Positions 1 to 64,000 of a DNA stretch of 64,000 nucleotides are shown piece by piece. Source of the stretch: Chlorobium sp. (GTDB taxonomy: Bacteria > Bacteroidota > Chlorobiia > Chlorobiales > Chlorobiaceae); contig SZXX01000015.1 of the NCBI GenBank assembly GCA_005843825.1, forward strand, positions 1 to 64,000, read 5' to 3'. Every line of letters starts with the position of its first letter. Position 1 is the stretch's first letter. Under the pieces are notes generated by a model. It was not told the DNA's origin. It made no database searches and saw only the letters and a program-made list of their open reading frames with translations. The translations under genes were made by a program, and so were the position numbers.

Positions 1-216
1 GGCGAAAAGATCAAGTTTTTTAACCTCTTCACCCTGAACATTAACGTTGCCTGTGAACCCGAGAATGTCTACCAGGCCTGCTCGGACTACTTCACGTCTT
101 ACAAGTTTTGCGGCAAAAGCAACATCGTTCAGAAGGTCTGTAAGTTCTCCGCTTGCGTCCGGAAAATACTTCTGCTGTTCGAGGATGTGGCGTTCAATAG
201 TAATCAAATTACTCAT
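1..216 (-). CDS. fbp: Fructose-1,6-bisphosphatase class I, N-terminal part (runs off the left edge)
   Basis: The reverse strand reads from an ATG at 216 without a stop to the window edge, giving 72 residues that begin [20 protein letters not shown] and continue through [20 protein letters not shown]. This is the N-terminal helix region of class I FBPase, which hydrolyses fructose-1,6-bisphosphate to fructose-6-phosphate in gluconeogenesis. The ORF track lists only a plus-strand shadow here (47..238). The catalytic metal-binding residues lie beyond the edge and cannot be checked. The gene is divergent from recJ. Family assignment rests on sequence recognition of this N-terminus. Confidence 0.82.
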
Positions 217-398
217 ACTCAGTGGTTCTGATTGTTAGTGTATGATTGTCCTGCTCTGCGGTTTACTTATACCTTAAAGGTATAATTTTTTCAGATTTTC
301 TTTCCTATTCAGAGCCCAGTTGAGTGTCCTGTTTTTGTTAAGAAAGGCCGAAGTGTTATATACATTGACATTTTTCATTAGTCCTCCTCTACATTTTC

Positions 399-2108
399 AT
401 GAAACGATACCGCTGGAATATTCTCTCCCCTGATGACACGGCTGTTCTGGCGCTTTCTGAGGCAATCAATGTCTCATTGCCTGTTTCCAGAGCACTCTTT
501 AACCGAGGTATTCAGACCTTTGATGATGCAAAGGAATTTTTCCGGTCCTCGATAGAAGATATTCCATCCCCGTTTCTATTGCAGGATATGCAGAAAGCGG
601 TTGAACGAGTTTGTCGCGCGATAAGCGGGCATGAAAAAATAATGCTTTATGGCGATTATGATGTTGATGGCACAACAGGGACTGCTCTTCTTTATCTTTT
701 TCTGAAAGAACAGGGTGCCGAAGTTTCCTATTATATCAATGATCGTTTTACAGAAGGTTACGGGTTATCGTCGGAAGGAATCGATTCAGCCGTTGAGCGA
801 GGTGTCTCACTTATCATTACCGTTGATTGCGGAATAAGGGAGAATGAAGAAATACGCCGCTGTGCCGGTTATGGTATTGACGTGATTGTTTGCGACCATC
901 ATGAACCCGAAGACCTGCCTCCTGCGTATGCCATTTTAAATCCGAAGGTTCCGGGTTCCACCTATCCTTTCAGGGAGTTATGCGGTTGCGGTGTGGCATT
1001 CAAGTTTATTCATGCAATTGCTGAGCATTTACATAGTGATCAGGAAAGCTGGCTGAAATATCTTGATTTTGTTGCAATTGCTACTGCGGCTGATATGGTT
1101 GTCCTGGAAAATGAAAACAGGACCTTTGTTCGTGAGGGGTTGCGGCGAATGAGAATAAATCCAAGGCGCTCCTTGATGGTGATGTTTTCACTCATGAAGG
1201 TTGCTCCGGCAGAGCTAGGCATGTTTCATATTGCATTTGGGATTGCTCCCCGTATCAATGCTGCAGGACGAATGCACTCTGCTCATCTTGCCGTTGAATG
1301 GCTGCTTTCGGATTCGTTACAAGATTCCGAAGAGCATGCACACGAGCTTGATCGCATGAATACACTTCGTCGGGAAACTGACGCCGATATTATGGTGAAG
1401 GCTGAAAAAATGCTTGCAGGTCATTTCGCATCATATTGTTCTTCAATTGTTCTCTATGATGAATCGTGGCATCTAGGCGTTCTTGGAATCGTGGCATCAA
1501 AAATGATTGACAAGCACTATTTGCCTACGGTAATTCTTGGGGGAATGAATGGCCTCATCAAGGGCTCTGTCCGGAGTGTTGAGGGGTTCAACATCTATGA
1601 GGCTCTGCAGGAGTGCAGTGAGTATCTTGAACAGTTCGGGGGGCACCAGCAGGCTGCGGGAATTACTCTTCTGCCTGAGAATTTTGCAGGATTCCGCAAA
1701 AGGTTTAATGAAGTCTGCAGCAATCTTCTTTCAATCGGACAACGTCAGAAAGAGCTTGTTGTTGATTCAAAACTTGCATTGGAGGATATCAAGGCTAATT
1801 TTATCAATGTGCTTGAGCAGTTTTCTCCTTACGGACATGGTAACCGCGAACCGCTGTTTCTTTCTGAGGAACTTGCTCTTTTCGGTCGTCCACAACTTCT
1901 TCGCCAGCGACATGTGAAGTTTTTTGTCAGGGATAAAAATGGCAGAACCTTCGAGGTTATAGGTTTTGATCGTCCCGACATCTATACAGAACTCACTGCA
2001 AAGTCCCGTCCGGTATTTTCCATGGTTTACTCAGTTGAAAAACGGATGTGGAATAATAAAGAGCAGTGGCAGATAAAACTAAGGGATCTTGAAGTCAGAA
2101 AGGGATAA
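399..2108 (+). CDS. recJ: Single-stranded-DNA-specific exonuclease RecJ
   Basis: This 569-residue protein has the full RecJ layout. The DHH phosphoesterase motifs are visible: YGDYDVDGTTG around residues 84-94, VDCGI around 142 and CDHHEP around 165. GVLGIVASKM follows, and the DHHA1 domain carries GGHQQAAG. RecJ degrades single-stranded DNA 5' to 3' in recombination and mismatch or base-excision repair, using Mn2+/Mg2+ held by the Asp and His residues. Length fits the family (about 560-580). The ATG at 399 has no good Shine-Dalgarno, but the N-terminus aligns with the usual start. It converges with the leftward glycan operon, 20 bases away. Confidence 0.95.
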   Translation: MKRYRWNILSPDDTAVLALSEAINVSLPVSRALFNRGIQTFDDAKEFFRSSIEDIPSPFLLQDMQKAVERVCRAISGHEKIMLYGDYDVDGTTGTALLYLFLKEQGAEVSYYINDRFTEGYGLSSEGIDSAVERGVSLIITVDCGIRENEEIRRCAGYGIDVIVCDHHEPEDLPPAYAILNPKVPGSTYPFRELCGCGVAFKFIHAIAEHLHSDQESWLKYLDFVAIATAADMVVLENENRTFVREGLRRMRINPRRSLMVMFSLMKVAPAELGMFHIAFGIAPRINAAGRMHSAHLAVEWLLSDSLQDSEEHAHELDRMNTLRRETDADIMVKAEKMLAGHFASYCSSIVLYDESWHLGVLGIVASKMIDKHYLPTVILGGMNGLIKGSVRSVEGFNIYEALQECSEYLEQFGGHQQAAGITLLPENFAGFRKRFNEVCSNLLSIGQRQKELVVDSKLALEDIKANFINVLEQFSPYGHGNREPLFLSEELALFGRPQLLRQRHVKFFVRDKNGRTFEVIGFDRPDIYTELTAKSRPVFSMVYSVEKRMWNNKEQWQIKLRDLEVRKG

Positions 2109-2128
2109 AAAGCCTGAGGACTGCTTCT

Positions 2129-3025
2129 TTATGGCATTGTATCCGGCTCCGGCATTTTCTTTTCATGACTGATCCTGGTCAGAATACCCGCAAGTGATGA
2201 GAGAGCTGAAATGGCAAAGAATATCAGCGACAGTGCCACGCCGATACTTGTTTCAAGTTGTATTGATCCCAGAAGATAAAGGAAGGTTATTTCTCTCGCG
2301 CCGGCTCCTCCGATGGTGATCGGGATAATGGTGGCTATTGTTGATATCAGAAAAATCGCCAGATAGTCGATTATGTTGGCATGATGCGACATTGCTTTGA
2401 GTATGAAAAACACGGAAACAACCTGGGTTACCTGAACCAGCATTGATTCAATGGCAGTGATGGTGAACACACCAATGAACTGCTTATAGAACAGTTTGTT
2501 CAAGAGATATGCACAGGGGTATATTGCTGCGAGCAAAACCCATGAATACACTGCAAGGTGGGGAAATTTCGTAGCGAAACTGCTTGGCAGCAACAGCACA
2601 ATCGCAAGAAACACAAGCGCAAAGATTCCGCAGATCCTGTCCCACAACACAGCGTGAAAGACATTGATCATTTTCAGATCATGGTTTTTCTGCAGTACAT
2701 AAATTTTATAGCCATCCCCACCTATACCTCCCGGAAGGAACAGATTATAGAACATCCCGAGATAGTAGAGCTTGAGGTTGTACATGGCCGACAGCTCAAT
2801 ACCTATAGCTTTGAAAAAGCGGTTCAGGCGAATCGCATTGAAGATTTTGGAAATATTGAAAAACAGGAGGGCCAGCAGAAGGTACCAAAGGTTAGCCCCC
2901 TGTATGATTCCTGCAAGTTTTGATGTGTCAGTTTTTTTTAAAACCAGATAAAGGGCCAGAGCGGTGACAAAAAGCTGGAGAAGTGGCTTGATCAGCTTTT
3001 TCAGGCCTGTTTTAGTGTTTGTCAA
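2129..3025 (-). CDS. Lysylphosphatidylglycerol synthase TM-region / flippase-type membrane protein
   Basis: This is a polytopic protein of the UPF0104 / LPG-synthase TM type. It has several hydrophobic spans and the family signature around LPGGIGGDGYKIYVLQ plus IIPITIGGAGAREITFLY near the C-terminus. Such proteins lack the lysyl-transferase domain of MprF and are usually linked to lipid or polyprenyl-sugar translocation. The ORF track starts at an ATG at 3094, but its first 23 codons only re-read the end of the upstream gene. A TTG at 3025 (TNTKTGLKKLIK) gives 298 residues and a 14-base overlap, which I prefer. It is the last gene of the PAP2-GT39-GT2 operon. The substrate is unknown. Confidence 0.78.
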   Translation of the reverse strand: MTNTKTGLKKLIKPLLQLFVTALALYLVLKKTDTSKLAGIIQGANLWYLLLALLFFNISKIFNAIRLNRFFKAIGIELSAMYNLKLYYLGMFYNLFLPGGIGGDGYKIYVLQKNHDLKMINVFHAVLWDRICGIFALVFLAIVLLLPSSFATKFPHLAVYSWVLLAAIYPCAYLLNKLFYKQFIGVFTITAIESMLVQVTQVVSVFFILKAMSHHANIIDYLAIFLISTIATIIPITIGGAGAREITFLYLLGSIQLETSIGVALSLIFFAISALSSLAGILTRISHEKKMPEPDTMP

Positions 3026-3947
3026 CGATCTTTTTAACGATATAGGGTTTCTTGTTTTGCGACTCGTAATAGGTCCGCATGATGAATTCGGCAATAAACC
3101 CTGTGGTAATGAGCTGAATGCCGATAAAGGTCAGAATTATGCCTAATGTGAGTAGTGGGCGGCCTCCGATATCGTTACCTAAAATTTTGACGGCGAGAAG
3201 ATAAAGGTTGAGGGCTACTCCTATAAACAAAGATATAAATCCAAGGCTTCCGAAAAGATGCATTGGCTTCTGACTGTATTTCTGGAAAAAAACCATGAAT
3301 AACAGGTCACTAAGCACCTTGAATGTACGACCGATTCCATATTTCGATTTTCCGAATATCCTTGGGTGATGCTGCACATCAACCTCTTCCATTCTGGCGC
3401 CATAGAGCTGAACGAGCACAGGTATAAAGCGGTGCAGCTCGCCGTAAAGCCCAAGATTTTTTGCAACATCCTTTTTAAATACCTTCAGTGTACAACCATA
3501 GTCGTGAATGTGCACATTGGTTAAATTTCGGATGATGGCATTGGCTATCTTGCTTGGGATTTTTCTCAAAATCATTCCATCCTGTCGTCCTGCCCGCCTT
3601 CCTGCCACCACATCAAGATCGTGGTCATAAAGGTACTGCATCATCATAGGAATATCCGACGGGTCATTCTGCAGGTCGCCATCTATGGTGGCTATCAGTT
3701 CTCCTTGCGCGTGATCGATGCCGGCAGCCATTGCGGTTGTCTGCCCGTAATTTTTGTTCAGGACAACCAGATGTGAGTTGGCTGGAGCGTATTTCTGAAT
3801 TTCAGCTACGGTGTCATCGGTTGAACCATCGTCCACCAGAACGATCTCATGCTCAACAGCCGCGAGTGACGAAGCGAGAGCAGCAAACAATGGCTTGATG
3901 TTTTCAGCCTCATTCATGACAGGTATGACGACTGAAAGCTTCATCAT
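3012..3947 (-). CDS. Family 2 glycosyltransferase (DPM1/GtrB/ArnC type)
   Basis: A 311-residue protein. Its N-terminal GT-A domain starts LSVVIPVMNEAENIKPLF, with the nucleotide-sugar motifs VDDGSTDDT and TIDGDLQNDPSDIP (DxD-like). Two hydrophobic spans follow near residues 230-295. Proteins of this build transfer a sugar from a nucleotide donor to polyprenyl phosphate on the cytoplasmic face of the membrane. The gene is 7 bases downstream of the GT39-like gene and overlaps the flippase-type gene, so a lipid-linked sugar made here could be translocated and used by the GT39 protein. That flow is inferred from gene order. The exact sugar cannot be told. Confidence 0.9.
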   Translation of the reverse strand: MMKLSVVIPVMNEAENIKPLFAALASSLAAVEHEIVLVDDGSTDDTVAEIQKYAPANSHLVVLNKNYGQTTAMAAGIDHAQGELIATIDGDLQNDPSDIPMMMQYLYDHDLDVVAGRRAGRQDGMILRKIPSKIANAIIRNLTNVHIHDYGCTLKVFKKDVAKNLGLYGELHRFIPVLVQLYGARMEEVDVQHHPRIFGKSKYGIGRTFKVLSDLLFMVFFQKYSQKPMHLFGSLGFISLFIGVALNLYLLAVKILGNDIGGRPLLTLGIILTFIGIQLITTGFIAEFIMRTYYESQNKKPYIVKKIVDKH

Positions 3948-3954
3948 AGTTGTT

Positions 3955-5505
3955 TCATTGTTTCAGTTTTGCCAGCACAATACCGTATTTGCTATAGAGC
4001 AAAGAAGTATTTTGAAGATTTTTGAGCTCTTTTACTGTTGTCAACACAATTTCGCCCCGCTTCGGGGTACGTATTTCAGCAAGAGATTCAGAATATACAA
4101 AAAAAGAGGGGTTATAGACTTCCCACATCACGGTTTTAAAACCCTCTTTTTTAGCCAGAAGTGCGGCTTCTTTCACTGGTTTCTGCAGCAGATTTCCCGC
4201 TAGGGGCATGAGGTAGATATTGATGAGAAGAGCAAATACCACTCCTGTTGTTAACAGTTTACCGGCAGCGGAAACACGAGGTATGAATTGAATGGCTGCG
4301 ATACAGAGTATTGTGGCCATAATGATAAGAGTATGATGCTGCCCTGTAAGTTCGATTCCTCCAGTAAGGATTGCTTTGATAAAGTCATCATCAATTTTCT
4401 GCAACGCAATCGGCAGGAGATAAGGGAGGCTGGCAAGGAGAGCAAGCAGAAGCATAGGCAATGCCGCAAAACGTTCAGAATGCTTGCTGAGCGGCAGTGC
4501 TCTTGCCATGAGAATAAAAAGAGGCGTATAGCCGTAGATGGTGTAGTGCGGCAGCTTTGTGCCTGATAGGGAGAAAAATACAAACACAAAAACGAACCAG
4601 ATCAATAGAAACCGGTTAGTGCGGTCGCGAAGTAATGTTTTAATATTGAACATAACGGTAAACAGAAGGCCTGTAAACGGCATCATCCCAACAATAATAA
4701 CCGGAATGTAATAGAGAACGGAACCTGAGTGGCCTTCAAATGAGGTGTTAAAACGGCTCAGGTTGTGTTTGAAAAAAAAGCCTTCAATAAAAGCCATGCC
4801 CTGATCCCTGTATTCAAGCAGATACCAAGGCAATGCAATGGAGACGAAAAGCAATATTCCAACAGGATTAAAGATCATACGGATCCATTTTTTAAATAAT
4901 CCCTCCTCAATGGCGAACAAAAAAGAAACGGCAGCGGGTATAAGTATAGCTATCGGTCCCTTGGTGAGCATCCCGAAGCCTGCTGCGGTAAAAGCGAGAT
5001 AGAGTGAACGTTTTGAGCCCGTTTTGAAATGGTTGAGCAGGGAAAACATTGTTATCGCAAGGAGGCAGTTCAGCAATCCATCGGCTATGGCCGCTTTTGC
5101 GATTACAACTACCTGAAGCGACAGCACCATCATCGCGGCAGCTAGAAATGCCTGACGGTTGCCGGATTCTTTTCTAACAAAAAGAAAAATCGAGGCAGCC
5201 CAGGCTGTTCCGGCCAGCGCAGAGGGGAGTCTGAATGCAAACTCATTGATACCGAAAAACTTGACCGATAGCAGCTGAAACCAGTAAATAAGGATTGGTT
5301 TATCAAACCGGGGAGCACCATTCAGATAGGTTGTCAGATAATTCTTACTGATCATCATTTCCCGTGTCGCCTCGCTGAAAGCCCCTTCGTCGACATCAAA
5401 GAGCGGTGCGGATCCAAGACCTAAAAAGAAACTGGTGAGGATAAGAACTCCGAGTGCAGCCAGAAACCATGCGGTTTCAGATTTTCCGGGATGCTGAGAC
5501 ATCAA
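3955..5505 (-). CDS. GT39/ArnT-like polyprenyl-phosphate-sugar glycosyltransferase
   Basis: A 516-residue integral membrane protein. It has an N-terminal membrane span followed by the typical first periplasmic loop, DVDEGAFSEATREMM and APRFDKPILIYWF, including the acidic pair (DE) used by GT-C enzymes. Many further hydrophobic segments follow. The family (PMT/ArnT, PF13231-like) transfers sugars such as mannose or aminoarabinose from a polyprenyl carrier to proteins or lipid A outside the cytoplasmic membrane. The start at 5505 (ATGATG) overlaps the PAP2 stop by 29 bases. Acceptor and sugar are not predictable. Confidence 0.87.
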   Translation of the reverse strand: MMSQHPGKSETAWFLAALGVLILTSFFLGLGSAPLFDVDEGAFSEATREMMISKNYLTTYLNGAPRFDKPILIYWFQLLSVKFFGINEFAFRLPSALAGTAWAASIFLFVRKESGNRQAFLAAAMMVLSLQVVVIAKAAIADGLLNCLLAITMFSLLNHFKTGSKRSLYLAFTAAGFGMLTKGPIAILIPAAVSFLFAIEEGLFKKWIRMIFNPVGILLFVSIALPWYLLEYRDQGMAFIEGFFFKHNLSRFNTSFEGHSGSVLYYIPVIIVGMMPFTGLLFTVMFNIKTLLRDRTNRFLLIWFVFVFVFFSLSGTKLPHYTIYGYTPLFILMARALPLSKHSERFAALPMLLLALLASLPYLLPIALQKIDDDFIKAILTGGIELTGQHHTLIIMATILCIAAIQFIPRVSAAGKLLTTGVVFALLINIYLMPLAGNLLQKPVKEAALLAKKEGFKTVMWEVYNPSFFVYSESLAEIRTPKRGEIVLTTVKELKNLQNTSLLYSKYGIVLAKLKQ

Positions 5506-6100
5506 GTTTTGTTTTGAAATACAGGTTATAGAGCAGAATTGAGGAAACGATCCCTAACCATGAGCCGGCAATGACATCGCTGATATAGTGCTGTGTAAGG
5601 AGAATGCGGCTGAATGCAATCAGTGCCCCTGAAAAAAGGAAGAGGATGCGCCATCTGGGATAAAGAGTTGCAAGGACTATTGCAGCACTGAAAGCCGTTG
5701 CCGCATGGCCGGAGGGAAATGAAGTCCATTCATACTCATAATGGAAAGAGTTGAATCCATAAAGTTGTTCACTGAAATATATGGTCGGCCTTGCTCGACC
5801 TGCAAAATATTTGATAATATCCGCACCCACTCCCGAAACTGCCACGGAAAGGGAGAGAAAAAGGCCCGAATATGCTCTTCCGGGGTTTGATTTTCGAAAA
5901 GCAGCAAAAAGGAGCACGCCCGCAATGAGATACCATTGTGATTCACCAAAATCCGTGATGAAGTTGAACACATCATTAACCAATTTGCTATTGAGAGTAT
6001 GGAACCATAATGCGGCACGAATATCAATAAAGATATAACTGAGGACGCAGAGCAGAATAACCGCCGTAAAGGCCATACTCCATTTGTAAGCTCTGTTCAT
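5477..6100 (-). CDS. PAP2-family membrane phosphatase
   Basis: A 207-residue membrane protein with the three-part acid phosphatase signature in order: KYFAGRARP, PSGHAATAF and SRILLTQHYISDVIAG. The catalytic His lies in the last motif and the proton-donor His in PSGH. About six hydrophobic spans surround these. Members dephosphorylate undecaprenyl pyrophosphate, phosphatidylglycerol phosphate or lipid A phosphates at the membrane. It heads a leftward operon with two polyprenyl-linked glycosyltransferases, so recycling of a polyprenyl pyrophosphate carrier or lipid A dephosphorylation are both reasonable roles. Neither is shown by the sequence. Confidence 0.9.
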   Translation of the reverse strand: MNRAYKWSMAFTAVILLCVLSYIFIDIRAALWFHTLNSKLVNDVFNFITDFGESQWYLIAGVLLFAAFRKSNPGRAYSGLFLSLSVAVSGVGADIIKYFAGRARPTIYFSEQLYGFNSFHYEYEWTSFPSGHAATAFSAAIVLATLYPRWRILFLFSGALIAFSRILLTQHYISDVIAGSWLGIVSSILLYNLYFKTKLDVSASRKI

Positions 6101-6515
6101 GAGGGTAATAATGCTTTTTTTAACTCAGTAAGCGATTGATTGCAAAAATACATTAAATTTTGAATGCGTATATGCATATAAGTAAAGATGATAATAATGA
6201 AGCCTGAACGAACGGTTATGCCCGATAAAATCACCGGGTAGTTGGTTTTGTTTCCCGGTACGATCATTGCCTTCTTGAAATTCTTTGGAGTCTCTCGTTC
6301 TTGTCAAGGCTTTTCGTTTTCATGCCAAACACTGGATTATTGTAAATGGCAAAAAAACTGTAGTATTTGATTCAATTGCTGTTCTCAAGGTAGCATATTG
6401 AACTGTAGTAACGGAAAGTGTTGTTAACTCACTTGCAGAACTTGCAGAACTTGCAGAACTTGCCGCACTGCCGTCAATTATGGTAACGACAACCCGGGTT
6501 TATACGCCCTATCTT
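6101..6515. other. Divergent intergenic region between the glycan operon and the CDF gene
   Basis: About 400 bases without a convincing gene; the 60-residue ORF at 6125-6307 has no recognisable content. It should hold the promoters of the leftward PAP2 operon and of the rightward CDF gene. I could not identify a confident -35/-10 pair. The only clear structure is a nine-base direct repeat just before the CDF gene, listed separately. Confidence 0.6.
6432..6461. repeat. Nonanucleotide tandem repeat (CTTGCAGAA x3 plus a partial copy)
   Basis: Three perfect CTTGCAGAA units occupy 6432-6440, 6441-6449 and 6450-6458, followed by CTTGC-CGC. The repeat is in frame with the downstream CDF ORF: the frame is open from 6402 and would read (Leu-Ala-Glu)n. 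No ATG, GTG or TTG precedes the repeat in that frame, so it is probably untranslated leader. Copy number could vary by slippage. Confidence 0.85.
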
Positions 6516-7454
6516 ATGAGTAATACAACGTCAGGAGCTTGTACGCATGATGCACATGACCATCATCACGATCATCATCATGGCCACCATCACCATCATG
6601 CCTCAGGAAACATCAAACTTGCTTTTTTTCTTAATCTTGGATTTGCCTCGATTGAAATTATTGGAGGAGTTTTAACCGGGAGTACGGCAATCCTTGCCAA
6701 TGCAGTTCATGATCTTGGAGACTCGTTTGCTTTGGGTCAGGCATGGTATTTTGAAAAGGTTTCTCTTGGTAAAAGCAATCCGCGGTATTCTTACGGCTAT
6801 AAACGTTTCTCCCTTCTTGGTGCGCTTATCAGTACGGTGGTGCTCCTCACCAGCTCGCTTGTTATCCTTGCCCAGGCCATACCCCGTATTTTTGAAGCGC
6901 ATCATCCCGATGCTGGCGGTATGATTCTGCTTGCTGTTGTTGGAGTTAGCGTCAACGGTTTTGCGATGACAAGACTTTCAAAAGACAAGGGTATGAATTC
7001 ACGCGTTGTTGCCCTGCATTTGCTGGAAGATGTGCTTGGATGGGTTGCAGTACTTGTGGTTGCCGTTATTCTGTATTTTTTTGATGTTCCAGTGCTCGAT
7101 CCGGTTCTTGCCGTTTTGATTACCCTCTATATTCTTGGAGGAGTCATAAAAAATCTCAGGGCAATGCTGCCTGTTTTTCTCCAGGCAGTTCCACCGGAAC
7201 TTGACCTTGCTGTTATTACCCGGGAAATCGAGCATCTGCAGCATATTCATGCGGTGCATCATGCTCATATATGGTCGCTTGATGGCGAGCATTCTGTTTT
7301 TACAGCGCACCTTGAACTAAATACTTTGCTTGACGTTGAAGCCTATATGCAGCTCAAGGAAGAGATCAGAATACTTGTTGAACGTCACGGACTTTATCAC
7401 TCAACTGTTGAAGTTGAGTATCCTGGAGAAGCCTGTAGAAATACGATTTCATAA
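6516..7454 (+). CDS. Cation diffusion facilitator, zinc-exporter type, His-rich N-terminus
   Basis: A CDF (ZitB/CzcD-like) transporter of 312 residues from the ATG at 6516, or 324 from the ATG at 6480. The N-terminal cytoplasmic tail is almost all His and Asp (HDAHDHHHDHHHGHHHHH), a likely metal buffer. Six hydrophobic spans follow. The metal-site pairs are NAVHDLGDSFAL in TM2 and ALHLLEDVLGW in TM5, an HxxxD arrangement expected for Zn2+/Co2+/Ni2+ antiport with protons. A soluble C-terminal domain (AVHHAHIWSLDGEHSVFTAH) completes the family layout. Neither start has a clear ribosome binding site; 6516 gives the more usual length. Zinc is the most likely substrate by family. Confidence 0.9.
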   Translation: MSNTTSGACTHDAHDHHHDHHHGHHHHHASGNIKLAFFLNLGFASIEIIGGVLTGSTAILANAVHDLGDSFALGQAWYFEKVSLGKSNPRYSYGYKRFSLLGALISTVVLLTSSLVILAQAIPRIFEAHHPDAGGMILLAVVGVSVNGFAMTRLSKDKGMNSRVVALHLLEDVLGWVAVLVVAVILYFFDVPVLDPVLAVLITLYILGGVIKNLRAMLPVFLQAVPPELDLAVITREIEHLQHIHAVHHAHIWSLDGEHSVFTAHLELNTLLDVEAYMQLKEEIRILVERHGLYHSTVEVEYPGEACRNTIS

Positions 7455-7474
7455 TCTTAAAAACCCTAACAGCC

Positions 7475-7993
7475 ATGATAAAAAAACTTTGTGTGCTTGT
7501 CATTATGCTCCTCGCCGGATGTATGGGTATTCCCCGCGGGGTTACGGTCGTTGATAATTTTTCTCTTGATCGTTTTCTGGGAACATGGTATGAGGTTGCC
7601 CGCATTGATACCTCATTTGAAAAAGATCTGGAACAGGTATCAGCCTTATATACACTTGCTGAAGACGGGAGTGTGAAGGTATTGAACAAAGGGTATGACA
7701 GAAAAAAAAGAGAGGTGCAAACTATTGAGGGCCGTGGGGTTTTTGTTGGAGATACCCATAAAGGAGCGTTGAAGGTATCGTTTTTCGGCCCTTTTTATGC
7801 CAGTTACAACATCATTGCGCTCGATAAGGCTGGTTACCGCTGGGCAATGGTGTGTGGCCGTGATCCCGCATATTTCTGGATTCTGTCAAAAGATCCTGAA
7901 ATGGAGCCTAAGCTTTTAAGAGAATTGGTCATACGAGCAAAATCATTGGGCTTTGACACTGATCATCTCCACTATTTTGGAAAACATCCTTGA
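7475..7993 (+). CDS. blc: Outer-membrane lipocalin lipoprotein (Blc type)
   Basis: A 172-residue lipocalin. The N-terminus is a lipoprotein signal peptide ending in the lipobox LLAGC, with Cys16 as the predicted lipidated residue. The lipocalin signature is present as FLGTWYEVARIDTSFE, and the conserved second region is YRWAMVCGRDPAYFWILSK. Length and order match Blc, an outer-membrane lipoprotein that binds fatty acids or lysophospholipids and is stress-induced in enterobacteria. It begins 20 bases after the CDF gene on the same strand and may be co-transcribed. It converges with cydC. Confidence 0.92.
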   Translation: MIKKLCVLVIMLLAGCMGIPRGVTVVDNFSLDRFLGTWYEVARIDTSFEKDLEQVSALYTLAEDGSVKVLNKGYDRKKREVQTIEGRGVFVGDTHKGALKVSFFGPFYASYNIIALDKAGYRWAMVCGRDPAYFWILSKDPEMEPKLLRELVIRAKSLGFDTDHLHYFGKHP

Positions 7994-8018
7994 CCCGGAT
8001 GTCTGGATGGAGACGGAT

Positions 8019-9746
8019 TTAAATCAGAGTCTCTGCCGCCTCATGCTGTAGTGACCACATCCGTTTGTAGAGTCCGTCTTTTTCCATCAGCTCATGGTGC
8101 CGGCCCTCTTCTGTTATGGCTCCTTTGTCGAGTACAAGGATGTTGTCATATTGCTCCATTGCTTTCAACCGGTGTGTGATGGTAATGAGGGTTTTGCCGG
8201 TGGAAATGGTCTTAAGGGTTTCAGTCACCTCTTTTTCAGTCACTCCGTCAAGGTTTGCCGTCGCTTCATCAAGTATTATTATTGGAGCGTTTTGCAGCAG
8301 AATACGCGCAATGGCTATTCTCTGCCTCTCACCTCCACTGAGTTTCATGCCGTGCTGGCCGGTCCAGTCATCAAGTTTTGAGGTAAAGTGGGCAAGGCCG
8401 GCCGCAGAAAGCGCTTTTTTAAGTTCATCATCCGACCCGCCAGGTTTAGCAAGTATCAGGTTTTCCCGGATTGTCTCTGCGAAAAGGTATGTTCGCTGCG
8501 AGACCAGTGAAATATTGCGCCGCAGCTCTTCCGGGTCAAAAAGGTTGATGTTGTGACCACCGAGCGTAATCTGCCCCTTTGAACAGTTCCAGAACCGCAT
8601 AAAGAGGGCTGTTAACGTTGATTTCCCGGCCCCGCTCGGTCCGACAAGGGCAACGTGTTGGCCGGTATGTATGGAAAAAGATATGCTGTCAAGTGTTTTC
8701 GAGCTGCTTTCAGGATACCTGAAACTGAGATTTTCTACGCTGATGTCATGGTTCGACGGCAAAGGCAGTGGGGTGGCAGGTGCCACTGTTTCCGGCTTTG
8801 CATCAAGTATTTCAAAAAGGCGTTCCCCGGCATGTTTGTCTGCTTCGAGGTGCTTGACGGTGGCTGGCAGAGGAAGAAATGGTTCAAACGATGCTATGAC
8901 GGCCAGCGTTATGACTGCCAGTGAAATTCCGTTTACACCTCCGGTTGAAACGGTTGGTATAAGTGCCCATAAAATGGATATGACAGCCGCGTTCATAAGA
9001 AGCCCGGTGAGTGAATCGTGCATCCCCTCTATCAATGCATTTTTTCTCTGGAGCTCAAGTTTGCTTTTTTCTGCAGAGCGCATATGTTCGAGGTGTTCCG
9101 GAAGTTTTCCGTACACCTGGAGTTCACCGATTCCCTGAAAGAGATCGAGGGCAAGAACCTGCTGAACGGTTTTATGCTTCATGATTCCTACCTGTATCCC
9201 CCGGCTTAACAGAGTGCTGAAGAGAGGTACTCCAATGCCTGCAAGAATATGGAAAAGGAGGATGAGGAGTGCAGCCTCTATTGAGTATACTCCGAGCAGA
9301 AACCACATCAAAGCACTCACAAGTATAGCTGTCAGTGGCGGTGCGAGAACTCTTGTGTATATATTTTCAAGGCTTTGAATGTCATCGACAATACGCTGCA
9401 GCAGGTCACCGCTTTTGAAGTGCATGAGGCGTGCTGGTGCAAGTGGTTCGATGGCGTCATAAAACCATAAGCGCAGTTTTGTCAGAATCTTGAAAGTGAT
9501 GTTATGGGATATCAGACGTTCAATATACCGTAACACTCCCCGGGCCAGGCCGAAAACTCTTACGCCCGCAATGCTGAGCTCCAGGGCTGCCATAGGCGGC
9601 TGTGAAGCCGCTTTCGCGATGATATAGGCTGAAGTCATCAGAAGTCCAATACCGCTTCCTGTTGTGGCAAATCCGATGATAGCCGCAAGCGCCATCCACC
9701 AGAAATATGGCTTGACGAGTGACGTTAATCTGAAAAATATTCTCAT
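8019..9746 (-). CDS. cydC: CydC, thiol reductant ABC exporter subunit
   Basis: A fused membrane/ATPase half-transporter of about 575 residues. The membrane domain starts MRIFFRLTSLVKPYFWWM with six expected spans. The nucleotide-binding domain has Walker A GPSGAGKST, signature LSGGERQR and Walker B IIILDEATANLD. CydDC exports cysteine and glutathione to the periplasm and is needed for cytochrome bd and c-type cytochrome assembly. The ORF track starts at 9824, but the ATG at 9746 overlaps the cydD stop as ATGA and begins the conserved sequence, so it is preferred. Being downstream of cydD is the usual order. Confidence 0.9.
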   Translation of the reverse strand: MRIFFRLTSLVKPYFWWMALAAIIGFATTGSGIGLLMTSAYIIAKAASQPPMAALELSIAGVRVFGLARGVLRYIERLISHNITFKILTKLRLWFYDAIEPLAPARLMHFKSGDLLQRIVDDIQSLENIYTRVLAPPLTAILVSALMWFLLGVYSIEAALLILLFHILAGIGVPLFSTLLSRGIQVGIMKHKTVQQVLALDLFQGIGELQVYGKLPEHLEHMRSAEKSKLELQRKNALIEGMHDSLTGLLMNAAVISILWALIPTVSTGGVNGISLAVITLAVIASFEPFLPLPATVKHLEADKHAGERLFEILDAKPETVAPATPLPLPSNHDISVENLSFRYPESSSKTLDSISFSIHTGQHVALVGPSGAGKSTLTALFMRFWNCSKGQITLGGHNINLFDPEELRRNISLVSQRTYLFAETIRENLILAKPGGSDDELKKALSAAGLAHFTSKLDDWTGQHGMKLSGGERQRIAIARILLQNAPIIILDEATANLDGVTEKEVTETLKTISTGKTLITITHRLKAMEQYDNILVLDKGAITEEGRHHELMEKDGLYKRMWSLQHEAAETLI

Positions 9747-11482
9747 AGCTCGCTCTCCTGTTGCAGCAGTAAGGCATCGTGATAGAAGCCCCCTGCAGTG
9801 AAGAGTTCGTCGTGTGTCCCACATTGGGTGATTTTCCCCTGACTGAAAACCACTATCTGGTCTGCTGACCTTATTGTTTCAAGCCGGTGAGCAATAATGA
9901 CGGTCGTTCTTCCTTTCATCAGTTCTTCCATGGAGTTTCGAAGCGCAGCTTCCAGCTCAGGGTCGGTATGAGATGTAGGCTCATCGAGTATCAGAAGCGG
10001 AGCGTTTTTAAGAAATGCCCTGGCTAGAGCTACCCTTTGCGCTTCTCCACCGCTTAATCTCGACCCTTGTTCACCTATCATTGTGTCCAGTCCGTCTGGA
10101 AGCGAATTGACAAACGAAGCAAGTCCGGTTTTTCTAAGTGCGGCATTCATTTCCACTTCCGATGCATCCGGACGTGCCAGAAGAATATTTTCTTTCAGGC
10201 TGGCGTTGAAAAGGTAAGGGTGCTGTGGAACCCACGATATCTGGCGGTGCCACTGCTCAAGAGGAATAGCATGAATTGGAGAGTTGTTAATTGTAATGCT
10301 GCCCGCGCCTGGTTCCAGAAAGCGCAAAAGCAGGTTGATCATTGTGCTTTTTCCAGAACCGCTTGGTCCTATTATTGCTGTGGTCTTGCTTTCGGGGATG
10401 ATAAAGTTAATGCCATCAATCGCTGGCAGGCTTGCATCTGGATAAGTGAAGGAGAGATTGCTGCAGAGAATAGGGTACGTTCCGGCACTATCCTGCTTAA
10501 TCAATCCGTTTTTATTCTCGCCTGCCCCGGAGCTCTGGTCCAGGATGGCAAAAATCTCTTTTGAAGCACTGACGCCTTCCATGCCGGCATGAAATTTTGT
10601 GCCGAGCTGACGCAAAGGAAGATAAAAGTCCGGTGTAAGCACTAACACGAAGAGGGCATGTTGAAAGGTTAGCTTGCCATCCATCATACGTAGTCCAATG
10701 CCGACAGCAACGATCGCAATCCCGATAGTCCCCACAAGTTCAAGGGTGAGCGAAGAGAGAAAGGCGATTTTCAGCACCCTCATGGTTGCGTGACGGAATG
10801 TCTCCCCTGTTTTTTCAATAGAATCTCGCTGTGATCTGCTTTGTGCAAAGAGTTTCAGAGTCGGGAGTCCCTGCAGCACATCAAGGAAGTAACCGCTCAT
10901 TCTGCTCATGGTTTTCCACTGTTTTTCAGTCATTGCACTTGCCGATTTTCCGATCACTATCATGAAAAAAGGAATAAGTGGCGCTGAGGCAAGCAGAATC
11001 CAGCCGGAAATCGGATCAGCGGGAAAGATGGTACAGACAATCAGGAGAGGGGTAAAAAGCGCAAAAAAGATCTGGGGGATATACTGGCTGTAATATGCAT
11101 CGAGGGCTTCAACGCCCTTAAGCAGTGTTGTGCTGAGACGTCCGCTTTGCACCGAACGGGTGTAGATCGGTCCGAGAGCACCTACCCTCTCTATAAGTCT
11201 GCTGAATATTTTTTCACGGATTGCAATTGTTCCCCGGTTGGCTTCACTGTGGGATGCCCAGTTGAAAGCCATGCGAAGCAGGCTGAAAAACGCAAAAAAG
11301 CTAAGCAGAGGCAGAAGCTTTTCTAACCCGATTTTTTGTATGAAAGCGCTGTCAATGATTTTGCTGAGATAAAAGGCCTGAGCGATCAGCAACCCCGATG
11401 CAATAACTCCTGAAATCAGAGATATAATAAATGGCGCTCGCTCTTCTTTAAGAAGTTGAAAAAGGCGCCTGTCGATGTTCAT
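9743..11482 (-). CDS. cydD: CydD, thiol reductant ABC exporter subunit
   Basis: A 579-residue half-transporter starting MNIDRRLFQLLKEER. It has a membrane domain followed by an ABC ATPase with Walker A GPSGSGKST, signature LSGGEAQR and Walker B LLILDEPTSHTD. It pairs with the downstream cydC, with which it overlaps by 4 bases, to form the heterodimeric CydDC exporter of reductants such as cysteine and glutathione. The length and the D-then-C order fit the family. No cydAB genes for bd oxidase occur in the window; the cbb3 oxidase operon lies about 4 kb away across an accessory island and also needs periplasmic thiol balance for haem c attachment. Confidence 0.9.
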   Translation of the reverse strand: MNIDRRLFQLLKEERAPFIISLISGVIASGLLIAQAFYLSKIIDSAFIQKIGLEKLLPLLSFFAFFSLLRMAFNWASHSEANRGTIAIREKIFSRLIERVGALGPIYTRSVQSGRLSTTLLKGVEALDAYYSQYIPQIFFALFTPLLIVCTIFPADPISGWILLASAPLIPFFMIVIGKSASAMTEKQWKTMSRMSGYFLDVLQGLPTLKLFAQSRSQRDSIEKTGETFRHATMRVLKIAFLSSLTLELVGTIGIAIVAVGIGLRMMDGKLTFQHALFVLVLTPDFYLPLRQLGTKFHAGMEGVSASKEIFAILDQSSGAGENKNGLIKQDSAGTYPILCSNLSFTYPDASLPAIDGINFIIPESKTTAIIGPSGSGKSTMINLLLRFLEPGAGSITINNSPIHAIPLEQWHRQISWVPQHPYLFNASLKENILLARPDASEVEMNAALRKTGLASFVNSLPDGLDTMIGEQGSRLSGGEAQRVALARAFLKNAPLLILDEPTSHTDPELEAALRNSMEELMKGRTTVIIAHRLETIRSADQIVVFSQGKITQCGTHDELFTAGGFYHDALLLQQESEL

Positions 11483-11785
11483 AGTTCATGTATGGTTACT
11501 TCCGTATTCAATCCGCTCACTCCGGAATAAAGAATAAAACCGGGAGCAGAGGCAGCTGCAAATGTATTGCGTAAGACGCAGGTGTTACAGTTTCAGTAAA
11601 AATAACACGGTTGTCTTAAAATAGGTTTAAAATAGTCCGTTTAATTGTCAAACCAAAATAGTAAACGTTCTGCATGGAATGAACTGAAAGGTTTGAGCTG
11701 TGGCTCAATGTAAAAAAAAGACCAGACTTTGTTGAGCCGGTCATTTTTTATTGTCTTGCTGGACTTGCTTAGTGGGAGAAATGAG
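11483..11785. other. Intergenic region upstream of cydD
   Basis: About 300 bases with no supported gene. It should carry the cydDC promoter near its left side and holds a hairpin with flanking A and T runs at 11712-11748, listed separately. Nothing else could be assigned. Confidence 0.6.
11712..11748 (-). terminator. Possible bidirectional terminator behind the DUF2442-like gene
   Basis: A GACC...GGTC inverted repeat (11720-11742), extended by a G-C and a G-U pair, is preceded by eight A and followed by six T, so either strand has a U-tract after the stem. It lies just past the stop of the leftward gene at 11786. The stem is short (about six pairs), so strength is uncertain. Confidence 0.45.
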
Positions 11786-12055
11786 TTAAGGTTTCGCATT
11801 GCTTACAAGCGGAAAAGCATCAGGGTTACGAATTGATTCAATTGAAAGATCAATATCTAATAATGGCCAATACAAGTGCTCTGAGTGATGGAGTTCTACA
11901 TTGCAGATTTTGCTAACGGTAGCCTCTTTGAACCAGGGAAACTCAGTGTATTGTAAAAATAGCTCTTCTTCTCCAATCAAAAGCCAAAAGCCATAAGTGG
12001 AAATATTTGTTACTTCAACAAGGGAAGTGCTGGATCCATGCGTTGTGTATGTCAT
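11786..12055 (-). CDS. DUF2442-like small protein
   Basis: An 89-residue protein, MTYTTHGSSTSLVEVTNIST, with the pattern GFWLLIGEEELFLQYTEFPWF and YWPLLDIDLSIESIRNPDAFP. This pattern is typical of DUF2442 proteins, which are often found beside DUF4160 partners and are suspected to belong to toxin-antitoxin-like pairs. No DUF4160 partner is visible next to it. It sits at the left end of the restriction-modification island, on the same strand. Biochemical function is unknown, and the family call rests on recognising the sequence pattern. Confidence 0.65.
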   Translation of the reverse strand: MTYTTHGSSTSLVEVTNISTYGFWLLIGEEELFLQYTEFPWFKEATVSKICNVELHHSEHLYWPLLDIDLSIESIRNPDAFPLVSNAKP

Positions 12056-12163
12056 TGTTGTGCTCAGTAATGAGGTAAAGCGCTTCAGTTATTTCATACT
12101 GAGAAAGTCCTGTTGTAATCGGAATATAGTTTTAACAATCCTTTGTCGTTATTTGAAAAAAAG

Positions 12164-12889
12164 TCAGGGGTGTTTCCGGAAAATCTCTCTTTCAATAATT
12201 TCTTTCACGAATGCTGGTATTTCTTTTTCGAGTGAGTGAGCCTTTGTCTTTAGTTGTTCATAAATGTCTGTTTCATCGCCTTGCCAGACAAGATCCAGAC
12301 GTCTGATCTGACGCATGGCAATATGAGTGTAACTGTCCGGGTATGCCCAATAGCATGTCAGACAAATTTTCCTGTCTTTGATGTTGTTCCAATTCTCACA
12401 ATGCTCACAAGACCACGATTTCGCCCGGTTTGCAGAGCCGGAAAGCAACATGAAGTCTTCAGAGTTATATTCAGTGCCGTCACCACCGACTTCATAAGGA
12501 ACGCGATGATCAATTTGCAATTCTCGCTCGTCTATTTCTTCAAGATAAATGAAGCACTTGCAACCATATCTTTCAGTCAGGGCATCCTTGATTTTCTTTG
12601 ATAGTCCTGTTCTGCCTGATAGTTTTGTAAATTGTTTGCTCTGTACATCGCCGAAACGATATGCTGCTATTTTACGTCCATCAGAACCGTTAACTCGGAA
12701 TGTTGTGATAGAAATGCCATGTTCACGAACATCTCGTACTGCCCTTGGCGGATGGTTGTACCCGTAAGTTACTTTCAACTCCTCTGTTGTTATAAAGCCA
12801 TGTTTAAGAATATGGTCAATAACGGTTTTGGGTCGTTTGGCAGTAATGGAGTGGCATAGATCAATAAAATCTTTTGGGAGTTCAGGCAT
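12164..12889 (-). CDS. HNH-type restriction endonuclease (putative)
   Basis: The ORF track extends to 13126, but its first 79 codons re-read the methyltransferase gene. The ATG at 12889 (MPELPKDFIDLCHS) overlaps the methyltransferase stop by 8 bases and gives 241 residues. The N-terminal part resembles a winged-helix DNA-recognition domain (VIDHILKHGFITTEELKVTY). The nuclease part is an HNH fold: LQIDHRVPYEVGGDG, then DFMLLSGSANRAKSW. Two CxxC pairs (CEHCENW, CLTCYW) probably bind structural zinc. Coupling to a DNA methyltransferase makes a type II restriction enzyme the most likely role. Target sequence unknown. Confidence 0.75.
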   Translation of the reverse strand: MPELPKDFIDLCHSITAKRPKTVIDHILKHGFITTEELKVTYGYNHPPRAVRDVREHGISITTFRVNGSDGRKIAAYRFGDVQSKQFTKLSGRTGLSKKIKDALTERYGCKCFIYLEEIDERELQIDHRVPYEVGGDGTEYNSEDFMLLSGSANRAKSWSCEHCENWNNIKDRKICLTCYWAYPDSYTHIAMRQIRRLDLVWQGDETDIYEQLKTKAHSLEKEIPAFVKEIIEREIFRKHP

Positions 12890-13808
12890 ATTCGGTATGA
12901 GGTTCGAGCAAGGAGTACTGCTGCATTTTTGGTTGATGGTAATCAGCCGGTATGTGGTTGAGCTTTGCTGATAATGAGGGCGAAAGGTATAAGGATTCGT
13001 AGGTAACCTCATCGCGCCCCAGTAACGTTGCCTGACTCGAACGCCCTGCATCCAGTTCAACACGAGTGAGTTCAAGGGATTCAGGAAGTAACATTCCAAA
13101 GGTTTTTTCTCCTCTGCGACCGTCATAGCTAACGATATATGAAATTTCCCGTCTATTTAGCTCGGCAAGGGCAATGACAAATTCCTCATGGTCAATGCCG
13201 GAAAAATAACGGGAATCTCGATCTCCGCATACTCCCTGATAGGGCGGGTCCATATAAACAAGATCGTTTTTTTTAGCTTTTACCAATACCTCTCTGAAAT
13301 CCACTGAGGAGAATTCTGTTTTGTTGTTAAGTAAAGTAGAAACACCGTAAATATTTGAGCGCATTGTTTGAGGTAGGGTTCCATGACGTCTCTTGTCAGG
13401 ACTTTGATTGAACATCCCGTCAGCATTGTATCGAACCGAACCTTTGACGCATCTTGCCAATACATAAAGGAAAAGACGCGGGTCTTGTGTACTGTTGAAC
13501 TCTGCACGAGTTCTGTAGTAATGCTCTATGGAGTCACCATGCTGCTCATTCCATAACTTCTCATAAAATGATGCAGTATCAATGGGAAACTGAACAATTA
13601 AGCGCAATAACTCGGCTAAAGGTCTGTTTAGATCATTGATGAGATAGGTTTTTGCCATCTGACGAGCTGCAGCGGCAATAGTGATTGCGGCAGAGCCTGC
13701 AAATGGCTCAATCAAGCAGTCAACATTTTTGGGGATATAGCGCAAAATAACGTGAGCCAAGTTGCGCTTGCTCCCTTGATATTGAATTGGATGAGGAATG
13801 CTTGCCAT
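12882..13808 (-). CDS. D12-class DNA adenine-N6 methyltransferase
   Basis: A 308-residue methyltransferase. The N-terminal IQYQGSKRNL and EPFAGSAAITI form the S-adenosylmethionine site (motif I, around residues 9-43). The catalytic motif IV is MDPPYQGVC, around residues 186-194. The order is that of alpha-class (D12, Dam-like) N6-adenine methyltransferases. A C-terminal part (SYDGRRGEKTFGMLLPE, AGRSSQATLLGR) completes it. It overlaps the HNH nuclease gene by 8 bases, so the two form a restriction-modification operon with the protective enzyme translated first. D12 enzymes recognise several sites (GATC, GGATG and others), so specificity cannot be stated. Confidence 0.87.
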   Translation of the reverse strand: MASIPHPIQYQGSKRNLAHVILRYIPKNVDCLIEPFAGSAAITIAAAARQMAKTYLINDLNRPLAELLRLIVQFPIDTASFYEKLWNEQHGDSIEHYYRTRAEFNSTQDPRLFLYVLARCVKGSVRYNADGMFNQSPDKRRHGTLPQTMRSNIYGVSTLLNNKTEFSSVDFREVLVKAKKNDLVYMDPPYQGVCGDRDSRYFSGIDHEEFVIALAELNRREISYIVSYDGRRGEKTFGMLLPESLELTRVELDAGRSSQATLLGRDEVTYESLYLSPSLSAKLNHIPADYHQPKMQQYSLLEPHTEYA

Positions 13809-13854
13809 TATCGTTTTTGTAAATATTCGTGAGTGTCGATGGTCTTAAGAATGT

Positions 13855-13923
13855 TTAGTGTTCTATAATCAGGTGAATGGTATCCAAATGTCCCTCAGCT
13901 GTAGCTGTCCAGTGGACTTTCAT
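13855..13923 (-). pseudogene. Truncated RelE/ParE-type toxin (22 codons left)
   Basis: Directly after the antitoxin gene, with an ATGA overlap at 13920-13923, the minus strand encodes MKVHWTATAEGHLDTIHLII followed by two residues and TAA. This is the usual first helix of RelE/ParE toxins, which normally continue to about 95-100 residues. No remainder could be found before the methyltransferase start at 13808, nor just beyond the HNH gene at 12056-12163. I read it as a toxin gene cut off by acquisition of the restriction-modification genes or by deletion. It is too short for the ORF track. Confidence 0.6.
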
Positions 13924-14135
13924 TCCGATAAACCGTATTTAGCGCGGACTTCCTGCACATCCTTGGTTCGGCCTGCATTGCTGTCCGCCAAGCCACGTTC
14001 AATTGCTTCGCGGATGTATATCTCACGCATCAGGTTCTCCCATGTAGCTTGCTGATGCATAAGGTCAATGAGGTTATGCACTTTGTCCCTTTTTATTACT
14101 TTTGACTTCACGCAACAGATCTTTGTTTTCTTCAA
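13920..14135 (-). CDS. Antitoxin-like protein of a broken toxin-antitoxin pair
   Basis: Up to 71 residues. The core ATWENLMREIYIREAIERGL followed by ADSNAGRTKDVQEVRAKYGL matches the pattern of short antitoxins that accompany RelE/ParE toxins (TWE-IMYEIYVRxKIExGLADxxAGR). The true start may be the GTG at 14111 or a later ATG, since the first residues (MKKTKICC) are not family-like. The stop overlaps the start of a toxin fragment by ATGA, the classic arrangement. With the toxin truncated, the gene may be a relic, or it may still neutralise a related toxin elsewhere. Confidence 0.65.
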   Translation of the reverse strand: MKKTKICCVKSKVIKRDKVHNLIDLMHQQATWENLMREIYIREAIERGLADSNAGRTKDVQEVRAKYGLSE

Positions 14136-14198
14136 ACTATTCGGTCCAAGTTTCTATGCATACCTCTAAGTCTGACTCATTAGTCGTGTGGTAGTCGT

Positions 14199-14945
14199 TT
14201 AGGATGCTTGTCTCAGCGAAGGACATAACTGATCTGCGATTCGCTCCCATAGACTGATATAACCTTCGAAAATATCACCCCAATGGTGTTCATCCGATTG
14301 AAGGTGTTTGAGTCGAGAGTTTGATTCGATAGACGATACCATTAATTTTCCTGGTGAAAATCCAGTAGGAAGTGGGGCATTCTTTGGGAAATTCAGCAAA
14401 CGATTAACAGCAGACTTGAATTGCAGCTTTGCTGCGTCTGAGTTGTGAGCAACCCTGTTTCTTAAGACAATAGCAAGATCAAGATATTCAACGTCCAGTG
14501 GTGAAATTAATTGGAAAACATTCCCTTTTCCGAAGTGAATTTCAGACGTTGCTTGAACCCAGTGAAAGTTACCCCATCGCATCCTCCTCTCTGCATCACG
14601 CTTGTTTCTTTCTCCGGCAGCGAGCAGAAGAGCGTGAGTCTTGTTTTGCGCTTTGCCATAGCGTAGTTTTGGTAGGTATCCGCTTTCGGTTGGATAGCCG
14701 CTTAAGTATCCAAGGTAAATATTAGATATGAAATCCTCCCATGCTGATACAGCAGATAGGAATGCGAGGCCTACCACCTTTGCTGCTACGTTGGGTTGAT
14801 AAGATGTATTCTCAAATGAGTTATAGTCATAAATGCTCATCTCACGAGCAGGGTAATAGATCCGGCTCGCAGTTGTCAGCGAAGAGATGAAGTCGGCTTT
14901 GGTTCGGATCTGAGTGCTTGTCCCTCGGATCATATGATGATACAA
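14199..14945 (-). CDS. HEPN-like protein of unknown function
   Basis: A 248-residue soluble protein without a recognised full-length family. Near residues 160-168 it has IVLRNRVAHNS, an RNxxxH motif of the kind that forms the RNase active site in HEPN domains (compare RiboL-PSP-HEPN and MAE_28990-type proteins). The surrounding stretches (KVVGLAFLSAVSAWEDFISN) are helical, as expected. It stands alone, 63 bases upstream of the broken toxin-antitoxin pair on the same strand, in the restriction-modification island. That fits a defence-related RNase, but this is inference from motif and context. It could also be a non-defence HEPN protein. Confidence 0.55.
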   Translation of the reverse strand: MYHHMIRGTSTQIRTKADFISSLTTASRIYYPAREMSIYDYNSFENTSYQPNVAAKVVGLAFLSAVSAWEDFISNIYLGYLSGYPTESGYLPKLRYGKAQNKTHALLLAAGERNKRDAERRMRWGNFHWVQATSEIHFGKGNVFQLISPLDVEYLDLAIVLRNRVAHNSDAAKLQFKSAVNRLLNFPKNAPLPTGFSPGKLMVSSIESNSRLKHLQSDEHHWGDIFEGYISLWERIADQLCPSLRQAS

Positions 14946-15119
14946 TTAATATTTGAATCTCTATGGATGTATTCTCCTAAGCTTTGCTTCGTGACAGAAT
15001 CGATGAAAAATGTATTCATGCCACATAGCTCTGCTAAGGGGTAGTTGATTATCCATAAAATACGCAAAATTCCAACACCTTAAAATTAACAAACCCTTCA
15101 AGCGGTTATGCCACTTTTC

Positions 15120-15794
15120 TCACCACCCCTTCACCATAAACCACACCCCCGTCGCGATCATAATAATACTTGCTATTCGGTAAAATCGTTTCCTCATTTT
15201 GTTGCTGATAGTATTCACTACCTTTCCCACAAGAATGAGCGCAGGGGAAGTTCCTATGCCGAAGAGCATCATCATTATGGCGCCTTGAATCATTCCGGCA
15301 AAGGGATACTTGCTCTCCATGCCACCCCTTGCGGCGGCAAGCAGGGCTGTAAAGGTAAGGCCACAAGGAAGAAAACCGAGAACGACTCCCATAGGGTAAT
15401 AGGAACCAATGGATCGAGGTACCTTGAAGAGCGCCATAATCTTTTGCATGACTGAGCTGCCGGGGTTGCAGCTATTTTTTTGAGGGAGAGGCAACCACTC
15501 TGCTGTAGAAAGTCCCATGAGGATTATTGAGAGTCCCGCTATGATCATAATGGCATGCTGGAGTTGCTCGATAGAGGCTGTAAGGACAAGAAATGATCCC
15601 GAGAGTCCTGCTGCTCCACCCAGGATTGTATATGTGGTTACTCGTCCCAGATTGTAAAGCAGGTGGTGAAGTAATCCTTTTCTCGTTTCACCAAAGGTGA
15701 GTGTTGCAACAACCGGGCCGCACATGCCGATGCAGTGGCCGAAACCCCCGGCTAATCCAGCGAGGAGCATGGCGAGAAAGGGTGCGCTGTTCAT
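15120..15794 (-). CDS. Sulfite exporter TauE/SafE-type membrane protein of the cbb3 cluster
   Basis: A 224-residue membrane protein beginning MNSAPFLAMLLAGLAGGFGH, with the Cys-containing motif GHCIGMCGPVV and about six spans. This TauE/SafE or DsbD-like family is regularly the last gene of cbb3 oxidase assembly clusters. It is thought to help copper or thiol delivery during oxidase maturation, though the mechanism is not settled. Its start overlaps the ccoS stop as ATGA, so translation is coupled. The two Cys in HCIGMCG are candidate metal or redox residues. Confidence 0.85.
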   Translation of the reverse strand: MNSAPFLAMLLAGLAGGFGHCIGMCGPVVATLTFGETRKGLLHHLLYNLGRVTTYTILGGAAGLSGSFLVLTASIEQLQHAIMIIAGLSIILMGLSTAEWLPLPQKNSCNPGSSVMQKIMALFKVPRSIGSYYPMGVVLGFLPCGLTFTALLAAARGGMESKYPFAGMIQGAIMMMLFGIGTSPALILVGKVVNTISNKMRKRFYRIASIIMIATGVWFMVKGW

Positions 15795-15973
15795 GGTTTT
15801 TTTTTCTCTGTAGGCTTTGCCTGTTTTGCAGGTTCGTCGTCATCGTCAAGCATCCGGTATTTTGGCGCTTCCGGGTCGTCGAACTGGCCGCTTTTGACGG
15901 CCCAGATGAAGAGCAGCCAGGCGGCAAATCCGACAAAGAGACCTATGCCGATCAGATAAAAGGTGGAGATCAT
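15791..15973 (-). CDS. ccoS: cbb3 oxidase assembly protein CcoS
   Basis: A 60-residue protein with one N-terminal membrane span (YLIGIGLFVGFAAWLLFIWA) followed by the CcoS-type cytoplasmic tail SGQFDDPEAPKYRMLDDDD. CcoS is needed for inserting haem b and copper into the catalytic CcoN subunit. Length and the GQFDD-P motif are as in the family. It lies 10 bases after ccoI and overlaps the TauE/SafE gene. Confidence 0.93.
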   Translation of the reverse strand: MISTFYLIGIGLFVGFAAWLLFIWAVKSGQFDDPEAPKYRMLDDDDEPAKQAKPTEKKKP

Positions 15974-15983
15974 AATTGCTTTG

Positions 15984-18413
15984 TCAGATTTTTTTCAGCC
16001 GCAAAGAGTTGCTTACTACAACAAGCGAGCTGACCACCATGAGCAGTGCGGAAACAATGGGGTGGAGAACTCCCGTCACGGCAAGTGGCAACGCTATGAG
16101 ATTATACGAAAAGGCCCAGACAAGGTTTTGCCTGATGATGGAAAAACATCGTGAGGAGCTTTTGATCAGGGTGTTGATCAGTCTGAGATCATCGTTCAGG
16201 ATGGCAACGCTTGCGCTCTCAAGAGCAATGCCGGAAGCGTGGCCGAGGGTGACTCCGATATCGGCTTCGGTCAGCGCAGGAGCATCGTTGATGCCATCGC
16301 CCACCATCATGACGCACTCGCCTTTCTGTTTTAGGGCGTGGATAACTGCAGCTTTTTCGAGCGGTCCCAGCCCGGCATGAACATCGGTTATGCCGCATTT
16401 GGCGGCAATGAAGTCTGCTACACCCTGATTGTCGCCGGTGAGGATTTTCAGCGAAAGACCTTTATTGCGGAGTACTTTTATCAGGGGCAGGGCATCCTCA
16501 CGCAGGTCGTCAATCATGCCGATTATACCGGCAAGCTTGTTGCCGCAGGCGACCATCACGATTGTTTTTCCTTCAGCTTCGAGCCTTGAGGCATAGCTTT
16601 CATGGATCGGCTGAAGCTCAACCCCCTCCTCTGTCATGAAAGCTTTTGAGCCAGCCCGCCAGATGGTTTCTGCAATTACCCCTGAGACTCCTCTGCCCGG
16701 TATTGCCCTGAACTGCTCAGTTGTAAGGAGTTCCCCCTGCCATGCAGCCGCAATAGTGCGGCCGGTGGGGTGCTCTGAGGCGGATTCAAGCGAGGCGACA
16801 TGTTGTAAGAATGACGGGGAGTGGCCGTAGTCGTTCAGGTCGGTCAAGGAAGGCTTGCCGGTAGTGATGGTGCCGGTTTTGTCGAGTACAACCATGGTGG
16901 TTTTTGACACACTCTCAAAAACATCTCCCCCTTTGACGAGAATTCCTCTCTTTCCTGCACTTGTTGTACCGACAAGAATAGCCAGTGGGGTAGCGAGACC
17001 AAGGGCACACGGGCATGCAATAACCAGCACCGAAACAGAGTTCATAAGGGCGGTCACGGTACTGGCGGAGGTGAGTTTCCAGTAGAGAAAGGTAGCAAGG
17101 GCGAGAAAAATGGTTGCCGGTACGAAATAACTCGCAGTTTTATCAGCAATGCTTTGAATGGGGGCCTTGCGAGCCTGAGCCTCCTCCACTGTGCGGATAA
17201 TCTGAGCAAGCAGCGTGGAGCCAGCATTTCCGCTGACGCTAATGCTGAGGCGACCGTTTATCGAAAAACTTCCTGCAAAAACTTTGCAGCCCGGCTCTTT
17301 AAATACAGGATTTGACTCTCCGGTCAGCATCGCTTCGTTCACCTCAGCCTCACCATCAACTACCGTACCGTCAAGCGGAATTCTGTCACCGGGTATTATC
17401 GCTATTCTATCTCCACTCTTCAATGTGGTGATGGGCACCATCATGCTTGTTTCGCCATTCATGGAGAGCAGCAGTGCCTCATGTGGCTGCAGCTCGGCCA
17501 GCTCGGCAATGGCATTGCCCGCCTTCAGCCTTGAGCCTGCCTCCAGAAATCTGCCAAGCAGAATGAAGGTTATGATCATCGATGCGGTGTCGAAAAACAT
17601 TTCACCGCCATAGAAAATCATGACAATGCTGTAAAAATAGGCAGACAGGGAACCAAGCGCCACGAGAACATCCATGTTGAGCGTCATCCGTCTCAGTGAC
17701 CTTAAAGCGCTTGAGAGAAAGGGATATCCGGAGTAGAAAAGCACCGGGGTAGCCAGAGCCCATGAAATGAGTTGAAAGGCCAGACGGTAGCGATCCTCAA
17801 TTCCTTCAAAAAATCCCGCGTAGAGAGCGGCGGTAAAAAGCATAAGCTGCATGGAGAAAAATCCTGCTGTTCCGAATCGAAGCAGCAGATCCTGTTTCTC
17901 CTGAGCAAAAAGATCAGCAGTTCCATTCCCATGGCATGGGTGGGGCAGATAGCCGATAGAGCGGAAGGCTTGCAGAATAGTGTCTATGGTAACTTTTTCT
18001 CCATTCCAGGTAATGGTTGCCTTGTGGGTTGCATAGTTGACCCTTATCGAAACAACACCATCGATCTTCATCAGAAACTTTTCGATGAGCCAGACGCATG
18101 AGGCGCACCGGATGCCCGAAAGCAGCAGCTCAATGCGGTGCTCGTTGCCGGAGATGGTAACGGTGTCACTGAAGGCCGAGGCCTGCAGGTTTACCTCAGT
18201 TGCCGGAGGGCCTGGTTGCCAGTCGCAACGCTGGTTGTAAAAGGCATCAAGCGAATTATTGTGGATAAGTTCATAGACCCCAAGGCATCCTTTGCAGCAG
18301 AATACTTTGCTCTCTCCGTTTATTTCAACGATAATGGCCGTCGCCCTGCTGGTTTTCTGGAGGCAATGGCTGCAGGGTACCATCTCTGTTCCGGATGTAT
18401 CACTCCCTGACAT
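15984..18413 (-). CDS. ccoI: Copper-translocating P1B-type ATPase CcoI
   Basis: An 809-residue heavy-metal ATPase. The N-terminus has a Cys-rich segment (CSHC, FCCKGC) typical of CcoI/FixI, then an HMA-like domain with GIRCASCVWLIEKFL near residue 95. The membrane Cu site is ACPCALGLATP near residue 467. The phosphorylated Asp is in LDKTGTITTGK near 512, and the hinge is MMVGDGINDAPALTEAD. CcoI exports copper for assembly of the CuB site of cbb3 oxidase and differs from CopA by this N-terminus. The start at 18413 overlaps the upstream FixH-like gene by 14 bases. Confidence 0.94.
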   Translation of the reverse strand: MSGSDTSGTEMVPCSHCLQKTSRATAIIVEINGESKVFCCKGCLGVYELIHNNSLDAFYNQRCDWQPGPPATEVNLQASAFSDTVTISGNEHRIELLLSGIRCASCVWLIEKFLMKIDGVVSIRVNYATHKATITWNGEKVTIDTILQAFRSIGYLPHPCHGNGTADLFAQEKQDLLLRFGTAGFFSMQLMLFTAALYAGFFEGIEDRYRLAFQLISWALATPVLFYSGYPFLSSALRSLRRMTLNMDVLVALGSLSAYFYSIVMIFYGGEMFFDTASMIITFILLGRFLEAGSRLKAGNAIAELAELQPHEALLLSMNGETSMMVPITTLKSGDRIAIIPGDRIPLDGTVVDGEAEVNEAMLTGESNPVFKEPGCKVFAGSFSINGRLSISVSGNAGSTLLAQIIRTVEEAQARKAPIQSIADKTASYFVPATIFLALATFLYWKLTSASTVTALMNSVSVLVIACPCALGLATPLAILVGTTSAGKRGILVKGGDVFESVSKTTMVVLDKTGTITTGKPSLTDLNDYGHSPSFLQHVASLESASEHPTGRTIAAAWQGELLTTEQFRAIPGRGVSGVIAETIWRAGSKAFMTEEGVELQPIHESYASRLEAEGKTIVMVACGNKLAGIIGMIDDLREDALPLIKVLRNKGLSLKILTGDNQGVADFIAAKCGITDVHAGLGPLEKAAVIHALKQKGECVMMVGDGINDAPALTEADIGVTLGHASGIALESASVAILNDDLRLINTLIKSSSRCFSIIRQNLVWAFSYNLIALPLAVTGVLHPIVSALLMVVSSLVVVSNSLRLKKI

Positions 18414-18822
18414 GAAAGGTAAATGTCGGATTTTTAAGTTCTTCGGAGAGAATCGTTACCAGCCAGATCGTCCGCCTGCTCATACACCGGACAATAATTC
18501 CTTTACCATCGTAGAGGCAAGAGCTTTTTTTGACAAGCGTGATCTGGTTTTTTCCCATCTGCATGCCCGGCATTGAAAGATCGAGGATCAGCTTGTCAGG
18601 CAGTTTGTCGCATGGTGTTATCCTCAAGTTGAAGGTGAGCTCCTGCATGGCCTTAACCGGTTTCGGTTCAATGTTGAGTGTGATGGAGTGATTTCCTGCG
18701 CTTATAGTGCAGGGTCCCCCGTGGATATTACTCTCCTTTGCCATGAGCCTGCTGCCCGAAAAAAGTATAAAAACGGAGAAGAGAAGAAAGGTCAGCCGAT
18801 TTATTTGACGTTGAAAAACCAT
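18400..18822 (-). CDS. Second FixH/YtkA-like periplasmic protein in the cbb3 operon
   Basis: A 140-residue protein with an N-terminal signal-like or membrane segment (LTFLLFSVFILFSGS) and a beta-rich domain. DLSMPGMQMGKNQITLVKK resembles the YtkA/FixH fold, where a Met-rich MPGMxMG motif is common. It also has RCMSRRTIWLVTI. It lies between ccoH and ccoI, overlapping both (22 and 14 bases). Position and Met-rich motif suggest a role in copper handling or oxidase assembly; no direct function is known. It appears distinct from, but related to, the FixH protein encoded just before it. Confidence 0.7.
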   Translation of the reverse strand: MVFQRQINRLTFLLFSVFILFSGSRLMAKESNIHGGPCTISAGNHSITLNIEPKPVKAMQELTFNLRITPCDKLPDKLILDLSMPGMQMGKNQITLVKKSSCLYDGKGIIVRCMSRRTIWLVTILSEELKNPTFTFHVRE

Positions 18823-19241
18823 TTTTTACTGGTGATAAGTTGCTGCTGTAGCTTTAGGTCAACTCTTGTAAACCACTTGCCCTTGAAGGGAATAATTGTG
18901 GTGGCCTGGTAGATTCCCGGAGAGAGTTCTTGCATGGACATCGTTGAGTCGTAACGGGTGTTCGAGAGGTTGCCGATGAAGAGTGAGAGAACACCCTCTT
19001 TAAGCGGTTGGCCGTGCGATGTTGCGTTGACCCGAATGACATTGTGTCCCAGTTTTAGAGTGTCGGGTCGGCTGATTGCAATTCCAAGTTTTTCTTCAAT
19101 AGCTTTTGTCTGGAAATAGCGTCGGCTGTTTTCGTAATAGTTGTTGTCTACCAAGCCGTCAGTGCTCCTGTATGCGATATAAATGCCGCAGCCCATGGCA
19201 AAGAAAAAAATCGGGTAAACGATGTAGAAAAAGAGTTTCAT
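18801..19241 (-). CDS. ccoH: CcoH/FixH-family cbb3 oxidase assembly protein
   Basis: A 146-residue protein with one N-terminal membrane span (LFFYIVYPIFFFAMGCGIYI) followed by the FixH signature TDGLVDNNYYENSRRYFQTK and a periplasmic beta domain ending in GKWFTRVDLKLQQQ. FixH/CcoH stabilises assembly of the CcoN-CcoO-CcoP complex. It overlaps ccoG by 4 bases and the second FixH-like gene by 22 bases, at the usual place between ccoG and ccoI. Confidence 0.9.
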   Translation of the reverse strand: MKLFFYIVYPIFFFAMGCGIYIAYRSTDGLVDNNYYENSRRYFQTKAIEEKLGIAISRPDTLKLGHNVIRVNATSHGQPLKEGVLSLFIGNLSNTRYDSTMSMQELSPGIYQATTIIPFKGKWFTRVDLKLQQQLITSKKWFFNVK

Positions 19242-20341
19242 AAAAAAACGGTCTCTCTGTTGAGTGAAATGCCGCTTCCGGAAATGTTGAAATGCAGTTG
19301 CTCCAGCTTGCTTCTTGATTTGACTAATATACTTCCGCTCTTGGCTGAAAATGGATGCAGTCGGAGTAAGTGTTCACCAAGAAGCGTGACGTTATCAGGT
19401 GAGGAGAGTTCAAGAGTAAGCTCTCTTCCTAGATTGTTGTATATGGTGTAGGAGTACCTGTTCAATCCCGAAGGAAGAAAAGTATTGTCGCGGGTGACAA
19501 AAAAGTCAACGGGTGGACGGCTCCAGAGCATCAGAAAAAGAGCGATGCCAGCAGCGACTGTTGCACCTCCAAGCCAGAATGTTTTTGGACGTACTATCCG
19601 GCCCTTGTAGTTCGGGAAAGGGGGCATTCCTCTTTTTTCACTGAGCACCCGGCAGGCGTCGATGCATTCGGCGCAGGCAATGCAGGCTGAGCTTAACCCG
19701 TTCTTGATATCGATACCGACAGGGCAAACTCTGACGCAATCATCACACTTCATGCAGGTAGCATCACGGGAAACATCGTACTCAATAATAAGGGTATCCT
19801 TATCGAAAAGGGCATTCTGCAGCATGGCGTATGGACAGATCGAGGTGCAGAATTTTCTTCCCAGAAACGCCAGTTCCAGGAAGACCGCTATCCACAGAAC
19901 CAGAAAAAAAGAGGTAATGGTTGTTGAAAAAGAAAGGATTTTCAGCGTTTCAACAGGTGGAACAAAGTACCAGATCATAGTGATCGATACCAGAGCAGAG
20001 AACGGGATCAGAAGAAGAGATTGTATGGTTTTCTTGTATTTTCTGCCAAACAGTTTCGCAATGCTTTGGCTCAAATCTAGCAGTACTGTCTGGGGGCAGA
20101 GCCAGCCGCACCAGATTCTTCCAAAAATGACAGTAACGAAGGCAATGAAAAGCAGGAAAAACAGTACAACACCCACAATGAGATAGAATTCCCTTATCCA
20201 GATAACCGAACCGAAAACATAGAGCTTGAGTGTTGGAATGTCAAACCGGAAAGCACTTTGGCTGTTGATGGAAAGAAACGGCAGGCCGGTCAGGATGAAG
20301 GCATGTAGTATCTCTATTGATCTTCTGTATTGTTTCCACAA
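19238..20341 (-). CDS. ccoG: cbb3 oxidase accessory protein CcoG (polyferredoxin-like)
   Basis: A 367-residue membrane protein with several N-terminal spans and NapH-like motifs IWCGWLCPQTVLLD and FCTSICPYAMLQ. Two 4Fe-4S clusters are indicated by CMKCDDCVRVCPVGIDI and CIACAECIDACR. An Ig-like C-terminal domain follows a last span near residue 270. CcoG (RdxA) is a Cu2+ reductase or electron-transfer factor that helps supply Cu+ to cbb3 oxidase. It sits 27 bases after ccoP and overlaps ccoH by 4 bases, inside the operon. Confidence 0.94.
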   Translation of the reverse strand: MWKQYRRSIEILHAFILTGLPFLSINSQSAFRFDIPTLKLYVFGSVIWIREFYLIVGVVLFFLLFIAFVTVIFGRIWCGWLCPQTVLLDLSQSIAKLFGRKYKKTIQSLLLIPFSALVSITMIWYFVPPVETLKILSFSTTITSFFLVLWIAVFLELAFLGRKFCTSICPYAMLQNALFDKDTLIIEYDVSRDATCMKCDDCVRVCPVGIDIKNGLSSACIACAECIDACRVLSEKRGMPPFPNYKGRIVRPKTFWLGGATVAAGIALFLMLWSRPPVDFFVTRDNTFLPSGLNRYSYTIYNNLGRELTLELSSPDNVTLLGEHLLRLHPFSAKSGSILVKSRSKLEQLHFNISGSGISLNRETVFL

Positions 20342-20368
20342 AATGGCAAGCTCCCGACTTGGCGAAAA

Positions 20369-20830
20369 TTATTTTATTCTCAGGGGCTCCAGAAAAGCTA
20401 TCACCTTGCTGATTTTTTCTGAACCGATCTGCTGAAGAAATGGGGGCATTCCGTTGGGTCGCCCATTGGCAATGGACTCATAAAGATCCTTATGGGTTAC
20501 TCCGTATTTGAGTTTTGCCAAAGTAAGGTTGGGGCCTATTCCTCCTTTTGCATCAGCGTTGTGGCAAGGGGCACAGGTGTTTGCAAAGATCTCTTTGCCC
20601 TCCCTGATAGCTTCCTTGTCGCCGGTATACTCCTTGACAACATTCGGTTTTTCGGTTTTGGAGGCTGCAGCCATCTCTTTTTCAAAATTATGGTAGAAAG
20701 ACCATCCTGAAATGGCTGGTGTAAAGGATACGATATAACCAACAAGAAAGATAATGCATCCGAAAAAAAACAGCAGCCATCCTTTGGGGATTTTGTTATG
20801 ATTCTCCTGGGGTTCTCCGGTATCATGCAT
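20369..20830 (-). CDS. ccoP: CcoP-type subunit of cbb3 oxidase with a single haem c
   Basis: The protein has one membrane span (GWLLFFFGCIIFLVGYIVSF) and one cytochrome c domain with the haem site CAPCHNADAKGG and probable Met ligand NGMPPFLQQIG. The ORF track starts at 20902, but the ATG at 20830 follows AAAAGGAG with 6 bases spacing and gives 153 residues, the better start. Canonical CcoP is about 300 residues with two haem c domains, so this subunit is about half-size. Family name rests on operon position after ccoN, ccoO and ccoQ and on the IP-GW...F membrane start. It carries electrons towards CcoN. Confidence 0.88.
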   Translation of the reverse strand: MHDTGEPQENHNKIPKGWLLFFFGCIIFLVGYIVSFTPAISGWSFYHNFEKEMAAASKTEKPNVVKEYTGDKEAIREGKEIFANTCAPCHNADAKGGIGPNLTLAKLKYGVTHKDLYESIANGRPNGMPPFLQQIGSEKISKVIAFLEPLRIK

Positions 20831-20836
20831 GGTCAT

Positions 20837-20844
20837 CTCCTTTT
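20837..20844 (-). promoter_or_regulatory. Ribosome binding site deciding the ccoP start
   Basis: The minus strand reads AAAAGGAG, then ATGACC, then ATG CAT. This is a strong Shine-Dalgarno six bases before the ATG at 20830. Neither the upstream ATG at 20902 nor that at 20875 has one. Confidence 0.7.
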
Positions 20845-20861
20845 CGCTCAATTCTATTTGT

Positions 20862-21005
20862 TCAGTTATCTTCATCCAGCATTCTGTGTTTTGGCTCCTC
20901 AATCTTCTGTTTTCGTTTCGGATTGTAGTAGTATGCTATGATTCCTCCCGAAATTATGGTGAGAAGCACTGTGAACACCAGATAAGCCAAGCTTGAAAAA
21001 CTCAT
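20862..21005 (-). CDS. ccoQ: CcoQ-type small subunit of cbb3 oxidase
   Basis: A 47-residue protein missed by the ORF track because of its length. The minus strand reads MSFSSLAYLVFTVLLTIISG, then GIIAYYYNPKRKQKIEEPKH and RMLDEDN. It has a single membrane span followed by YYYNPKRKxKIEEPKxxML, the CcoQ pattern. CcoQ stabilises the interaction between CcoP and the core. Its ATG overlaps the ccoO stop as ATGA, and its end precedes the chosen ccoP start by 31 bases. Position and composition make the call firm despite the small size. Confidence 0.88.
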   Translation of the reverse strand: MSFSSLAYLVFTVLLTIISGGIIAYYYNPKRKQKIEEPKHRMLDEDN

Positions 21006-21673
21006 TTTGCGGCCTCCATCATTTTAACATCCCGTCCAAGTTTCTGAAGGTAGGCAATCAGGGCGTCCATCTCAGTCAGCTCCTTCTGCAGTTCTCGGGG
21101 AGTTACTTTGCTGCGGCTCTCTTTTGATGGGTAATTATCATCAGTGACGGTTGCTCGGTATTGGTCAATCTGTTTATGGACATCGCTTTCAGAGTAGCCA
21201 TAGCCGAGTGTGGATGTTTTTTTGAACGAGTACTGAATGTCGAGCCGGTTTTTGGCAAGCCATCCGTAAGGTGGCATGTTGGATTTTTCAAACATGCTCT
21301 GCGGGCTGTCAAGATGTTTGTAATGCCAGGAATCAGGATATTTCCCTCCGACTCTGTTCAAATCGGGCCCTGTGCGTCGGGAGCCCCAGAGAAAGGGCCT
21401 GTCATAAGCGAACTCCTCCGGTTTTGAGTACTCGCCATACCGGAGTACCTCTGTTCTCAGAGGTCGAACGGTCTGGGTGTGGCAGTTGTTGCACCCTTCA
21501 CGCATATAGATATCGCGCCCCTCCTGTTCAACCGCTGTATAAGGCTTTATGTATGCGCTGACAGGCTGCGTCGAAGGCATCAAGAGAGGAATAAAAACGG
21601 TTACTGTGGTACCGATCAGGATGACAACGGCTGCAAGAACAGCAAAAACAACCGGTTTTGAAGTAATCCCCAT
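21002..21673 (-). CDS. ccoO: CcoO, mono-haem cytochrome c subunit of cbb3 oxidase
   Basis: A 223-residue protein with an N-terminal membrane anchor (VVFAVLAAVVILIGTTVTVF) and one haem c site, REGCNNCHTQTVRPL, at residues 61-65. The CcoO-specific pattern RTGPDLNRVGGKYPDSWHYK follows. The axial Met is probably in KSNMPPYGWLAKN. CcoO passes electrons from soluble donors or CcoP to the haem b of CcoN. It is 30 bases downstream of ccoN and overlaps ccoQ. Confidence 0.95.
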   Translation of the reverse strand: MGITSKPVVFAVLAAVVILIGTTVTVFIPLLMPSTQPVSAYIKPYTAVEQEGRDIYMREGCNNCHTQTVRPLRTEVLRYGEYSKPEEFAYDRPFLWGSRRTGPDLNRVGGKYPDSWHYKHLDSPQSMFEKSNMPPYGWLAKNRLDIQYSFKKTSTLGYGYSESDVHKQIDQYRATVTDDNYPSKESRSKVTPRELQKELTEMDALIAYLQKLGRDVKMMEAAK

Positions 21674-21703
21674 GATGGCAGCTCCTGTTTGTTGATGTGT
21701 CGG

Positions 21704-23104
21704 TTATGCTTCAGCCTGCCTTGGCTGTTTCCTGACGGTCATACCGAGATTCCAGACAAAAACCAGTATGCCGATAAAGTAGATGACCCCTGCAGCAAAC
21801 CGCAACTTGTAATAAGGGTAAAGGGATGTTACTGAATCAAGAAAATTGTACATCAGTGAACCATCCGGGTTTGTGGCTTTCCACATGGCACCTTGCTGGA
21901 TTCCAGCAATCCACATGGTGATGGTCCAGGTGAACTGGCCAACCAGAATAAGCCAGAAATGGGTGTTGGCCAGTTTGACGCTGTAAAGCTCTGTATTGGT
22001 AATGCGTGGAATCATGTAATAGAATGATGCCGAAATAACCATTGTGACCCATCCCATGGTTCCCATGTGCACATGACCGACAACCCAGTCTGTATAGTGG
22101 AAGAACGCATTGAGGGTTCTCAGCCCCTGCAAAGGTCCCTGAAGTGTCTGGAGACCGTAAAAGGTAATGCCGGCAATGAAAAACTTGACAAGATAATTCG
22201 TTCGCATCTGATCCCAGTTTCCCTGGAGCGTGTAATATCCATTGACCACTGAACCCCATGAGGGAGCAATCAGGAATATGCTGAAGGCTATTGCAACAGT
22301 CTGAATCCATTCGGGCAGGGGAGTCAGCATAAGGTGGTGTGCTCCTGTCCAGAGGTAGGCAAAGTTCAACGCCCAGAAAGAGATGATAGAGAGTCTGTGG
22401 CTGTAGATTGGAAGACCGGTGGATTTTGGCAGAAAATAGTAAAACATCGCAAGTATGGGGACCGTAAAGATAAATCCAACGATGTTATGGGCATACCACC
22501 ATTCAACATTGGCATCATTTGCTCCTGCATAGACTGAGTAGGATTTGAAGAGAGTGACGGGAATTGCAAGGTTGTTGACAATATAGAGAATGGCAATGGC
22601 CACAGTCATGGAAATGATGTACCAGAGTGAGATGTACATCTGCTTTTCCTTCCGTTTTATCAGTGTACCGAAAACATTGATGGCAAACATGACCCAGAGC
22701 ACAACGACGCCTATATCCAGAGGCCATTCAAGTTCAGCATACTCTTTTGTAGTATTCATTCCGGCAAAGAGACTCAGGGCCCCCAGGGCTATAACGGTAT
22801 TGAAGAAGTAGAGATGAGCTTGAGCAAGACGAGGAAAGAGGATAGGAATTCGTGTAAGGCGTTGAAGGATATAATATGATGTTGCAAAAATAGCAGCGAG
22901 TCCAAAACCGAGTCCAAGTCCGTTAGTATGAACAACTCTGAGACGTCCGAAGCCTAGCCATGGCGTAAGATTCAGTGCCGGATTGAACATTTCAAAAGCA
23001 ATCCAGAGACCGACAATGAGACCAATTACAAGCCAGAACAGTGCAGAAAAAGCAAAACCACGTACAATTGTAAAATTGTAGTTTTCACTTCTCGTTTCAC
23101 TCAT
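21704..23104 (-). CDS. ccoN: CcoN, catalytic subunit of cbb3-type cytochrome c oxidase
   Basis: A 466-residue membrane protein with about twelve spans. All expected ligands are visible. The haem b His is in RVVHTNGLGLG (His59). The CuB His is in WWYAHNIVGF. The active-site Tyr and the two further CuB His are in YLWTGAHHLMLTPLPEW. The haem b3 and b His are in DWVVGHVHMGTMGW. It reduces O2 to water at low oxygen and pumps protons. The start at 23104 has GGAGG five bases upstream. It heads the operon ccoNOQPG-H-(FixH-like)-I-S-TauE; the promoter must lie in 23105-23220, where I saw no certain FNR box. Confidence 0.96.
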   Translation of the reverse strand: MSETRSENYNFTIVRGFAFSALFWLVIGLIVGLWIAFEMFNPALNLTPWLGFGRLRVVHTNGLGLGFGLAAIFATSYYILQRLTRIPILFPRLAQAHLYFFNTVIALGALSLFAGMNTTKEYAELEWPLDIGVVVLWVMFAINVFGTLIKRKEKQMYISLWYIISMTVAIAILYIVNNLAIPVTLFKSYSVYAGANDANVEWWYAHNIVGFIFTVPILAMFYYFLPKSTGLPIYSHRLSIISFWALNFAYLWTGAHHLMLTPLPEWIQTVAIAFSIFLIAPSWGSVVNGYYTLQGNWDQMRTNYLVKFFIAGITFYGLQTLQGPLQGLRTLNAFFHYTDWVVGHVHMGTMGWVTMVISASFYYMIPRITNTELYSVKLANTHFWLILVGQFTWTITMWIAGIQQGAMWKATNPDGSLMYNFLDSVTSLYPYYKLRFAAGVIYFIGILVFVWNLGMTVRKQPRQAEA

Positions 23105-23221
23105 CCCATCCTCCGGATTTTTTTAGAACGTAGACTTGCAAAGAAATAAAAATGAACAGCCTTTTCATTTTGTCATATAGAAAATCACTGTATATAATTT
23201 ACAATTTAATCATGACAGGAA

Positions 23222-23256
23222 TAAAAAAACCGGGTAGATAATACCCGGTTTTAGAA
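23222..23256. terminator. Bidirectional-looking terminator between mtnA and the cco operon
   Basis: A perfect 8-pair stem ACCGGGTA/TACCCGGT (23229-23236 and 23242-23249) with loop GATAA is preceded by seven A and followed by TT and further A/T-rich sequence. On the minus strand it gives stem plus U-tract, 48 bases after the mtnA stop, so it most likely ends the PNP-mtnA transcript and separates it from ccoN. Confidence 0.8.
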
Positions 23257-23297
23257 AAAAGAATCAGCAGTGTTTCTTTTACTGTAATTAATAGCTT

Positions 23298-24356
23298 TTA
23301 CACGATTAGTTTAAGTTCACTCTCATAGTTTCCTACAACCGCCTTTTTATCGGTGATGATACCTCTGAGGTATTTGCCCGGAGTGACATCAAAGGCATAG
23401 TTGAGCACCGGAGTGGTCGGGGTAGCTACCTGAGTGCCGAAAATCGTTCTCAGCTCGTCAGCGTTTCGCTCTTCAATGGGAATCTGTGTTCCATCCGTGA
23501 GCGTGATATCTATTGTGGATACCGGAGCGGCAATGTAGAATGGAAGATTGTGATGCCAGGCGCTGATGGCATGGGCACAGGTGCCGATTTTGTTTGCTGT
23601 GTCTCCATTAGCAGCAATTCTGTCAGCTCCCACGATACCGAAATCAATCATTCCTCTCTGCATCAGAAATGCTGATGATGAATCGGATATTGAGATAAAC
23701 GGTATTTTTTCCTGCTCAAGCTCCCATGCCGTAAGACGAAGCCCCTGCAAAAGCGGACGGCTCTCTGCAGTGATGACTCTTTCAATCAATCCCTCCTGCC
23801 ACGCCAGCTTGATGACACCGAGTGCAGTGCCGGAGCCTCCGGTTGCAAGGGTGCCTGTGTTGCAGTGCGTCAGCACGTTAAGTTTACGTGTCTTAAGAAT
23901 TTCAGCAAGGTCACTCTTGATCAGGTCAACTCCATGCCGTGACATGGCGTCGCAGTTGGCGATTTCATCATCATGGATTATACGGGCAGCTTCCATCATC
24001 TTTGCAAAAAGAGCCTCGATGGTATCGTTCTGAAAATGCTCGTCATAGACCTTTTTCAGGCGTGCAGTTGCAAAAAAGAGATTGACTGCGGTGGGGCGAG
24101 AGGCTTCCACGTCAGCGATAAGTGTTCCAAAAAAATCGGGGAACTCCTCTTTGGTTCCTTTGAAGCTGTTGATGCCGAGTATGACCGTATAGGCTGCAGC
24201 AACTCCGATAAGTGGCGCGCCACGGACAGCAAGCGTTTTAATAGCCTCTATGGCCTCCTGATGGCTTCTGGTTGACACATATTCCTCTCTCAGAGGCAGA
24301 TAACGCTGGTCCAGATAGCGAAGGGTCTTGTCGTTGAACGAAATGGCGTCTATCAT
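23298..24356 (-). CDS. mtnA: S-methyl-5-thioribose-1-phosphate isomerase
   Basis: A 352-residue aldose-ketose isomerase. The family motifs are TLAVRGAPLIGVAAAY, the active-site Cys segment THCNTGTLATGGSGTALG, AESRPLLQGLRLTAWEL and the active-site Asp segment VGADRIAANGDTANKIGT. MtnA converts 5-methylthioribose-1-phosphate to methylthioribulose-1-phosphate in methylthioadenosine salvage. The upstream phosphorylase gene (15 bases away) would supply its substrate. The eIF2B-like fold also covers ribose-1,5-bisphosphate isomerases, but length and motifs favour MtnA. Confidence 0.93.
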   Translation of the reverse strand: MIDAISFNDKTLRYLDQRYLPLREEYVSTRSHQEAIEAIKTLAVRGAPLIGVAAAYTVILGINSFKGTKEEFPDFFGTLIADVEASRPTAVNLFFATARLKKVYDEHFQNDTIEALFAKMMEAARIIHDDEIANCDAMSRHGVDLIKSDLAEILKTRKLNVLTHCNTGTLATGGSGTALGVIKLAWQEGLIERVITAESRPLLQGLRLTAWELEQEKIPFISISDSSSAFLMQRGMIDFGIVGADRIAANGDTANKIGTCAHAISAWHHNLPFYIAAPVSTIDITLTDGTQIPIEERNADELRTIFGTQVATPTTPVLNYAFDVTPGKYLRGIITDKKAVVGNYESELKLIV

Positions 24357-24371
24357 ACTTTTTAATGGAGG

Positions 24372-25193
24372 TTAAAGGTTAGCAACAACTGCTTTGAATA
24401 TTGTGGTCATTTTTGGTTCTGCATGATTTGATACTTCAATGATCTCTTCAATGCTGACAGCTTTGAGGTTGTCAGGGAAGCATTCATCGGTAATGATGGA
24501 CATGCCGAACACTTCTGTTCCCTGATGCACTGCCGCAATCACTTCAGGAACAGTAGACATGCCTACGACATCTGCTCCAAGGGCTCTAAGCATTCGGTAT
24601 TCTGCCCTTGTTTCAAGGCATGGCCCTGAAAGAGCGATATAGACACCACGCTGAAGCTTTATTTTGTTATCAAGAGCCACCTTTTCAGCAAGCTCAAGGA
24701 TACGGGGCGAGTAAGGGGCGCACAAGTCAGGGAAGCGCGACCCGGTTTGAGGGTCGTTCGGTCCGATCAGGGGATTTCCTCCAAGCAGGTTGATATGGTC
24801 GTCGATCAGCATGATATCACCCTTTCTGTAAGAGGGGTTAAGCCCGCCACACGCATTGGTGATGCCGAGGGTTTTAACACCGAGATACTTCATGACCCTT
24901 ATCGGAAAAACAATCTGATGCATGGAGTAGCCTTCATAAAAATGGAAGCGGCCCTGCATTGCAACAACTTTCTTTCCGGCAAGTGTTCCAAAAATCAGCT
25001 TTCCATGGTGGGTTTCCACTGTAGAGACAGGAAAGTTCGGGATATCGCCGTAGTCGAGTGATAACTCGATATCAATCTCTTTGGCCAGTCCACCAAGACC
25101 TGTTCCTAAAACAATTCCTATCGGGTATTCACCCGCTGTTTTTTTTCTGATAAAGGCGACCGCTTCCTGGATTTTTGCCTGTTGTGAGATCAT
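24372..25193 (-). CDS. Purine nucleoside phosphorylase / MTA phosphorylase family
   Basis: A 273-residue trimeric-type (PNP/MTAP) phosphorylase. Motifs are IVLGTGLGGLAKEI, the phosphate-binding VETHHGKLIFGTLAGK, MQGRFHFYEGYS, TNACGGLNPSYRKGD and the base-recognition region GPCLETRAEYRMLRALGAD. It splits purine nucleosides with phosphate. The neighbour mtnA suggests methylthioadenosine or methylthioinosine may be among its substrates. The late Asn (ITDECFPDN) is nearer PNP type I than strict MTA phosphorylase, so specificity is left open. Confidence 0.9.
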   Translation of the reverse strand: MISQQAKIQEAVAFIRKKTAGEYPIGIVLGTGLGGLAKEIDIELSLDYGDIPNFPVSTVETHHGKLIFGTLAGKKVVAMQGRFHFYEGYSMHQIVFPIRVMKYLGVKTLGITNACGGLNPSYRKGDIMLIDDHINLLGGNPLIGPNDPQTGSRFPDLCAPYSPRILELAEKVALDNKIKLQRGVYIALSGPCLETRAEYRMLRALGADVVGMSTVPEVIAAVHQGTEVFGMSIITDECFPDNLKAVSIEEIIEVSNHAEPKMTTIFKAVVANL

Positions 25194-25307
25194 GATACGG
25201 TGTTTTTATAGGTTAATGACGAGCGTTAAAAGTTGTTATGTAAATGATATTGTCCGCATTCAGAGCCAGATACAGGTATGGATGCGTCACAGACGAGGCA
25301 GTATCAT

Positions 25308-25997
25308 TCATCGCCAGCCGAAAATTGCTGATCCGACACGGATCATGGTTGCACCTTCATGAATCGCCTCTTCAAAATCGCCACTCATGCCCATGGAAAG
25401 TTCAGTAAGCTTCAGCGGATCGGGTGATATCTTTTTTAAATCTTCCAGCAGCAGGCGAAGGTTACGGAACTCCTGCCGTGCTTTTGCGGTCTCTGGAGAG
25501 GCTATGGTCATAAGACCGCGAAGGATGATGTTAGGCATGCGAAAAAGGCTTTCAGCTGCAGCCAGAACCTCATCGTGCTGCATGCCGTACTTTGATGGCT
25601 CACCGGAAGTGTTGACTTCAAGAAGATAATCTACTTGCAGATTGTGCTGAACTGCCCGTTTTGAAAGTTCTTCAGCCGTTGAAAGCCTGTCTATACCGTG
25701 AACAAGGCTGACCTTGTCGATAATAAAGCGCACCTTGTTTGATTGCAGATGGCCTATAAAATGCCATTTGACAGGCATCTTTTCGAGTATGGGATCCTGG
25801 TACTTGTCAAGAAACTCCTGAACATAGCTCTCTCCAAAATCAATCTGTCCTGCCAGAAAAGCCTCTTTAATCATCGATGCCGGCTTTGTTTTGGAAACAG
25901 CAATCAGGCGAACCGATTCAGGCTCTCTGCCTGCCGAGAGGCAGGCAGAGTTTATCTGCTCTTGAATGTCCTGAATGTTAACAGCAATGCATGCCAT
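25308..25997 (-). CDS. YggS/PROSC-family pyridoxal-phosphate homeostasis protein
   Basis: A 229-residue protein with the family motifs RLIAVSKTKPASMI (the Lys that holds PLP), FGESYVQEF, WHFIGHLQSNKVRFI, TELSMGMSGDFEEAI and IRVGSAIFGWR. It is an alanine-racemase-like barrel without the second domain. These proteins bind PLP and keep its cellular level safe; they have no known enzyme activity. It is followed 114 bases later by PNP and preceded 10 bases upstream by a cyclophilin gene. Confidence 0.92.
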   Translation of the reverse strand: MACIAVNIQDIQEQINSACLSAGREPESVRLIAVSKTKPASMIKEAFLAGQIDFGESYVQEFLDKYQDPILEKMPVKWHFIGHLQSNKVRFIIDKVSLVHGIDRLSTAEELSKRAVQHNLQVDYLLEVNTSGEPSKYGMQHDEVLAAAESLFRMPNIILRGLMTIASPETAKARQEFRNLRLLLEDLKKISPDPLKLTELSMGMSGDFEEAIHEGATMIRVGSAIFGWR

Positions 25998-26007
25998 GGT
26001 TTGGCCT

Positions 26008-26499
26008 TTATGACTTTACAACAGGTACAATGGTGGTTATAATGACAGGTACAAGAGGGTTGTCGTTTGGATCGGTCTTGACTGCCGCAACTTGTTCCAC
26101 AATATCCATTCCTGATTCAACCACACCGAATACTGTATACTGACCGTCCAGAAAGCCATTGTCGTTGTGATTAATATAGAACTGGCTGCCTGATGAGGCT
26201 TTCTGAGGGTTGTTGTCCCTAGCCGCAGCAAGCGTCCCTTTTTTGTTCGGATGCTTTATCTCGGCAGGAATACGATTTGACGGTCCTCCGGTGCCATGCA
26301 GTGAGCGCTTCTCCTCATGTCTTGAAAGCGGATCTCCAGTCTGGATCATGAACCCCTCGATAACCCGGTGAAACCGGATGCCATCGTAGTAGTTTTCGGC
26401 AACAAGTTTGGCAAAGTTATCCCGGTGCAGGGGAGTGTCGTCATAAAGAGAGATGGCAATGTCACCAAGATTTGTTTTGATAATGAACTGTTCTGGCAT
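26008..26499 (-). CDS. Cyclophilin-type peptidyl-prolyl cis-trans isomerase
   Basis: A 163-residue cyclophilin with no signal peptide, so probably cytoplasmic. Motifs are YYDGIRFHRVIEGFMIQTGD (with the catalytic Arg), GSQFYINHNDNGFLDGQYTV and FGVVESGMDIV. It catalyses proline isomerisation during protein folding. The Trp of the cyclosporin site is replaced by Phe (NGFLDG), as in many bacterial members. It is ten bases upstream of the yggS homologue on the same strand. Confidence 0.93.
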   Translation of the reverse strand: MPEQFIIKTNLGDIAISLYDDTPLHRDNFAKLVAENYYDGIRFHRVIEGFMIQTGDPLSRHEEKRSLHGTGGPSNRIPAEIKHPNKKGTLAAARDNNPQKASSGSQFYINHNDNGFLDGQYTVFGVVESGMDIVEQVAAVKTDPNDNPLVPVIITTIVPVVKS

Positions 26500-26551
26500 G
26501 GTAAGCTTATTTAAACGTAATGGAATAAGTAGTACAAAGAGTTACAGGATG

Positions 26552-27235
26552 TTATTTCAGTTTTCCGGAAATTTTCCAGAGAGATCTCTGCGCCAAAGCT
26601 GCACCTGTTGAGCCCGGGTAGTCGGCAATAATCCTGGTATACAGTTCGGATGCTTTTTGAAGCTGGTTAAGGGCCTGGTAACTGTCGGCGGCATGAGCAA
26701 GATATTGTGCTTTGAGTACCGTGTTTTCAGCTTTTTTTGAAGCTTCCTGGTAAGACTCTGCGGCCAGGCCCAACTGATTTTTACCGACGTATGAGTCTGC
26801 GGTGCCTGCCAGAGCGGCAGCGGCAAGGTCCTTGTTTTCAATCGAAACAGCTTTAAAGACTTTTAAGGCAGAATCAAAATCCTTGATCGAATAATAGGCA
26901 TTGGCAAGCAGTAACGTCGCCATATTTCCGCTTGGAGTGCCACTGTAGTCATCGGAAATCTTTTTCAATCCAGGAATTTTTGCTGCTCCGTTAATGGCAG
27001 TTTTATACTCTCCACGGTCAAGAAATGGAGCTACCCTTGACAGTTGCAGTGCCGCTTCCTCTTCACTGGTTTTCTGATGCTGCATCCAGAAGAATGTTCC
27101 CCCACCGGCACACAGGAGCAATACAATGGCAGCAATAATTACGGCTTTATATTTAATGGCAACATAGAGCAAATTGTCTTCTGCCGATGGTTTCGCCTGT
27201 TGTTGAACGGGAGCGCCTGATTCTATTTCTTTCAT
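26552..27235 (-). CDS. YfgM-like membrane-anchored TPR protein
   Basis: A 227-residue protein with a short cytoplasmic N-terminus, one membrane span (AVIIAAIVLLLCAGGGTFFW, near residues 31-50) and a periplasmic part built of tetratricopeptide-like repeats (LAAAALAGTADSYVGKNQLG, AQYLAHAADSYQALNQLQKA). This is the layout of YfgM/TPR_21 proteins, which associate with the Sec translocon and periplasmic chaperones. A function of that kind is inferred from architecture only. Its neighbours (cyclophilin, TatD, LspA) are general housekeeping genes. Confidence 0.78.
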   Translation of the reverse strand: MKEIESGAPVQQQAKPSAEDNLLYVAIKYKAVIIAAIVLLLCAGGGTFFWMQHQKTSEEEAALQLSRVAPFLDRGEYKTAINGAAKIPGLKKISDDYSGTPSGNMATLLLANAYYSIKDFDSALKVFKAVSIENKDLAAAALAGTADSYVGKNQLGLAAESYQEASKKAENTVLKAQYLAHAADSYQALNQLQKASELYTRIIADYPGSTGAALAQRSLWKISGKLK

Positions 27236-27371
27236 AATTTATTTTCTGGTTGCTCTAATCTGTTGTGGGTTACCGGAAGTTTCTTTTCCGGTATTCCGGC
27301 CTCAAACCTAAGCAAGTTTGCCTGAATTTCAAAATAATTGCGCAGTGATGCTTAACTATCATCCTAAGGCG

Positions 27372-28145
27372 TTATGGTGCTGATAATCTAAACAAATCAA
27401 AGGTATTCTGTGCAATGCCTTTCGCTGCTTCCAGTAGCGGTATCCCCCTGATAAGAGCGATGTTAGCAGTGACTATGGGAACAAAGGAGGGTTCGTTTCT
27501 TTTTCCCCTGTGGGGTACAGGGGATAGGTAAGGTGCATCAGTTTCCGTGAGCAGATCAGCAAGTGAAACAGTTCTGATAACCTCCGGCAGCTGAGAGTTT
27601 TTATAGGTTACCGTACCGGGTATGGAGAGCTTGAACCCTTTCCTGATGCACTCCCTTGCTATACCGGTATCTCCGGAAAAGCAGTGCATCACTCCGCGCA
27701 TGGCGGAATGGTTCTCTTCCGTAAGGATCTGCAGCATATCTTCCCAGGCATCACGGCAATGGATAACAACCGCCATATCAAGAGTGCGCGCAATGCTCAG
27801 CATCAGGCGGAACGCATCCTTCTGTGCCTGCCGATTACAGTCAGGGTAGTGGTAGTCGAGTCCTATTTCGCCTATTGCGACTACTTTCGGTGATTTTGCA
27901 AGAGCCTCAAGTTCTCCAAAAATGCTCTCTTTAACATGATCTGATGCTTCGTGAGGGTGCAGGCCGACATTGGCAAAAATAAAATCGTACTCCCTGGCAA
28001 GTTCAATTGATTTTTTGCTGGTCGCCACGTTAATACCCGGATCAATGAGCACCGTGACCTGTTCTTCAGTCAATCGAGCAATAACTTTTTCCCTGTCATG
28101 GTCAAACTCGGGGAATGACAGGTGACAGTGGACATCAACGAACAT
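27372..28145 (-). CDS. TatD-family metal-dependent hydrolase
   Basis: A 257-residue TIM-barrel hydrolase with ordered metal-ligand motifs: [48 protein letters not shown] and [11 protein letters not shown]. TatD/YcfH proteins are Mg2+-dependent nucleases or related hydrolases acting in DNA repair, RNA quality control or D-aminoacyl-tRNA removal, depending on the member. It overlaps lspA by 11 bases. Exact substrate is open. Confidence 0.92.
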
Positions 28146-28644
28146 TATTTTTCTCAGTTGTAATGCTCTCAGGAAAGATCTTGTTATGAAACAGAATCAG
28201 GATACAGGCGCCTATCGTGATAGCAGAGTCCGCTACATTGAAAATAGGCCATAAAGAGAGATAGGTGCCAAAAATTTTCCCGTGATAGAGGTCAAAATAA
28301 ATGAAATCAACAACCCGGCCAATGATCACCCGATCAATCATATTACCAGCCCCGCCGCCGACAATGAGAGCAAAAGGGATAAGAAAAAGAGTTGTCCGGT
28401 TTTTTGAAAGGATAACATAGAGAAGAACAGCGACAGTAATAAGTCCTGTCAGAAGCAGGAGGACTGCTGGTGCTGCAAATTCCATCCCGAAGGCCACTCC
28501 TTTGTTTTCAGTATAGGTCAGCGAAAGCAGGTCAGGAATTATGGAAATACTTTGAGCTGCATCCCTGAGAATCCTGATGGCAAGTTTTTTTGTCAGTTGA
28601 TCAACGGCGACAACGAGAAGAATAAGGGTGAAAAACAATTTCAT
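28135..28644 (-). CDS. lspA: Lipoprotein signal peptidase LspA
   Basis: A 169-residue membrane aspartyl protease with four spans. The two catalytic Asp are in [20 protein letters not shown] and [12 protein letters not shown]. The N-terminal [10 protein letters not shown] and [13 protein letters not shown] are family features. LspA removes the signal peptide of prolipoproteins before the lipidated Cys, for example that of the lipocalin encoded in this window. It is 45 bases after aroE and overlaps the tatD homologue. Confidence 0.95.
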
Positions 28645-28689
28645 AGGTTCGACTGATAAACATGTTGATTTTTTATGAAGTGCCCTGTG

Positions 28690-29565
28690 TCACTCTGTAC
28701 TCTTCATTTGCATTTCATGAAGAAGAGCAGCTCTCACCCGAGATACCGGCATCTGCATTCCTGTCCATAGAGTAAATGAACGTTCAGCCTGGCCGATCAG
28801 CATTTCAATTCCTGATATGGTTTTTGCGCCCGCCCGCTGAGCTGCCTGCAAAAGAGGGGTAACAAGAGGGTTGTATACCATGTCATAAACAATCTGGTTA
28901 TGATTTATCAACTCGCAGTCGAGAGGAATAATGCTTGTAATGCCCTCATTGTCCCGACCTCTGGTTCCGATAGGAGTGGCGTTGACAATAACACTGCACT
29001 CCCTGATTTTTTCCAGTTCATCAGACCTCACTATTGTGACAGGAGAAGATGCTTTATAGCCGGTTTCATTGAGGATATCCCGGGCTTTTTGTGGGTCACG
29101 GACAAAAAGCAGAATCTCTTTCGGCGAAAAAAATCGATTAAATGCCTCGATTGCCGCCAGAGCTGCTCCGCCTCCACCGAAAATACAGACTGTTGTACCT
29201 GTTATGCGTTCTTTATAGCCGAGGAGAGGAGATGCAAAACCTGCAATATCCGTGTTATGTCCCGAAAGTTTGCCATGTTGATTGACAATGGTGTTGACTG
29301 CCTTTATAGATGATGCTTCCTCTGAGAGCTCATCAAGAAAAGGTACGACGTTTTTTTTGTAGGGTATGGTCACATTAAATCCGGCAATGCCGAGCGCTTT
29401 TGCTCCACGGAGGGCATCATGTATCATATCCGGATCTGCAATGTTAAAAACCGTATAATAATAGGGTATGCCGAGTATGTCGCATGCCGTATTATGGATA
29501 AGAGGGGAGTATGAATAATCCACTGCACGGCCGATAAGACCGAGTATTTTTATTGCTTTCGTCAT
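28690..29565 (-). CDS. aroE: Shikimate dehydrogenase
   Basis: A 291-residue enzyme. The substrate domain has [10 protein letters not shown], the catalytic Lys in [15 protein letters not shown] and the Asp in [10 protein letters not shown]. The NADP domain has [13 protein letters not shown] and [14 protein letters not shown]. The C-terminal [18 protein letters not shown] closes the active site. AroE reduces 3-dehydroshikimate to shikimate in aromatic amino acid synthesis. It is slightly longer than the Escherichia coli enzyme, mainly at the C-terminus. It lies between a TPR gene (26 bases upstream) and lspA. Confidence 0.94.
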
Positions 29566-29591
29566 GCAGGGTTTCCGCAGTCGCTATATGA

Positions 29592-30995
29592 TCATGAAAT
29601 GCCGAGCATCAGCCTGACCGAATCCTGCTGATAAAGTTCTGGAAAAGTGCTCTGAAAAAGCTGTTTTTTATCAGGATCAATCTTGAACGCTTTGCTTAGT
29701 GCTTTCAGTGTGCTGAGTTTGTCGCCCATGGCAAAATATGCCGCGGCAATTTCAAAATGAGCATCTGCTGAAAGAGGCTGAAGCTTGAGAGATTGCTGGA
29801 GAGCATCGATAGACTCATTTATCTGCCCGGCTTCTCTAAGAACAATGGCAAAATCAACCCATATCTGTGGACTCTCAGCATCCAGCTTTATAATTTCACG
29901 ATAGGTCGCAATGGAGTTCTCAAGATGATTGAGATTGTACTCAATCTCCGCTTTCAGTAAAAGAAACTCAATACTGTCCGGTACTGTTTTCAGAGCCTCC
30001 TCAGTTGCGGTATATGCCTCTTCATACTCTTCGAGAGCTTCATGGCAGCATGCAAGAGCAAACCATGCATCAGCAAAATCTTCATTGCCCTCTATACAGC
30101 GGCTGTAGCAGTGAATTGCTTCACCATACTCCTCAAGTTCTTCGTAAGCTATGCCGAGATTATAAAGCGCATTCATATCCTCCGGTTCATACTCCAGAGT
30201 TTTCAAGTAGCTTTCAGCAGCTTCTTCAATACGTCCAGTAATGGCAAGAACGTTAGCCCTGTTATACCAAGCCGAACTGAAATCATCAGAAATAGCAAGG
30301 GCCATGTCGTATGAGTCAAGCGCCTCGTCATAGCGCTTCATCTTGCTCAGTACAAGACCATTGTTGTACCATGCATTAATATTATACGGATCCTGGTCAA
30401 GAGTTTTCCGGTAACAGGAGGTGCTTGCATCAAGATTTCCAAGAATGTCTTTGCAGTAGGCAAGTTCATACCATGCATCCGCAAAATCGGGATCAATTTC
30501 CAGGGAACGCTCAAAATTCGATTCAGCCTCAGTGAAACGTTCAAGTCTCTGCAGAATTATTCCCTGATAGTAATGGTACTCCTTTTCAATAGAGGAGTCC
30601 ACAATGATCTCAGTGAGCTCATCAAGTGCCTCATCCAGATTGCCGGTATTAAAGTATGCCAGCGCAAGATTGAGTTTCATTTCGCTGTCTGAGGGACTGA
30701 ATACAACTGCCTTCTCAAACGCTTTCAGAGCATCATCAAAGCAGCCGTTCAGGGTCAGACAGTTGCCCAGGTGGAACCAGGTTTCTGTGTTGAATGGCGC
30801 AATATCTTCAAGACGGTGAGCAACTGCCAGCGCCTCAAGCAGAAAGCCATCCTCGTTATATTGGTTGACCCGGTCAAGAAGTTCATCCGAATCAAACATG
30901 GAATCAAGCCCTTCAAGGTCAGGCGGTTCTTTTCCTGACGACCCTGTGGGGTTAGAGTAATTATCGTCAAAAAAATCAGGTGCGTTCATAAACAA
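29592..30995 (-). CDS. Multi-repeat TPR protein
   Basis: A 467-residue soluble, acidic protein built almost entirely of about eleven tetratricopeptide repeats of 34 residues (for example [60 protein letters not shown]). The N-terminus ([13 protein letters not shown]) has no signal peptide. TPR arrays mediate protein-protein contacts; no catalytic domain is present, so the partner and role are unknown. It lies just upstream of aroE on the same strand. Confidence 0.88.
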
Positions 30996-31101
30996 TCGTA
31001 AAGAGTTTCTCTGTCAGCGGTCATATTCTCACTTCATAAATATAACAGAATTTTATTAAGAAAACATTCTGACTGCTTGGCAGGCGGAGAAGCATAACCG
31101 T

Positions 31102-32985
31102 TCATGGATTATAAAAACGGTATACAGTTTCAGCAATTTTTGCTCCTGTTACAGCATTGAGTTCTTCTATTGTGGCATGTGAGATGCCGTCAACAGAGCC
31201 GAAGTGTTGGAGCATTCTGAATGCTGTTTTTTCTCCAACTCCTGCAATCGTAGTGAGTTCAGTCTGCAAGGTTCTTTGTGTTCTCAACTTCCTGTGATAA
31301 GTAATGGCAAAACGGTGTGCTTCATCACGAAGCTGCTGGAGCAGTTTAAGCGCCGGAGAAGTTTTCGGCAGGTTGAAAGCGTCTGTGGTTTCAGGTAAAA
31401 AAATTTCTTCAATGCGTTTAGCCAGTCCAATAACGGAAATTGATAAACCAAGAGTGTTCAGGGCATGAAAAGCAGTGTTTACCTGACCTTTTCCTCCGTC
31501 AACTACAATAAGATCAGGTAGTGGAAGTTCTTTTGAAAGTAAGCCGCCGTAACGACGTACAATTACTTCCTTCATTGCAGCATAATCATCTGACCCCTCA
31601 AACGTATGCAGTTTAAATTTTCTGTAATCAGATTTTTTGGGCTTTCCTTTCTCAAAGCAAACCATTGAACTTACGTAATCAGTGCCTTGAAGATGAGAAT
31701 TATCAAAGCACTCAATTCGCAGAGGGATTTTCGGCAGGTGCAGCAACTGCTTGAGGGCAGTAGTGCCATGGTGCTCGCGGGCTATCTCGCCCCGTTTCTG
31801 TTTCTGGATAAGGTACTCCTCAAGGTGGTGTCGAGCGTTTTGTCGGCACATTTCCACCAGATGCGCTTTTTCTCCGATTTGAGGTACAAGGAACCTGATA
31901 TTTTTTTTCTCCTGATTCTCCTCTTTCTGTTTTTCCACTATAAAGGCTCTCAAAGCATCCTCCTCATCAGCAGCAAGCTCACTCTGCAGAAGGATTTCAT
32001 CCGGAATCAGCTCAAGGGTTTCCAGATAATATTTTTCAACTACTCTTGCCTGCAGTTCGCCGTCTGTTTCCCCATGGGTATTATTCATGTACATATGCTG
32101 TGAGCCAAGCAGTTTCCCCTCACGTATTTTAAATACAACTCCGCAACCTTCATTTTCGGACGCTGCCACAGCAAACACATCTCTGTCAAGGCCATCTCCC
32201 GCTACCATTTTCTGCCGTTCAGCATATCGTTTCAAGCTGTCGAGCTGTGCTTTTATTTCAGCAGCCTGTTCGAACTTCAGCTCTCGGGCCATTGTCTGCA
32301 TGGTGTCAGTGAGTGAGCGTATCATGCTTGAGGTTTTTCCTTTCAGCAGTCGTTTGATCTCAATGATCATACTGAGATACTCCTCTTCCTGCACAAGTCC
32401 TTCGCATGGCCCTTTGCATTTATGGATGTGGTAGTCGAGGCAGACCTTGTATTTTTTTGATGCAATATTTTCCTCACTGAGGCGGTATTTACAGCTTCGT
32501 AAAGGGAATATCGATCCGATAAGATCAAGAATCAGGCGAAGTTGACGAGCTTCAGTATAAGGGCCGAACCATGTGGAACCATCTTTTTTCAGCTGGCGGG
32601 TAAAGAATATCCTGGGGAAAGGCTCATTGGTGATAACCAGATAAGGATAGGTTTTGTCATCCTTCAGGTTCACATTGTAGCGTGGTTTCAGCTCCTTGAT
32701 CAGATTATTCTCTAATATCAGTGCTTCAACCTCCGAAGAGGTTATGATGACTTCGAAATCGGTTATGTGAGAGACCAGTACCAGTGTTTTACCATAGTGC
32801 TGCTGCTGATTTCTGAAATATGATCGAACCCGGTTACGAAGGTTTTTTGCCTTGCCGACATAGATAATTTTTCCCGCAGCGTTCCTGAATTGATAAATCC
32901 CTGGATTTACAGGCAGTGTGGCAAGTTTTTCATCAAGAGCTTTTTTTAATCCCCGATGTGGTGAAAGAGCATCCTGATTATCCAT
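31102..32985 (-). CDS. uvrC: Excinuclease ABC subunit C
   Basis: A 627-residue UvrC. The N-terminal GIY-YIG nuclease is PGIYQFRNAAGKIIYVGKAK; the Cys cluster CLDYHIHKCKGPCEGL near residues 160-175 matches the iron-sulfur-binding form. A UVR segment (FEQAAEIKAQLDSLKRY) binds UvrB. The second nuclease half has ECFDNSHLQGTDYVSS and DLIVVDGGKGQVNTA, and helix-hairpin-helix motifs (LTTIAGVGEKTAFRMLQHFG) end the protein. UvrC cuts on both sides of lesions in nucleotide excision repair. Confidence 0.96.
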   Translation of the reverse strand: MDNQDALSPHRGLKKALDEKLATLPVNPGIYQFRNAAGKIIYVGKAKNLRNRVRSYFRNQQQHYGKTLVLVSHITDFEVIITSSEVEALILENNLIKELKPRYNVNLKDDKTYPYLVITNEPFPRIFFTRQLKKDGSTWFGPYTEARQLRLILDLIGSIFPLRSCKYRLSEENIASKKYKVCLDYHIHKCKGPCEGLVQEEEYLSMIIEIKRLLKGKTSSMIRSLTDTMQTMARELKFEQAAEIKAQLDSLKRYAERQKMVAGDGLDRDVFAVAASENEGCGVVFKIREGKLLGSQHMYMNNTHGETDGELQARVVEKYYLETLELIPDEILLQSELAADEEDALRAFIVEKQKEENQEKKNIRFLVPQIGEKAHLVEMCRQNARHHLEEYLIQKQKRGEIAREHHGTTALKQLLHLPKIPLRIECFDNSHLQGTDYVSSMVCFEKGKPKKSDYRKFKLHTFEGSDDYAAMKEVIVRRYGGLLSKELPLPDLIVVDGGKGQVNTAFHALNTLGLSISVIGLAKRIEEIFLPETTDAFNLPKTSPALKLLQQLRDEAHRFAITYHRKLRTQRTLQTELTTIAGVGEKTAFRMLQHFGSVDGISHATIEELNAVTGAKIAETVYRFYNP

Positions 32986-33046
32986 CGGTCATTCTCATTG
33001 GATTAGTTACGTACATACTTTTTTAGGGTACCGAAACACTATAAAC

Positions 33047-33092
33047 AAAAAAAGGGAAAGCCGCATAAACATGCGGCTTTCCCTTTAAAAAA
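33047..33092. terminator. Strong intrinsic terminator behind the MFS/small-membrane-protein pair
   Basis: A perfect 16-pair inverted repeat, AAAGGGAAAGCCGCAT (33051-33066) and its complement at 33071-33086, with loop AAAC, flanked by A runs on the left and right. On the minus strand it ends in a U-tract 25 bases after the stop at 33111. It separates that operon from uvrC. Confidence 0.92.
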
Positions 33093-33110
33093 AGAACAGG
33101 TAGAAGCTCT

Positions 33111-33341
33111 TTAACTATCTTCCAGGGTGTCGTATTCACCTTTCAGGGCAAACACCCCGAAGGTTATAAGACTGAATGCGATAATCGGCATAAGTACGAC
33201 AATAACAATAGACCAGAAAATCCAGTTCTCTTCACTGGGTTTTGCTGCGATCTCCTTCATTGCCTGCTTTATTACCAACGGAACTATCCCGACACCCATG
33301 AGTGCCCAGACAAGTCCGAAAATCCTTTTTATTGCTGACAT
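33111..33341 (-). CDS. Small two-span membrane protein beside an MFS transporter (DUF6814-like)
   Basis: A 76-residue protein, MSAIKRIFGLVWALMGVGIV, with two hydrophobic spans (about 7-25 and 42-66) and a charged C-terminus. Small proteins of this build are commonly encoded next to MHS-type MFS transporters in Bacteroidota and Chlorobi and have been grouped as DUF6814; I make that match from memory, not a search. It follows the transporter gene by 28 bases and precedes a strong terminator, so the two are co-transcribed. A role as an accessory or stabilising subunit is speculation. Confidence 0.7.
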   Translation of the reverse strand: MSAIKRIFGLVWALMGVGIVPLVIKQAMKEIAAKPSEENWIFWSIVIVVLMPIIAFSLITFGVFALKGEYDTLEDS

Positions 33342-33369
33342 AATTCAAATTGATTTAAAAGGTTCTTGG

Positions 33370-34944
33370 TTACTCGACGTCCATGTTGTTGGTCTTGTTG
33401 GATATGTATAGTGATCCGATGACAAAACTTACACCGGCAATCAATATCGGGTACCATAGACCTGCAAGCGGATCAGCAGGAGGCAGGCCGGGGCCCGGAC
33501 GGGTTGCTTCAACAAGACGGGTTGAAATAAGCGGCACCAGACCACCGAAGACGCCGTTACCGATGTGGTAAGGCAAAGACATCGACGTGTAGCGGATGCG
33601 TGTCGGGAAAATTTCAACCAGGAACGCGGCAATCGGTCCATACACCATGGTGACAAAAATCACCTGAATAAGAACAAGACCGATCATTTTGTAATAGAGG
33701 TCTTGAGGAAGGGTTACTTCCTTTTTGGTTTCAGGTTTCAATTTGTCTTTAGGCAGGGCTGCTTTAAGAGCCGGATCAACAGGGAACTTGGCTTTCACAG
33801 TTTCCTTGTATGTTGTTCCATCGGTAAACGCCTTCGTAGTGACGGTTGTGATCAGGGAGTCGGCACCTTTAACCGCATTTTTTACCGTTACCACCTTCTT
33901 TTCGACGATCTCAACTTTATTTTTGAGGTTGGCATCGCTGTACATGATGGTGTAGATAGGGCGATAAGCGATAACCGCGATCAGCATACCGGCCATCATG
34001 ATGTACTTGCGTCCGATTTTATCTGAAAGCGAACCGAAGACAATAAAGAAAGGTGTACCGATAAGCAAGGCTATCGAGATGATAAAGTTGCTCTGTACAA
34101 ACTCAACGTTACAGGCGTTCTGAAGGAATGAAAGCGCGTAGAACTGCCCGGTATACCATACAACACCCTGACCGGCTGTTGCACCAAGCAGTGCAATCAG
34201 CACCATCTTAAGGTTGCCCTTCTGCTTGAAGCTCTCTGCGAGAGGGTTAGCGGAGGTTTTTCCTTCCTTTTTCATTTTGACAAACAGCGGTGACTCCGAC
34301 ATTCTCATGCGGATGAAGACCGAAATTGCAACAAGGAATACTGAAAGAATAAACGGAATGCGCCATCCCCAGTCACTGAAGGTTTCAACACCGAGCGATT
34401 GACGTACAATAAGAATAACGCCGAGTGCGAGGAATAGACCCAGGGTTGCCGTTGTCTGGATAAAGCTTGTCCAGAAGCCGCGCTTTCCTGCAGGAGAGTG
34501 TTCCGCGACATAGGTTGCCGCTCCGCCGTACTCACCTCCAAGAGCAAGTCCCTGAAGCAGCCTTAAAAAGAAGACAATGGCCGGTGCAACAAATCCAATG
34601 GTTTTATAGCCGGGAACCAGACCGATGGCGAAGGTGGAGCCGCCCATGATCACAAGGGTAACAAGGAATGTGTACTTCCGGCCGATAAGATCACCAAGGC
34701 GCCCGAAGAACAATGCACCGAACGGCCGGACAACAAAACCAGCGGCAAAGGTTGCAAGTGTAGCAAGCAGAGCAGCCGTAGGATTGTCTTTAGGGAAAAA
34801 CTGTTCGGAAATAATTTTCGCAAGAGTACCGAAAATATAAAAGTCATACCACTCGATGAGCGTACCGACCGACGACGCGGCGATAACCCTCCGTGTACTG
34901 GTTACCTCTTCGTTAGTGGAAACGTCTCTGACATTTTGTGCCAT
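33370..34944 (-). CDS. MFS transporter, metabolite:H+ symporter (MHS) family, with extra-membrane insert
   Basis: A 524-residue transporter. The N-terminal GTLIEWYDFYIFGTLA and the loop GRLGDLIGRKYTFL are MHS-family signatures (ProP, KgtP, ShiA-like), with the second-half repeat GSLSDKIGRKYIMM. Unlike the usual 430-residue members it carries about 80 residues of hydrophilic, Lys/Thr-rich sequence (VEIVEKKVVTVKNAVKGADS to KLKPETKKEVTL) between spans nine and ten. Substrates in the family are small carboxylates, betaine or proline; which applies here is unknown. The next gene downstream is a small membrane protein in the same transcript. Confidence 0.88.
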   Translation of the reverse strand: MAQNVRDVSTNEEVTSTRRVIAASSVGTLIEWYDFYIFGTLAKIISEQFFPKDNPTAALLATLATFAAGFVVRPFGALFFGRLGDLIGRKYTFLVTLVIMGGSTFAIGLVPGYKTIGFVAPAIVFFLRLLQGLALGGEYGGAATYVAEHSPAGKRGFWTSFIQTTATLGLFLALGVILIVRQSLGVETFSDWGWRIPFILSVFLVAISVFIRMRMSESPLFVKMKKEGKTSANPLAESFKQKGNLKMVLIALLGATAGQGVVWYTGQFYALSFLQNACNVEFVQSNFIISIALLIGTPFFIVFGSLSDKIGRKYIMMAGMLIAVIAYRPIYTIMYSDANLKNKVEIVEKKVVTVKNAVKGADSLITTVTTKAFTDGTTYKETVKAKFPVDPALKAALPKDKLKPETKKEVTLPQDLYYKMIGLVLIQVIFVTMVYGPIAAFLVEIFPTRIRYTSMSLPYHIGNGVFGGLVPLISTRLVEATRPGPGLPPADPLAGLWYPILIAGVSFVIGSLYISNKTNNMDVE

Positions 34945-35011
34945 AAAGGTTTTCTTTGATTGTTAATAAAAAATGTGTTCAGTTTGTTGCTTTCAGAAAG
35001 TAAGTAGCTGC

Positions 35012-35449
35012 TTACTTGATAAACTCGTGTTCATTCTCCTTGACCACAAGCACCGGGCAGGGAGCACGGCGTATTACATGCTCAGCAACACTGCCGAGAA
35101 TCATGCGTTTCAGGCCGCGGCGACCGTGTGAACCCATAATAATGACATCAGCTTCCTGACGTTTGGCATAGTCGAGGATGCACTCTTCAGCAAATCCTTC
35201 ATAAATCACATAATCCGCAACAATGCCGGCCATCTTCTCTTCTTCAATTAAAGAGGCAAGTTGTTTCTCTGCATCAGCACGTTCTTTTTCAAGTCCGTGT
35301 GAATAATTGATGGTTGGATCATTCTCGATAACACCGACTAGAAAGACCTCTCCGCCGGAGAGTCTCGCAAATTCGTTGGCGTATTGCAGCGCTTTGCGCG
35401 ACAAACCCGAGAAATCAACCGGGCAAATGATTTTTTTAATGGTAATCAT
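35012..35449 (-). CDS. Universal stress protein (UspA family)
   Basis: A 145-residue single-domain Usp. The N-terminal IKKIICPVDFSGLSRKALQY and the nucleotide-binding motif MGSHGRRGLKRMILGS (GxxGx9GS) indicate the ATP-binding subclass, ending with APCPVLVVKENE. Usp proteins are induced in stress or stasis. It lies 67 bases upstream of the MFS gene on the same strand and could be co-transcribed with it. Confidence 0.93.
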   Translation of the reverse strand: MITIKKIICPVDFSGLSRKALQYANEFARLSGGEVFLVGVIENDPTINYSHGLEKERADAEKQLASLIEEEKMAGIVADYVIYEGFAEECILDYAKRQEADVIIMGSHGRRGLKRMILGSVAEHVIRRAPCPVLVVKENEHEFIK

Positions 35450-35834
35450 AGTACCGCTGTTGTGTTTTAGTTATTGAAATAATGCGGTTTAATGTTGATT
35501 GATAGCAAAAAAAGAGCAAGAAATAGTGCATAAAAGCTACGCCATAAAGTGTAGCAAAACGGGATTCAACAAAAAAAGTCTGCAACTTTATTCATAAAAT
35601 CGCAGAATCTTTTAGTACTACAGGATCAAAGCCTTTTAGAGAGGCGATTACTGTATGTCGAAAAGAAAATGTAAAGGAAAATGTAAAAAAGCCGTTTCGT
35701 GCCGTCTGTTCATGGTCGCCTTGTCATGCTTTCACGAATGGCTCCCTTGTAATATCGTTAAAATTCCTGAAGTAACAATTGTTTCTTTCATGGAACAGTG
35801 GCCTTAACGAAATATAATAGGCGAAACTACAGGA
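35450..35834. other. Intergenic region between the porin terminator and uspA
   Basis: About 385 bases, A/T-rich, which should contain the uspA promoter. I found no RNA gene and no family-recognisable ORF. A 50-codon plus-strand ORF at 35655-35807 starting MSKRKCKGKCKKAVSC is discussed in the findings but is not supported well enough to call. Confidence 0.55.
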
Positions 35835-35865
35835 AAAAAAAGCCGCAGTTTCCTGCGGCTTTTTT
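35834..35865 (-). terminator. Intrinsic terminator of the porin gene
   Basis: AGCCGCAG (35841-35848), loop TTTC, CTGCGGCT (35853-35860), with seven A before and five T after, extending the stem to 13 A-T/G-C pairs. It lies 20 bases beyond the porin stop on the minus strand and can work in both directions. Confidence 0.9.
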
Positions 35866-35884
35866 CTACACGATAAACAATGAT

Positions 35885-37006
35885 TTAGAAGGTCACTGTT
35901 GCTATGAGTTCTGAACGAAGACGTGTGTTGTCTGGATTATGAACGCCAGCGCTATCAGATTTTGAAGAGAGGTAACGCAGGGTTGGTATAATGGAAACGG
36001 TACCTTTAGCTGATTCATGTACACTGATCTTGTACTGAGCCCAGATGAAGTTGTTGGTGTATTCCTGGCGAACAGCGGTTGATTTGTCTGTTGTGCTGTT
36101 GTGGTCATACCATGCAAGGAACGGACCGTACTCACCCTTGATTCTGAAGAGATCTCCAAAATAATTGGTCGCTGCACCAGCCACTGCACCTGGAGTCAAA
36201 GCTCCAACAGGAGTTGTTCCGCTGCCTCTTGTATAGAATGCACTTGCAGTCCATTTAATACCGCCAACAGGAACGGCAATGTTAGTGCCAAAGGTGACCG
36301 GCCTGAACCCATAATGTAGTGGGACCCCAGAGGTTCCTGTTATTGTTTGTTGCCATACATCGGCTTTTGTCAGAACGTAAGCTACTTGCGGGTCAAGGGT
36401 AACGTTTCCGACGTTGAACTTGTAGGAGCTGATTAGCGCATAACCGTCGTTAAAGAGACCGTCACCACTTCCAAGAGCGTTGCCTTTCGAGTTGTCGTCA
36501 AGCACTGCAATTGTAGCATTCAGCTGACCCTCACCTACCTTATGACCGTAGTTGGCTGCATAGATACGGTCAAGATTAATGGTATTAACCGGAAGATCTA
36601 ATGGCTGGGTAGGATAGAAGGCCAGGTCAAAGATTGGATTGTTGACTGAGCCAAGCGGGATACGACCAATCGCATAGTGGTCGCATGAAGAGTTGTGACC
36701 GAAATAGAGCTGAGAAATCTGAAGTGGATAAGCCTCAACATTGCCATAAGTAACCGATCTCCATCCGCCAGCCTGATCTGTATCATCCGTGACTAAAGCC
36801 TTGAAGAAATAGCCATCACCAAGATCAGCTGCTGCCCTCAGGTTTATGCGGTAATACCAGGCATTATTATCGATAGTCTGACTACCGGTATCGCTTGTGT
36901 TTCTAAAACGGACAGAGGCGTCGCCCCCTATGTTCAGCTCAGCGGATGCCGGTGATGCGTATGACAGCGCTGCAAACATTGCAGCAAGCGATATCATTTT
37001 TTTCAT
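35885..37006 (-). CDS. Outer-membrane beta-barrel porin
   Basis: A 373-residue protein with a clear signal peptide (MKKMISLAAMFAALSYASPA, cleaved near SA-ELNIGG). The rest is alternating polar and aromatic beta strands, ending ELIATVTF with a C-terminal Phe, as recognised by the Bam machinery. The start GDASVRFRNTSDTGSQ and strand pattern fit general porins found in Chlorobi. It has GGAG before its ATG, its own terminator and about 270 bases of upstream non-coding DNA, all suggesting a strongly expressed single gene. Substrate selectivity cannot be told. Confidence 0.85.
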   Translation of the reverse strand: MKKMISLAAMFAALSYASPASAELNIGGDASVRFRNTSDTGSQTIDNNAWYYRINLRAAADLGDGYFFKALVTDDTDQAGGWRSVTYGNVEAYPLQISQLYFGHNSSCDHYAIGRIPLGSVNNPIFDLAFYPTQPLDLPVNTINLDRIYAANYGHKVGEGQLNATIAVLDDNSKGNALGSGDGLFNDGYALISSYKFNVGNVTLDPQVAYVLTKADVWQQTITGTSGVPLHYGFRPVTFGTNIAVPVGGIKWTASAFYTRGSGTTPVGALTPGAVAGAATNYFGDLFRIKGEYGPFLAWYDHNSTTDKSTAVRQEYTNNFIWAQYKISVHESAKGTVSIIPTLRYLSSKSDSAGVHNPDNTRLRSELIATVTF

Positions 37007-37277
37007 GTGTGTTCTCCGTTAGGTTGTGTGTGTGTTAACAAGAAACAATAGTTCCGGCCGTTTATGCCTGGCTCGGAACGGGTTGCAAAAGAACTTACAT
37101 CGTTACAATATTGTTAAATGTAATAAAAATAGCATTAAAAGACCAAATCTGACCAGTTCGTGCATTTAGTTCAGTATCTCTTTGATTCCCGTTATCTTAT
37201 TGTTAAATATAGACTTTCCTCTACTACTGTTTTAATATCTTAAGCTACACTTTTTTCAATTATACATTTAATTTACT

Positions 37278-37784
37278 ATGTCTTGGGTCAAATTAAGGGT
37301 CAGTGCTTTATGTATAAGGGATGGTCATGTTCTGCTTATTGAACACAAAAGTTTTGCTCCTCTTGATCCTCAGCTTCCTCAAAGTTACTGGATTCTTCCT
37401 GGTGGTGTTGTTGAACGGGGTGAAACTCTTGATGAAGCTTTGAAGAGGGAGATGATGGAGGAGACAGGGCTTGAGTGTGAAGTCGGCACTCTGCTTTTTA
37501 TCAAGGAGCTGCTCTATCCATATCCCGGTGTTCAGGAACAGGGAAGTATTCATCACTCTGTATCGCTTGGGTTTTTCTGTACGGTTACCGGAGGTGAGAT
37601 GATAACCGGCAAAGACCCTGAATATGCCGATGACCAGCAGGTAATTCTCAAGGTGAGTTGGCTTCCGCTTACCGATCTGGATCGATATGATCTCTATCCG
37701 CCCTTTCTTCCCGACTACATTCTTGCTCAAAAGGCTGAAGAGGTTCAGAATGCCGTTCCTGAGTTTTTCAGTGCTTTGCAATAA
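37278..37784 (+). CDS. Nudix hydrolase
   Basis: A 168-residue Nudix protein with an exact box [20 protein letters not shown] followed by ETGLE (GX5EX7REUXEEXGU). The N-terminus begins [20 protein letters not shown]. Nudix enzymes hydrolyse nucleoside diphosphates linked to another group, using Mg2+ held by the Glu residues of the box. The particular substrate (for example ADP-ribose, oxidised dNTP or NDP-sugar) is not evident. It stands alone on the plus strand, divergent from the porin gene. Confidence 0.92.
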
Positions 37785-37788
37785 TCGT

Positions 37789-37820
37789 CACTCCTGCATG
37801 TAATCGGTTGTGCAGGAGTG
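37789..37820. terminator. Hairpin after the Nudix gene (weak terminator or convergent boundary)
   Basis: A perfect 10-pair inverted repeat CACTCCTGCA/TGCAGGAGTG (37789-37798 and 37811-37820) with a 12-base loop lies five bases after the Nudix stop and 18 bases before the end of the convergent gene. No T run follows on either strand, so it is not a canonical intrinsic terminator. Confidence 0.45.
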
Positions 37821-37838
37821 TCGGGCAATACACATGGT

Positions 37839-38723
37839 TTAGATATCAATAATCATCCCGAGTGTGGTAAAGCTTTCGGGATGGTAGAAGTACATTCCCT
37901 GTATGCTCATTCCCGAAAAATAGTTGCATGCCACTCTCACTTTTTCAAGACCTATGGCTTTGAGGCGCATACCGGCCTGGAGATTCCATGTTCCCCTGTA
38001 CCCGCTTGTTTCCTTGAGTGATGACTGCCATACCGGCAGCAGTTTAAAATCTGCAGCTAGATAGGTGTTGCAGGGAGTGGAGAGTTCTCCGCCGGCATGG
38101 AAAGAGCTTGGATTAATACCGCTTGGCAAGGTGTGGTAGATATACTGGTAACCGGCGTAGACCCGGTGCCCCGGAGCACTCAGCGCAAGAACGAGATCCA
38201 GGAACTCCCGGCTGTAGGTGAAGGGAATAGCAGGGCCGGCGGGCTCAGGAATCCATCCGCTGCCATCGGGTTCGTAGTGGCCGTCTTCAAAATGGGCAGA
38301 GATGTGGCTCAGCCTCACTCTTCCGCTGAATTCATCAAAAGGCAGTGTTTGGCTGGTGATCTTTTCTTTCCAGCTCGTATTGACGCCAAAAAGATAACTG
38401 ACAGCATCAACCGGAAATTTGAAGTTGTCACTTTCCCGCAGGAGTGACCATGTTCCGAAATCAACGCCTATGGCAAAGGTTTTGCCCTTGTTCTGGTAGA
38501 GATCAGCGGTGGTTCCGATATCGAGATTCAGAAAACGCTGGCCAACGTATGGCATCACCGAAACCTGGGGTTCAGTAGGGTCGGCCATGAGTGGTGTAAA
38601 GATAGTTTTAGTCGTAGGGTTCAGAAGTTGATCTGCCGAAGCATTTTTCAGCGAGATCAAGAGCAGAACTGTCACGATGAAAACTGTTCTGCAGAGTCGG
38701 AAGGTGTTGTTCATGGTTAACAA
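37839..38723 (-). CDS. Exported outer-membrane-type protein (DUF1207-like)
   Basis: A 294-residue protein with a signal peptide (CRTVFIVTVLLLISLKNASA) followed by IFTPLMADPTEPQVSVMPYV, the opening pattern of DUF1207 proteins, and a beta-rich body (YAGYQYIYHTLPSGINPSSF) typical of outer-membrane or periplasmic beta proteins. The C-terminus ends LGMIIDI. Function is unknown. It is 33 bases downstream of pyrB on the same strand but probably unrelated in role. The family match is from recognition of the ADPTEPQ motif and moderately certain. Confidence 0.6.
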   Translation of the reverse strand: MLTMNNTFRLCRTVFIVTVLLLISLKNASADQLLNPTTKTIFTPLMADPTEPQVSVMPYVGQRFLNLDIGTTADLYQNKGKTFAIGVDFGTWSLLRESDNFKFPVDAVSYLFGVNTSWKEKITSQTLPFDEFSGRVRLSHISAHFEDGHYEPDGSGWIPEPAGPAIPFTYSREFLDLVLALSAPGHRVYAGYQYIYHTLPSGINPSSFHAGGELSTPCNTYLAADFKLLPVWQSSLKETSGYRGTWNLQAGMRLKAIGLEKVRVACNYFSGMSIQGMYFYHPESFTTLGMIIDI

Positions 38724-38756
38724 AATAAAGCGGTTACAGGGTTTCAGAATTGTTTG

Positions 38757-39683
38757 TTATTGTGCAAGAAGAGTGTTCAGTACCGCCATGCGGACAGCAA
38801 CACCGTTAGTCACCTGTTCAAGCAGCATGCTTTTCGAGTAACCTGGCGGCTGTATGCGGTCGGCAACATTGTTTGATATTTCAATTTCACGGTTGATCGG
38901 TCCCGGATGAAGTACGAGAAGATGTTTCTGGATTCGTTCCAGGCGTTCGTCTGTAAGGCCATAATAGACTGAGTACTCCTCAAGGGAGGGGAGGTATCCT
39001 CCTGTAGCTCGTTCAAGCTGCAGACGAAGAACGATTGCAGTATCAGCCCAGGCTATGGCCTGGTCGAGGTCTGTGAACAGGTTGACACCCAGTTGTGCAG
39101 CATCAGGCGGTATAAGGGTTACAGGAGCGCACAGTCCAACCTCTGCACCGGCGGTAAGGAGTCCGTAAATATTGGAACGCGCGACCCGACTGTGGAGAAC
39201 ATCACCGATAATGATAACCTTGAGACCTTCAATTTTTCCAAAATAATCACGAAGTGTAAACATGTCGAGCAGAGCCTGTGTCGGGTGCTCATGAGATCCG
39301 TCTCCCGCATTGACTACCGGTTTCGATGTTATTCCGGTTATGAGATCTGCAGCTCCGGAAGAGGGGTGGCGCAGCACAAAGCTGTCAACCTGCATTGCTT
39401 CAAGGTTTTTAATGGTATCGCTCAGTGACTCCCCTTTGCTGACGCTGCTTGAAGCTGCGCTGAAGTTCAGGGTTCCGGCACCAAGATGCCGTGCTGCCAA
39501 TTCAAACGAAAAACGGGTGCGGGTTGAGTTTTCAAAAAAAACCAGTGCAATGCGTTTGTTGGAGAGGGTGGGTTTAAAAGAGGGGTTGGCAGTGGTCAAC
39601 TCTTTCTTAAAGCCGGCGGCCATGTCGAGTATGCGGGTGATATCACTGGCCGGAACATTGCATAATCCAGTAAGGTGCTTCAA
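38757..39683 (-). CDS. pyrB: Aspartate carbamoyltransferase catalytic subunit
   Basis: A 308-residue enzyme. The carbamoyl-phosphate site is FFENSTRTRFSFELAARHLG, the second-chain loop is SSSVSKGESLSDTIKNLEAM, and further motifs are VLRHPSSGAADLI, GDGSHEHPTQALLDMFTLRD and LHPGPINREIEI. It makes carbamoyl-aspartate in pyrimidine synthesis. No pyrI regulatory gene or pyrC is adjacent, so it is probably the class without a PyrI partner or with partners elsewhere. It is divergent from the hyp operon across 207 bases. Confidence 0.95.
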   Translation of the reverse strand: MKHLTGLCNVPASDITRILDMAAGFKKELTTANPSFKPTLSNKRIALVFFENSTRTRFSFELAARHLGAGTLNFSAASSSVSKGESLSDTIKNLEAMQVDSFVLRHPSSGAADLITGITSKPVVNAGDGSHEHPTQALLDMFTLRDYFGKIEGLKVIIIGDVLHSRVARSNIYGLLTAGAEVGLCAPVTLIPPDAAQLGVNLFTDLDQAIAWADTAIVLRLQLERATGGYLPSLEEYSVYYGLTDERLERIQKHLLVLHPGPINREIEISNNVADRIQPPGYSKSMLLEQVTNGVAVRMAVLNTLLAQ

Positions 39684-39824
39684 ATTCGACCTTTATTTGT
39701 GACTTTTCAGAAATATATTTTCATCAAAGGTACAAAAAAATTGATGATCAAAAACTACCTTACAGCAGTTACGTTCCTATGTTATTCCGATATTTTGTTC
39801 ACGTGTCAATCCGAACCTCCACAC

Positions 39825-39850
39825 GTCATTCCGAACGAAGTGAGGACTCT
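39825..39850. repeat. Copy of a dispersed GTCATTCCGA...GAAGTGAGG repeat
   Basis: GTCATTCCGAACGAAGTGAG followed by GACTCT matches the core seen at 53969 and 57281 (GTCATTCCGATACGAAGTGAGGAATCT). It sits in the pyrB-hypA intergenic space, next to partial imitations (GTCAATCCGAACCTCC at 39805). This motif type is an interspersed non-coding repeat in several bacterial groups. Confidence 0.75.
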
Positions 39851-39890
39851 AATCCGGCCCGGCTGCTGAATAGATTTTATATGTACCAAT

Positions 39891-40235
39891 ATGCATGAAA
39901 TGAGCATAGCGCTTTCCATTGTAGAAGCAGTCGAGGCCAAAGCACGAGAGGAAGGAGCCGCAAGCATTTCCGGAATTGATCTTGTGATAGGAAAGCTTGC
40001 CGGAATTGAAGCGGAGTCATTGAAATTCTGTTTTTCAGCTGCGGCAAAAGGCACGCTTGCCGAAGAGGCATTGCTTCAGGTTGAGGAACCGGAAGGTATG
40101 GGTGAGTGTGGAGAGTGTGGAAGAATGTTTCCCGTTTCTTTTTATTATGCGGAGTGTCCCGATTGCCGTTCACTGCGGGTGAAGATCGTGTCGGGAGAAG
40201 AATTTTTAATACAATCAATAACAATAGAAGAATAA
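39891..40235 (+). CDS. hypA: Hydrogenase nickel-insertion protein HypA
   Basis: A 114-residue HypA. The N-terminal Met-His-Glu (MHEMSIALSIVEAVE) supplies the nickel site through His2. The zinc site is formed by GECGECGRM and ECPDCRSL. HypA hands nickel to the large subunit of [NiFe]-hydrogenase together with HypB. It is the first gene of hypABFCDE and is followed by hypB after 4 bases. Confidence 0.96.
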   Translation: MHEMSIALSIVEAVEAKAREEGAASISGIDLVIGKLAGIEAESLKFCFSAAAKGTLAEEALLQVEEPEGMGECGECGRMFPVSFYYAECPDCRSLRVKIVSGEEFLIQSITIEE

Positions 40236-40239
40236 GAGA

Positions 40240-41055
40240 ATGTGCGATACCTGCGGTTGTTCAGCGGATGGCGGGGCAGTGCTCCGCAAGCCAGGGCTTA
40301 GTGATTATCATGTTCATGTCACCGGGAGCAGTGGTCATGGAGAGCATCATCATCATGAGGCCGGTCATGATCATGAACACCATCACCATCATGAAAAAAA
40401 GAGCCGCACTATTGCGCTTGAACAGGACGTCCTTCAAAAAAACAATCTTCTTGCCCAGAGAAACCGAGGATATTTTGAGGCCCGGAATATTTTTGCGCTT
40501 AATTTCCTGAGTTCTCCAGGTTCAGGAAAAACCTCGCTGCTTGAAAAAATCATTCCGGCACTTCAGCAGCATATACCGGTGGCTGTTATAGAAGGTGATC
40601 AGCAGACAACCAACGATGCGGATCGAATTCATGCACTCGGTGTGCCCGTGATCCAGATAAATACCGGTTCGGGATGCCATCTTGATGCGTTGATGGTTCA
40701 CACTGCCGTCAAGGAGCTTGAGCTTCAGGATAACTCACTGCTCTGTATTGAAAATGTCGGCAATCTGGTCTGTCCGGCAATGTTTGATCTTGGTGAAGCC
40801 CTTAAGGTAGTCATCATCAGTGTTACTGAAGGTGACGACAAGCCTCTGAAGTACCCGACCATGTTTCATGAGGCTGATATTTGCATTCTCAACAAAATCG
40901 ATCTTCTCCCTTACGTTGACTTTGATGCCATGAAGTGCAGGGAGAATGCCCTGCGGGTTAATCACACCCTTGAATGGTTTGAAGTATCGGCGAAAACCGG
41001 CGAGGGTCTTCCCGTCTTGCAGGAGTGGATTGCAAACAAACTGAAACAGCACTGA
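40240..41055 (+). CDS. hypB: Hydrogenase nickel-incorporation GTPase HypB, His-rich
   Basis: A 271-residue G3E GTPase. The N-terminus MCDTCGCSADGG holds the high-affinity CxxCGC nickel motif. A His-rich stretch (GEHHHHEAGHDHEHHHHHE, about residues 34-52) follows, which can store nickel. The GTPase has the P-loop FLSSPGSGKTSLLEK, metal-site Cys-His in TGSGCHLDA, ENVGNLVCPA and the NKID motif CILNKIDLLPY. It provides GTP-driven nickel delivery with HypA. It lies second in the hyp operon. Confidence 0.96.
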   Translation: MCDTCGCSADGGAVLRKPGLSDYHVHVTGSSGHGEHHHHEAGHDHEHHHHHEKKSRTIALEQDVLQKNNLLAQRNRGYFEARNIFALNFLSSPGSGKTSLLEKIIPALQQHIPVAVIEGDQQTTNDADRIHALGVPVIQINTGSGCHLDALMVHTAVKELELQDNSLLCIENVGNLVCPAMFDLGEALKVVIISVTEGDDKPLKYPTMFHEADICILNKIDLLPYVDFDAMKCRENALRVNHTLEWFEVSAKTGEGLPVLQEWIANKLKQH

Positions 41056-43343
41056 TTGCCAAGGATCATACCGCTGAAGAGCGGAGGCGCCTGCAGGTCA
41101 ATGGTATCGTGCAGGGAGTTGGATTCCGGCCGTTTGTCTATCGGGTTGCCACCGAGTACGCTTTAAAAGGTTTTATCCGCAATACCTCGTCAGGCGTTCT
41201 GATTGAGGTTCAGGGCTCCTCTTCTCTCCTCGACAAATTCTGTCGGACACTCAAGCAAGATGCCCCTCCGCTGGCTAGAATAGAAGCAATCGAGGAGTGT
41301 GCTATAGACTGTATTTCCGAAGATGCTTTTATGATCGGTAGTTCAAGCTCCTGCGCTGAAGTCGAGACTCTTGTTCCTCCGGATATTGCGCTCTGCAGCG
41401 ACTGCCGTCGTGAGCTTTTGGATCCTCGAAACCGTCGGTTTCGTTATCCGTTTATAAACTGCACCAATTGCGGCCCTCGCTATACTATTGTCGAACGTCT
41501 GCCCTATGACCGGCCGTTTACCTCGATGCAAGGCTTCACAATGTGTCCTGAATGTGAACAGGAGTACCACGATCCTCTCGATCGTCGTTTTCACGCCCAG
41601 CCCAATGCATGCCCTGCGTGCGGCCCGGCTCTCTCTCTGCTCGACTCGTCAAAACCCTGCAGTGTAAAGGATCCCGCCGCTGAAGCAACAGTGCTGCTAA
41701 AACAGGGACGGATTGTTGCGTTGAAAGGAGTTGGTGGATTTCATCTTTCGGTTGATGCACGTAATGGCGAGGCGGTTCGCCGATTGAGAGAGCGAAAGGG
41801 TCGAGAAGCCAAACCCTTTGCCGTAATGATGCGCGATGAGGCTGTTGTCCGGCACTTCTGTGAACTCAATGAGGGCGAATGTGCAGCACTGAACTCTCCG
41901 GAAGCCCCTATTGTTCTCCTGAAAAAGAAAATCCTAGAAGGGCTTGCTCCATCAGTTGCGCCACTCCATGACAGGCTGGGAGTTATGCTTCCCTATTCAC
42001 CATTGCATGTTCTGCTTTTCGATGACGAAATTGATGTTCTTGTTATGACCAGCGCAAATTTCAGCGAGGAGCCTATTGTCAATGAAAATGATGAAGCGCT
42101 CTTGCGTCTCCATGGCATTGCTGACGCTTTTCTCATGCATAACAGGCCAATCCATCTGAAATGCGACGATTCTGTAACCATCCATCTCTCCGGATCGCTT
42201 CGCCATATAAGGCGCAGCAGGGGGTATGTGCCCGCGCCGGTTTACCTCCGCGAGGATGGGCCGGTTGTTCTTGGAACAGGAGGTGAGCTTAAAAATACGG
42301 TTGCTCTTTTGAAAGGGACTCACGCCTTGATAAGCCAGCATATCGGGGATATGAAAAACTACGAGGCATACCTGCATTTTCAGCATGTTGCAGACCATCT
42401 TCAGCATCTTTTTCAGGCCACACCTGAACTTCTGGTTCACGACCTTCACCCTGGATACATGACAACAGGGTGGGCACTGAAGCAGGACATTCCATTGCTT
42501 GGTGTCCAGCATCATCATGCCCATCTTGCTTCATGCCTTGCTGAAAACAAGGTGGCAGGGCCTGCAATAGGTCTTATACTTGATGGTACTGGTTATGGAA
42601 TAGACGGGATGATATGGGGCGGAGAGGTTCTGATTGGCGATGCTGATGGAGTGCATCGGTTTGCCTCGTTTGAGCCCATGCCGCTGCCGGGTGGTGATGC
42701 AGCAGTCGAGCAGCCTTGGCGAGCCGCCCTTGGTTACCTCTCCCGAAGTTTTTCCACCATACCTGATCTGCCGTTTATGAAAGGAAGGTCGATTGAACCT
42801 GTTCTTGAGCTGCTTCAAAAGAGGGTCAGTGTCTATGAAACATCAAGTTGCGGCAGACTTTTTGACGCTGTAGCCGCTCTTTGCGGATTGCAGGGAGAGA
42901 TAAGCTATGAGGGAGAGGCTGCTATACAATTGATGCTGGCAGCTGGAGGTACAATGGGTAGTGAGTCATTCCGTTACGCCCTTGAGGAGCACGACGGGCG
43001 ATGGATCATGAAAGTGTCACCGGTTATTCAGGATGTTATTGCCGCAGTCATGAAAGGGGTTTCGGTTGTTGACATCAGCCGGCGTTTTCATCGCACTCTG
43101 GTCAACTGTTTTTCTGATATTATTAGAAAGGCTTCCGAAGCAACAGGTATCAATACGGTTGCTTTGAGTGGGGGTGTTTTTCAGAATGCACTCCTCTTTG
43201 AGACTCTTGTATGTAATCTGGAAAAAGCAGGTTACAGGGTGCTTACCCATGCCCTTGTACCATCAAACGATGGAGGCATCTCTCTCGGGCAGGCAGTCAT
43301 CGGTCGCAGCTATCTTGCCGGTCGATACCGGGGTATTCATTAA
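41025..43343 (+). CDS. hypF: Carbamoyltransferase HypF
   Basis: A 772-residue multidomain protein. The acylphosphatase domain is VNGIVQGVGFRPFVYRVATE (about 22-110). Zinc-finger pairs are CSDCRRE, CTNCGPR, CPECEQE and CPACGPA (about 125-205). A YrdC-like domain follows (GRIVALKGVGGFHLSVDA). The Kae1-like domain has VQHHHAHLASCLAE and LILDGTGYG. It makes the thiocarbamate on HypE that becomes the CN ligands of the NiFe site. The start is a GTG at 41025, overlapping hypB by 31 bases; no later start leaves the acylphosphatase domain whole. Confidence 0.95.
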   Translation: MDCKQTETALIAKDHTAEERRRLQVNGIVQGVGFRPFVYRVATEYALKGFIRNTSSGVLIEVQGSSSLLDKFCRTLKQDAPPLARIEAIEECAIDCISEDAFMIGSSSSCAEVETLVPPDIALCSDCRRELLDPRNRRFRYPFINCTNCGPRYTIVERLPYDRPFTSMQGFTMCPECEQEYHDPLDRRFHAQPNACPACGPALSLLDSSKPCSVKDPAAEATVLLKQGRIVALKGVGGFHLSVDARNGEAVRRLRERKGREAKPFAVMMRDEAVVRHFCELNEGECAALNSPEAPIVLLKKKILEGLAPSVAPLHDRLGVMLPYSPLHVLLFDDEIDVLVMTSANFSEEPIVNENDEALLRLHGIADAFLMHNRPIHLKCDDSVTIHLSGSLRHIRRSRGYVPAPVYLREDGPVVLGTGGELKNTVALLKGTHALISQHIGDMKNYEAYLHFQHVADHLQHLFQATPELLVHDLHPGYMTTGWALKQDIPLLGVQHHHAHLASCLAENKVAGPAIGLILDGTGYGIDGMIWGGEVLIGDADGVHRFASFEPMPLPGGDAAVEQPWRAALGYLSRSFSTIPDLPFMKGRSIEPVLELLQKRVSVYETSSCGRLFDAVAALCGLQGEISYEGEAAIQLMLAAGGTMGSESFRYALEEHDGRWIMKVSPVIQDVIAAVMKGVSVVDISRRFHRTLVNCFSDIIRKASEATGINTVALSGGVFQNALLFETLVCNLEKAGYRVLTHALVPSNDGGISLGQAVIGRSYLAGRYRGIH

Positions 43344-43442
43344 ACGATCAAATTTCTGTTGTCCCTGTTCAAACCAAAAACTTACTGACCGGGCAACTTA
43401 TTTTTTTTATTATTCTCCTAAATCAATAAAACATACTCCTCA

Positions 43443-43715
43443 ATGTGCCTTGCCATACCCGGAAAACTTCTTGAAATAGTTGATGAAAACGGTCTAAAAA
43501 TGGGGACTGTTGATGTGAACGGGTCAAAAACAAGGGCGTGCCTTGAATATGTGCCCGACATTCAGGTAGGGCAGTATACCATTATCCATGCAGGGTTTGC
43601 CCTGAAAATTATTGACGAAGAGGAGGCCGCCGAAAGCCTCAAGCTATGGGAAGAGCTTTTCGAGAGTGGAGCGTTTCTGCCCGATGAGGAGCCACCTTCA
43701 CCTGAATCTCTGTGA
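43443..43715 (+). CDS. hypC: Hydrogenase assembly chaperone HypC
   Basis: A 90-residue HypC/HupF chaperone beginning [20 protein letters not shown]. Cys2 of the MCLAIPG motif binds the Fe(CN)2CO unit with HypD. The usual core [14 protein letters not shown] follows, and the acidic C-terminal tail is about 10 residues longer than in typical members. It is 99 bases after hypF and overlaps the GTG alternative start of hypD. Confidence 0.95.
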
Positions 43716-43726
43716 GGCCCGCTCCA

Positions 43727-44824
43727 ATGAAATATATTGACGAATATCGTGATCCGCAGCTGGCCCGGAACCTCCTTGACCAAATCCGGAAAATAACTAC
43801 CCGCCACTGGACGATTATGGAAATCTGTGGCGGTCAGACCCACTCCATTCTTCGTAACGGTATAGATCAACTGCTTCCTGATTCCATAGAGCTGGTGCAC
43901 GGACCTGGTTGCCCGGTCTGTGTCACACCGCTTGAATCGATTGAGCGAGCGCTGGTAATTGCATCACGAAAAGAGGTGATTTTTACCAGTTTCGGTGATA
44001 TGCTGCGTGTTCCCGGCAGCTCTAAGGATCTCTTTATGGTGCGCAGTGAAGGCGGAGATGTGCGCATTGTCTTTTCGCCGCTCGATGCCTTGCAGATAGC
44101 CCGCGACAATCCCCACAAAGAGGTTGTGTTTTTCGCTGTAGGGTTTGAGACTACTGCGCCTGCCAATGCCATGGCCGTCTATCAGGCGGCACGCGAAGGT
44201 ATCCGGAATTTCAGTGTCATTGTGAGCCAGGTCATGGTTCCACCGGCAATGCGGGCTATTCTCTCATCGCCCGATAACCGCGTTCAGGGATTTCTTGCCG
44301 CTGGGCATGTTTGTGCCATCATGGGTTATGCGGAATATGAGCCGGTTGCAATTGATTTCCATGTTCCGATTGTGCCCACAGGGTTTGAGCCGGTCGATCT
44401 GCTTGCCGGTATTCTGAAAACGGTTGAGCTGCTTGAAGAGGGCAGGGCAGAGGTTGTGAACCGCTACGGGCGTGTTGTAAGCCGTGAAGGAAACCTTGTT
44501 GCACAGGAGACGATCTGTAAGGTTTTTGAGGTAACCGACCGCCAGTGGCGCGGGATCGGTCTTATTCCCGGCAGTGGCCTCGGTCTCAGGGCAGAATTTT
44601 CGCAGTACGATGCCGAAAAAAAGTTCGATGTCACTCATATATGCACTGGAGAGTCACCACTCTGCAAGAGCGGAAGTGTGCTTCAGGGTATACTGAAACC
44701 GGACGGCTGTCCTGCATTTGCCAGAGAGTGTACTCCAGAGCACCCGCTTGGAGCGACAATGGTATCCTCCGAAGGCGCCTGTGCTGCCTATTATAACTAT
44801 CACCGTAATGTTTATTCCCTATGA
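43727..44824 (+). CDS. hypD: Hydrogenase maturation iron-sulfur protein HypD
   Basis: A 365-residue protein from the ATG at 43727 ([20 protein letters not shown], the usual HypD start); the track's GTG at 43712 adds five residues. Key motifs are [45 protein letters not shown] and [16 protein letters not shown], with the C-terminal Cys set for the 4Fe-4S cluster. HypD with HypC assembles the Fe(CN)2CO group. It overlaps hypE by 4 bases. Confidence 0.95.
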
Positions 44825-45864
44825 CGATTGCCCCGGTCTGTCCCGCCCCGATTTTGCAGCATGAAACTGTTCAGATGGCGCATGGTGCCGGAGGCAGGTT
44901 ATCGCAGACACTCATGCAGCGGGTATTTATGCCGCATCTGCACAACGCCTTTCTCGATCTTCTTGACGATCAGGCAAAGCTTGACCTGCCCGGAGGTCGA
45001 ACAGCCTTCACTACAGACACCTATGTGGTGAGTCCGGTCTTTTTTCCGGGAGGCAATATCGGAGAGCTTGCCGTAAACGGAACCGTCAACGATCTCGCGG
45101 TCGGTGGAGCAAAACCGATGTATTTGAGTGCCGGCTTTGTGCTTGAAGAAGGGTTCTCTTTAGTCGAGCTTGAAACCATTGTCAGGAGTATGGCTGAGGC
45201 TGCCCGCAAGGCAGGGGTCATGATTGTGACTGGTGATACCAAAGTGGTCGGAAAAGGGCAGTGTGACAAAATTTTTATCAATACCTCTGGTGTCGGCACT
45301 GTAAGGGAGGGTACCGCTCTTTCCTGTCGTAACCTGAAGCAGGGTGACAGTATTATCCTTTCAGGCACGGTGGGAGATCATGGCATGGCTATCATGACGT
45401 CGCGCGAAGGACTCTCCTTCCAGTCAACCATAGCAAGTGACTGTGCCGCATTGAACGCCATGATTTCGGCAGTGCTCGATCTAGTCCCCGCTGTTCATGC
45501 CATGCGTGATCCTACAAGGGGTGGGGTGGCTGCTACCTTGAATGAACTGGCTGCTTCTTCTTCCGTTGGTATTGAAATCGATGAAACAACTATTCCTGTA
45601 AAGCCGGATGTCCGGGGGGCCTGCGAACTGCTTGGTATTGATCCCCTTCATGTAGCAAACGAAGGCAAGCTGGTGCTTGCTGTTGCGCCTGAAGATGCTG
45701 GTACGGTCGTGGATGTGCTTCGCTCTTTTGACCCCGGCAGGGATGCCGTTATTATTGGATCGGTTGTCAACGATCATCCCGGTATGGTTGTGATGCGTAC
45801 AGCATTCGGCAGCCGCCGTATTATTGATCTGCCTCTTGGCGAACAGCTGCCGAGGATCTGCTGA
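44821..45864 (+). CDS. hypE: Hydrogenase maturation protein HypE
   Basis: A 347-residue AIR-synthase-like ATPase. Motifs are [68 protein letters not shown] and the C-terminal PRIC, whose last Cys carries the carbamoyl that is dehydrated to cyanide. Start overlaps hypD as ATGA. It ends the hyp operon and converges with lpd only 5 bases away. No hydrogenase structural gene is in the window. Confidence 0.96.
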
Positions 45865-45869
45865 TTGTT

Positions 45870-47306
45870 CTACATGTTCAGGGCGCGCTTTTCAATTGCT
45901 AACGCTGCTTCCCGTACCACTTCGGAAAGGCTCGGGTGCGGGTGGCAGGTACGGGCAATGTCTTCGGATGAAGCCCTGAACTCCATGGCGAGCGCTGCTT
46001 CAGCAATGAGGTCGGAGGCACTTGCCCCGATGATGTGGACACCGAGTATCTCATCCGTTTTCGCATCGGCAAGCATTTTAACAAACCCTTCAGCATCTCC
46101 GAGGCCAAGTGCCCGGCCGTTGGCTGCAAAGGGGAACTGCCCGGTTTTATAGTCCTTCCCTTCGGCGCGAAGCTGCTGCTCGGTTTTACCAACCCAGGCA
46201 ATTTCAGGCGTGGTGTAGATAACCCAGGGCATGCTGTTATAGTCGAGGTGGGGTTTCTGTCCGGCAATCAGCTCGGCAACCATAACTCCCTCATCTTCAG
46301 CTTTGTGGGCAAGCATTGGTCCTCGGACGACATCACCGATAGCATACACGCCGGGAGCTGCCGTTGCGCAATGGTCGTTGACGGGAATAAATCCGCGTTC
46401 ATCGATCTGCAGACCGATTGTTTCAAGGTTGAGGTTTTCTGCGTTTGGAGTGCGCCCTACCGATACAATAAGCTTGTCACATTCGAGGGTATGTTCGGAT
46501 CCCTGGTCGTCAGTATAGTCTATGCTGATTCCGTTTGCGGTTTGTTTTGCCTGACCGATCCTTACTCCGAGCTTGATATGCAGACCCTGTTTTAAGAAGA
46601 GCTTTGAAGCCTCCCTCGAAACGCTTTCATCAGCGGCACCGAGGAAGGAGGGCATAACTTCAAGTACGGTTACTTCTGCTCCCAGTCTGCGCCATACTGA
46701 TCCTACTTCAAGTCCGATGACGCCGGCACCGATAACACCGAGTTTTTTTGGAGCTTCACTGAATTTGAGTGCGCCTTCGTTGTCGCAGATGGTGACGTTG
46801 TCAACCTTCACGTTAGGGATATGGCGGGCTTTTGAGCCGGTGGCAATAATGACTTTCTGGGCAAGCACCTCTTCATTTCCCTCTTTGCCGGTGATTGTGA
46901 TGCGGTATCCGGCATCAGTTTTTCCTGCAAATGAGCCTCGACCTTTGAGGAGAGTGATTTTATTTTTGCGGAAGAGAAACTGAATGCCTGAAGTCATTTT
47001 GGTGACAATAGCCTCTTTGCGTTTCTGCATTTGTGCAACATCCATGCTGACTCCGCTGACGGTGATGCCATGGTCCAGGAGGTGATGCGACACCTTTTCG
47101 TATACCTCAGATGATGCAACAAGCGCCTTGAGGGGAATACATCCTGCGTTGAGGCAGGTGCCGCCGAGGCGTGGTTCCCCTGTGGGGTCATCATAAACGC
47201 TGAACTCGCAGCAGGCTACCGAAAAACCAAGTTGTGCGGCCCGGATTGCGGCGATGTATCCGCCCGGCCCGGCTCCGATAACAAGAACGTCAAATTGTTT
47301 ATTCAT
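45870..47306 (-). CDS. lpd: Dihydrolipoamide dehydrogenase (E3)
   Basis: A 478-residue flavoprotein disulfide reductase. The FAD site is DVLVIGAGPGGYIAAIRAAQ; the redox-active disulfide is GGTCLNAGCIPLKAL (Cys51, Cys56); the NAD site is LGVIGAGVIGLEVGSVW; the second FAD motif is GVYAIGDVVRGPMLAHKAED; and the catalytic His-Glu is CHPHPSLSEVVREA. The residue after CIP is Leu where most members have Ser. It reoxidises lipoamide of SucB. Gene order sucA-sucB-lpd, 24 bases after sucB, supports a dedicated E3 of the 2-oxoglutarate dehydrogenase complex. Confidence 0.94.
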   Translation of the reverse strand: MNKQFDVLVIGAGPGGYIAAIRAAQLGFSVACCEFSVYDDPTGEPRLGGTCLNAGCIPLKALVASSEVYEKVSHHLLDHGITVSGVSMDVAQMQKRKEAIVTKMTSGIQFLFRKNKITLLKGRGSFAGKTDAGYRITITGKEGNEEVLAQKVIIATGSKARHIPNVKVDNVTICDNEGALKFSEAPKKLGVIGAGVIGLEVGSVWRRLGAEVTVLEVMPSFLGAADESVSREASKLFLKQGLHIKLGVRIGQAKQTANGISIDYTDDQGSEHTLECDKLIVSVGRTPNAENLNLETIGLQIDERGFIPVNDHCATAAPGVYAIGDVVRGPMLAHKAEDEGVMVAELIAGQKPHLDYNSMPWVIYTTPEIAWVGKTEQQLRAEGKDYKTGQFPFAANGRALGLGDAEGFVKMLADAKTDEILGVHIIGASASDLIAEAALAMEFRASSEDIARTCHPHPSLSEVVREAALAIEKRALNM

Positions 47307-47330
47307 AATGTGGTTTTCTCATGTTATCTC

Positions 47331-48557
47331 TTAGAGATCAAGTAAGAGGCGCGCCGGATCTTCCAGTGCATCCTTGATGGCTACCAGGCCAAGCACAGCT
47401 TCGCGCCCGTCGATAATACGATGGTCGTACGACATGGCCAGATAGTTCATCGGTCTGATGACAATCTGCCCGTTTTCTACAACAGCCCTGTCCGTTGTGG
47501 CGTGGATTCCGAGAATGGCCGATTGGGGAGGGTTGATAATCGGCGTTGAAAGCATGGAGCCGAATACACCGCCGTTGGAGATGGAGAACGTGCCGCCGGT
47601 CAGCTCTTCAAGCGAGAGGTTGCCCAATTTAGCCTTGGTGGAGAAATCGGCAATTTTGCGCTCGATTTCGGCAATGCTCATCTGGTCAGCATTTCGCAGT
47701 ATGGGGACAACAAGACCTCTCGGAGAACTGACGGCAATACCGATATCGAAATAACCGTGGTAAATGATGTCCTTACCTTCGACGGAGGCGTTCAGGACAG
47801 GGTATTTGCGCAGTGCGTGAACAGCCGCCTTGACAAAGAAGGATACAACCCCGAGTTTGACACCGTGTTCTTTTTCGAACGTTGCTTTGTACCGGCTGCG
47901 CAAGTCGATGACTGCCTGCATGTTAACCTCATTGAAGGTCGTGAGAATGGCGTTGGTGGCCTGGGATTGCAGCAGTCGTTCGGCAATGCGTGCCCGGAGG
48001 CGTGTCATGGGAACGCGCTGTTCCGGACGTTCTGTGATGAGTGGACTCTCAAGGTGAGCCTCTACCGGTTTGAGTTTGGGTTGTGGAGGAGTGACTGGCG
48101 AAGCCGGTTCAGCTCCGCTTGCCACAGCAGCAAGAACGTCGCCTTTTGTAATTCTGCCCTCCCTGCCGGTTCCCTCAACCTGTGAAGCTGTCAATCCTGT
48201 TTCGGCCATAAGCTTTGCTGCTGCCGGCATCACGATTCCCGTAATTGCTGATTGCTGACTGCTGACTTCCAACTGCCCACTGCTGACTGCCGACTGCTCA
48301 CTGCCAACTGACTTCCCTTCCGTGTCGATGCGTGCAAGAATCTGATTGGCCACTACCGTTCCACCGTCGCCGACAAGGATTTCAAACAGGATCCCGGATG
48401 AAGGGGATGGGACATCGAAGACCACCTTGTCGGTTTCGATTTCAAAGAGGATTTCATCTTCAGCAACAGCATCGCCTGGTTTCTTTTTCCAGTTGAGCAG
48501 CGTTGCCTCTGCAACGGATTCCGATAACTGGGATATGGTGACATCTATGATTGCCAT
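47331..48557 (-). CDS. sucB: Dihydrolipoamide succinyltransferase (E2 of 2-oxoglutarate dehydrogenase)
   Basis: The real start is the ATG at 48557 ([20 protein letters not shown]), 10 bases after the sucA stop; the track's 48686 start only re-reads sucA. This gives 408 residues. A lipoyl domain ([12 protein letters not shown], Lys lipoylated) is followed by a linker at residues 82-105 encoded by a heptanucleotide repeat. The peripheral subunit-binding domain is [20 protein letters not shown]. The catalytic domain ends with [12 protein letters not shown] holding the His and Asp. E2 transfers the succinyl group to CoA. The ESVAEATL start and the neighbour sucA favour SucB over pyruvate-type E2. 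Confidence 0.92.
48244..48313. repeat. Heptanucleotide tandem repeat inside sucB (ten degenerate units)
   Basis: On the plus strand ten 7-base units run without gap: ATTGCTG, ATTGCTG, ACTGCTG, ACTTCCA, ACTGCCC, ACTGCTG, ACTGCCG, ACTGCTC, ACTGCCA, ACTGACT (consensus ACTGCYN). On the coding strand this is (CAGTNNG)n and gives peptide heptads [21 protein letters not shown]. It encodes the flexible linker between lipoyl and binding domains of SucB and keeps the frame. Confidence 0.9.
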
Positions 48558-48567
48558 TCGTCGGATA

Positions 48568-51399
48568 TTATTTGTTGAAAAAAACACTGAATTCACCGAA
48601 AGCCTGATCCAGCAGCGCTTTCTGCTGCAGGGCATGAGTTGCCGCGTACCCGCATGCGGTAGATGCCGAGGCAAGACGACCTGCATAGCCGAACTGCTGG
48701 CCGGGTGTCATGGCTTTCATGATATAGTGCTGGAGAAAACGCCAGTACCCCTGATTTTTAGGTTCATCCTGACACCAGACTATCTCTTTGAGTGCAGGAT
48801 AGTGCCGGAGTTGGGCAGTGAACTCTTCAGCCGGGAACGGGTAGAGCTGTTCAATGCGGATGATGGCAACATTTTCAGCTGTGTTTTCGCGCCGACGATT
48901 GATAAGATCGTAATAGACCTTGCCGGAGCATGCGATAAGCCGCTTGACTTTTTTTGCCTTGGCCGTTGTGTCGCCGATAATGTTCTGGAAATTTCCTGTA
49001 GAGAGATCGACAAGCGGTGAGACCGCCTCTTTGTTTCTCAGCAGCGATTTAGGCGTGAGAATGACCAGAGGCTTTCTAACCATAGAGGTTATCTGACGAC
49101 GGAGCAGGTGAAAAATCTGTGCAGGATTTGTCGGCTGACAAACCTGAATGTTGTTTTCTGCACAAAGCTGCAGAAAACGCTCCGGTCGGGCGGAGGAGTG
49201 TTCAGGACCCTGACCTTCATAACCGTGGGGCAGCATAAGCGTAAGCCCGGATGCAAGACCCCATTTCACCTCTCCTGAGGTGATGAACTGATCGATTAGT
49301 ACCTGTGCTCCGTTGGCAAAGTCGCCGAACTGGGCTTCCCAGATGACGAGGGTATCAGGCGCGGAGATGGAGTAGCCGTATTCGAAGCCAAGCACAGCCT
49401 CTTCTGAAAGCACGGAATCGATAACGGTAAATGGTGCCTGATTATCGGTGACGTTCTGAAGCGGGATATAGCTCCCTGAATCCCATTTTTCACGATTCTG
49501 GTCGTGCAGTACCGCGTGACGGTGGGAAAAGGTTGCCCTGCCGCTGTCCTGACCGGTAATACGAATCGGGTATCCGCCTGTAACCAGCGACCCGAAGGCG
49601 AGGTGTTCACCCATACCCCAGTCGAGGGGCTGCTCTGCGCGACCCATTCTGGCCCGGTCATTGATAACTTTTTCTACAAGCGGGTGAAGTTTGAACTGAT
49701 CGGGTACTTTTGTAATCCGTTCTGCAATCCGCTTTAACTCGGCAAGCGGAACGCCGGTTTCTGATATCTCGTTACGGCCGGAAGCCGGTTCAGAGGTAAA
49801 GATGGTTTTATTGACCAGTATCGGATTGGCGCTGTATTTGCCTTCGTCAAGATCTTTGCGGAACTGTTTGCTGAGAGTGTCGGCGTAGGTATCACCGATG
49901 ACGCCCTGAGACTGGAGTCTTTCGGAGTATAGTTTACGGGTGCCGGGGTGCCGGTCGATCTTCTTGTACATCAGAGGCTGGGTCATGGCAGGTGTATCCT
50001 GCTCATTATGGCCAAGTTTCCGGAAACAGATGATATCGATCACGACATCGCGTTTGAATGCCTGACGGTAATCAAGTGCCATCTGTGTTGCCAGCACAAC
50101 CGCATCTGGGTCATCACCATTGACGTGCAGTACAGGAGCCTCAATCATTTTGACAACATCGGTGCAGTAGGTTGTTGAGCGGCTGTCGCGGGGATCGGAT
50201 GTAGTAAATCCGATCTGGTTGTTGATGACGATGTGAACCGTGCCTCCGGTGCCGTAACCACGGGTGAGCGCGAGGTTCAGGGTCTCCATGATGACCCCCT
50301 GTCCGGCAAACGCTGCATCACCATGAACGAGTATGGGCAGCACCTGCGAGCCATCCCTGTCGCCCCTGCGAACCTGACGTGCTTTAACGGCACCCTCAAC
50401 CACCGGATTTACAATTTCAAGGTGCGACGGGTTGAACGCGAGTGAGAGATTGATCGGACCGCCAGGAGTCGCAATATCACTGGTAAATCCCTGATGGTAC
50501 TTCACGTCTCCCGAAGGAAGCTCATCGTCATGTTTCCCTTCAAATTCAGCAAAGAGGTCGAGCGGATTTTTGCCCATGATATTAACGAGCACATTGAGTC
50601 GTCCGCGGTGCGCCATGCCGATGACAATCTCCTGAACGCCTGCTTTGCCTGCACGTTGAATCAGCTCATCCATTGAGGCAATAAAGCTCTCTCCACCTTC
50701 AAGAGAAAAACGTTTCTGACCGATAAAGCGGGTATGCAGATAGCGTTCAAAGCCTTCGGCAGCGGTTAGGCGTTCGAGAATATGCTTTTTCTTGTCAGCA
50801 GAAAAATCCGGTTTTGAACGGATGGTTTCAAGCTTTGCCTGCCACCAGCGCTTTTCTGTCTGGTCCGTGATGTACATGAATTCTATACCGAGGGTGCCGC
50901 AGTAGGTTTCGCGAAGGTTCTGCAGCAGCTCGCGAAGCGCCATGGTCTCCCGTCCGAAATAGGTATTGCTTGTATTGAAGACAATATCCATGTCGGTGTC
51001 GGAGAATCCATAAAAAGAGGGCTCGAGATCGGGCAGAGCAGGACGTTCCTGACGTTTCAGAGGATCGAGATCAGCCCAGCGGGAACCGATGTTACGGTAT
51101 GCGGCTATCAGCTTTTGAACCGATACCCGTTTACGTCCGAGTTCAGCATCGGGGCTCGCTACTACCCGGCAGATCGGGCCCATGCGTGCTCTTTCGGCAA
51201 ACGAAGCCTGAACAGGTGAATGTGCGATATCACGGCTGTCGGTGCCGTTTGATCCCGGAACGTTTTGCATGGCGTCAAAGTACGCCCGCCATTGTTCAGG
51301 GACGGAACCTGGATTGCTGAGATAGTCTTCGTAAAGATCTTCAATGTACGGGGCATTGCCTCCGAAAAGATAGGAACTGCTGCTATACTGCTGCATCAT
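48568..51399 (-). CDS. sucA: 2-oxoglutarate dehydrogenase E1 component
   Basis: A 943-residue thiamine-diphosphate enzyme. The N-terminus [20 protein letters not shown] is the OGDH-specific E2-binding segment. Motifs include [40 protein letters not shown], the ThDP/Mg site [19 protein letters not shown] to [10 protein letters not shown], and in the C-terminal half [11 protein letters not shown] and [21 protein letters not shown]. It decarboxylates 2-oxoglutarate. Length fits the family (about 930). It heads the operon sucA-sucB-lpd. The enzyme closes an oxidative TCA cycle, notable if the host is a reductive-TCA autotroph. Confidence 0.96.
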
Positions 51400-51629
51400 G
51401 GTATGACGTGCTTTTTTCGATAGGGTTTGCTGGACAGGATAAAAGACCGGGGAGCCTCATGCGCGGAATGCGGGAAGAGTTTAAGCAAAAAGGGATGACG
51501 GAGTGATCCATTCTCATGTAAGTGCTTTTCGCTAAGCCTGTGAATCAATCTGAAGTATAAGACATATCAGTGCTTATTTCGAAGAAATTTCGGAAAATAA
51601 AGACAAACCATCTGTCCTGAGGCTAAGGA

Positions 51630-53075
51630 TCAGGCAGACAAAAAAGTCAGCATAAATTTTGTTCCAATATTCGGTGTGCTTTGCACTGCTAAAGTTATCT
51701 GCTGAAGATCAGCAAGTTTTTTTACAATAGAGAGACCTACTCCAACACCTCCGGTTTGAGAGTTTCTCGACTCATCAACACGATAAAACCTGTCAAAAAT
51801 CTTCGGTATATTTTTTTCCGGGATTCCGATACCCTGATCAGCAATACAACAGGTAATAACACTCTCATTATGCTCAATGGCAATTTTTATTGCTGAACTG
51901 GCCGGAGAATATTTGATTGCGTTCGAAAGAAGATTCTCAAAAATCATTTCAAGCATTGCGTGGTCCGCATTAACCCGCTCTTTTTCAGCCCCCTCCACCC
52001 TGATTGAAATATCTTTTGCAACTGCAGCAGCCTGCATCCTTGCGACTACATCGTCAATAAGCTGCGGAAGTAGTATCTCCTCAATATTTGGACTGATTTT
52101 GTTCCCTTCATAAAGGGCAAGGACTAGAAGTTTATCGATTATTCGCTTCATCCGGTTTAATTCGATAAGGCAGAACTGGACTCTGGCCTCATAGTGCTCT
52201 ATCTCTCTTGGTTTGCGTATCAGAACTTCCAGTGTGCCTTTAACGACTGACAGCGGGGTGTTCAGTTCGTGTGATGCATCAGCCGTAAACTGCTGCTCGC
52301 GCAGGAATGCGTCCTGTAAACGGTCAAGCAGGGCATTGATGGTCAGTGATAAACGATGCAGTTCATCCTGATTGAGGGGAAGAGGTATACGCTGATTAAG
52401 GTTTGTCTTTGTGATTTTTTCAGCAGTCTTGATAACATCATCAATCGGCTTAATGCTTTCTCCGGCAATAAAGCGGGTCACAACAAAAAGAATCAGAATA
52501 ATAACTGGAAATGAAAAGAGAAAGATGAACTGTAATTCCTCCAGGAACGCCAGCGCATTCACAAGAGAATGAGCAACAATAAGATAGCCTTTCGTGACAC
52601 CATCAGGATTTACAAGGGGTACTTGCAGGTGCCGTAACATCGACCCGTCAACCATGCCGTTAAAGTATACGGGGTCTGAGTTGCCGGTTTTACAAATCAG
52701 TGTTTTGCTGGAAAGATTTTCTGATTTCCGGAGAACCCTTCCTTGATTGTCGACCAGTTGAATAAATTCAAGATCGATATCAAAATTCATTTGTCTTATT
52801 TTTTTTTCTTTATAGTTCTCGTCGTCATCATCAAATTTATTTGCGTGCGCAAGATCATTAAAATCGCGGCCTTTCAGTTTTAAGTTCGATATTTCCTCGG
52901 TCATCTCATACATCAGAGCATTATCGTTATGACTGGAAACAGCTCTATCAACCAGGAATAAAATCCCGCAGAAAATAAGTCCTATCAAGAGTGATGTTGC
53001 GACGGTATAGTGTATCGCAATACGGTTACGCAAACTTATCCGGAAAAGTCTTTTGTCTAGTGCTTTAATGCTCAT
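51630..53075 (-). CDS. Sensor histidine kinase
   Basis: A 481-residue membrane kinase. TM1 is at about 22-43 and TM2 at about 183-203, enclosing a periplasmic sensor region of 140 residues that includes an unusual acidic DDDDENYKEKK stretch. A HAMP domain follows. The HisKA box is FTADASHELNTPLSVVKGTL with phospho-acceptor His269. The ATPase domain has MIFENLLSNAIKYSP, CIADQGIGIPE and GGVGVGLSIVKKL. Its start overlaps the response regulator stop as ATGA. The signal sensed is unknown. Confidence 0.93.
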   Translation of the reverse strand: MSIKALDKRLFRISLRNRIAIHYTVATSLLIGLIFCGILFLVDRAVSSHNDNALMYEMTEEISNLKLKGRDFNDLAHANKFDDDDENYKEKKIRQMNFDIDLEFIQLVDNQGRVLRKSENLSSKTLICKTGNSDPVYFNGMVDGSMLRHLQVPLVNPDGVTKGYLIVAHSLVNALAFLEELQFIFLFSFPVIILILFVVTRFIAGESIKPIDDVIKTAEKITKTNLNQRIPLPLNQDELHRLSLTINALLDRLQDAFLREQQFTADASHELNTPLSVVKGTLEVLIRKPREIEHYEARVQFCLIELNRMKRIIDKLLVLALYEGNKISPNIEEILLPQLIDDVVARMQAAAVAKDISIRVEGAEKERVNADHAMLEMIFENLLSNAIKYSPASSAIKIAIEHNESVITCCIADQGIGIPEKNIPKIFDRFYRVDESRNSQTGGVGVGLSIVKKLADLQQITLAVQSTPNIGTKFMLTFLSA

Positions 53076-53758
53076 AACAGGTCTTGTTCACGCACGACGT
53101 AGCCTATGCCATAGATGGTTTGAATAATCTTTCTTCCTCCCGCTTTTTCTAATTTTCTTCGTATAAATGTGATAAAAACGTCAACTACGGAAGTGTCAGA
53201 TTCTGGCGGGATTTCCCAAACCTCTTGGAGAATGCGATTTCTCGTGCATACACTGTCCATGTTGTGAACAAGGTATTCGAGCAAGGAAAATTCCTTTGGT
53301 GTAAAGATGATCTCTTTCGAATCGAAAAATACCTGATGGCTCAGGGTATTAATCGTGAGTTTTCCAACAGTGAGCGTATTCTCCTCTTTCAGGCTTTTTT
53401 TGAGCTGAGCATTAATTCGAACCAGCAGTTCCTCAAATTCAAAAGGTTTTTTGATGTAGTCATTCGCGCCTGCTTCGAAACCGATGAGAAGGTCGTCCAG
53501 ATTTTTTTTTGCAGTAAGAAATATTATCGGCACCATACTTCCTGTCTTTCGAATCTGATTGCATACCTCAATGCCACTCAAAACAGGAATCATCCAGTCA
53601 AGTATGATCAGGCTGTAGGTATTGCTCAAAGCCATATCAAGTCCGCTTTTCCCATCACTGGCGATATCAACGGAATATGATGCCTCTTCGAGTCCTTCTT
53701 TAAGAAAACTCGTTATTCCCGGTTCGTCATCGACGATGAGCAGCTTCATATTTTTCAT
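53072..53758 (-). CDS. OmpR/PhoB-family response regulator
   Basis: The track starts at 53974, but the receiver domain begins at MKNMKLLIVDDEPGITSFLK (ATG at 53758, or 53749), leaving 228 or 225 residues, normal for the family; the upstream 72 codons are not receiver-like. Numbered from 53749, the phospho-acceptor is Asp51 in IILDWMIPVLSG; the switch Thr is in IFLTAKKNL, and KKPFEFEELLVRI follows. The C-terminal winged helix ends YGIGYVVREQDLL. It is translated with the kinase. Target genes are unknown; the GH65/phosphoketolase cluster lies directly upstream on the same strand. Confidence 0.93.
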   Translation of the reverse strand: MKNMKLLIVDDEPGITSFLKEGLEEASYSVDIASDGKSGLDMALSNTYSLIILDWMIPVLSGIEVCNQIRKTGSMVPIIFLTAKKNLDDLLIGFEAGANDYIKKPFEFEELLVRINAQLKKSLKEENTLTVGKLTINTLSHQVFFDSKEIIFTPKEFSLLEYLVHNMDSVCTRNRILQEVWEIPPESDTSVVDVFITFIRRKLEKAGGRKIIQTIYGIGYVVREQDLL

Positions 53759-53968
53759 AAGAGGTTGAGTGTTCAATAGATGGTAGTTTCTGAATTGTAA
53801 CCCTGAGTTGTATCCTTCATTATCAGATGTAAATATAATCAATAAGGGTATGTAAAAATTCTCGGATTCTTGCAAAATCATTAAGTAATGCTTAAAAAAC
53901 TCGTTGATCACCTGAGCATTAACCGTGATTCCTTCTCTCATTCGAGGATACACCCGTTTCTCTCCTTC

Positions 53969-54016
53969 TGTCATTCCGATACGAAGTCAGGAATCTATCT
54001 TGTTTCCAATTCGAGA
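53969..54016. repeat. Dispersed repeat, copy at the 3' end of the GH65 gene
   Basis: TGTCATTCCGATACGAAGTC, then AGGAATCTATCTTGTTTCCA and ATTCGAG. It matches the copy at 57281 in the same orientation, except that the other copy has 17 extra bases in the middle. The repeat overlaps the GH65 stop codon at 53995, so the last six residues (LELETR) and stop of that protein come from repeat sequence. Confidence 0.85.
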
Positions 54017-57000
54017 TACCTTCCTTTGCTCAATTGAAACACACAGGTAGTGTTGCTGATTAATTCACAAATCTTGTCATCGATACTTAAAGAGATCGGT
54101 GGCGCTGAGCTGTCACTTCCATGGATGGTGAGCGAGTCGTGAGTCAGTCGAAGATAGAGTGAATGTCCGCGGTAGCGGATTCGCATGTCGAGGCGTTCTA
54201 TTTCCCTCGGTAATTCAGGATGAAGTCGAAGAACATTGTCTCTTACCTCTATACCTGTCAACACTCGCTGTACAAAATCAATGGTGCCGGCCATAGCTCC
54301 AAGGTGGACGCCCTCTGCTGTTGTTCCATGCTGAATATCGCCCACGTCACTCTGCAGTGCCTCCGCAAAAAAATGCATCGCACGCGGCCGGTCAGAACGC
54401 GCCAGTACCCAGGCAGACACAACACGGGAAAGTGTTGAACCCTGACTCGAACGATCAACATAGTACCCGATGTTTCGTGGAATGGTTTCGTATTCAAAAG
54501 GATAACCCAGACGTTTAAACAACTCTCCGATCTCTTCAGCAGAAAAGAGGTAGAATAACATCAGCACGTCTGGCTGTTTGGAGAGCTTGTAACGGTTGGC
54601 AGAATCGTTCTCCTGCTCAAGAATGAGGTCGAGACGCTGAATATTCCCGTAACGGGTCCGGTAGTCATCCAGGTTAATCTCTTGCAGATTTTCGTAGCCC
54701 TCGAACTGACTGATGATGCCATTATCCTGAAACGGCACATAGATCCGTCGGCTGATATCCTCCCATCGCACGATTTCCTCCGCCGATATGGCAAGCTGGG
54801 TTGTGATCTCAGCACGACGGCCATCGGAAAGCAGATCAAGCACCTCAAGAGCCCTGCAGAAGACCCATACGGCCATGATGTTGGTATAGGCATTGTTATT
54901 GAGGCCAGGTATTGCAGAATCAGGATAGGCATCGTGAAACTCGTCAGGTCCCATCACTCCATGAATCTCGTAGCGCTCTCTATCGGGATTGAAGAGAGCG
55001 ATGCTCGACCAGAAGATGGCGATATCCAGGATCATCTCTGCCCCGTAAGAGTAGAGGAACTCGACATCATGCGTAACCTGATAGTAATGCCATACATTAT
55101 GAACGATTGCACTGCCTACATGGCGTTGCAAAAAAGAGTTATCAGGCACCCAGCGCTGCGACCGCGGATTCAGGTTGAACTTCTGGGTCTCTTCCTGACC
55201 GTCGCTTCCACTCTGCCAGGGGAACATCGCCCCCTTATATCCTGCCTCTTTTGCAGCAGCGCGAGCCTCTTTCAGACGCCGATAACGATACATCAGAAGC
55301 GATCGTGTGATTTCAGGCATACGAAAATTGAAAAACGGGAAGATGAACAGTTCATCCCAGAATATATGACCCTGATAGGCTTCCCCTGTCCAGCCTCGCG
55401 CCGGAATTCCTGTGTCGAGTCCGATTGAGTTGGGTGATACTGCCTGCAGCAGGTGAAACGTGTTCAGGCGAAGGAGCATCGGGGCGTTTAACGGTAACGT
55501 TTGCGTCGTTCGTATAGCAATGTCAAAACGATGCCACAGGTACTTCCAGGTTAACAGATGCTCCCCGAGGACGGCAGTAAAGCGACCGGCATTGGCGATT
55601 GACCTGTGTGCCTCAAATCCGCACTCCGAAATGGCAAGATCGCGTGCGGTATAGAATGTGGATACTTTTTCCAGAATCAGTGTCTCACCTTGTTTGAGAT
55701 CGACATCAAATTCCTCGGCGATGTATTCCGGCTCCTCAAAATGACGGCGCTCAACATTGAGAAGCTCTCCATTGAGGAATGCCTGTGTTCGTGCCAGCTC
55801 CGCGACATGAATATTAGACTGATTTGTACGCACCAGCATGAACACTCCATCTTCACCGGCGGAAGAGCTTGCAACAGGTTCCAGGTGCTTGTTCCTGAAT
55901 TTATCGTAGAGCTTCGCACCTGCATTGACGATCCGTCCATCGATAGCCGATCGCACTGTGACTCCTGCCGACCAGTTTTCAGCGGTTAACGTCAGTTCCA
56001 GTGCGCCAAGATGCATACTGCTCATTGATACAAGAGATCGCTCTTTGAGCGTAGTGCGTCGGCCCGGAGCGTCCTCGAAGCAGATGCTTCGCAGTAACAT
56101 CCCTCCCCGCAGATCAAGTTCCTGGTGGTAGGACAAAAGTGTAACATTTCCTGGATCGAACCACTCCTTTCCGTCAATCCGAAACTTGAGCATGAGCCAG
56201 TTGGGGAAATTCACGATATCCTCATTTTCGATCACACGACCGGCAATCTCAGTGCATAGCCGATTGTAAATGCCGGCAAAATAGGTGCCCGGATAGTGAA
56301 TACCATCGGCTACCGACCCGACAGCAGCTCCGCGCATTGTGACATAGCCATTCCCAAGGGAACACAAGGCTTCACGGATACCTTCCTCGGCCGGATCAAA
56401 GCCATCAAACCAGAGTGACCAGGATGAAGATGATTGTGACTCTTCCGCACGAACTTGAGCCAGATCGGACACCACAATATCAGCACCGGCATCTCGTAGA
56501 GCACGGGCATGACCGTTACGATCAACACCAATGACGCAACCGAATAAACCGGCATGGCCGGCCTCAATCCCTGCAATCGCGTCCTCTATGACAACGGCAC
56601 GTAACGGTTCTACTCCGAGAAGCCTTGCCGCTTCCAGAAAACTATCCGGCGCAGGCTTTCCCTTGATGTTGAGACGGGTGATCTCTATTCCATCGATATG
56701 TGCGTCAAAAAGCTGCGACAGCCCGGCAGCCTCGAGTACTTCTCTACAATTATTACTCGATGAGGTGACCGCCGTTTTAATGTTGAGTGCACGAAGTTTT
56801 TGCACCAAAGCTACCGATGATTCATAAGCCTCGACACCCTCCTGTTCGATCAGTAACATGAAATACCGGTCTTTCAGATTGCCCAGCGCGCAAACACTTT
56901 GAACATCTGGACCGTCTACGGGTGATCCCCACGGGAGATCGATTCCGCGTGAACTGAGAAAAGCGGAGGCTCCATCGTACCGTGGTTTACCATCAACATG

Positions 57001-57198
57001 AAGCAGGTAGTCAGAATCTCTATCAAAAGGAACGAACGGGTAGCCGTTTATTGTGGCGCGTTGCTCGAGAAAATTGTCGAACAGCCGTTTCCATGCAGCG
57101 GCATGTAATTTCGCCGTGTTGGTCAGAACGCCATCAAGATCAAACAGAACTGCGTCATAGTCCTGAGGATAGAGTGTGATGGCAATGGAGATATCCAT
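53995..57198 (-). CDS. Fusion of beta-phosphoglucomutase (HAD) and GH65 disaccharide phosphorylase
   Basis: A 1067-residue fusion. Residues 1-250 are a HAD-IA phosphomutase: VLFDLDGVLTNTAKLHAAAW (nucleophile Asp20, acid/base Asp22), TSSSNN near 145, Lys181 in KGKPAPDSF and VIEDAIAGIEAG near 205. Residues about 258-1067 are a GH65 (alpha/alpha)6 phosphorylase: GNGYVTMRGA, then WDELFIFPFFNF and the proton donor in VMGPDEFHDAYP (Glu753). GH65 splits trehalose, kojibiose, maltose or nigerose with phosphate to beta-glucose-1-phosphate, which the first domain would turn into glucose-6-phosphate. The particular disaccharide is undetermined. Phosphoketolase and acetate kinase are encoded upstream. 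Confidence 0.92.
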   Translation of the reverse strand: MDISIAITLYPQDYDAVLFDLDGVLTNTAKLHAAAWKRLFDNFLEQRATINGYPFVPFDRDSDYLLHVDGKPRYDGASAFLSSRGIDLPWGSPVDGPDVQSVCALGNLKDRYFMLLIEQEGVEAYESSVALVQKLRALNIKTAVTSSSNNCREVLEAAGLSQLFDAHIDGIEITRLNIKGKPAPDSFLEAARLLGVEPLRAVVIEDAIAGIEAGHAGLFGCVIGVDRNGHARALRDAGADIVVSDLAQVRAEESQSSSSWSLWFDGFDPAEEGIREALCSLGNGYVTMRGAAVGSVADGIHYPGTYFAGIYNRLCTEIAGRVIENEDIVNFPNWLMLKFRIDGKEWFDPGNVTLLSYHQELDLRGGMLLRSICFEDAPGRRTTLKERSLVSMSSMHLGALELTLTAENWSAGVTVRSAIDGRIVNAGAKLYDKFRNKHLEPVASSSAGEDGVFMLVRTNQSNIHVAELARTQAFLNGELLNVERRHFEEPEYIAEEFDVDLKQGETLILEKVSTFYTARDLAISECGFEAHRSIANAGRFTAVLGEHLLTWKYLWHRFDIAIRTTQTLPLNAPMLLRLNTFHLLQAVSPNSIGLDTGIPARGWTGEAYQGHIFWDELFIFPFFNFRMPEITRSLLMYRYRRLKEARAAAKEAGYKGAMFPWQSGSDGQEETQKFNLNPRSQRWVPDNSFLQRHVGSAIVHNVWHYYQVTHDVEFLYSYGAEMILDIAIFWSSIALFNPDRERYEIHGVMGPDEFHDAYPDSAIPGLNNNAYTNIMAVWVFCRALEVLDLLSDGRRAEITTQLAISAEEIVRWEDISRRIYVPFQDNGIISQFEGYENLQEINLDDYRTRYGNIQRLDLILEQENDSANRYKLSKQPDVLMLFYLFSAEEIGELFKRLGYPFEYETIPRNIGYYVDRSSQGSTLSRVVSAWVLARSDRPRAMHFFAEALQSDVGDIQHGTTAEGVHLGAMAGTIDFVQRVLTGIEVRDNVLRLHPELPREIERLDMRIRYRGHSLYLRLTHDSLTIHGSDSSAPPISLSIDDKICELISNTTCVFQLSKGRYLELETR

Positions 57199-57280
57199 TG
57201 AGCGGCATTAGTGTTGGTTAATAAGCAAAGAAAACCATCAAGGGGCTTCGGGATCGGGAGCCCAACTTCAACCTGATTCC

Positions 57281-57346
57281 TGTCATTCCGATACGAAGTG
57301 AGGAATCTCTATTAGCACCGAATCTATCTTGCTCCCAATTCGAGCT
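57281..57346. repeat. Dispersed repeat, copy upstream of the GH65 gene
   Basis: TGTCATTCCGATACGAAGTG, AGGAATCT, a 17-base extra segment, then ATCTTGCTCCCAATTCGAG. It is in direct orientation to the copy at 53969, so the two repeats bracket the GH65 fusion gene. It lies in the 152-base gap between the phosphoketolase stop (57351) and the GH65 start (57198). Confidence 0.85.
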
Positions 57347-57350
57347 CCTA

Positions 57351-59750
57351 TTACTGCCCCCATTTCCAGTTCCGTATTTCAGGCATATCCTCACCATAGG
57401 TACGGATATACTCTTTATGGGCTATAAGACGCTCCTGTACATATTTTTTTACATACGCAGCCCTCTGTTGGAGGCGGGGGACACGATCAACGACATCGGC
57501 GACAAGATGGAATCGGTCAAGATCGTTCATAACCACCATATCGAACGGAGTGCTCGTCGTTCCCTCTTCCTTATAACCCCGAACATGCATATTATCATGA
57601 TTGGTTCTACGGTATGTCAGTCGGTGAATAAGCCATGGATAGCCGTGATAGGCAAAAATGATCGGCTTGTCGGCGGTGAAGATATCATCGAAATCCCGGT
57701 CCTTCAGGCCGTGAGGATGCTCTTCGGGAGGCTGAAGAGTCATGAGATCAACGACGTTGACAACACGAATCTTGAGGTCTGGAATTTTATTCCGTAAAAT
57801 ATCGACAGCAGCGAGGGTTTCAAGTGTTGGAACATCCCCTGCACAGGCCATGACCACATCCGGCTCACCATCCACAGTGTCATTTGATGCCCACTCCCAT
57901 ATTCCGACTCCGATCGTGCAGTGTTTTACGGCAGCTTCCATGTCGAGCCACTGCCATTCCGGCTGTTTACCGGCTACAATAACATTGATATAGTTGCGTG
58001 AACGCAGGCAGTGATCGGTGACCGACAGCAGCGTGTTCGCATCGGGTGGCAGATAGACCCGGATCACACCAGCTTTCTTGTTGACGACATGATCGATAAA
58101 ACCGGGATCCTGATGGGAAAAGCCGTTATGATCCTGTCGCCAGACATGCGAGGTCAGCAAATAGTTCAAAGATGCTATCGGACGGCGCCAGGGGATTTGA
58201 TAGTGGGTTATCTTCAGCCATTTTGCATGCTGATTGAACATCGAATCAATGATATGGATAAAGGCCTCATAGCAGGAAAAAAATCCATGACGTCCGGTCA
58301 GCAGATATCCTTCAAGCCAACCCTGGCAGGTATGCTCGGAGAGTATTTCCATGACTCGCCCACTGGGTGAAAGGTGATCGTCGTATGGCATGATCCGATC
58401 CATCCAGACACGGTCGGTAACCTCAAAGAGTGATCCAAGTCTGTTGGATGCAGTTTCGTCAGGTCCGAATACCCTGAAATTAGATGTTTGTTCGTTCATT
58501 TTCATGACATCCCGTAAAAACATCCCCATAACCCTTGTGGCTTCAGCCTCAACTGCACCCGGAGAAGGAACGGAAACAGCATACTCTCGATAATCGGGCA
58601 AATGCAATGGCTTCAGAAGAAGCCCGCCATTGGCATGAGGGTTATCTCCCATTCGTTTCTGCCCTTTTGGTGCAAGCTCCTTGAGTTCCGGTTTGAGTGT
58701 TCCTGACTGCGTGAAAAGCTCTTCAGGCCGGTAGCTTCGCATCCACTCTTCAAGCAATATGAGATGAGCAGGATTTTCACGAACTTCGCTAAAAGGAACC
58801 TGGTGCGAGCGCCAGAAATCCTCGGTTTTTTTGCCGTCAACCTCTTTCGGGCCGGTCCATCCTTTCGGGGAGCGCAAAATAATCATGGGCCAGCACGCTC
58901 TTTCCTGAACGCCAGGCCCCCTTGCTTTCCGTTGAATTCCTGCAATTTCATCAAGGCATGCATCAAGTGCGGCAGCCATAGCCTGATGCATGGTTTCAGG
59001 ATCCGAACCTTCAACAAAATATGGTCTGTACCCGTAGCCGTTCATCAACTTCTCAAGTTCATCGTGCGGTAAGCGGGCGAGAAGAGCTGGATTGGCGATT
59101 TTATAACCGTTCAGGTGCAGAATAGGCAGAACAGCTCCGTCACGGGCAGGATTAAGGAATTTGTTTGAATGCCATGATGTGGCAAGCGGGCCTGTTTCAG
59201 CTTCTCCGTCACCCACAACACAGGCAGCAACAAGATCAGGATTGTCAAAAACAGCCCCGAATGCATGGGAAAGTGAATACCCGAGCTCTCCACCTTCATG
59301 GATTGAGCCAGGGGTTTCAGGAGCAACATGGCTCGGAATTCCTCCGGGAAATGAAAACTGCCTGAACAGATTTTTTATACCGGCCTCATCTTCCGATATA
59401 TTAGGATAATATTCGCTGTAGGTACCTTCAAGCCATACATTTGCCACAATGGCAGGGCCGCCATGACCCGGTCCGGCAATGTAAATGACATCAAGGTTCC
59501 GCTCGCGGATCGCTCGGTTAAGATGCACGTAAATGAAATTGAGTCCCGGAGTGGTGCCCCAATGTCCGAGAAGCCGGGGTTTTACATGTTCAGGTTTCAG
59601 CGGTTCCTTGAGCAGAGGATTGTCCATCAGGTATATCTGTCCGACAGAGAGGTAGTTCGCTGCACGCCAGTATGCATTGATTGCCTGGAGTTCCTCTTGA
59701 GAAAGCGGTGTCAGAGGCACATTTTCTGCTGTTTGATTGCTTGTTATCAT
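57351..59750 (-). CDS. xfp: Phosphoketolase (Xfp/Xpk)
   Basis: A 799-residue thiamine-diphosphate enzyme. Family motifs are [40 protein letters not shown], the signature [35 protein letters not shown] and [12 protein letters not shown]. It cleaves xylulose-5-phosphate and often fructose-6-phosphate to acetyl-phosphate plus a shorter sugar phosphate. Length is normal. Acetate kinase lies 30 bases upstream in the same direction, the usual partner, which turns acetyl-phosphate into acetate and ATP. A sugar-phosphate source is encoded downstream by the GH65/HAD fusion. Confidence 0.96.
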
Positions 59751-59780
59751 CGTATTCTCAATGGTTAGATTTCATTTCGC

Positions 59781-61022
59781 TCAGAGATTCAGCTTTTTCA
59801 GGATTTTCATGGTATGGCGGGCAATCATCAACTCCTCGTTGGTTTTAATAATCCGTATTTCCACTTCTCCTCTTTTTTGTGATATAACGGATGAATTTTT
59901 ACTGTTTTTTCTTTTGTCAACCCTGATGCCAAGAAACTCGAGGCCGCTGCAGATTCGGCTTCTGATTTCGGAGGAGTGTTCACCAATTCCGCCGGTAAAG
60001 ACCAGGGTGTCGAGTCCTCCAAGGACAACGGAAAGAGCCCCGATATTTTTACGGGCCTGATAACAAAAAAGCTCAATAGCCTGTTTCGCAGCATCGTCAA
60101 CCTGTTCAGCATTGAGCAGTTCTCTCATGTCGTCAGTGCTCCCGGAAACTCCGAGCAGTCCGGACTGACGGTTCACCATCTCTTTGATTGCCCGAGGGGT
60201 CATCTTGTTCTGTTGCAGCAGAAACAGAATCACTCCGGGATCAAGATCGCCGGTACGAGTACTCATTACCAGTCCTCCAGCCGGTGAAAACCCCATTGTG
60301 GTTTCAATGCTTTTTCCGTTTTTAACTGCTGCCATGCTGGCTCCATGACCAAGATGAGCCAGAATAATCCGCTTTTTCACTGCCTCGGCGCCAAGTTGAC
60401 GTTTGAGCTCAAGAAGGATATACTCATAAGAAAGGCCATGAAACCCGTAACGCTGAACACCCTCTTTCCGAACTGATTCGGGAAGCGCATAAAGCTTTGC
60501 AACATCAGGTATGTTGGAGTGAAACGAGGTGTCAAAACAGGTCACCTGAAGAGTTTCTGGAAATAGCCCGGCTACATGCCTGACTGCATTTATTGCTTGA
60601 GGAAGATGCTCGGGAGCATAAGGGCTCAGAGTATCGAGTGCAGTAATAAGTTCAGGTGTCACAATCTGCGGTGCTGAAAAGAGGGGGCCTCCATGCACTA
60701 TGCGATGACCTACAGCATCAGGGTTTCGTCCCTCATTCTGTGCCAGGATCCATGAAAAGACATAATCGCATGCGGCATCATGGTTTTCGGTCGCAACACA
60801 CTCACTTTTTATGGAGTTTCCTTGTTTGTCCTGAACAGAAAACCGACCATCCCTGTTGCCGATTCTGGTCAGTGAACCTGAAAAAACAAGCCGTTCAGCG
60901 TTACCGACCTCATACCATGCAAACTTTATACTTGATGATCCGGTGTTTAAGGCTATAATTTTTTTTGACAATTGCATAGAGGGCTGAACATATTTGCATT
61001 TTTGTTTGATACTCGATCTCAT
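59781..61022 (-). CDS. ackA: Acetate kinase
   Basis: A 413-residue ASKHA kinase. Motifs are IIALNTGSSSIKFAWY, VGHRIVHGGPLFSAPQ, CFDTSFHSNIPDVAKLYALP, RYGFHGLSYEYI, LAHLGHGASMAAVKNG with STRTGDLDPGVI, and LVFTGGIGEHSSEIRSR. It interconverts acetyl-phosphate plus ADP with acetate plus ATP. The ATG at 61022 overlaps the stop of the Mg2+ ATPase as ATGA; the ATG at 60977 (MQLSKKIIALN) is closer to the family's usual start. Either way the enzyme is whole. No phosphotransacetylase gene is adjacent, which fits supply of acetyl-phosphate by phosphoketolase. Confidence 0.95.
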   Translation of the reverse strand: MRSSIKQKCKYVQPSMQLSKKIIALNTGSSSIKFAWYEVGNAERLVFSGSLTRIGNRDGRFSVQDKQGNSIKSECVATENHDAACDYVFSWILAQNEGRNPDAVGHRIVHGGPLFSAPQIVTPELITALDTLSPYAPEHLPQAINAVRHVAGLFPETLQVTCFDTSFHSNIPDVAKLYALPESVRKEGVQRYGFHGLSYEYILLELKRQLGAEAVKKRIILAHLGHGASMAAVKNGKSIETTMGFSPAGGLVMSTRTGDLDPGVILFLLQQNKMTPRAIKEMVNRQSGLLGVSGSTDDMRELLNAEQVDDAAKQAIELFCYQARKNIGALSVVLGGLDTLVFTGGIGEHSSEIRSRICSGLEFLGIRVDKRKNSKNSSVISQKRGEVEIRIIKTNEELMIARHTMKILKKLNL

Positions 61023-63565
61023 ACTTTATTGATGACCCAGTGATAAAACCAGCGCTTTGTCATCTCTGCCGATATAATGTATAAGCCTACAATCAAAAGG
61101 ATCCAGAAATAGAAAGTGAGAGGCAGCCGGGTAAATCCGAATAGTGAAGCGAGGGGCGAAACCGGCACCGCCAGAACAGCCAGCACAACGATGAGTGTAG
61201 CTATAGTCAGGTACTTGCCGGGCAGACTTTTAAAAAAGGGAAGGCGGGTTCGGATTACCAGAACGATAAGCGATGCTGAGATAACTGACTCCACAAACCA
61301 TCCGGTTTGAAAGAGGTTTTCTTTAGCATGGAGGATGAAGAGCAATACACCGAACGTTATAAAGTCGAACACTGAGCTGAGCGCTCCGAAAGTGATCATA
61401 TAACGTTGGATAAAGTGAATATTCCACCGATGAGGCTTCTCAATATTTATGGCATCGACCCGATCACTCGCAATGGTCATTTCAGGAAAATCGGTCAGGA
61501 GGTTGGTGAGCAGTATCTGCTTTGGAAGCAGCGGGAGAAAAGGGAGAAAAAGAGATGCGCCAGCCATACTGAACATATTGCCGAAATTGGCGCTTGTCGC
61601 CATAAAGACATACTTCATTGTATTGGCAAAGGTTTTTCTTCCCTCTATAATACCGTTTACCAGCACCTTCAGATCTTTGTTCAGCAGAACAATATCTGCA
61701 GCCTCTTTGGCAACATCAACAGCCGTGTCCACTGAAATACCTACATCAGCATCATGAAGAGCCGATGCGTCGTTAATCCCGTCCCCCATAAATCCGACGA
61801 CATTTCCTCCTTTTTTCAGGGCAATAATGATTCGCTCTTTCTGGTTAGGTTCCACTTCAGCAAAAATATCAGTGTGAACTGACTTCCTGAGCAATGCGGC
61901 GTCATTCATTCTCCGCATCCCGGAACCGGTAAGAATGACAGGTTTAGCAATGCCAATCTGTCTGCCGAGACTGCCGGCAACAAGAGCATTATCACCGGTA
62001 ATAATTTTCAGCTGCACCCCAAGTCTTTTCAGCTCCTTGATTGTGTCCTGAACATGTGGTTTCGGAGGGTCAAAAAAGGTGACAAATCCTAGAAATACCA
62101 TCTCTTTTTCATCCTGCCTGGTAAAGTTCTCTGCACTATTCCCGGCTTTATAGGCAACGCCGAGCGTTCGATACCCCTCTTCGCTGAGCTTCGTATAGCG
62201 ATCCATTATCTCAGACCGTTTTTCATCCAGAGCGACCCTATTCCCGTCATCAGTTTCGGCCAGTGTGCAAACTTCAATCACCTGTTTAAGGGCCCCTTTG
62301 GTGATCACAATATTTTGAGATTCATTACGGATCTGCACCGTCAGACGTTTTCGAATAAAATCATAAGGGACTTCGCTTTGTACCGCAAAAGAGACGAGTG
62401 TATCTGGGCGGCTGCTGACAATCGAAGCATCAATAGGGTTATGGAATCCCTGTTGCAGTGACGCATTAAGCCATGCATACTCCAATACTTTGTCCGATGG
62501 TTCTCCTGAAACTGATAAGGCGGCGTTCAATTGCACTTTTCCCTCTGTAATGGTGCCGGTTTTGTCCGAACAGAGGATGTTCATGCTGCCAAAGTTTTCT
62601 ATTGAGGAGAGGCGCTTGACGATGACCTGCTGGCTGGCCATATTGCGGGCGCCTGAAGCCAGGTTAACTGTAATGATAGCCGGGAGTAACTGCGGGGTAA
62701 GGCCTACGGCTAAAGCGAGTGAAAAAAGGAAGGAGTCAAGAACCGGTTTGTGGAGAAAAACATTGGTCGCGAAAATAATAAGCATAAGAAGCAGGGTAAT
62801 CTCCATAAGCATATACCCGAACCGGCGGACCCCGCGTTCAAAATCGGTTTCCGGCGGCTTGAGTCTCAGGCTGTCAGAAATTTTACCAAACTCAGTCTCT
62901 CGAGCTGTTTTCATAACCAGCACTTTGGCTCTGCCGCTGATAACATGTGCTCCCATAAGAACCGTATTGATTCGGTTGGCCAAGGGGGTATCGGGGGGTA
63001 AAACAGTAACGGTTTTTTCTACAGGGTATGTTTCGCCGGTAAAAACAGCTTCATCAACAAACAACTCTTTTGACTCAAGCAGCAGGCTGTCGCCGGGGAT
63101 CAAGTCACCTGCCGTAAGCAAAACCACATCTCCTTTAACGACCTCTTCGACATGAATCTCTTTTTCATGCCCGTCACGCAAGACACGGCAGTTGATCTGC
63201 ACCATTTTCATCAGCTTGTCGAGAGCGTTGGCAGCGCCTTTCTCCTGCCACCAGCCAAGCAGACCGCTGACCAGAACAATGATCAAAATGATTATGGCGT
63301 CTGTATTGTCCTTGAGAGCAAGCGAAAGCATTGCGGCGGCGATAAGCAGTAACGTAATCGGGCTTTTGAACTGAAGAAGGAAGAGTGTGACAGGAGATGT
63401 TTTCGGCCCACCTTTCAGGGAATTTGGTCCGTCCTGCTTTAATCTTTCCTGGGCCTCTTTTTCCGATAAACCCTGCCCGTCACTGCTGACTTTTCCGATA
63501 GCCTCTGACGTGGAGCAATTCCAGAAAATATCTGTTGAAGACTGATGGTATAGCGGAGTTTTCAT
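61019..63565 (-). CDS. mgtA: Mg2+-translocating P-type ATPase (MgtA/MgtB type)
   Basis: An 848-residue P3B ATPase. The N-terminus has ALKDNTDAIIILIIVLVSGL and the actuator TGETYPVEKTV. The phosphorylation site is ILCSDKTGTITEGKV near residue 335, and the hinge is GFMGDGINDASALHDADVGI with SVDTAVDVAKEAADIVLL, characteristic of MgtA rather than Ca2+ pumps. About ten spans, four in the C-terminal part. It imports Mg2+ into the cytoplasm. It overlaps ackA, so is co-transcribed with a cluster of ThDP- and Mg2+-dependent enzymes; whether that is meaningful is unclear. Confidence 0.92.
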   Translation of the reverse strand: MKTPLYHQSSTDIFWNCSTSEAIGKVSSDGQGLSEKEAQERLKQDGPNSLKGGPKTSPVTLFLLQFKSPITLLLIAAAMLSLALKDNTDAIIILIIVLVSGLLGWWQEKGAANALDKLMKMVQINCRVLRDGHEKEIHVEEVVKGDVVLLTAGDLIPGDSLLLESKELFVDEAVFTGETYPVEKTVTVLPPDTPLANRINTVLMGAHVISGRAKVLVMKTARETEFGKISDSLRLKPPETDFERGVRRFGYMLMEITLLLMLIIFATNVFLHKPVLDSFLFSLALAVGLTPQLLPAIITVNLASGARNMASQQVIVKRLSSIENFGSMNILCSDKTGTITEGKVQLNAALSVSGEPSDKVLEYAWLNASLQQGFHNPIDASIVSSRPDTLVSFAVQSEVPYDFIRKRLTVQIRNESQNIVITKGALKQVIEVCTLAETDDGNRVALDEKRSEIMDRYTKLSEEGYRTLGVAYKAGNSAENFTRQDEKEMVFLGFVTFFDPPKPHVQDTIKELKRLGVQLKIITGDNALVAGSLGRQIGIAKPVILTGSGMRRMNDAALLRKSVHTDIFAEVEPNQKERIIIALKKGGNVVGFMGDGINDASALHDADVGISVDTAVDVAKEAADIVLLNKDLKVLVNGIIEGRKTFANTMKYVFMATSANFGNMFSMAGASLFLPFLPLLPKQILLTNLLTDFPEMTIASDRVDAINIEKPHRWNIHFIQRYMITFGALSSVFDFITFGVLLFILHAKENLFQTGWFVESVISASLIVLVIRTRLPFFKSLPGKYLTIATLIVVLAVLAVPVSPLASLFGFTRLPLTFYFWILLIVGLYIISAEMTKRWFYHWVINKV

Positions 63566-63809
63566 TGGATACGTTATCCATTTCTACCTGTTTTTCAGCC
63601 TCTGCGGCCACCAACCTCTCAATAGGCAAGTATTGGGGAGTTCGCAAAGAGTATTACTGCAACTCCAGCTGCGGTCAAAAAAAAGTTGTTCAAGGTCACA
63701 CCTTTGTTAGCTGACAACAAAATCAGAACACTCCTATCGCAACAATTCCAATGGAAATACAGGATTAAAAGTTGCCTTGAACGGGGAAAGACGAGAAGGG
63801 TATGTCAGA

Positions 63810-64000
63810 TCATTGTGATCTGTTGCTTCGTTTAAGCATAAGGGCCATATAGAGGACAACAGTGAGGTTGATGGCTGCGAAGCATATTTTGAGCCATGTA
63901 AAACCTTTTGCAAGTTCATAGAACTCAATCGGCAGATAAATTCCCCCGCTTAACAAAGCAAACCATTCAGACCATCGTTTTGCGAACCAGAGACCGAAGC
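63810..64000 (-). CDS. DUF2127-like membrane protein, C-terminal part (runs off the right edge)
   Basis: The minus strand enters the window in frame and reads FGLWFAKRWSEWFALLSGGI, YLPIEFYELAKGFTWLKICF, AAINLTVVLYMALMLKRSNR and SQ, then stops at 63810. The pattern GLW-xKRWxEWxxxxSxGxxxPxExYEL and a last membrane span is that of DUF2127 proteins, small four-span membrane proteins of unknown function. Only 62 residues are inside the window; the start is beyond the right edge. The ORF track shows only an out-of-frame 64-residue ORF here. The 244 bases between this stop and the Mg2+ ATPase start hold nothing I recognise. Confidence 0.75.
   Translation of the reverse strand, partial: FGLWFAKRWSEWFALLSGGIYLPIEFYELAKGFTWLKICFAAINLTVVLYMALMLKRSNRSQ

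Follow-up and report, generated by a model that had tools for sequence, protein, structure and literature searches.

A probable toxin–antitoxin relic beside a type II restriction-modification operon in Chlorobium

What is left of a toxin–antitoxin (TA) pair when its toxin frame ends after a few codons and a restriction-modification (R-M) operon begins immediately behind it, and does the surviving antitoxin still do anything? This question is raised by a minus-strand locus in the window, by which we mean the whole stretch of 64,000 nucleotides of the Chlorobium contig analysed here. In the direction of transcription, the locus consists of a HEPN-like open reading frame (ORF), an antitoxin frame, a frame of 22 codons, a gap of 46 bases, a D12 methyltransferase gene and an endonuclease gene. 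These features, together with the flanks of the region, are as follows:

14199..14945, minus strand: HEPN-like ORF preceding the antitoxin remnant (PF18735, E=0.01, below cut-off)
13920..14108, minus strand: antitoxin remnant, RelB/ParD-like (alignment with 20 relatives; NF050811 RelB_ParD, E=0.0027, below cut-off); DNA homology from 14106
13855..13923, minus strand: toxin stub ORF of 22 codons, with homology to ParE limited to codons 1-17 (13923-13873)
13809..13872, minus strand: junction DNA, from the end of the toxin homology to the methyltransferase, in which nothing matches the lost remainder of the toxin
12882..13808, minus strand: D12-class (Dam-type) adenine methyltransferase, the M gene (PF02086, E=2e-35; PADLOC MTase_II, E=8e-72)
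12164..12889, minus strand: type II restriction endonuclease, the R gene, with the start MPELPK and overlapping the end of M (PADLOC REase_II, E=1e-56)
15120..15794, minus strand: presumed TauE-like gene, the hotspot flank with ccoS and fixI (synteny in relatives)
9743..11482, minus strand: presumed CydC-like ABC transporter gene, the other hotspot flank (synteny in relatives)

The M and R frames are both open and, with the two PADLOC matches listed, form a type II R-M system. The HEPN-like ORF is present in 2 of the 86 family genomes, its own included, and the other occurrence is a weak match; a PADLOC search with it returned no matches.

A ParE toxin cut after codon 17

An earlier note on this DNA had described the locus as an antitoxin gene and a RelE/ParE toxin overlapping as ATGA, with a methyltransferase start within 50 bases. 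A check of the sequence at 13923-13920 confirmed the overlap: the antitoxin stop TGA (13922-13920) and the toxin start ATG (13923-13921) share their bases in the context ...GGTTTATCGGAATGAAAGTCCACTGG..., and the short toxin frame reads MKVHWTATAEGHLDTIHLIIEH before its stop TAA at 13857-13855. The methyltransferase ATG lies at 13808, 46 bases beyond this frame, within the 50 that had been claimed.

The identification of the pair depends on relatives, since these carry an intact version and the window peptides alone have no Pfam match. A Pfam search with the antitoxin and stub peptides, which are too short or diverged, found nothing. In the profile search that had been proposed as a check, the antitoxin gave only a weak match to NF050811, a curated antitoxin model (E=0.0027; 17.9 bits, where the cut-off is 60). 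The comparison with relatives was decisive. Six closely related Chlorobiaceae copies have an intact ParE of about 94 amino acids, and intact toxins without this R-M cassette adjacent exist in close relatives. The same antitoxin with the same four-base ATGA overlap precedes the intact toxin in G082 (two copies), G059, G064 and G084; the sixth, in G054, lies at a contig start. The intact relative toxin is a clear member of the ParE family (PF05016, E=2.7e-17), whose nearest solved sequences are 6x0a (E=1e-9) and 5ceg (‘plasmid stabilization system’), and the gene order with the ATGA overlap is typical of type II TA modules. The assignment of the pair to a type II module with a ParE toxin is therefore upheld by the intact ParE that follows the same antitoxin in relatives.

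The similarity to a ParE N-terminus on which the earlier reading had been staked is present: residues 1-17 of the stub are 88% identical to an intact ParE relative (E=3e-7 within the window). The claim of a 22-codon toxin fragment holds for these 17 codons, but the last five residues, LIIEH, come from unmatched, unrelated DNA. With 17 homologous residues against a full domain of about 89, the stub falls outside PF05016, and, in contrast to ParE toxins, it is a fragment and no toxin. No 3′ part of the toxin was found across the window. A functional type II TA module has an intact toxin beside its antitoxin, and here the toxin is cut after codon 17; the best explanation is that it can no longer be made in this lineage.

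An antitoxin frame without its conserved start signals

A block of 234 bases (13873-14106) matches relatives at 82-85% DNA identity, with E-values down to 1e-72, and the homology ends sharply on both sides, at the antitoxin start codon (14106) and at toxin codon 17 (13873). Because this block and toxin residues 1-17 match relatives, the ATGA pair is not a chance arrangement. The antitoxin is approximately 65-81% identical to antitoxins paired with intact ParE, is present in 21 of 86 Chlorobiaceae genomes as well as in more distant phyla, and occurs as a single copy in the source genome. Its match to the 79-amino-acid ribbon-helix-helix (RHH)-family antitoxin 6xrw (E=0.007) covers only residues 37-78, and no Pfam domain that could indicate DNA binding was found in it.

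The start region was compared in an alignment with 20 relatives that retain the 5′ end of the antitoxin. Behind a ribosome-binding site the relatives read ATG TCA ACA GTA ATG AAA AAG GAA GAA GCG CAT, and the window reads AAG TCA AAA GTA ATA AAA AGG GAC AAA GTG CAT. Homology begins at 14108/14106, where the relatives' start ATG (M1) is replaced by AAG (14108-14106); a second conserved ATG (M5) has become ATA (14096-14094), and the relatives' ribosome-binding region is absent upstream. The loss of both ATGs and the upstream region is unique to the window, except for one 5′-truncated third copy in G082. As the homology starts at 14108/14106, the TTG-started frame that reaches 14135 does not represent the ancestral gene. 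The frame remains open for about 60 codons to its TGA. A GTG at 14111 or 14081 could act as a start, the latter preceded by an AAGGG-like sequence, and for this reason we describe the frame as inefficiently translated at best rather than untranslated. Judged from its sequence, the antitoxin would have to be translated from a non-ATG codon, and its expression is probably poor or absent.

Selection was estimated with a branch model, using a purpose-written GY-type codon model on 18 sequences and 52 codons. The overall omega of the antitoxin is 0.147. Antitoxins that have lost their toxin (eight tips) have an omega of 0.364 versus 0.078 elsewhere (2dlnL 20.6), and the result is stable after dropping G078 or collapsing weakly supported nodes. 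The toxin-less antitoxins of the group are thus under relaxed constraint. A value of 1.0 is nevertheless rejected for these tips (2dlnL 13.9), so some constraint, or a recent toxin loss, remains; the orphan-tip value is a mixture, since part of each tip may predate the loss of the toxin. For the window antitoxin the tip omega is 0.60, neither different from 1 (2dlnL 0.26) nor significantly above the rest (2dlnL 2.8), in a single-branch test that has little power at 52 codons.

There is no close cognate toxin elsewhere in the genome: it has 11 ParE-family matches, the closest of them only 33% identical. With both conserved starts and the upstream region gone, an omega indistinguishable from neutral and no cognate toxin, these results lend no support to the idea of an orphan antitoxin that still works.

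A hotspot of defence genes and repeated toxin loss

In Chlorobium, the stretch between fixI-ccoS-tauE and cydC to which the locus belongs is a variable hotspot. Taken together, the interval 9743-15794 and the syntenic loci L099-L111 contain, besides other genes, type I and II R-M genes, zeta-type modules and a TIR-domain protein. In the close clade, a DNA methyltransferase gene or fragment, of the N6_N4 type or HsdM, lies within about 20 to 100 bases downstream of each of the six intact ParE copies. In five further copies, which precede hsdM, an in-frame deletion has left only the first 17 and last 8 codons of the toxin; as read from the sequences, the deletion is flanked by ATCCACGG-like repeats in the intact gene. 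These five copies are L101, L104, L106, L109 and L100, each with a type I hsdM gene or fragment downstream. Two copies have a zeta-type pair in place of the ParE pair, and four hsdM copies (G084, G062, G083 and G078) keep only the last few antitoxin codons. The 25-codon stubs ahead of hsdM are about neutral (dN about 0.24, dS about 0.27).

The toxin has therefore been mutilated several times at this hotspot, and the window break, which also falls after codon 17, may reflect coincidence or a fragile site. With or without its toxin, the antitoxin directly precedes methyltransferase genes or fragments in 12 copies (D12, N6_N4 and HsdM); the layout is not peculiar to the arrival of this R-M system and recurs with unrelated methyltransferases. 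In L099 and L100 (G082:C2:95000-130000) there are three tandem antitoxin copies, and a copy of ccoS-tauE stands before each of them, a pattern suggestive of cassettes accumulating by recombination through the flank.

Homologues of the window M gene are found in six relatives behind different upstream DNA and without this antitoxin directly upstream. The upstream DNA in G067, G083 and G084 consists of the first codons of a zeta toxin, P-loop included; G068, G055 and G023 have other DNA at this place. The M-R cassette thus occurs independently of the antitoxin. Both genes have dN/dS of about 0.1 relative to relatives, a sign of purifying selection. At one of the zeta junctions (G067, L093 4821-5810, minus strand), an N-terminal stub with the P-loop MPEWIAAEGPNVSGKTSTTRI is in frame with the D12 methyltransferase, the two making up a single open frame of 329 codons that is immediately preceded by a zeta-type antitoxin gene; similar junctions are seen in L096 and L097.

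The junction DNA of the window shares only its last bases, AACGATA, with the other upstream regions of the same methyltransferase. Outside, its best match is to 34 bp in G028, at the 3′ terminus of a phosphofructokinase-like gene, and is borderline (E=1.5e-4 per genome, or about 0.01 expected over the 86 genomes searched). Three candidate origins were rejected. Alignments of the junction as a decayed internal deletion of the hsdM type (17+8 codons), or as the native upstream region of M, score no better than many shuffles, and had the R-M genes simply been inserted into parE, a C-terminal remnant of the toxin would be expected in the window, where none was found.

Decay of the module and other explanations

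We conclude, with a probability of about 0.85, that a ParE-type (type II) TA module has decayed here, in a hotspot of defence-gene turnover in Chlorobium. Such decay accounts for the truncation of the toxin, the loss of the starts, the absence of a cognate toxin and the relaxed constraint. The ancestral locus would have consisted of antitoxin-parE, often with a DNA methyltransferase gene immediately behind it. One rearrangement would have replaced everything past toxin codon 17, leaving the D12 methyltransferase and endonuclease downstream, and another would have replaced the 5′ end of the antitoxin along with its ribosome-binding region, leaving the HEPN-like gene upstream; we infer both the order of events and recombination as the mechanism. 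The antitoxin, being at best inefficiently translated and having no cognate toxin left in the genome, would now be drifting, and the R-M genes would be what is kept. Reading the site next to the R-M operon as a scar, as the earlier note did, accordingly fits the truncated toxin and the intact toxins of close relatives.

The antitoxin might instead have been co-opted as a leader or regulator of the R-M operon, standing in for a C protein or RptR, with the toxin stub serving translational coupling. Its place directly before methyltransferase genes or fragments in 12 copies of three types would suit such a role, as would the omega below 1 of the orphans, and small regulators upstream of type I R-M systems do exist (RptR, PMC12255303). 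Like the RptR/C proteins, the window antitoxin is a small gene directly upstream of methyltransferase genes, but it has no recognised DNA-binding domain (the match to the RHH-family antitoxin begins only after residue 36), is inconsistently present and is under relaxed selection. What speaks against a conserved regulatory leader is that the antitoxin is missing from several R-M relatives: the cassette does without it directly upstream in six, and four hsdM copies retain only residual codons. Constraint is relaxed following toxin loss, the stubs before hsdM are about neutral and the start signals in the window are gone. Such a leader would explain the repeated neighbourhood and not the losses, and we hold it to be very unlikely. 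We give equally little credence to an anti-addiction role, in which the antitoxin would be kept against ParE toxins elsewhere in the genome or on mobile elements. That role has been proposed for orphan antitoxins (PMC7192599), and the 11 ParE-family matches and the orphan omega below 1 agree with it, but the closest genomic ParE is only 33% identical, the antitoxin had no match among 72,556 plasmids, its start codons are gone and its constraint is relaxed.

An assembly or binning artefact is the least likely explanation. The genome is a draft of 57 contigs, the junctions are read from the assembly alone, and TA and R-M genes are repeated among relatives; yet the locus lies inside a contig of 107.6 kb with collinear flanks, the antitoxin is single copy, and an artefact would have to account for two distinct breakpoints as well as changes in both start codons. 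A bolder proposal, which we also find unlikely if less so than the alternatives above, is that toxin genes are preferred docking points for R-M genes: methyltransferase cassettes would repeatedly have joined behind the first 17-21 toxin codons (ParE in the window, the zeta P-loop stub in G067), and a single step would both disarm the toxin and leave the antitoxin promoter in place to drive the incoming genes.

Orphan antitoxins and degrading TA pairs are a known kind, surveyed in Klebsiella pneumoniae (PMC7192599). As there, the window has an antitoxin without a toxin in a context like that of the intact pairs of relatives; it differs in that the start region of the antitoxin is gone as well, and in that breakpoints and selection are traced here. 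In immunity-suicide coupling in R-M loci (PMC3506569), toxin genes likewise adjoin R-M genes, as they do in this hotspot, but the window toxin is dead, so there can be no coupling through it in the window. The literature on orphan antitoxins with R-M systems, or with hsdM in one operon, yielded general surveys and hypotheses rather than this arrangement.

Most probably the locus is a fossil left by gene turnover, which is an ordinary outcome, though one whose history is documented here in unusual detail. Annotators should not name the small frame an antitoxin gene without evidence of expression. For the biology of TA modules, the locus offers a well resolved case of decay, in which the toxin is cut and the antitoxin loses its constraint and its start signals. 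The parallel losses within one genus (window, hsdM-linked and zeta-linked) let the survival of antitoxins by function versus inertia be measured.
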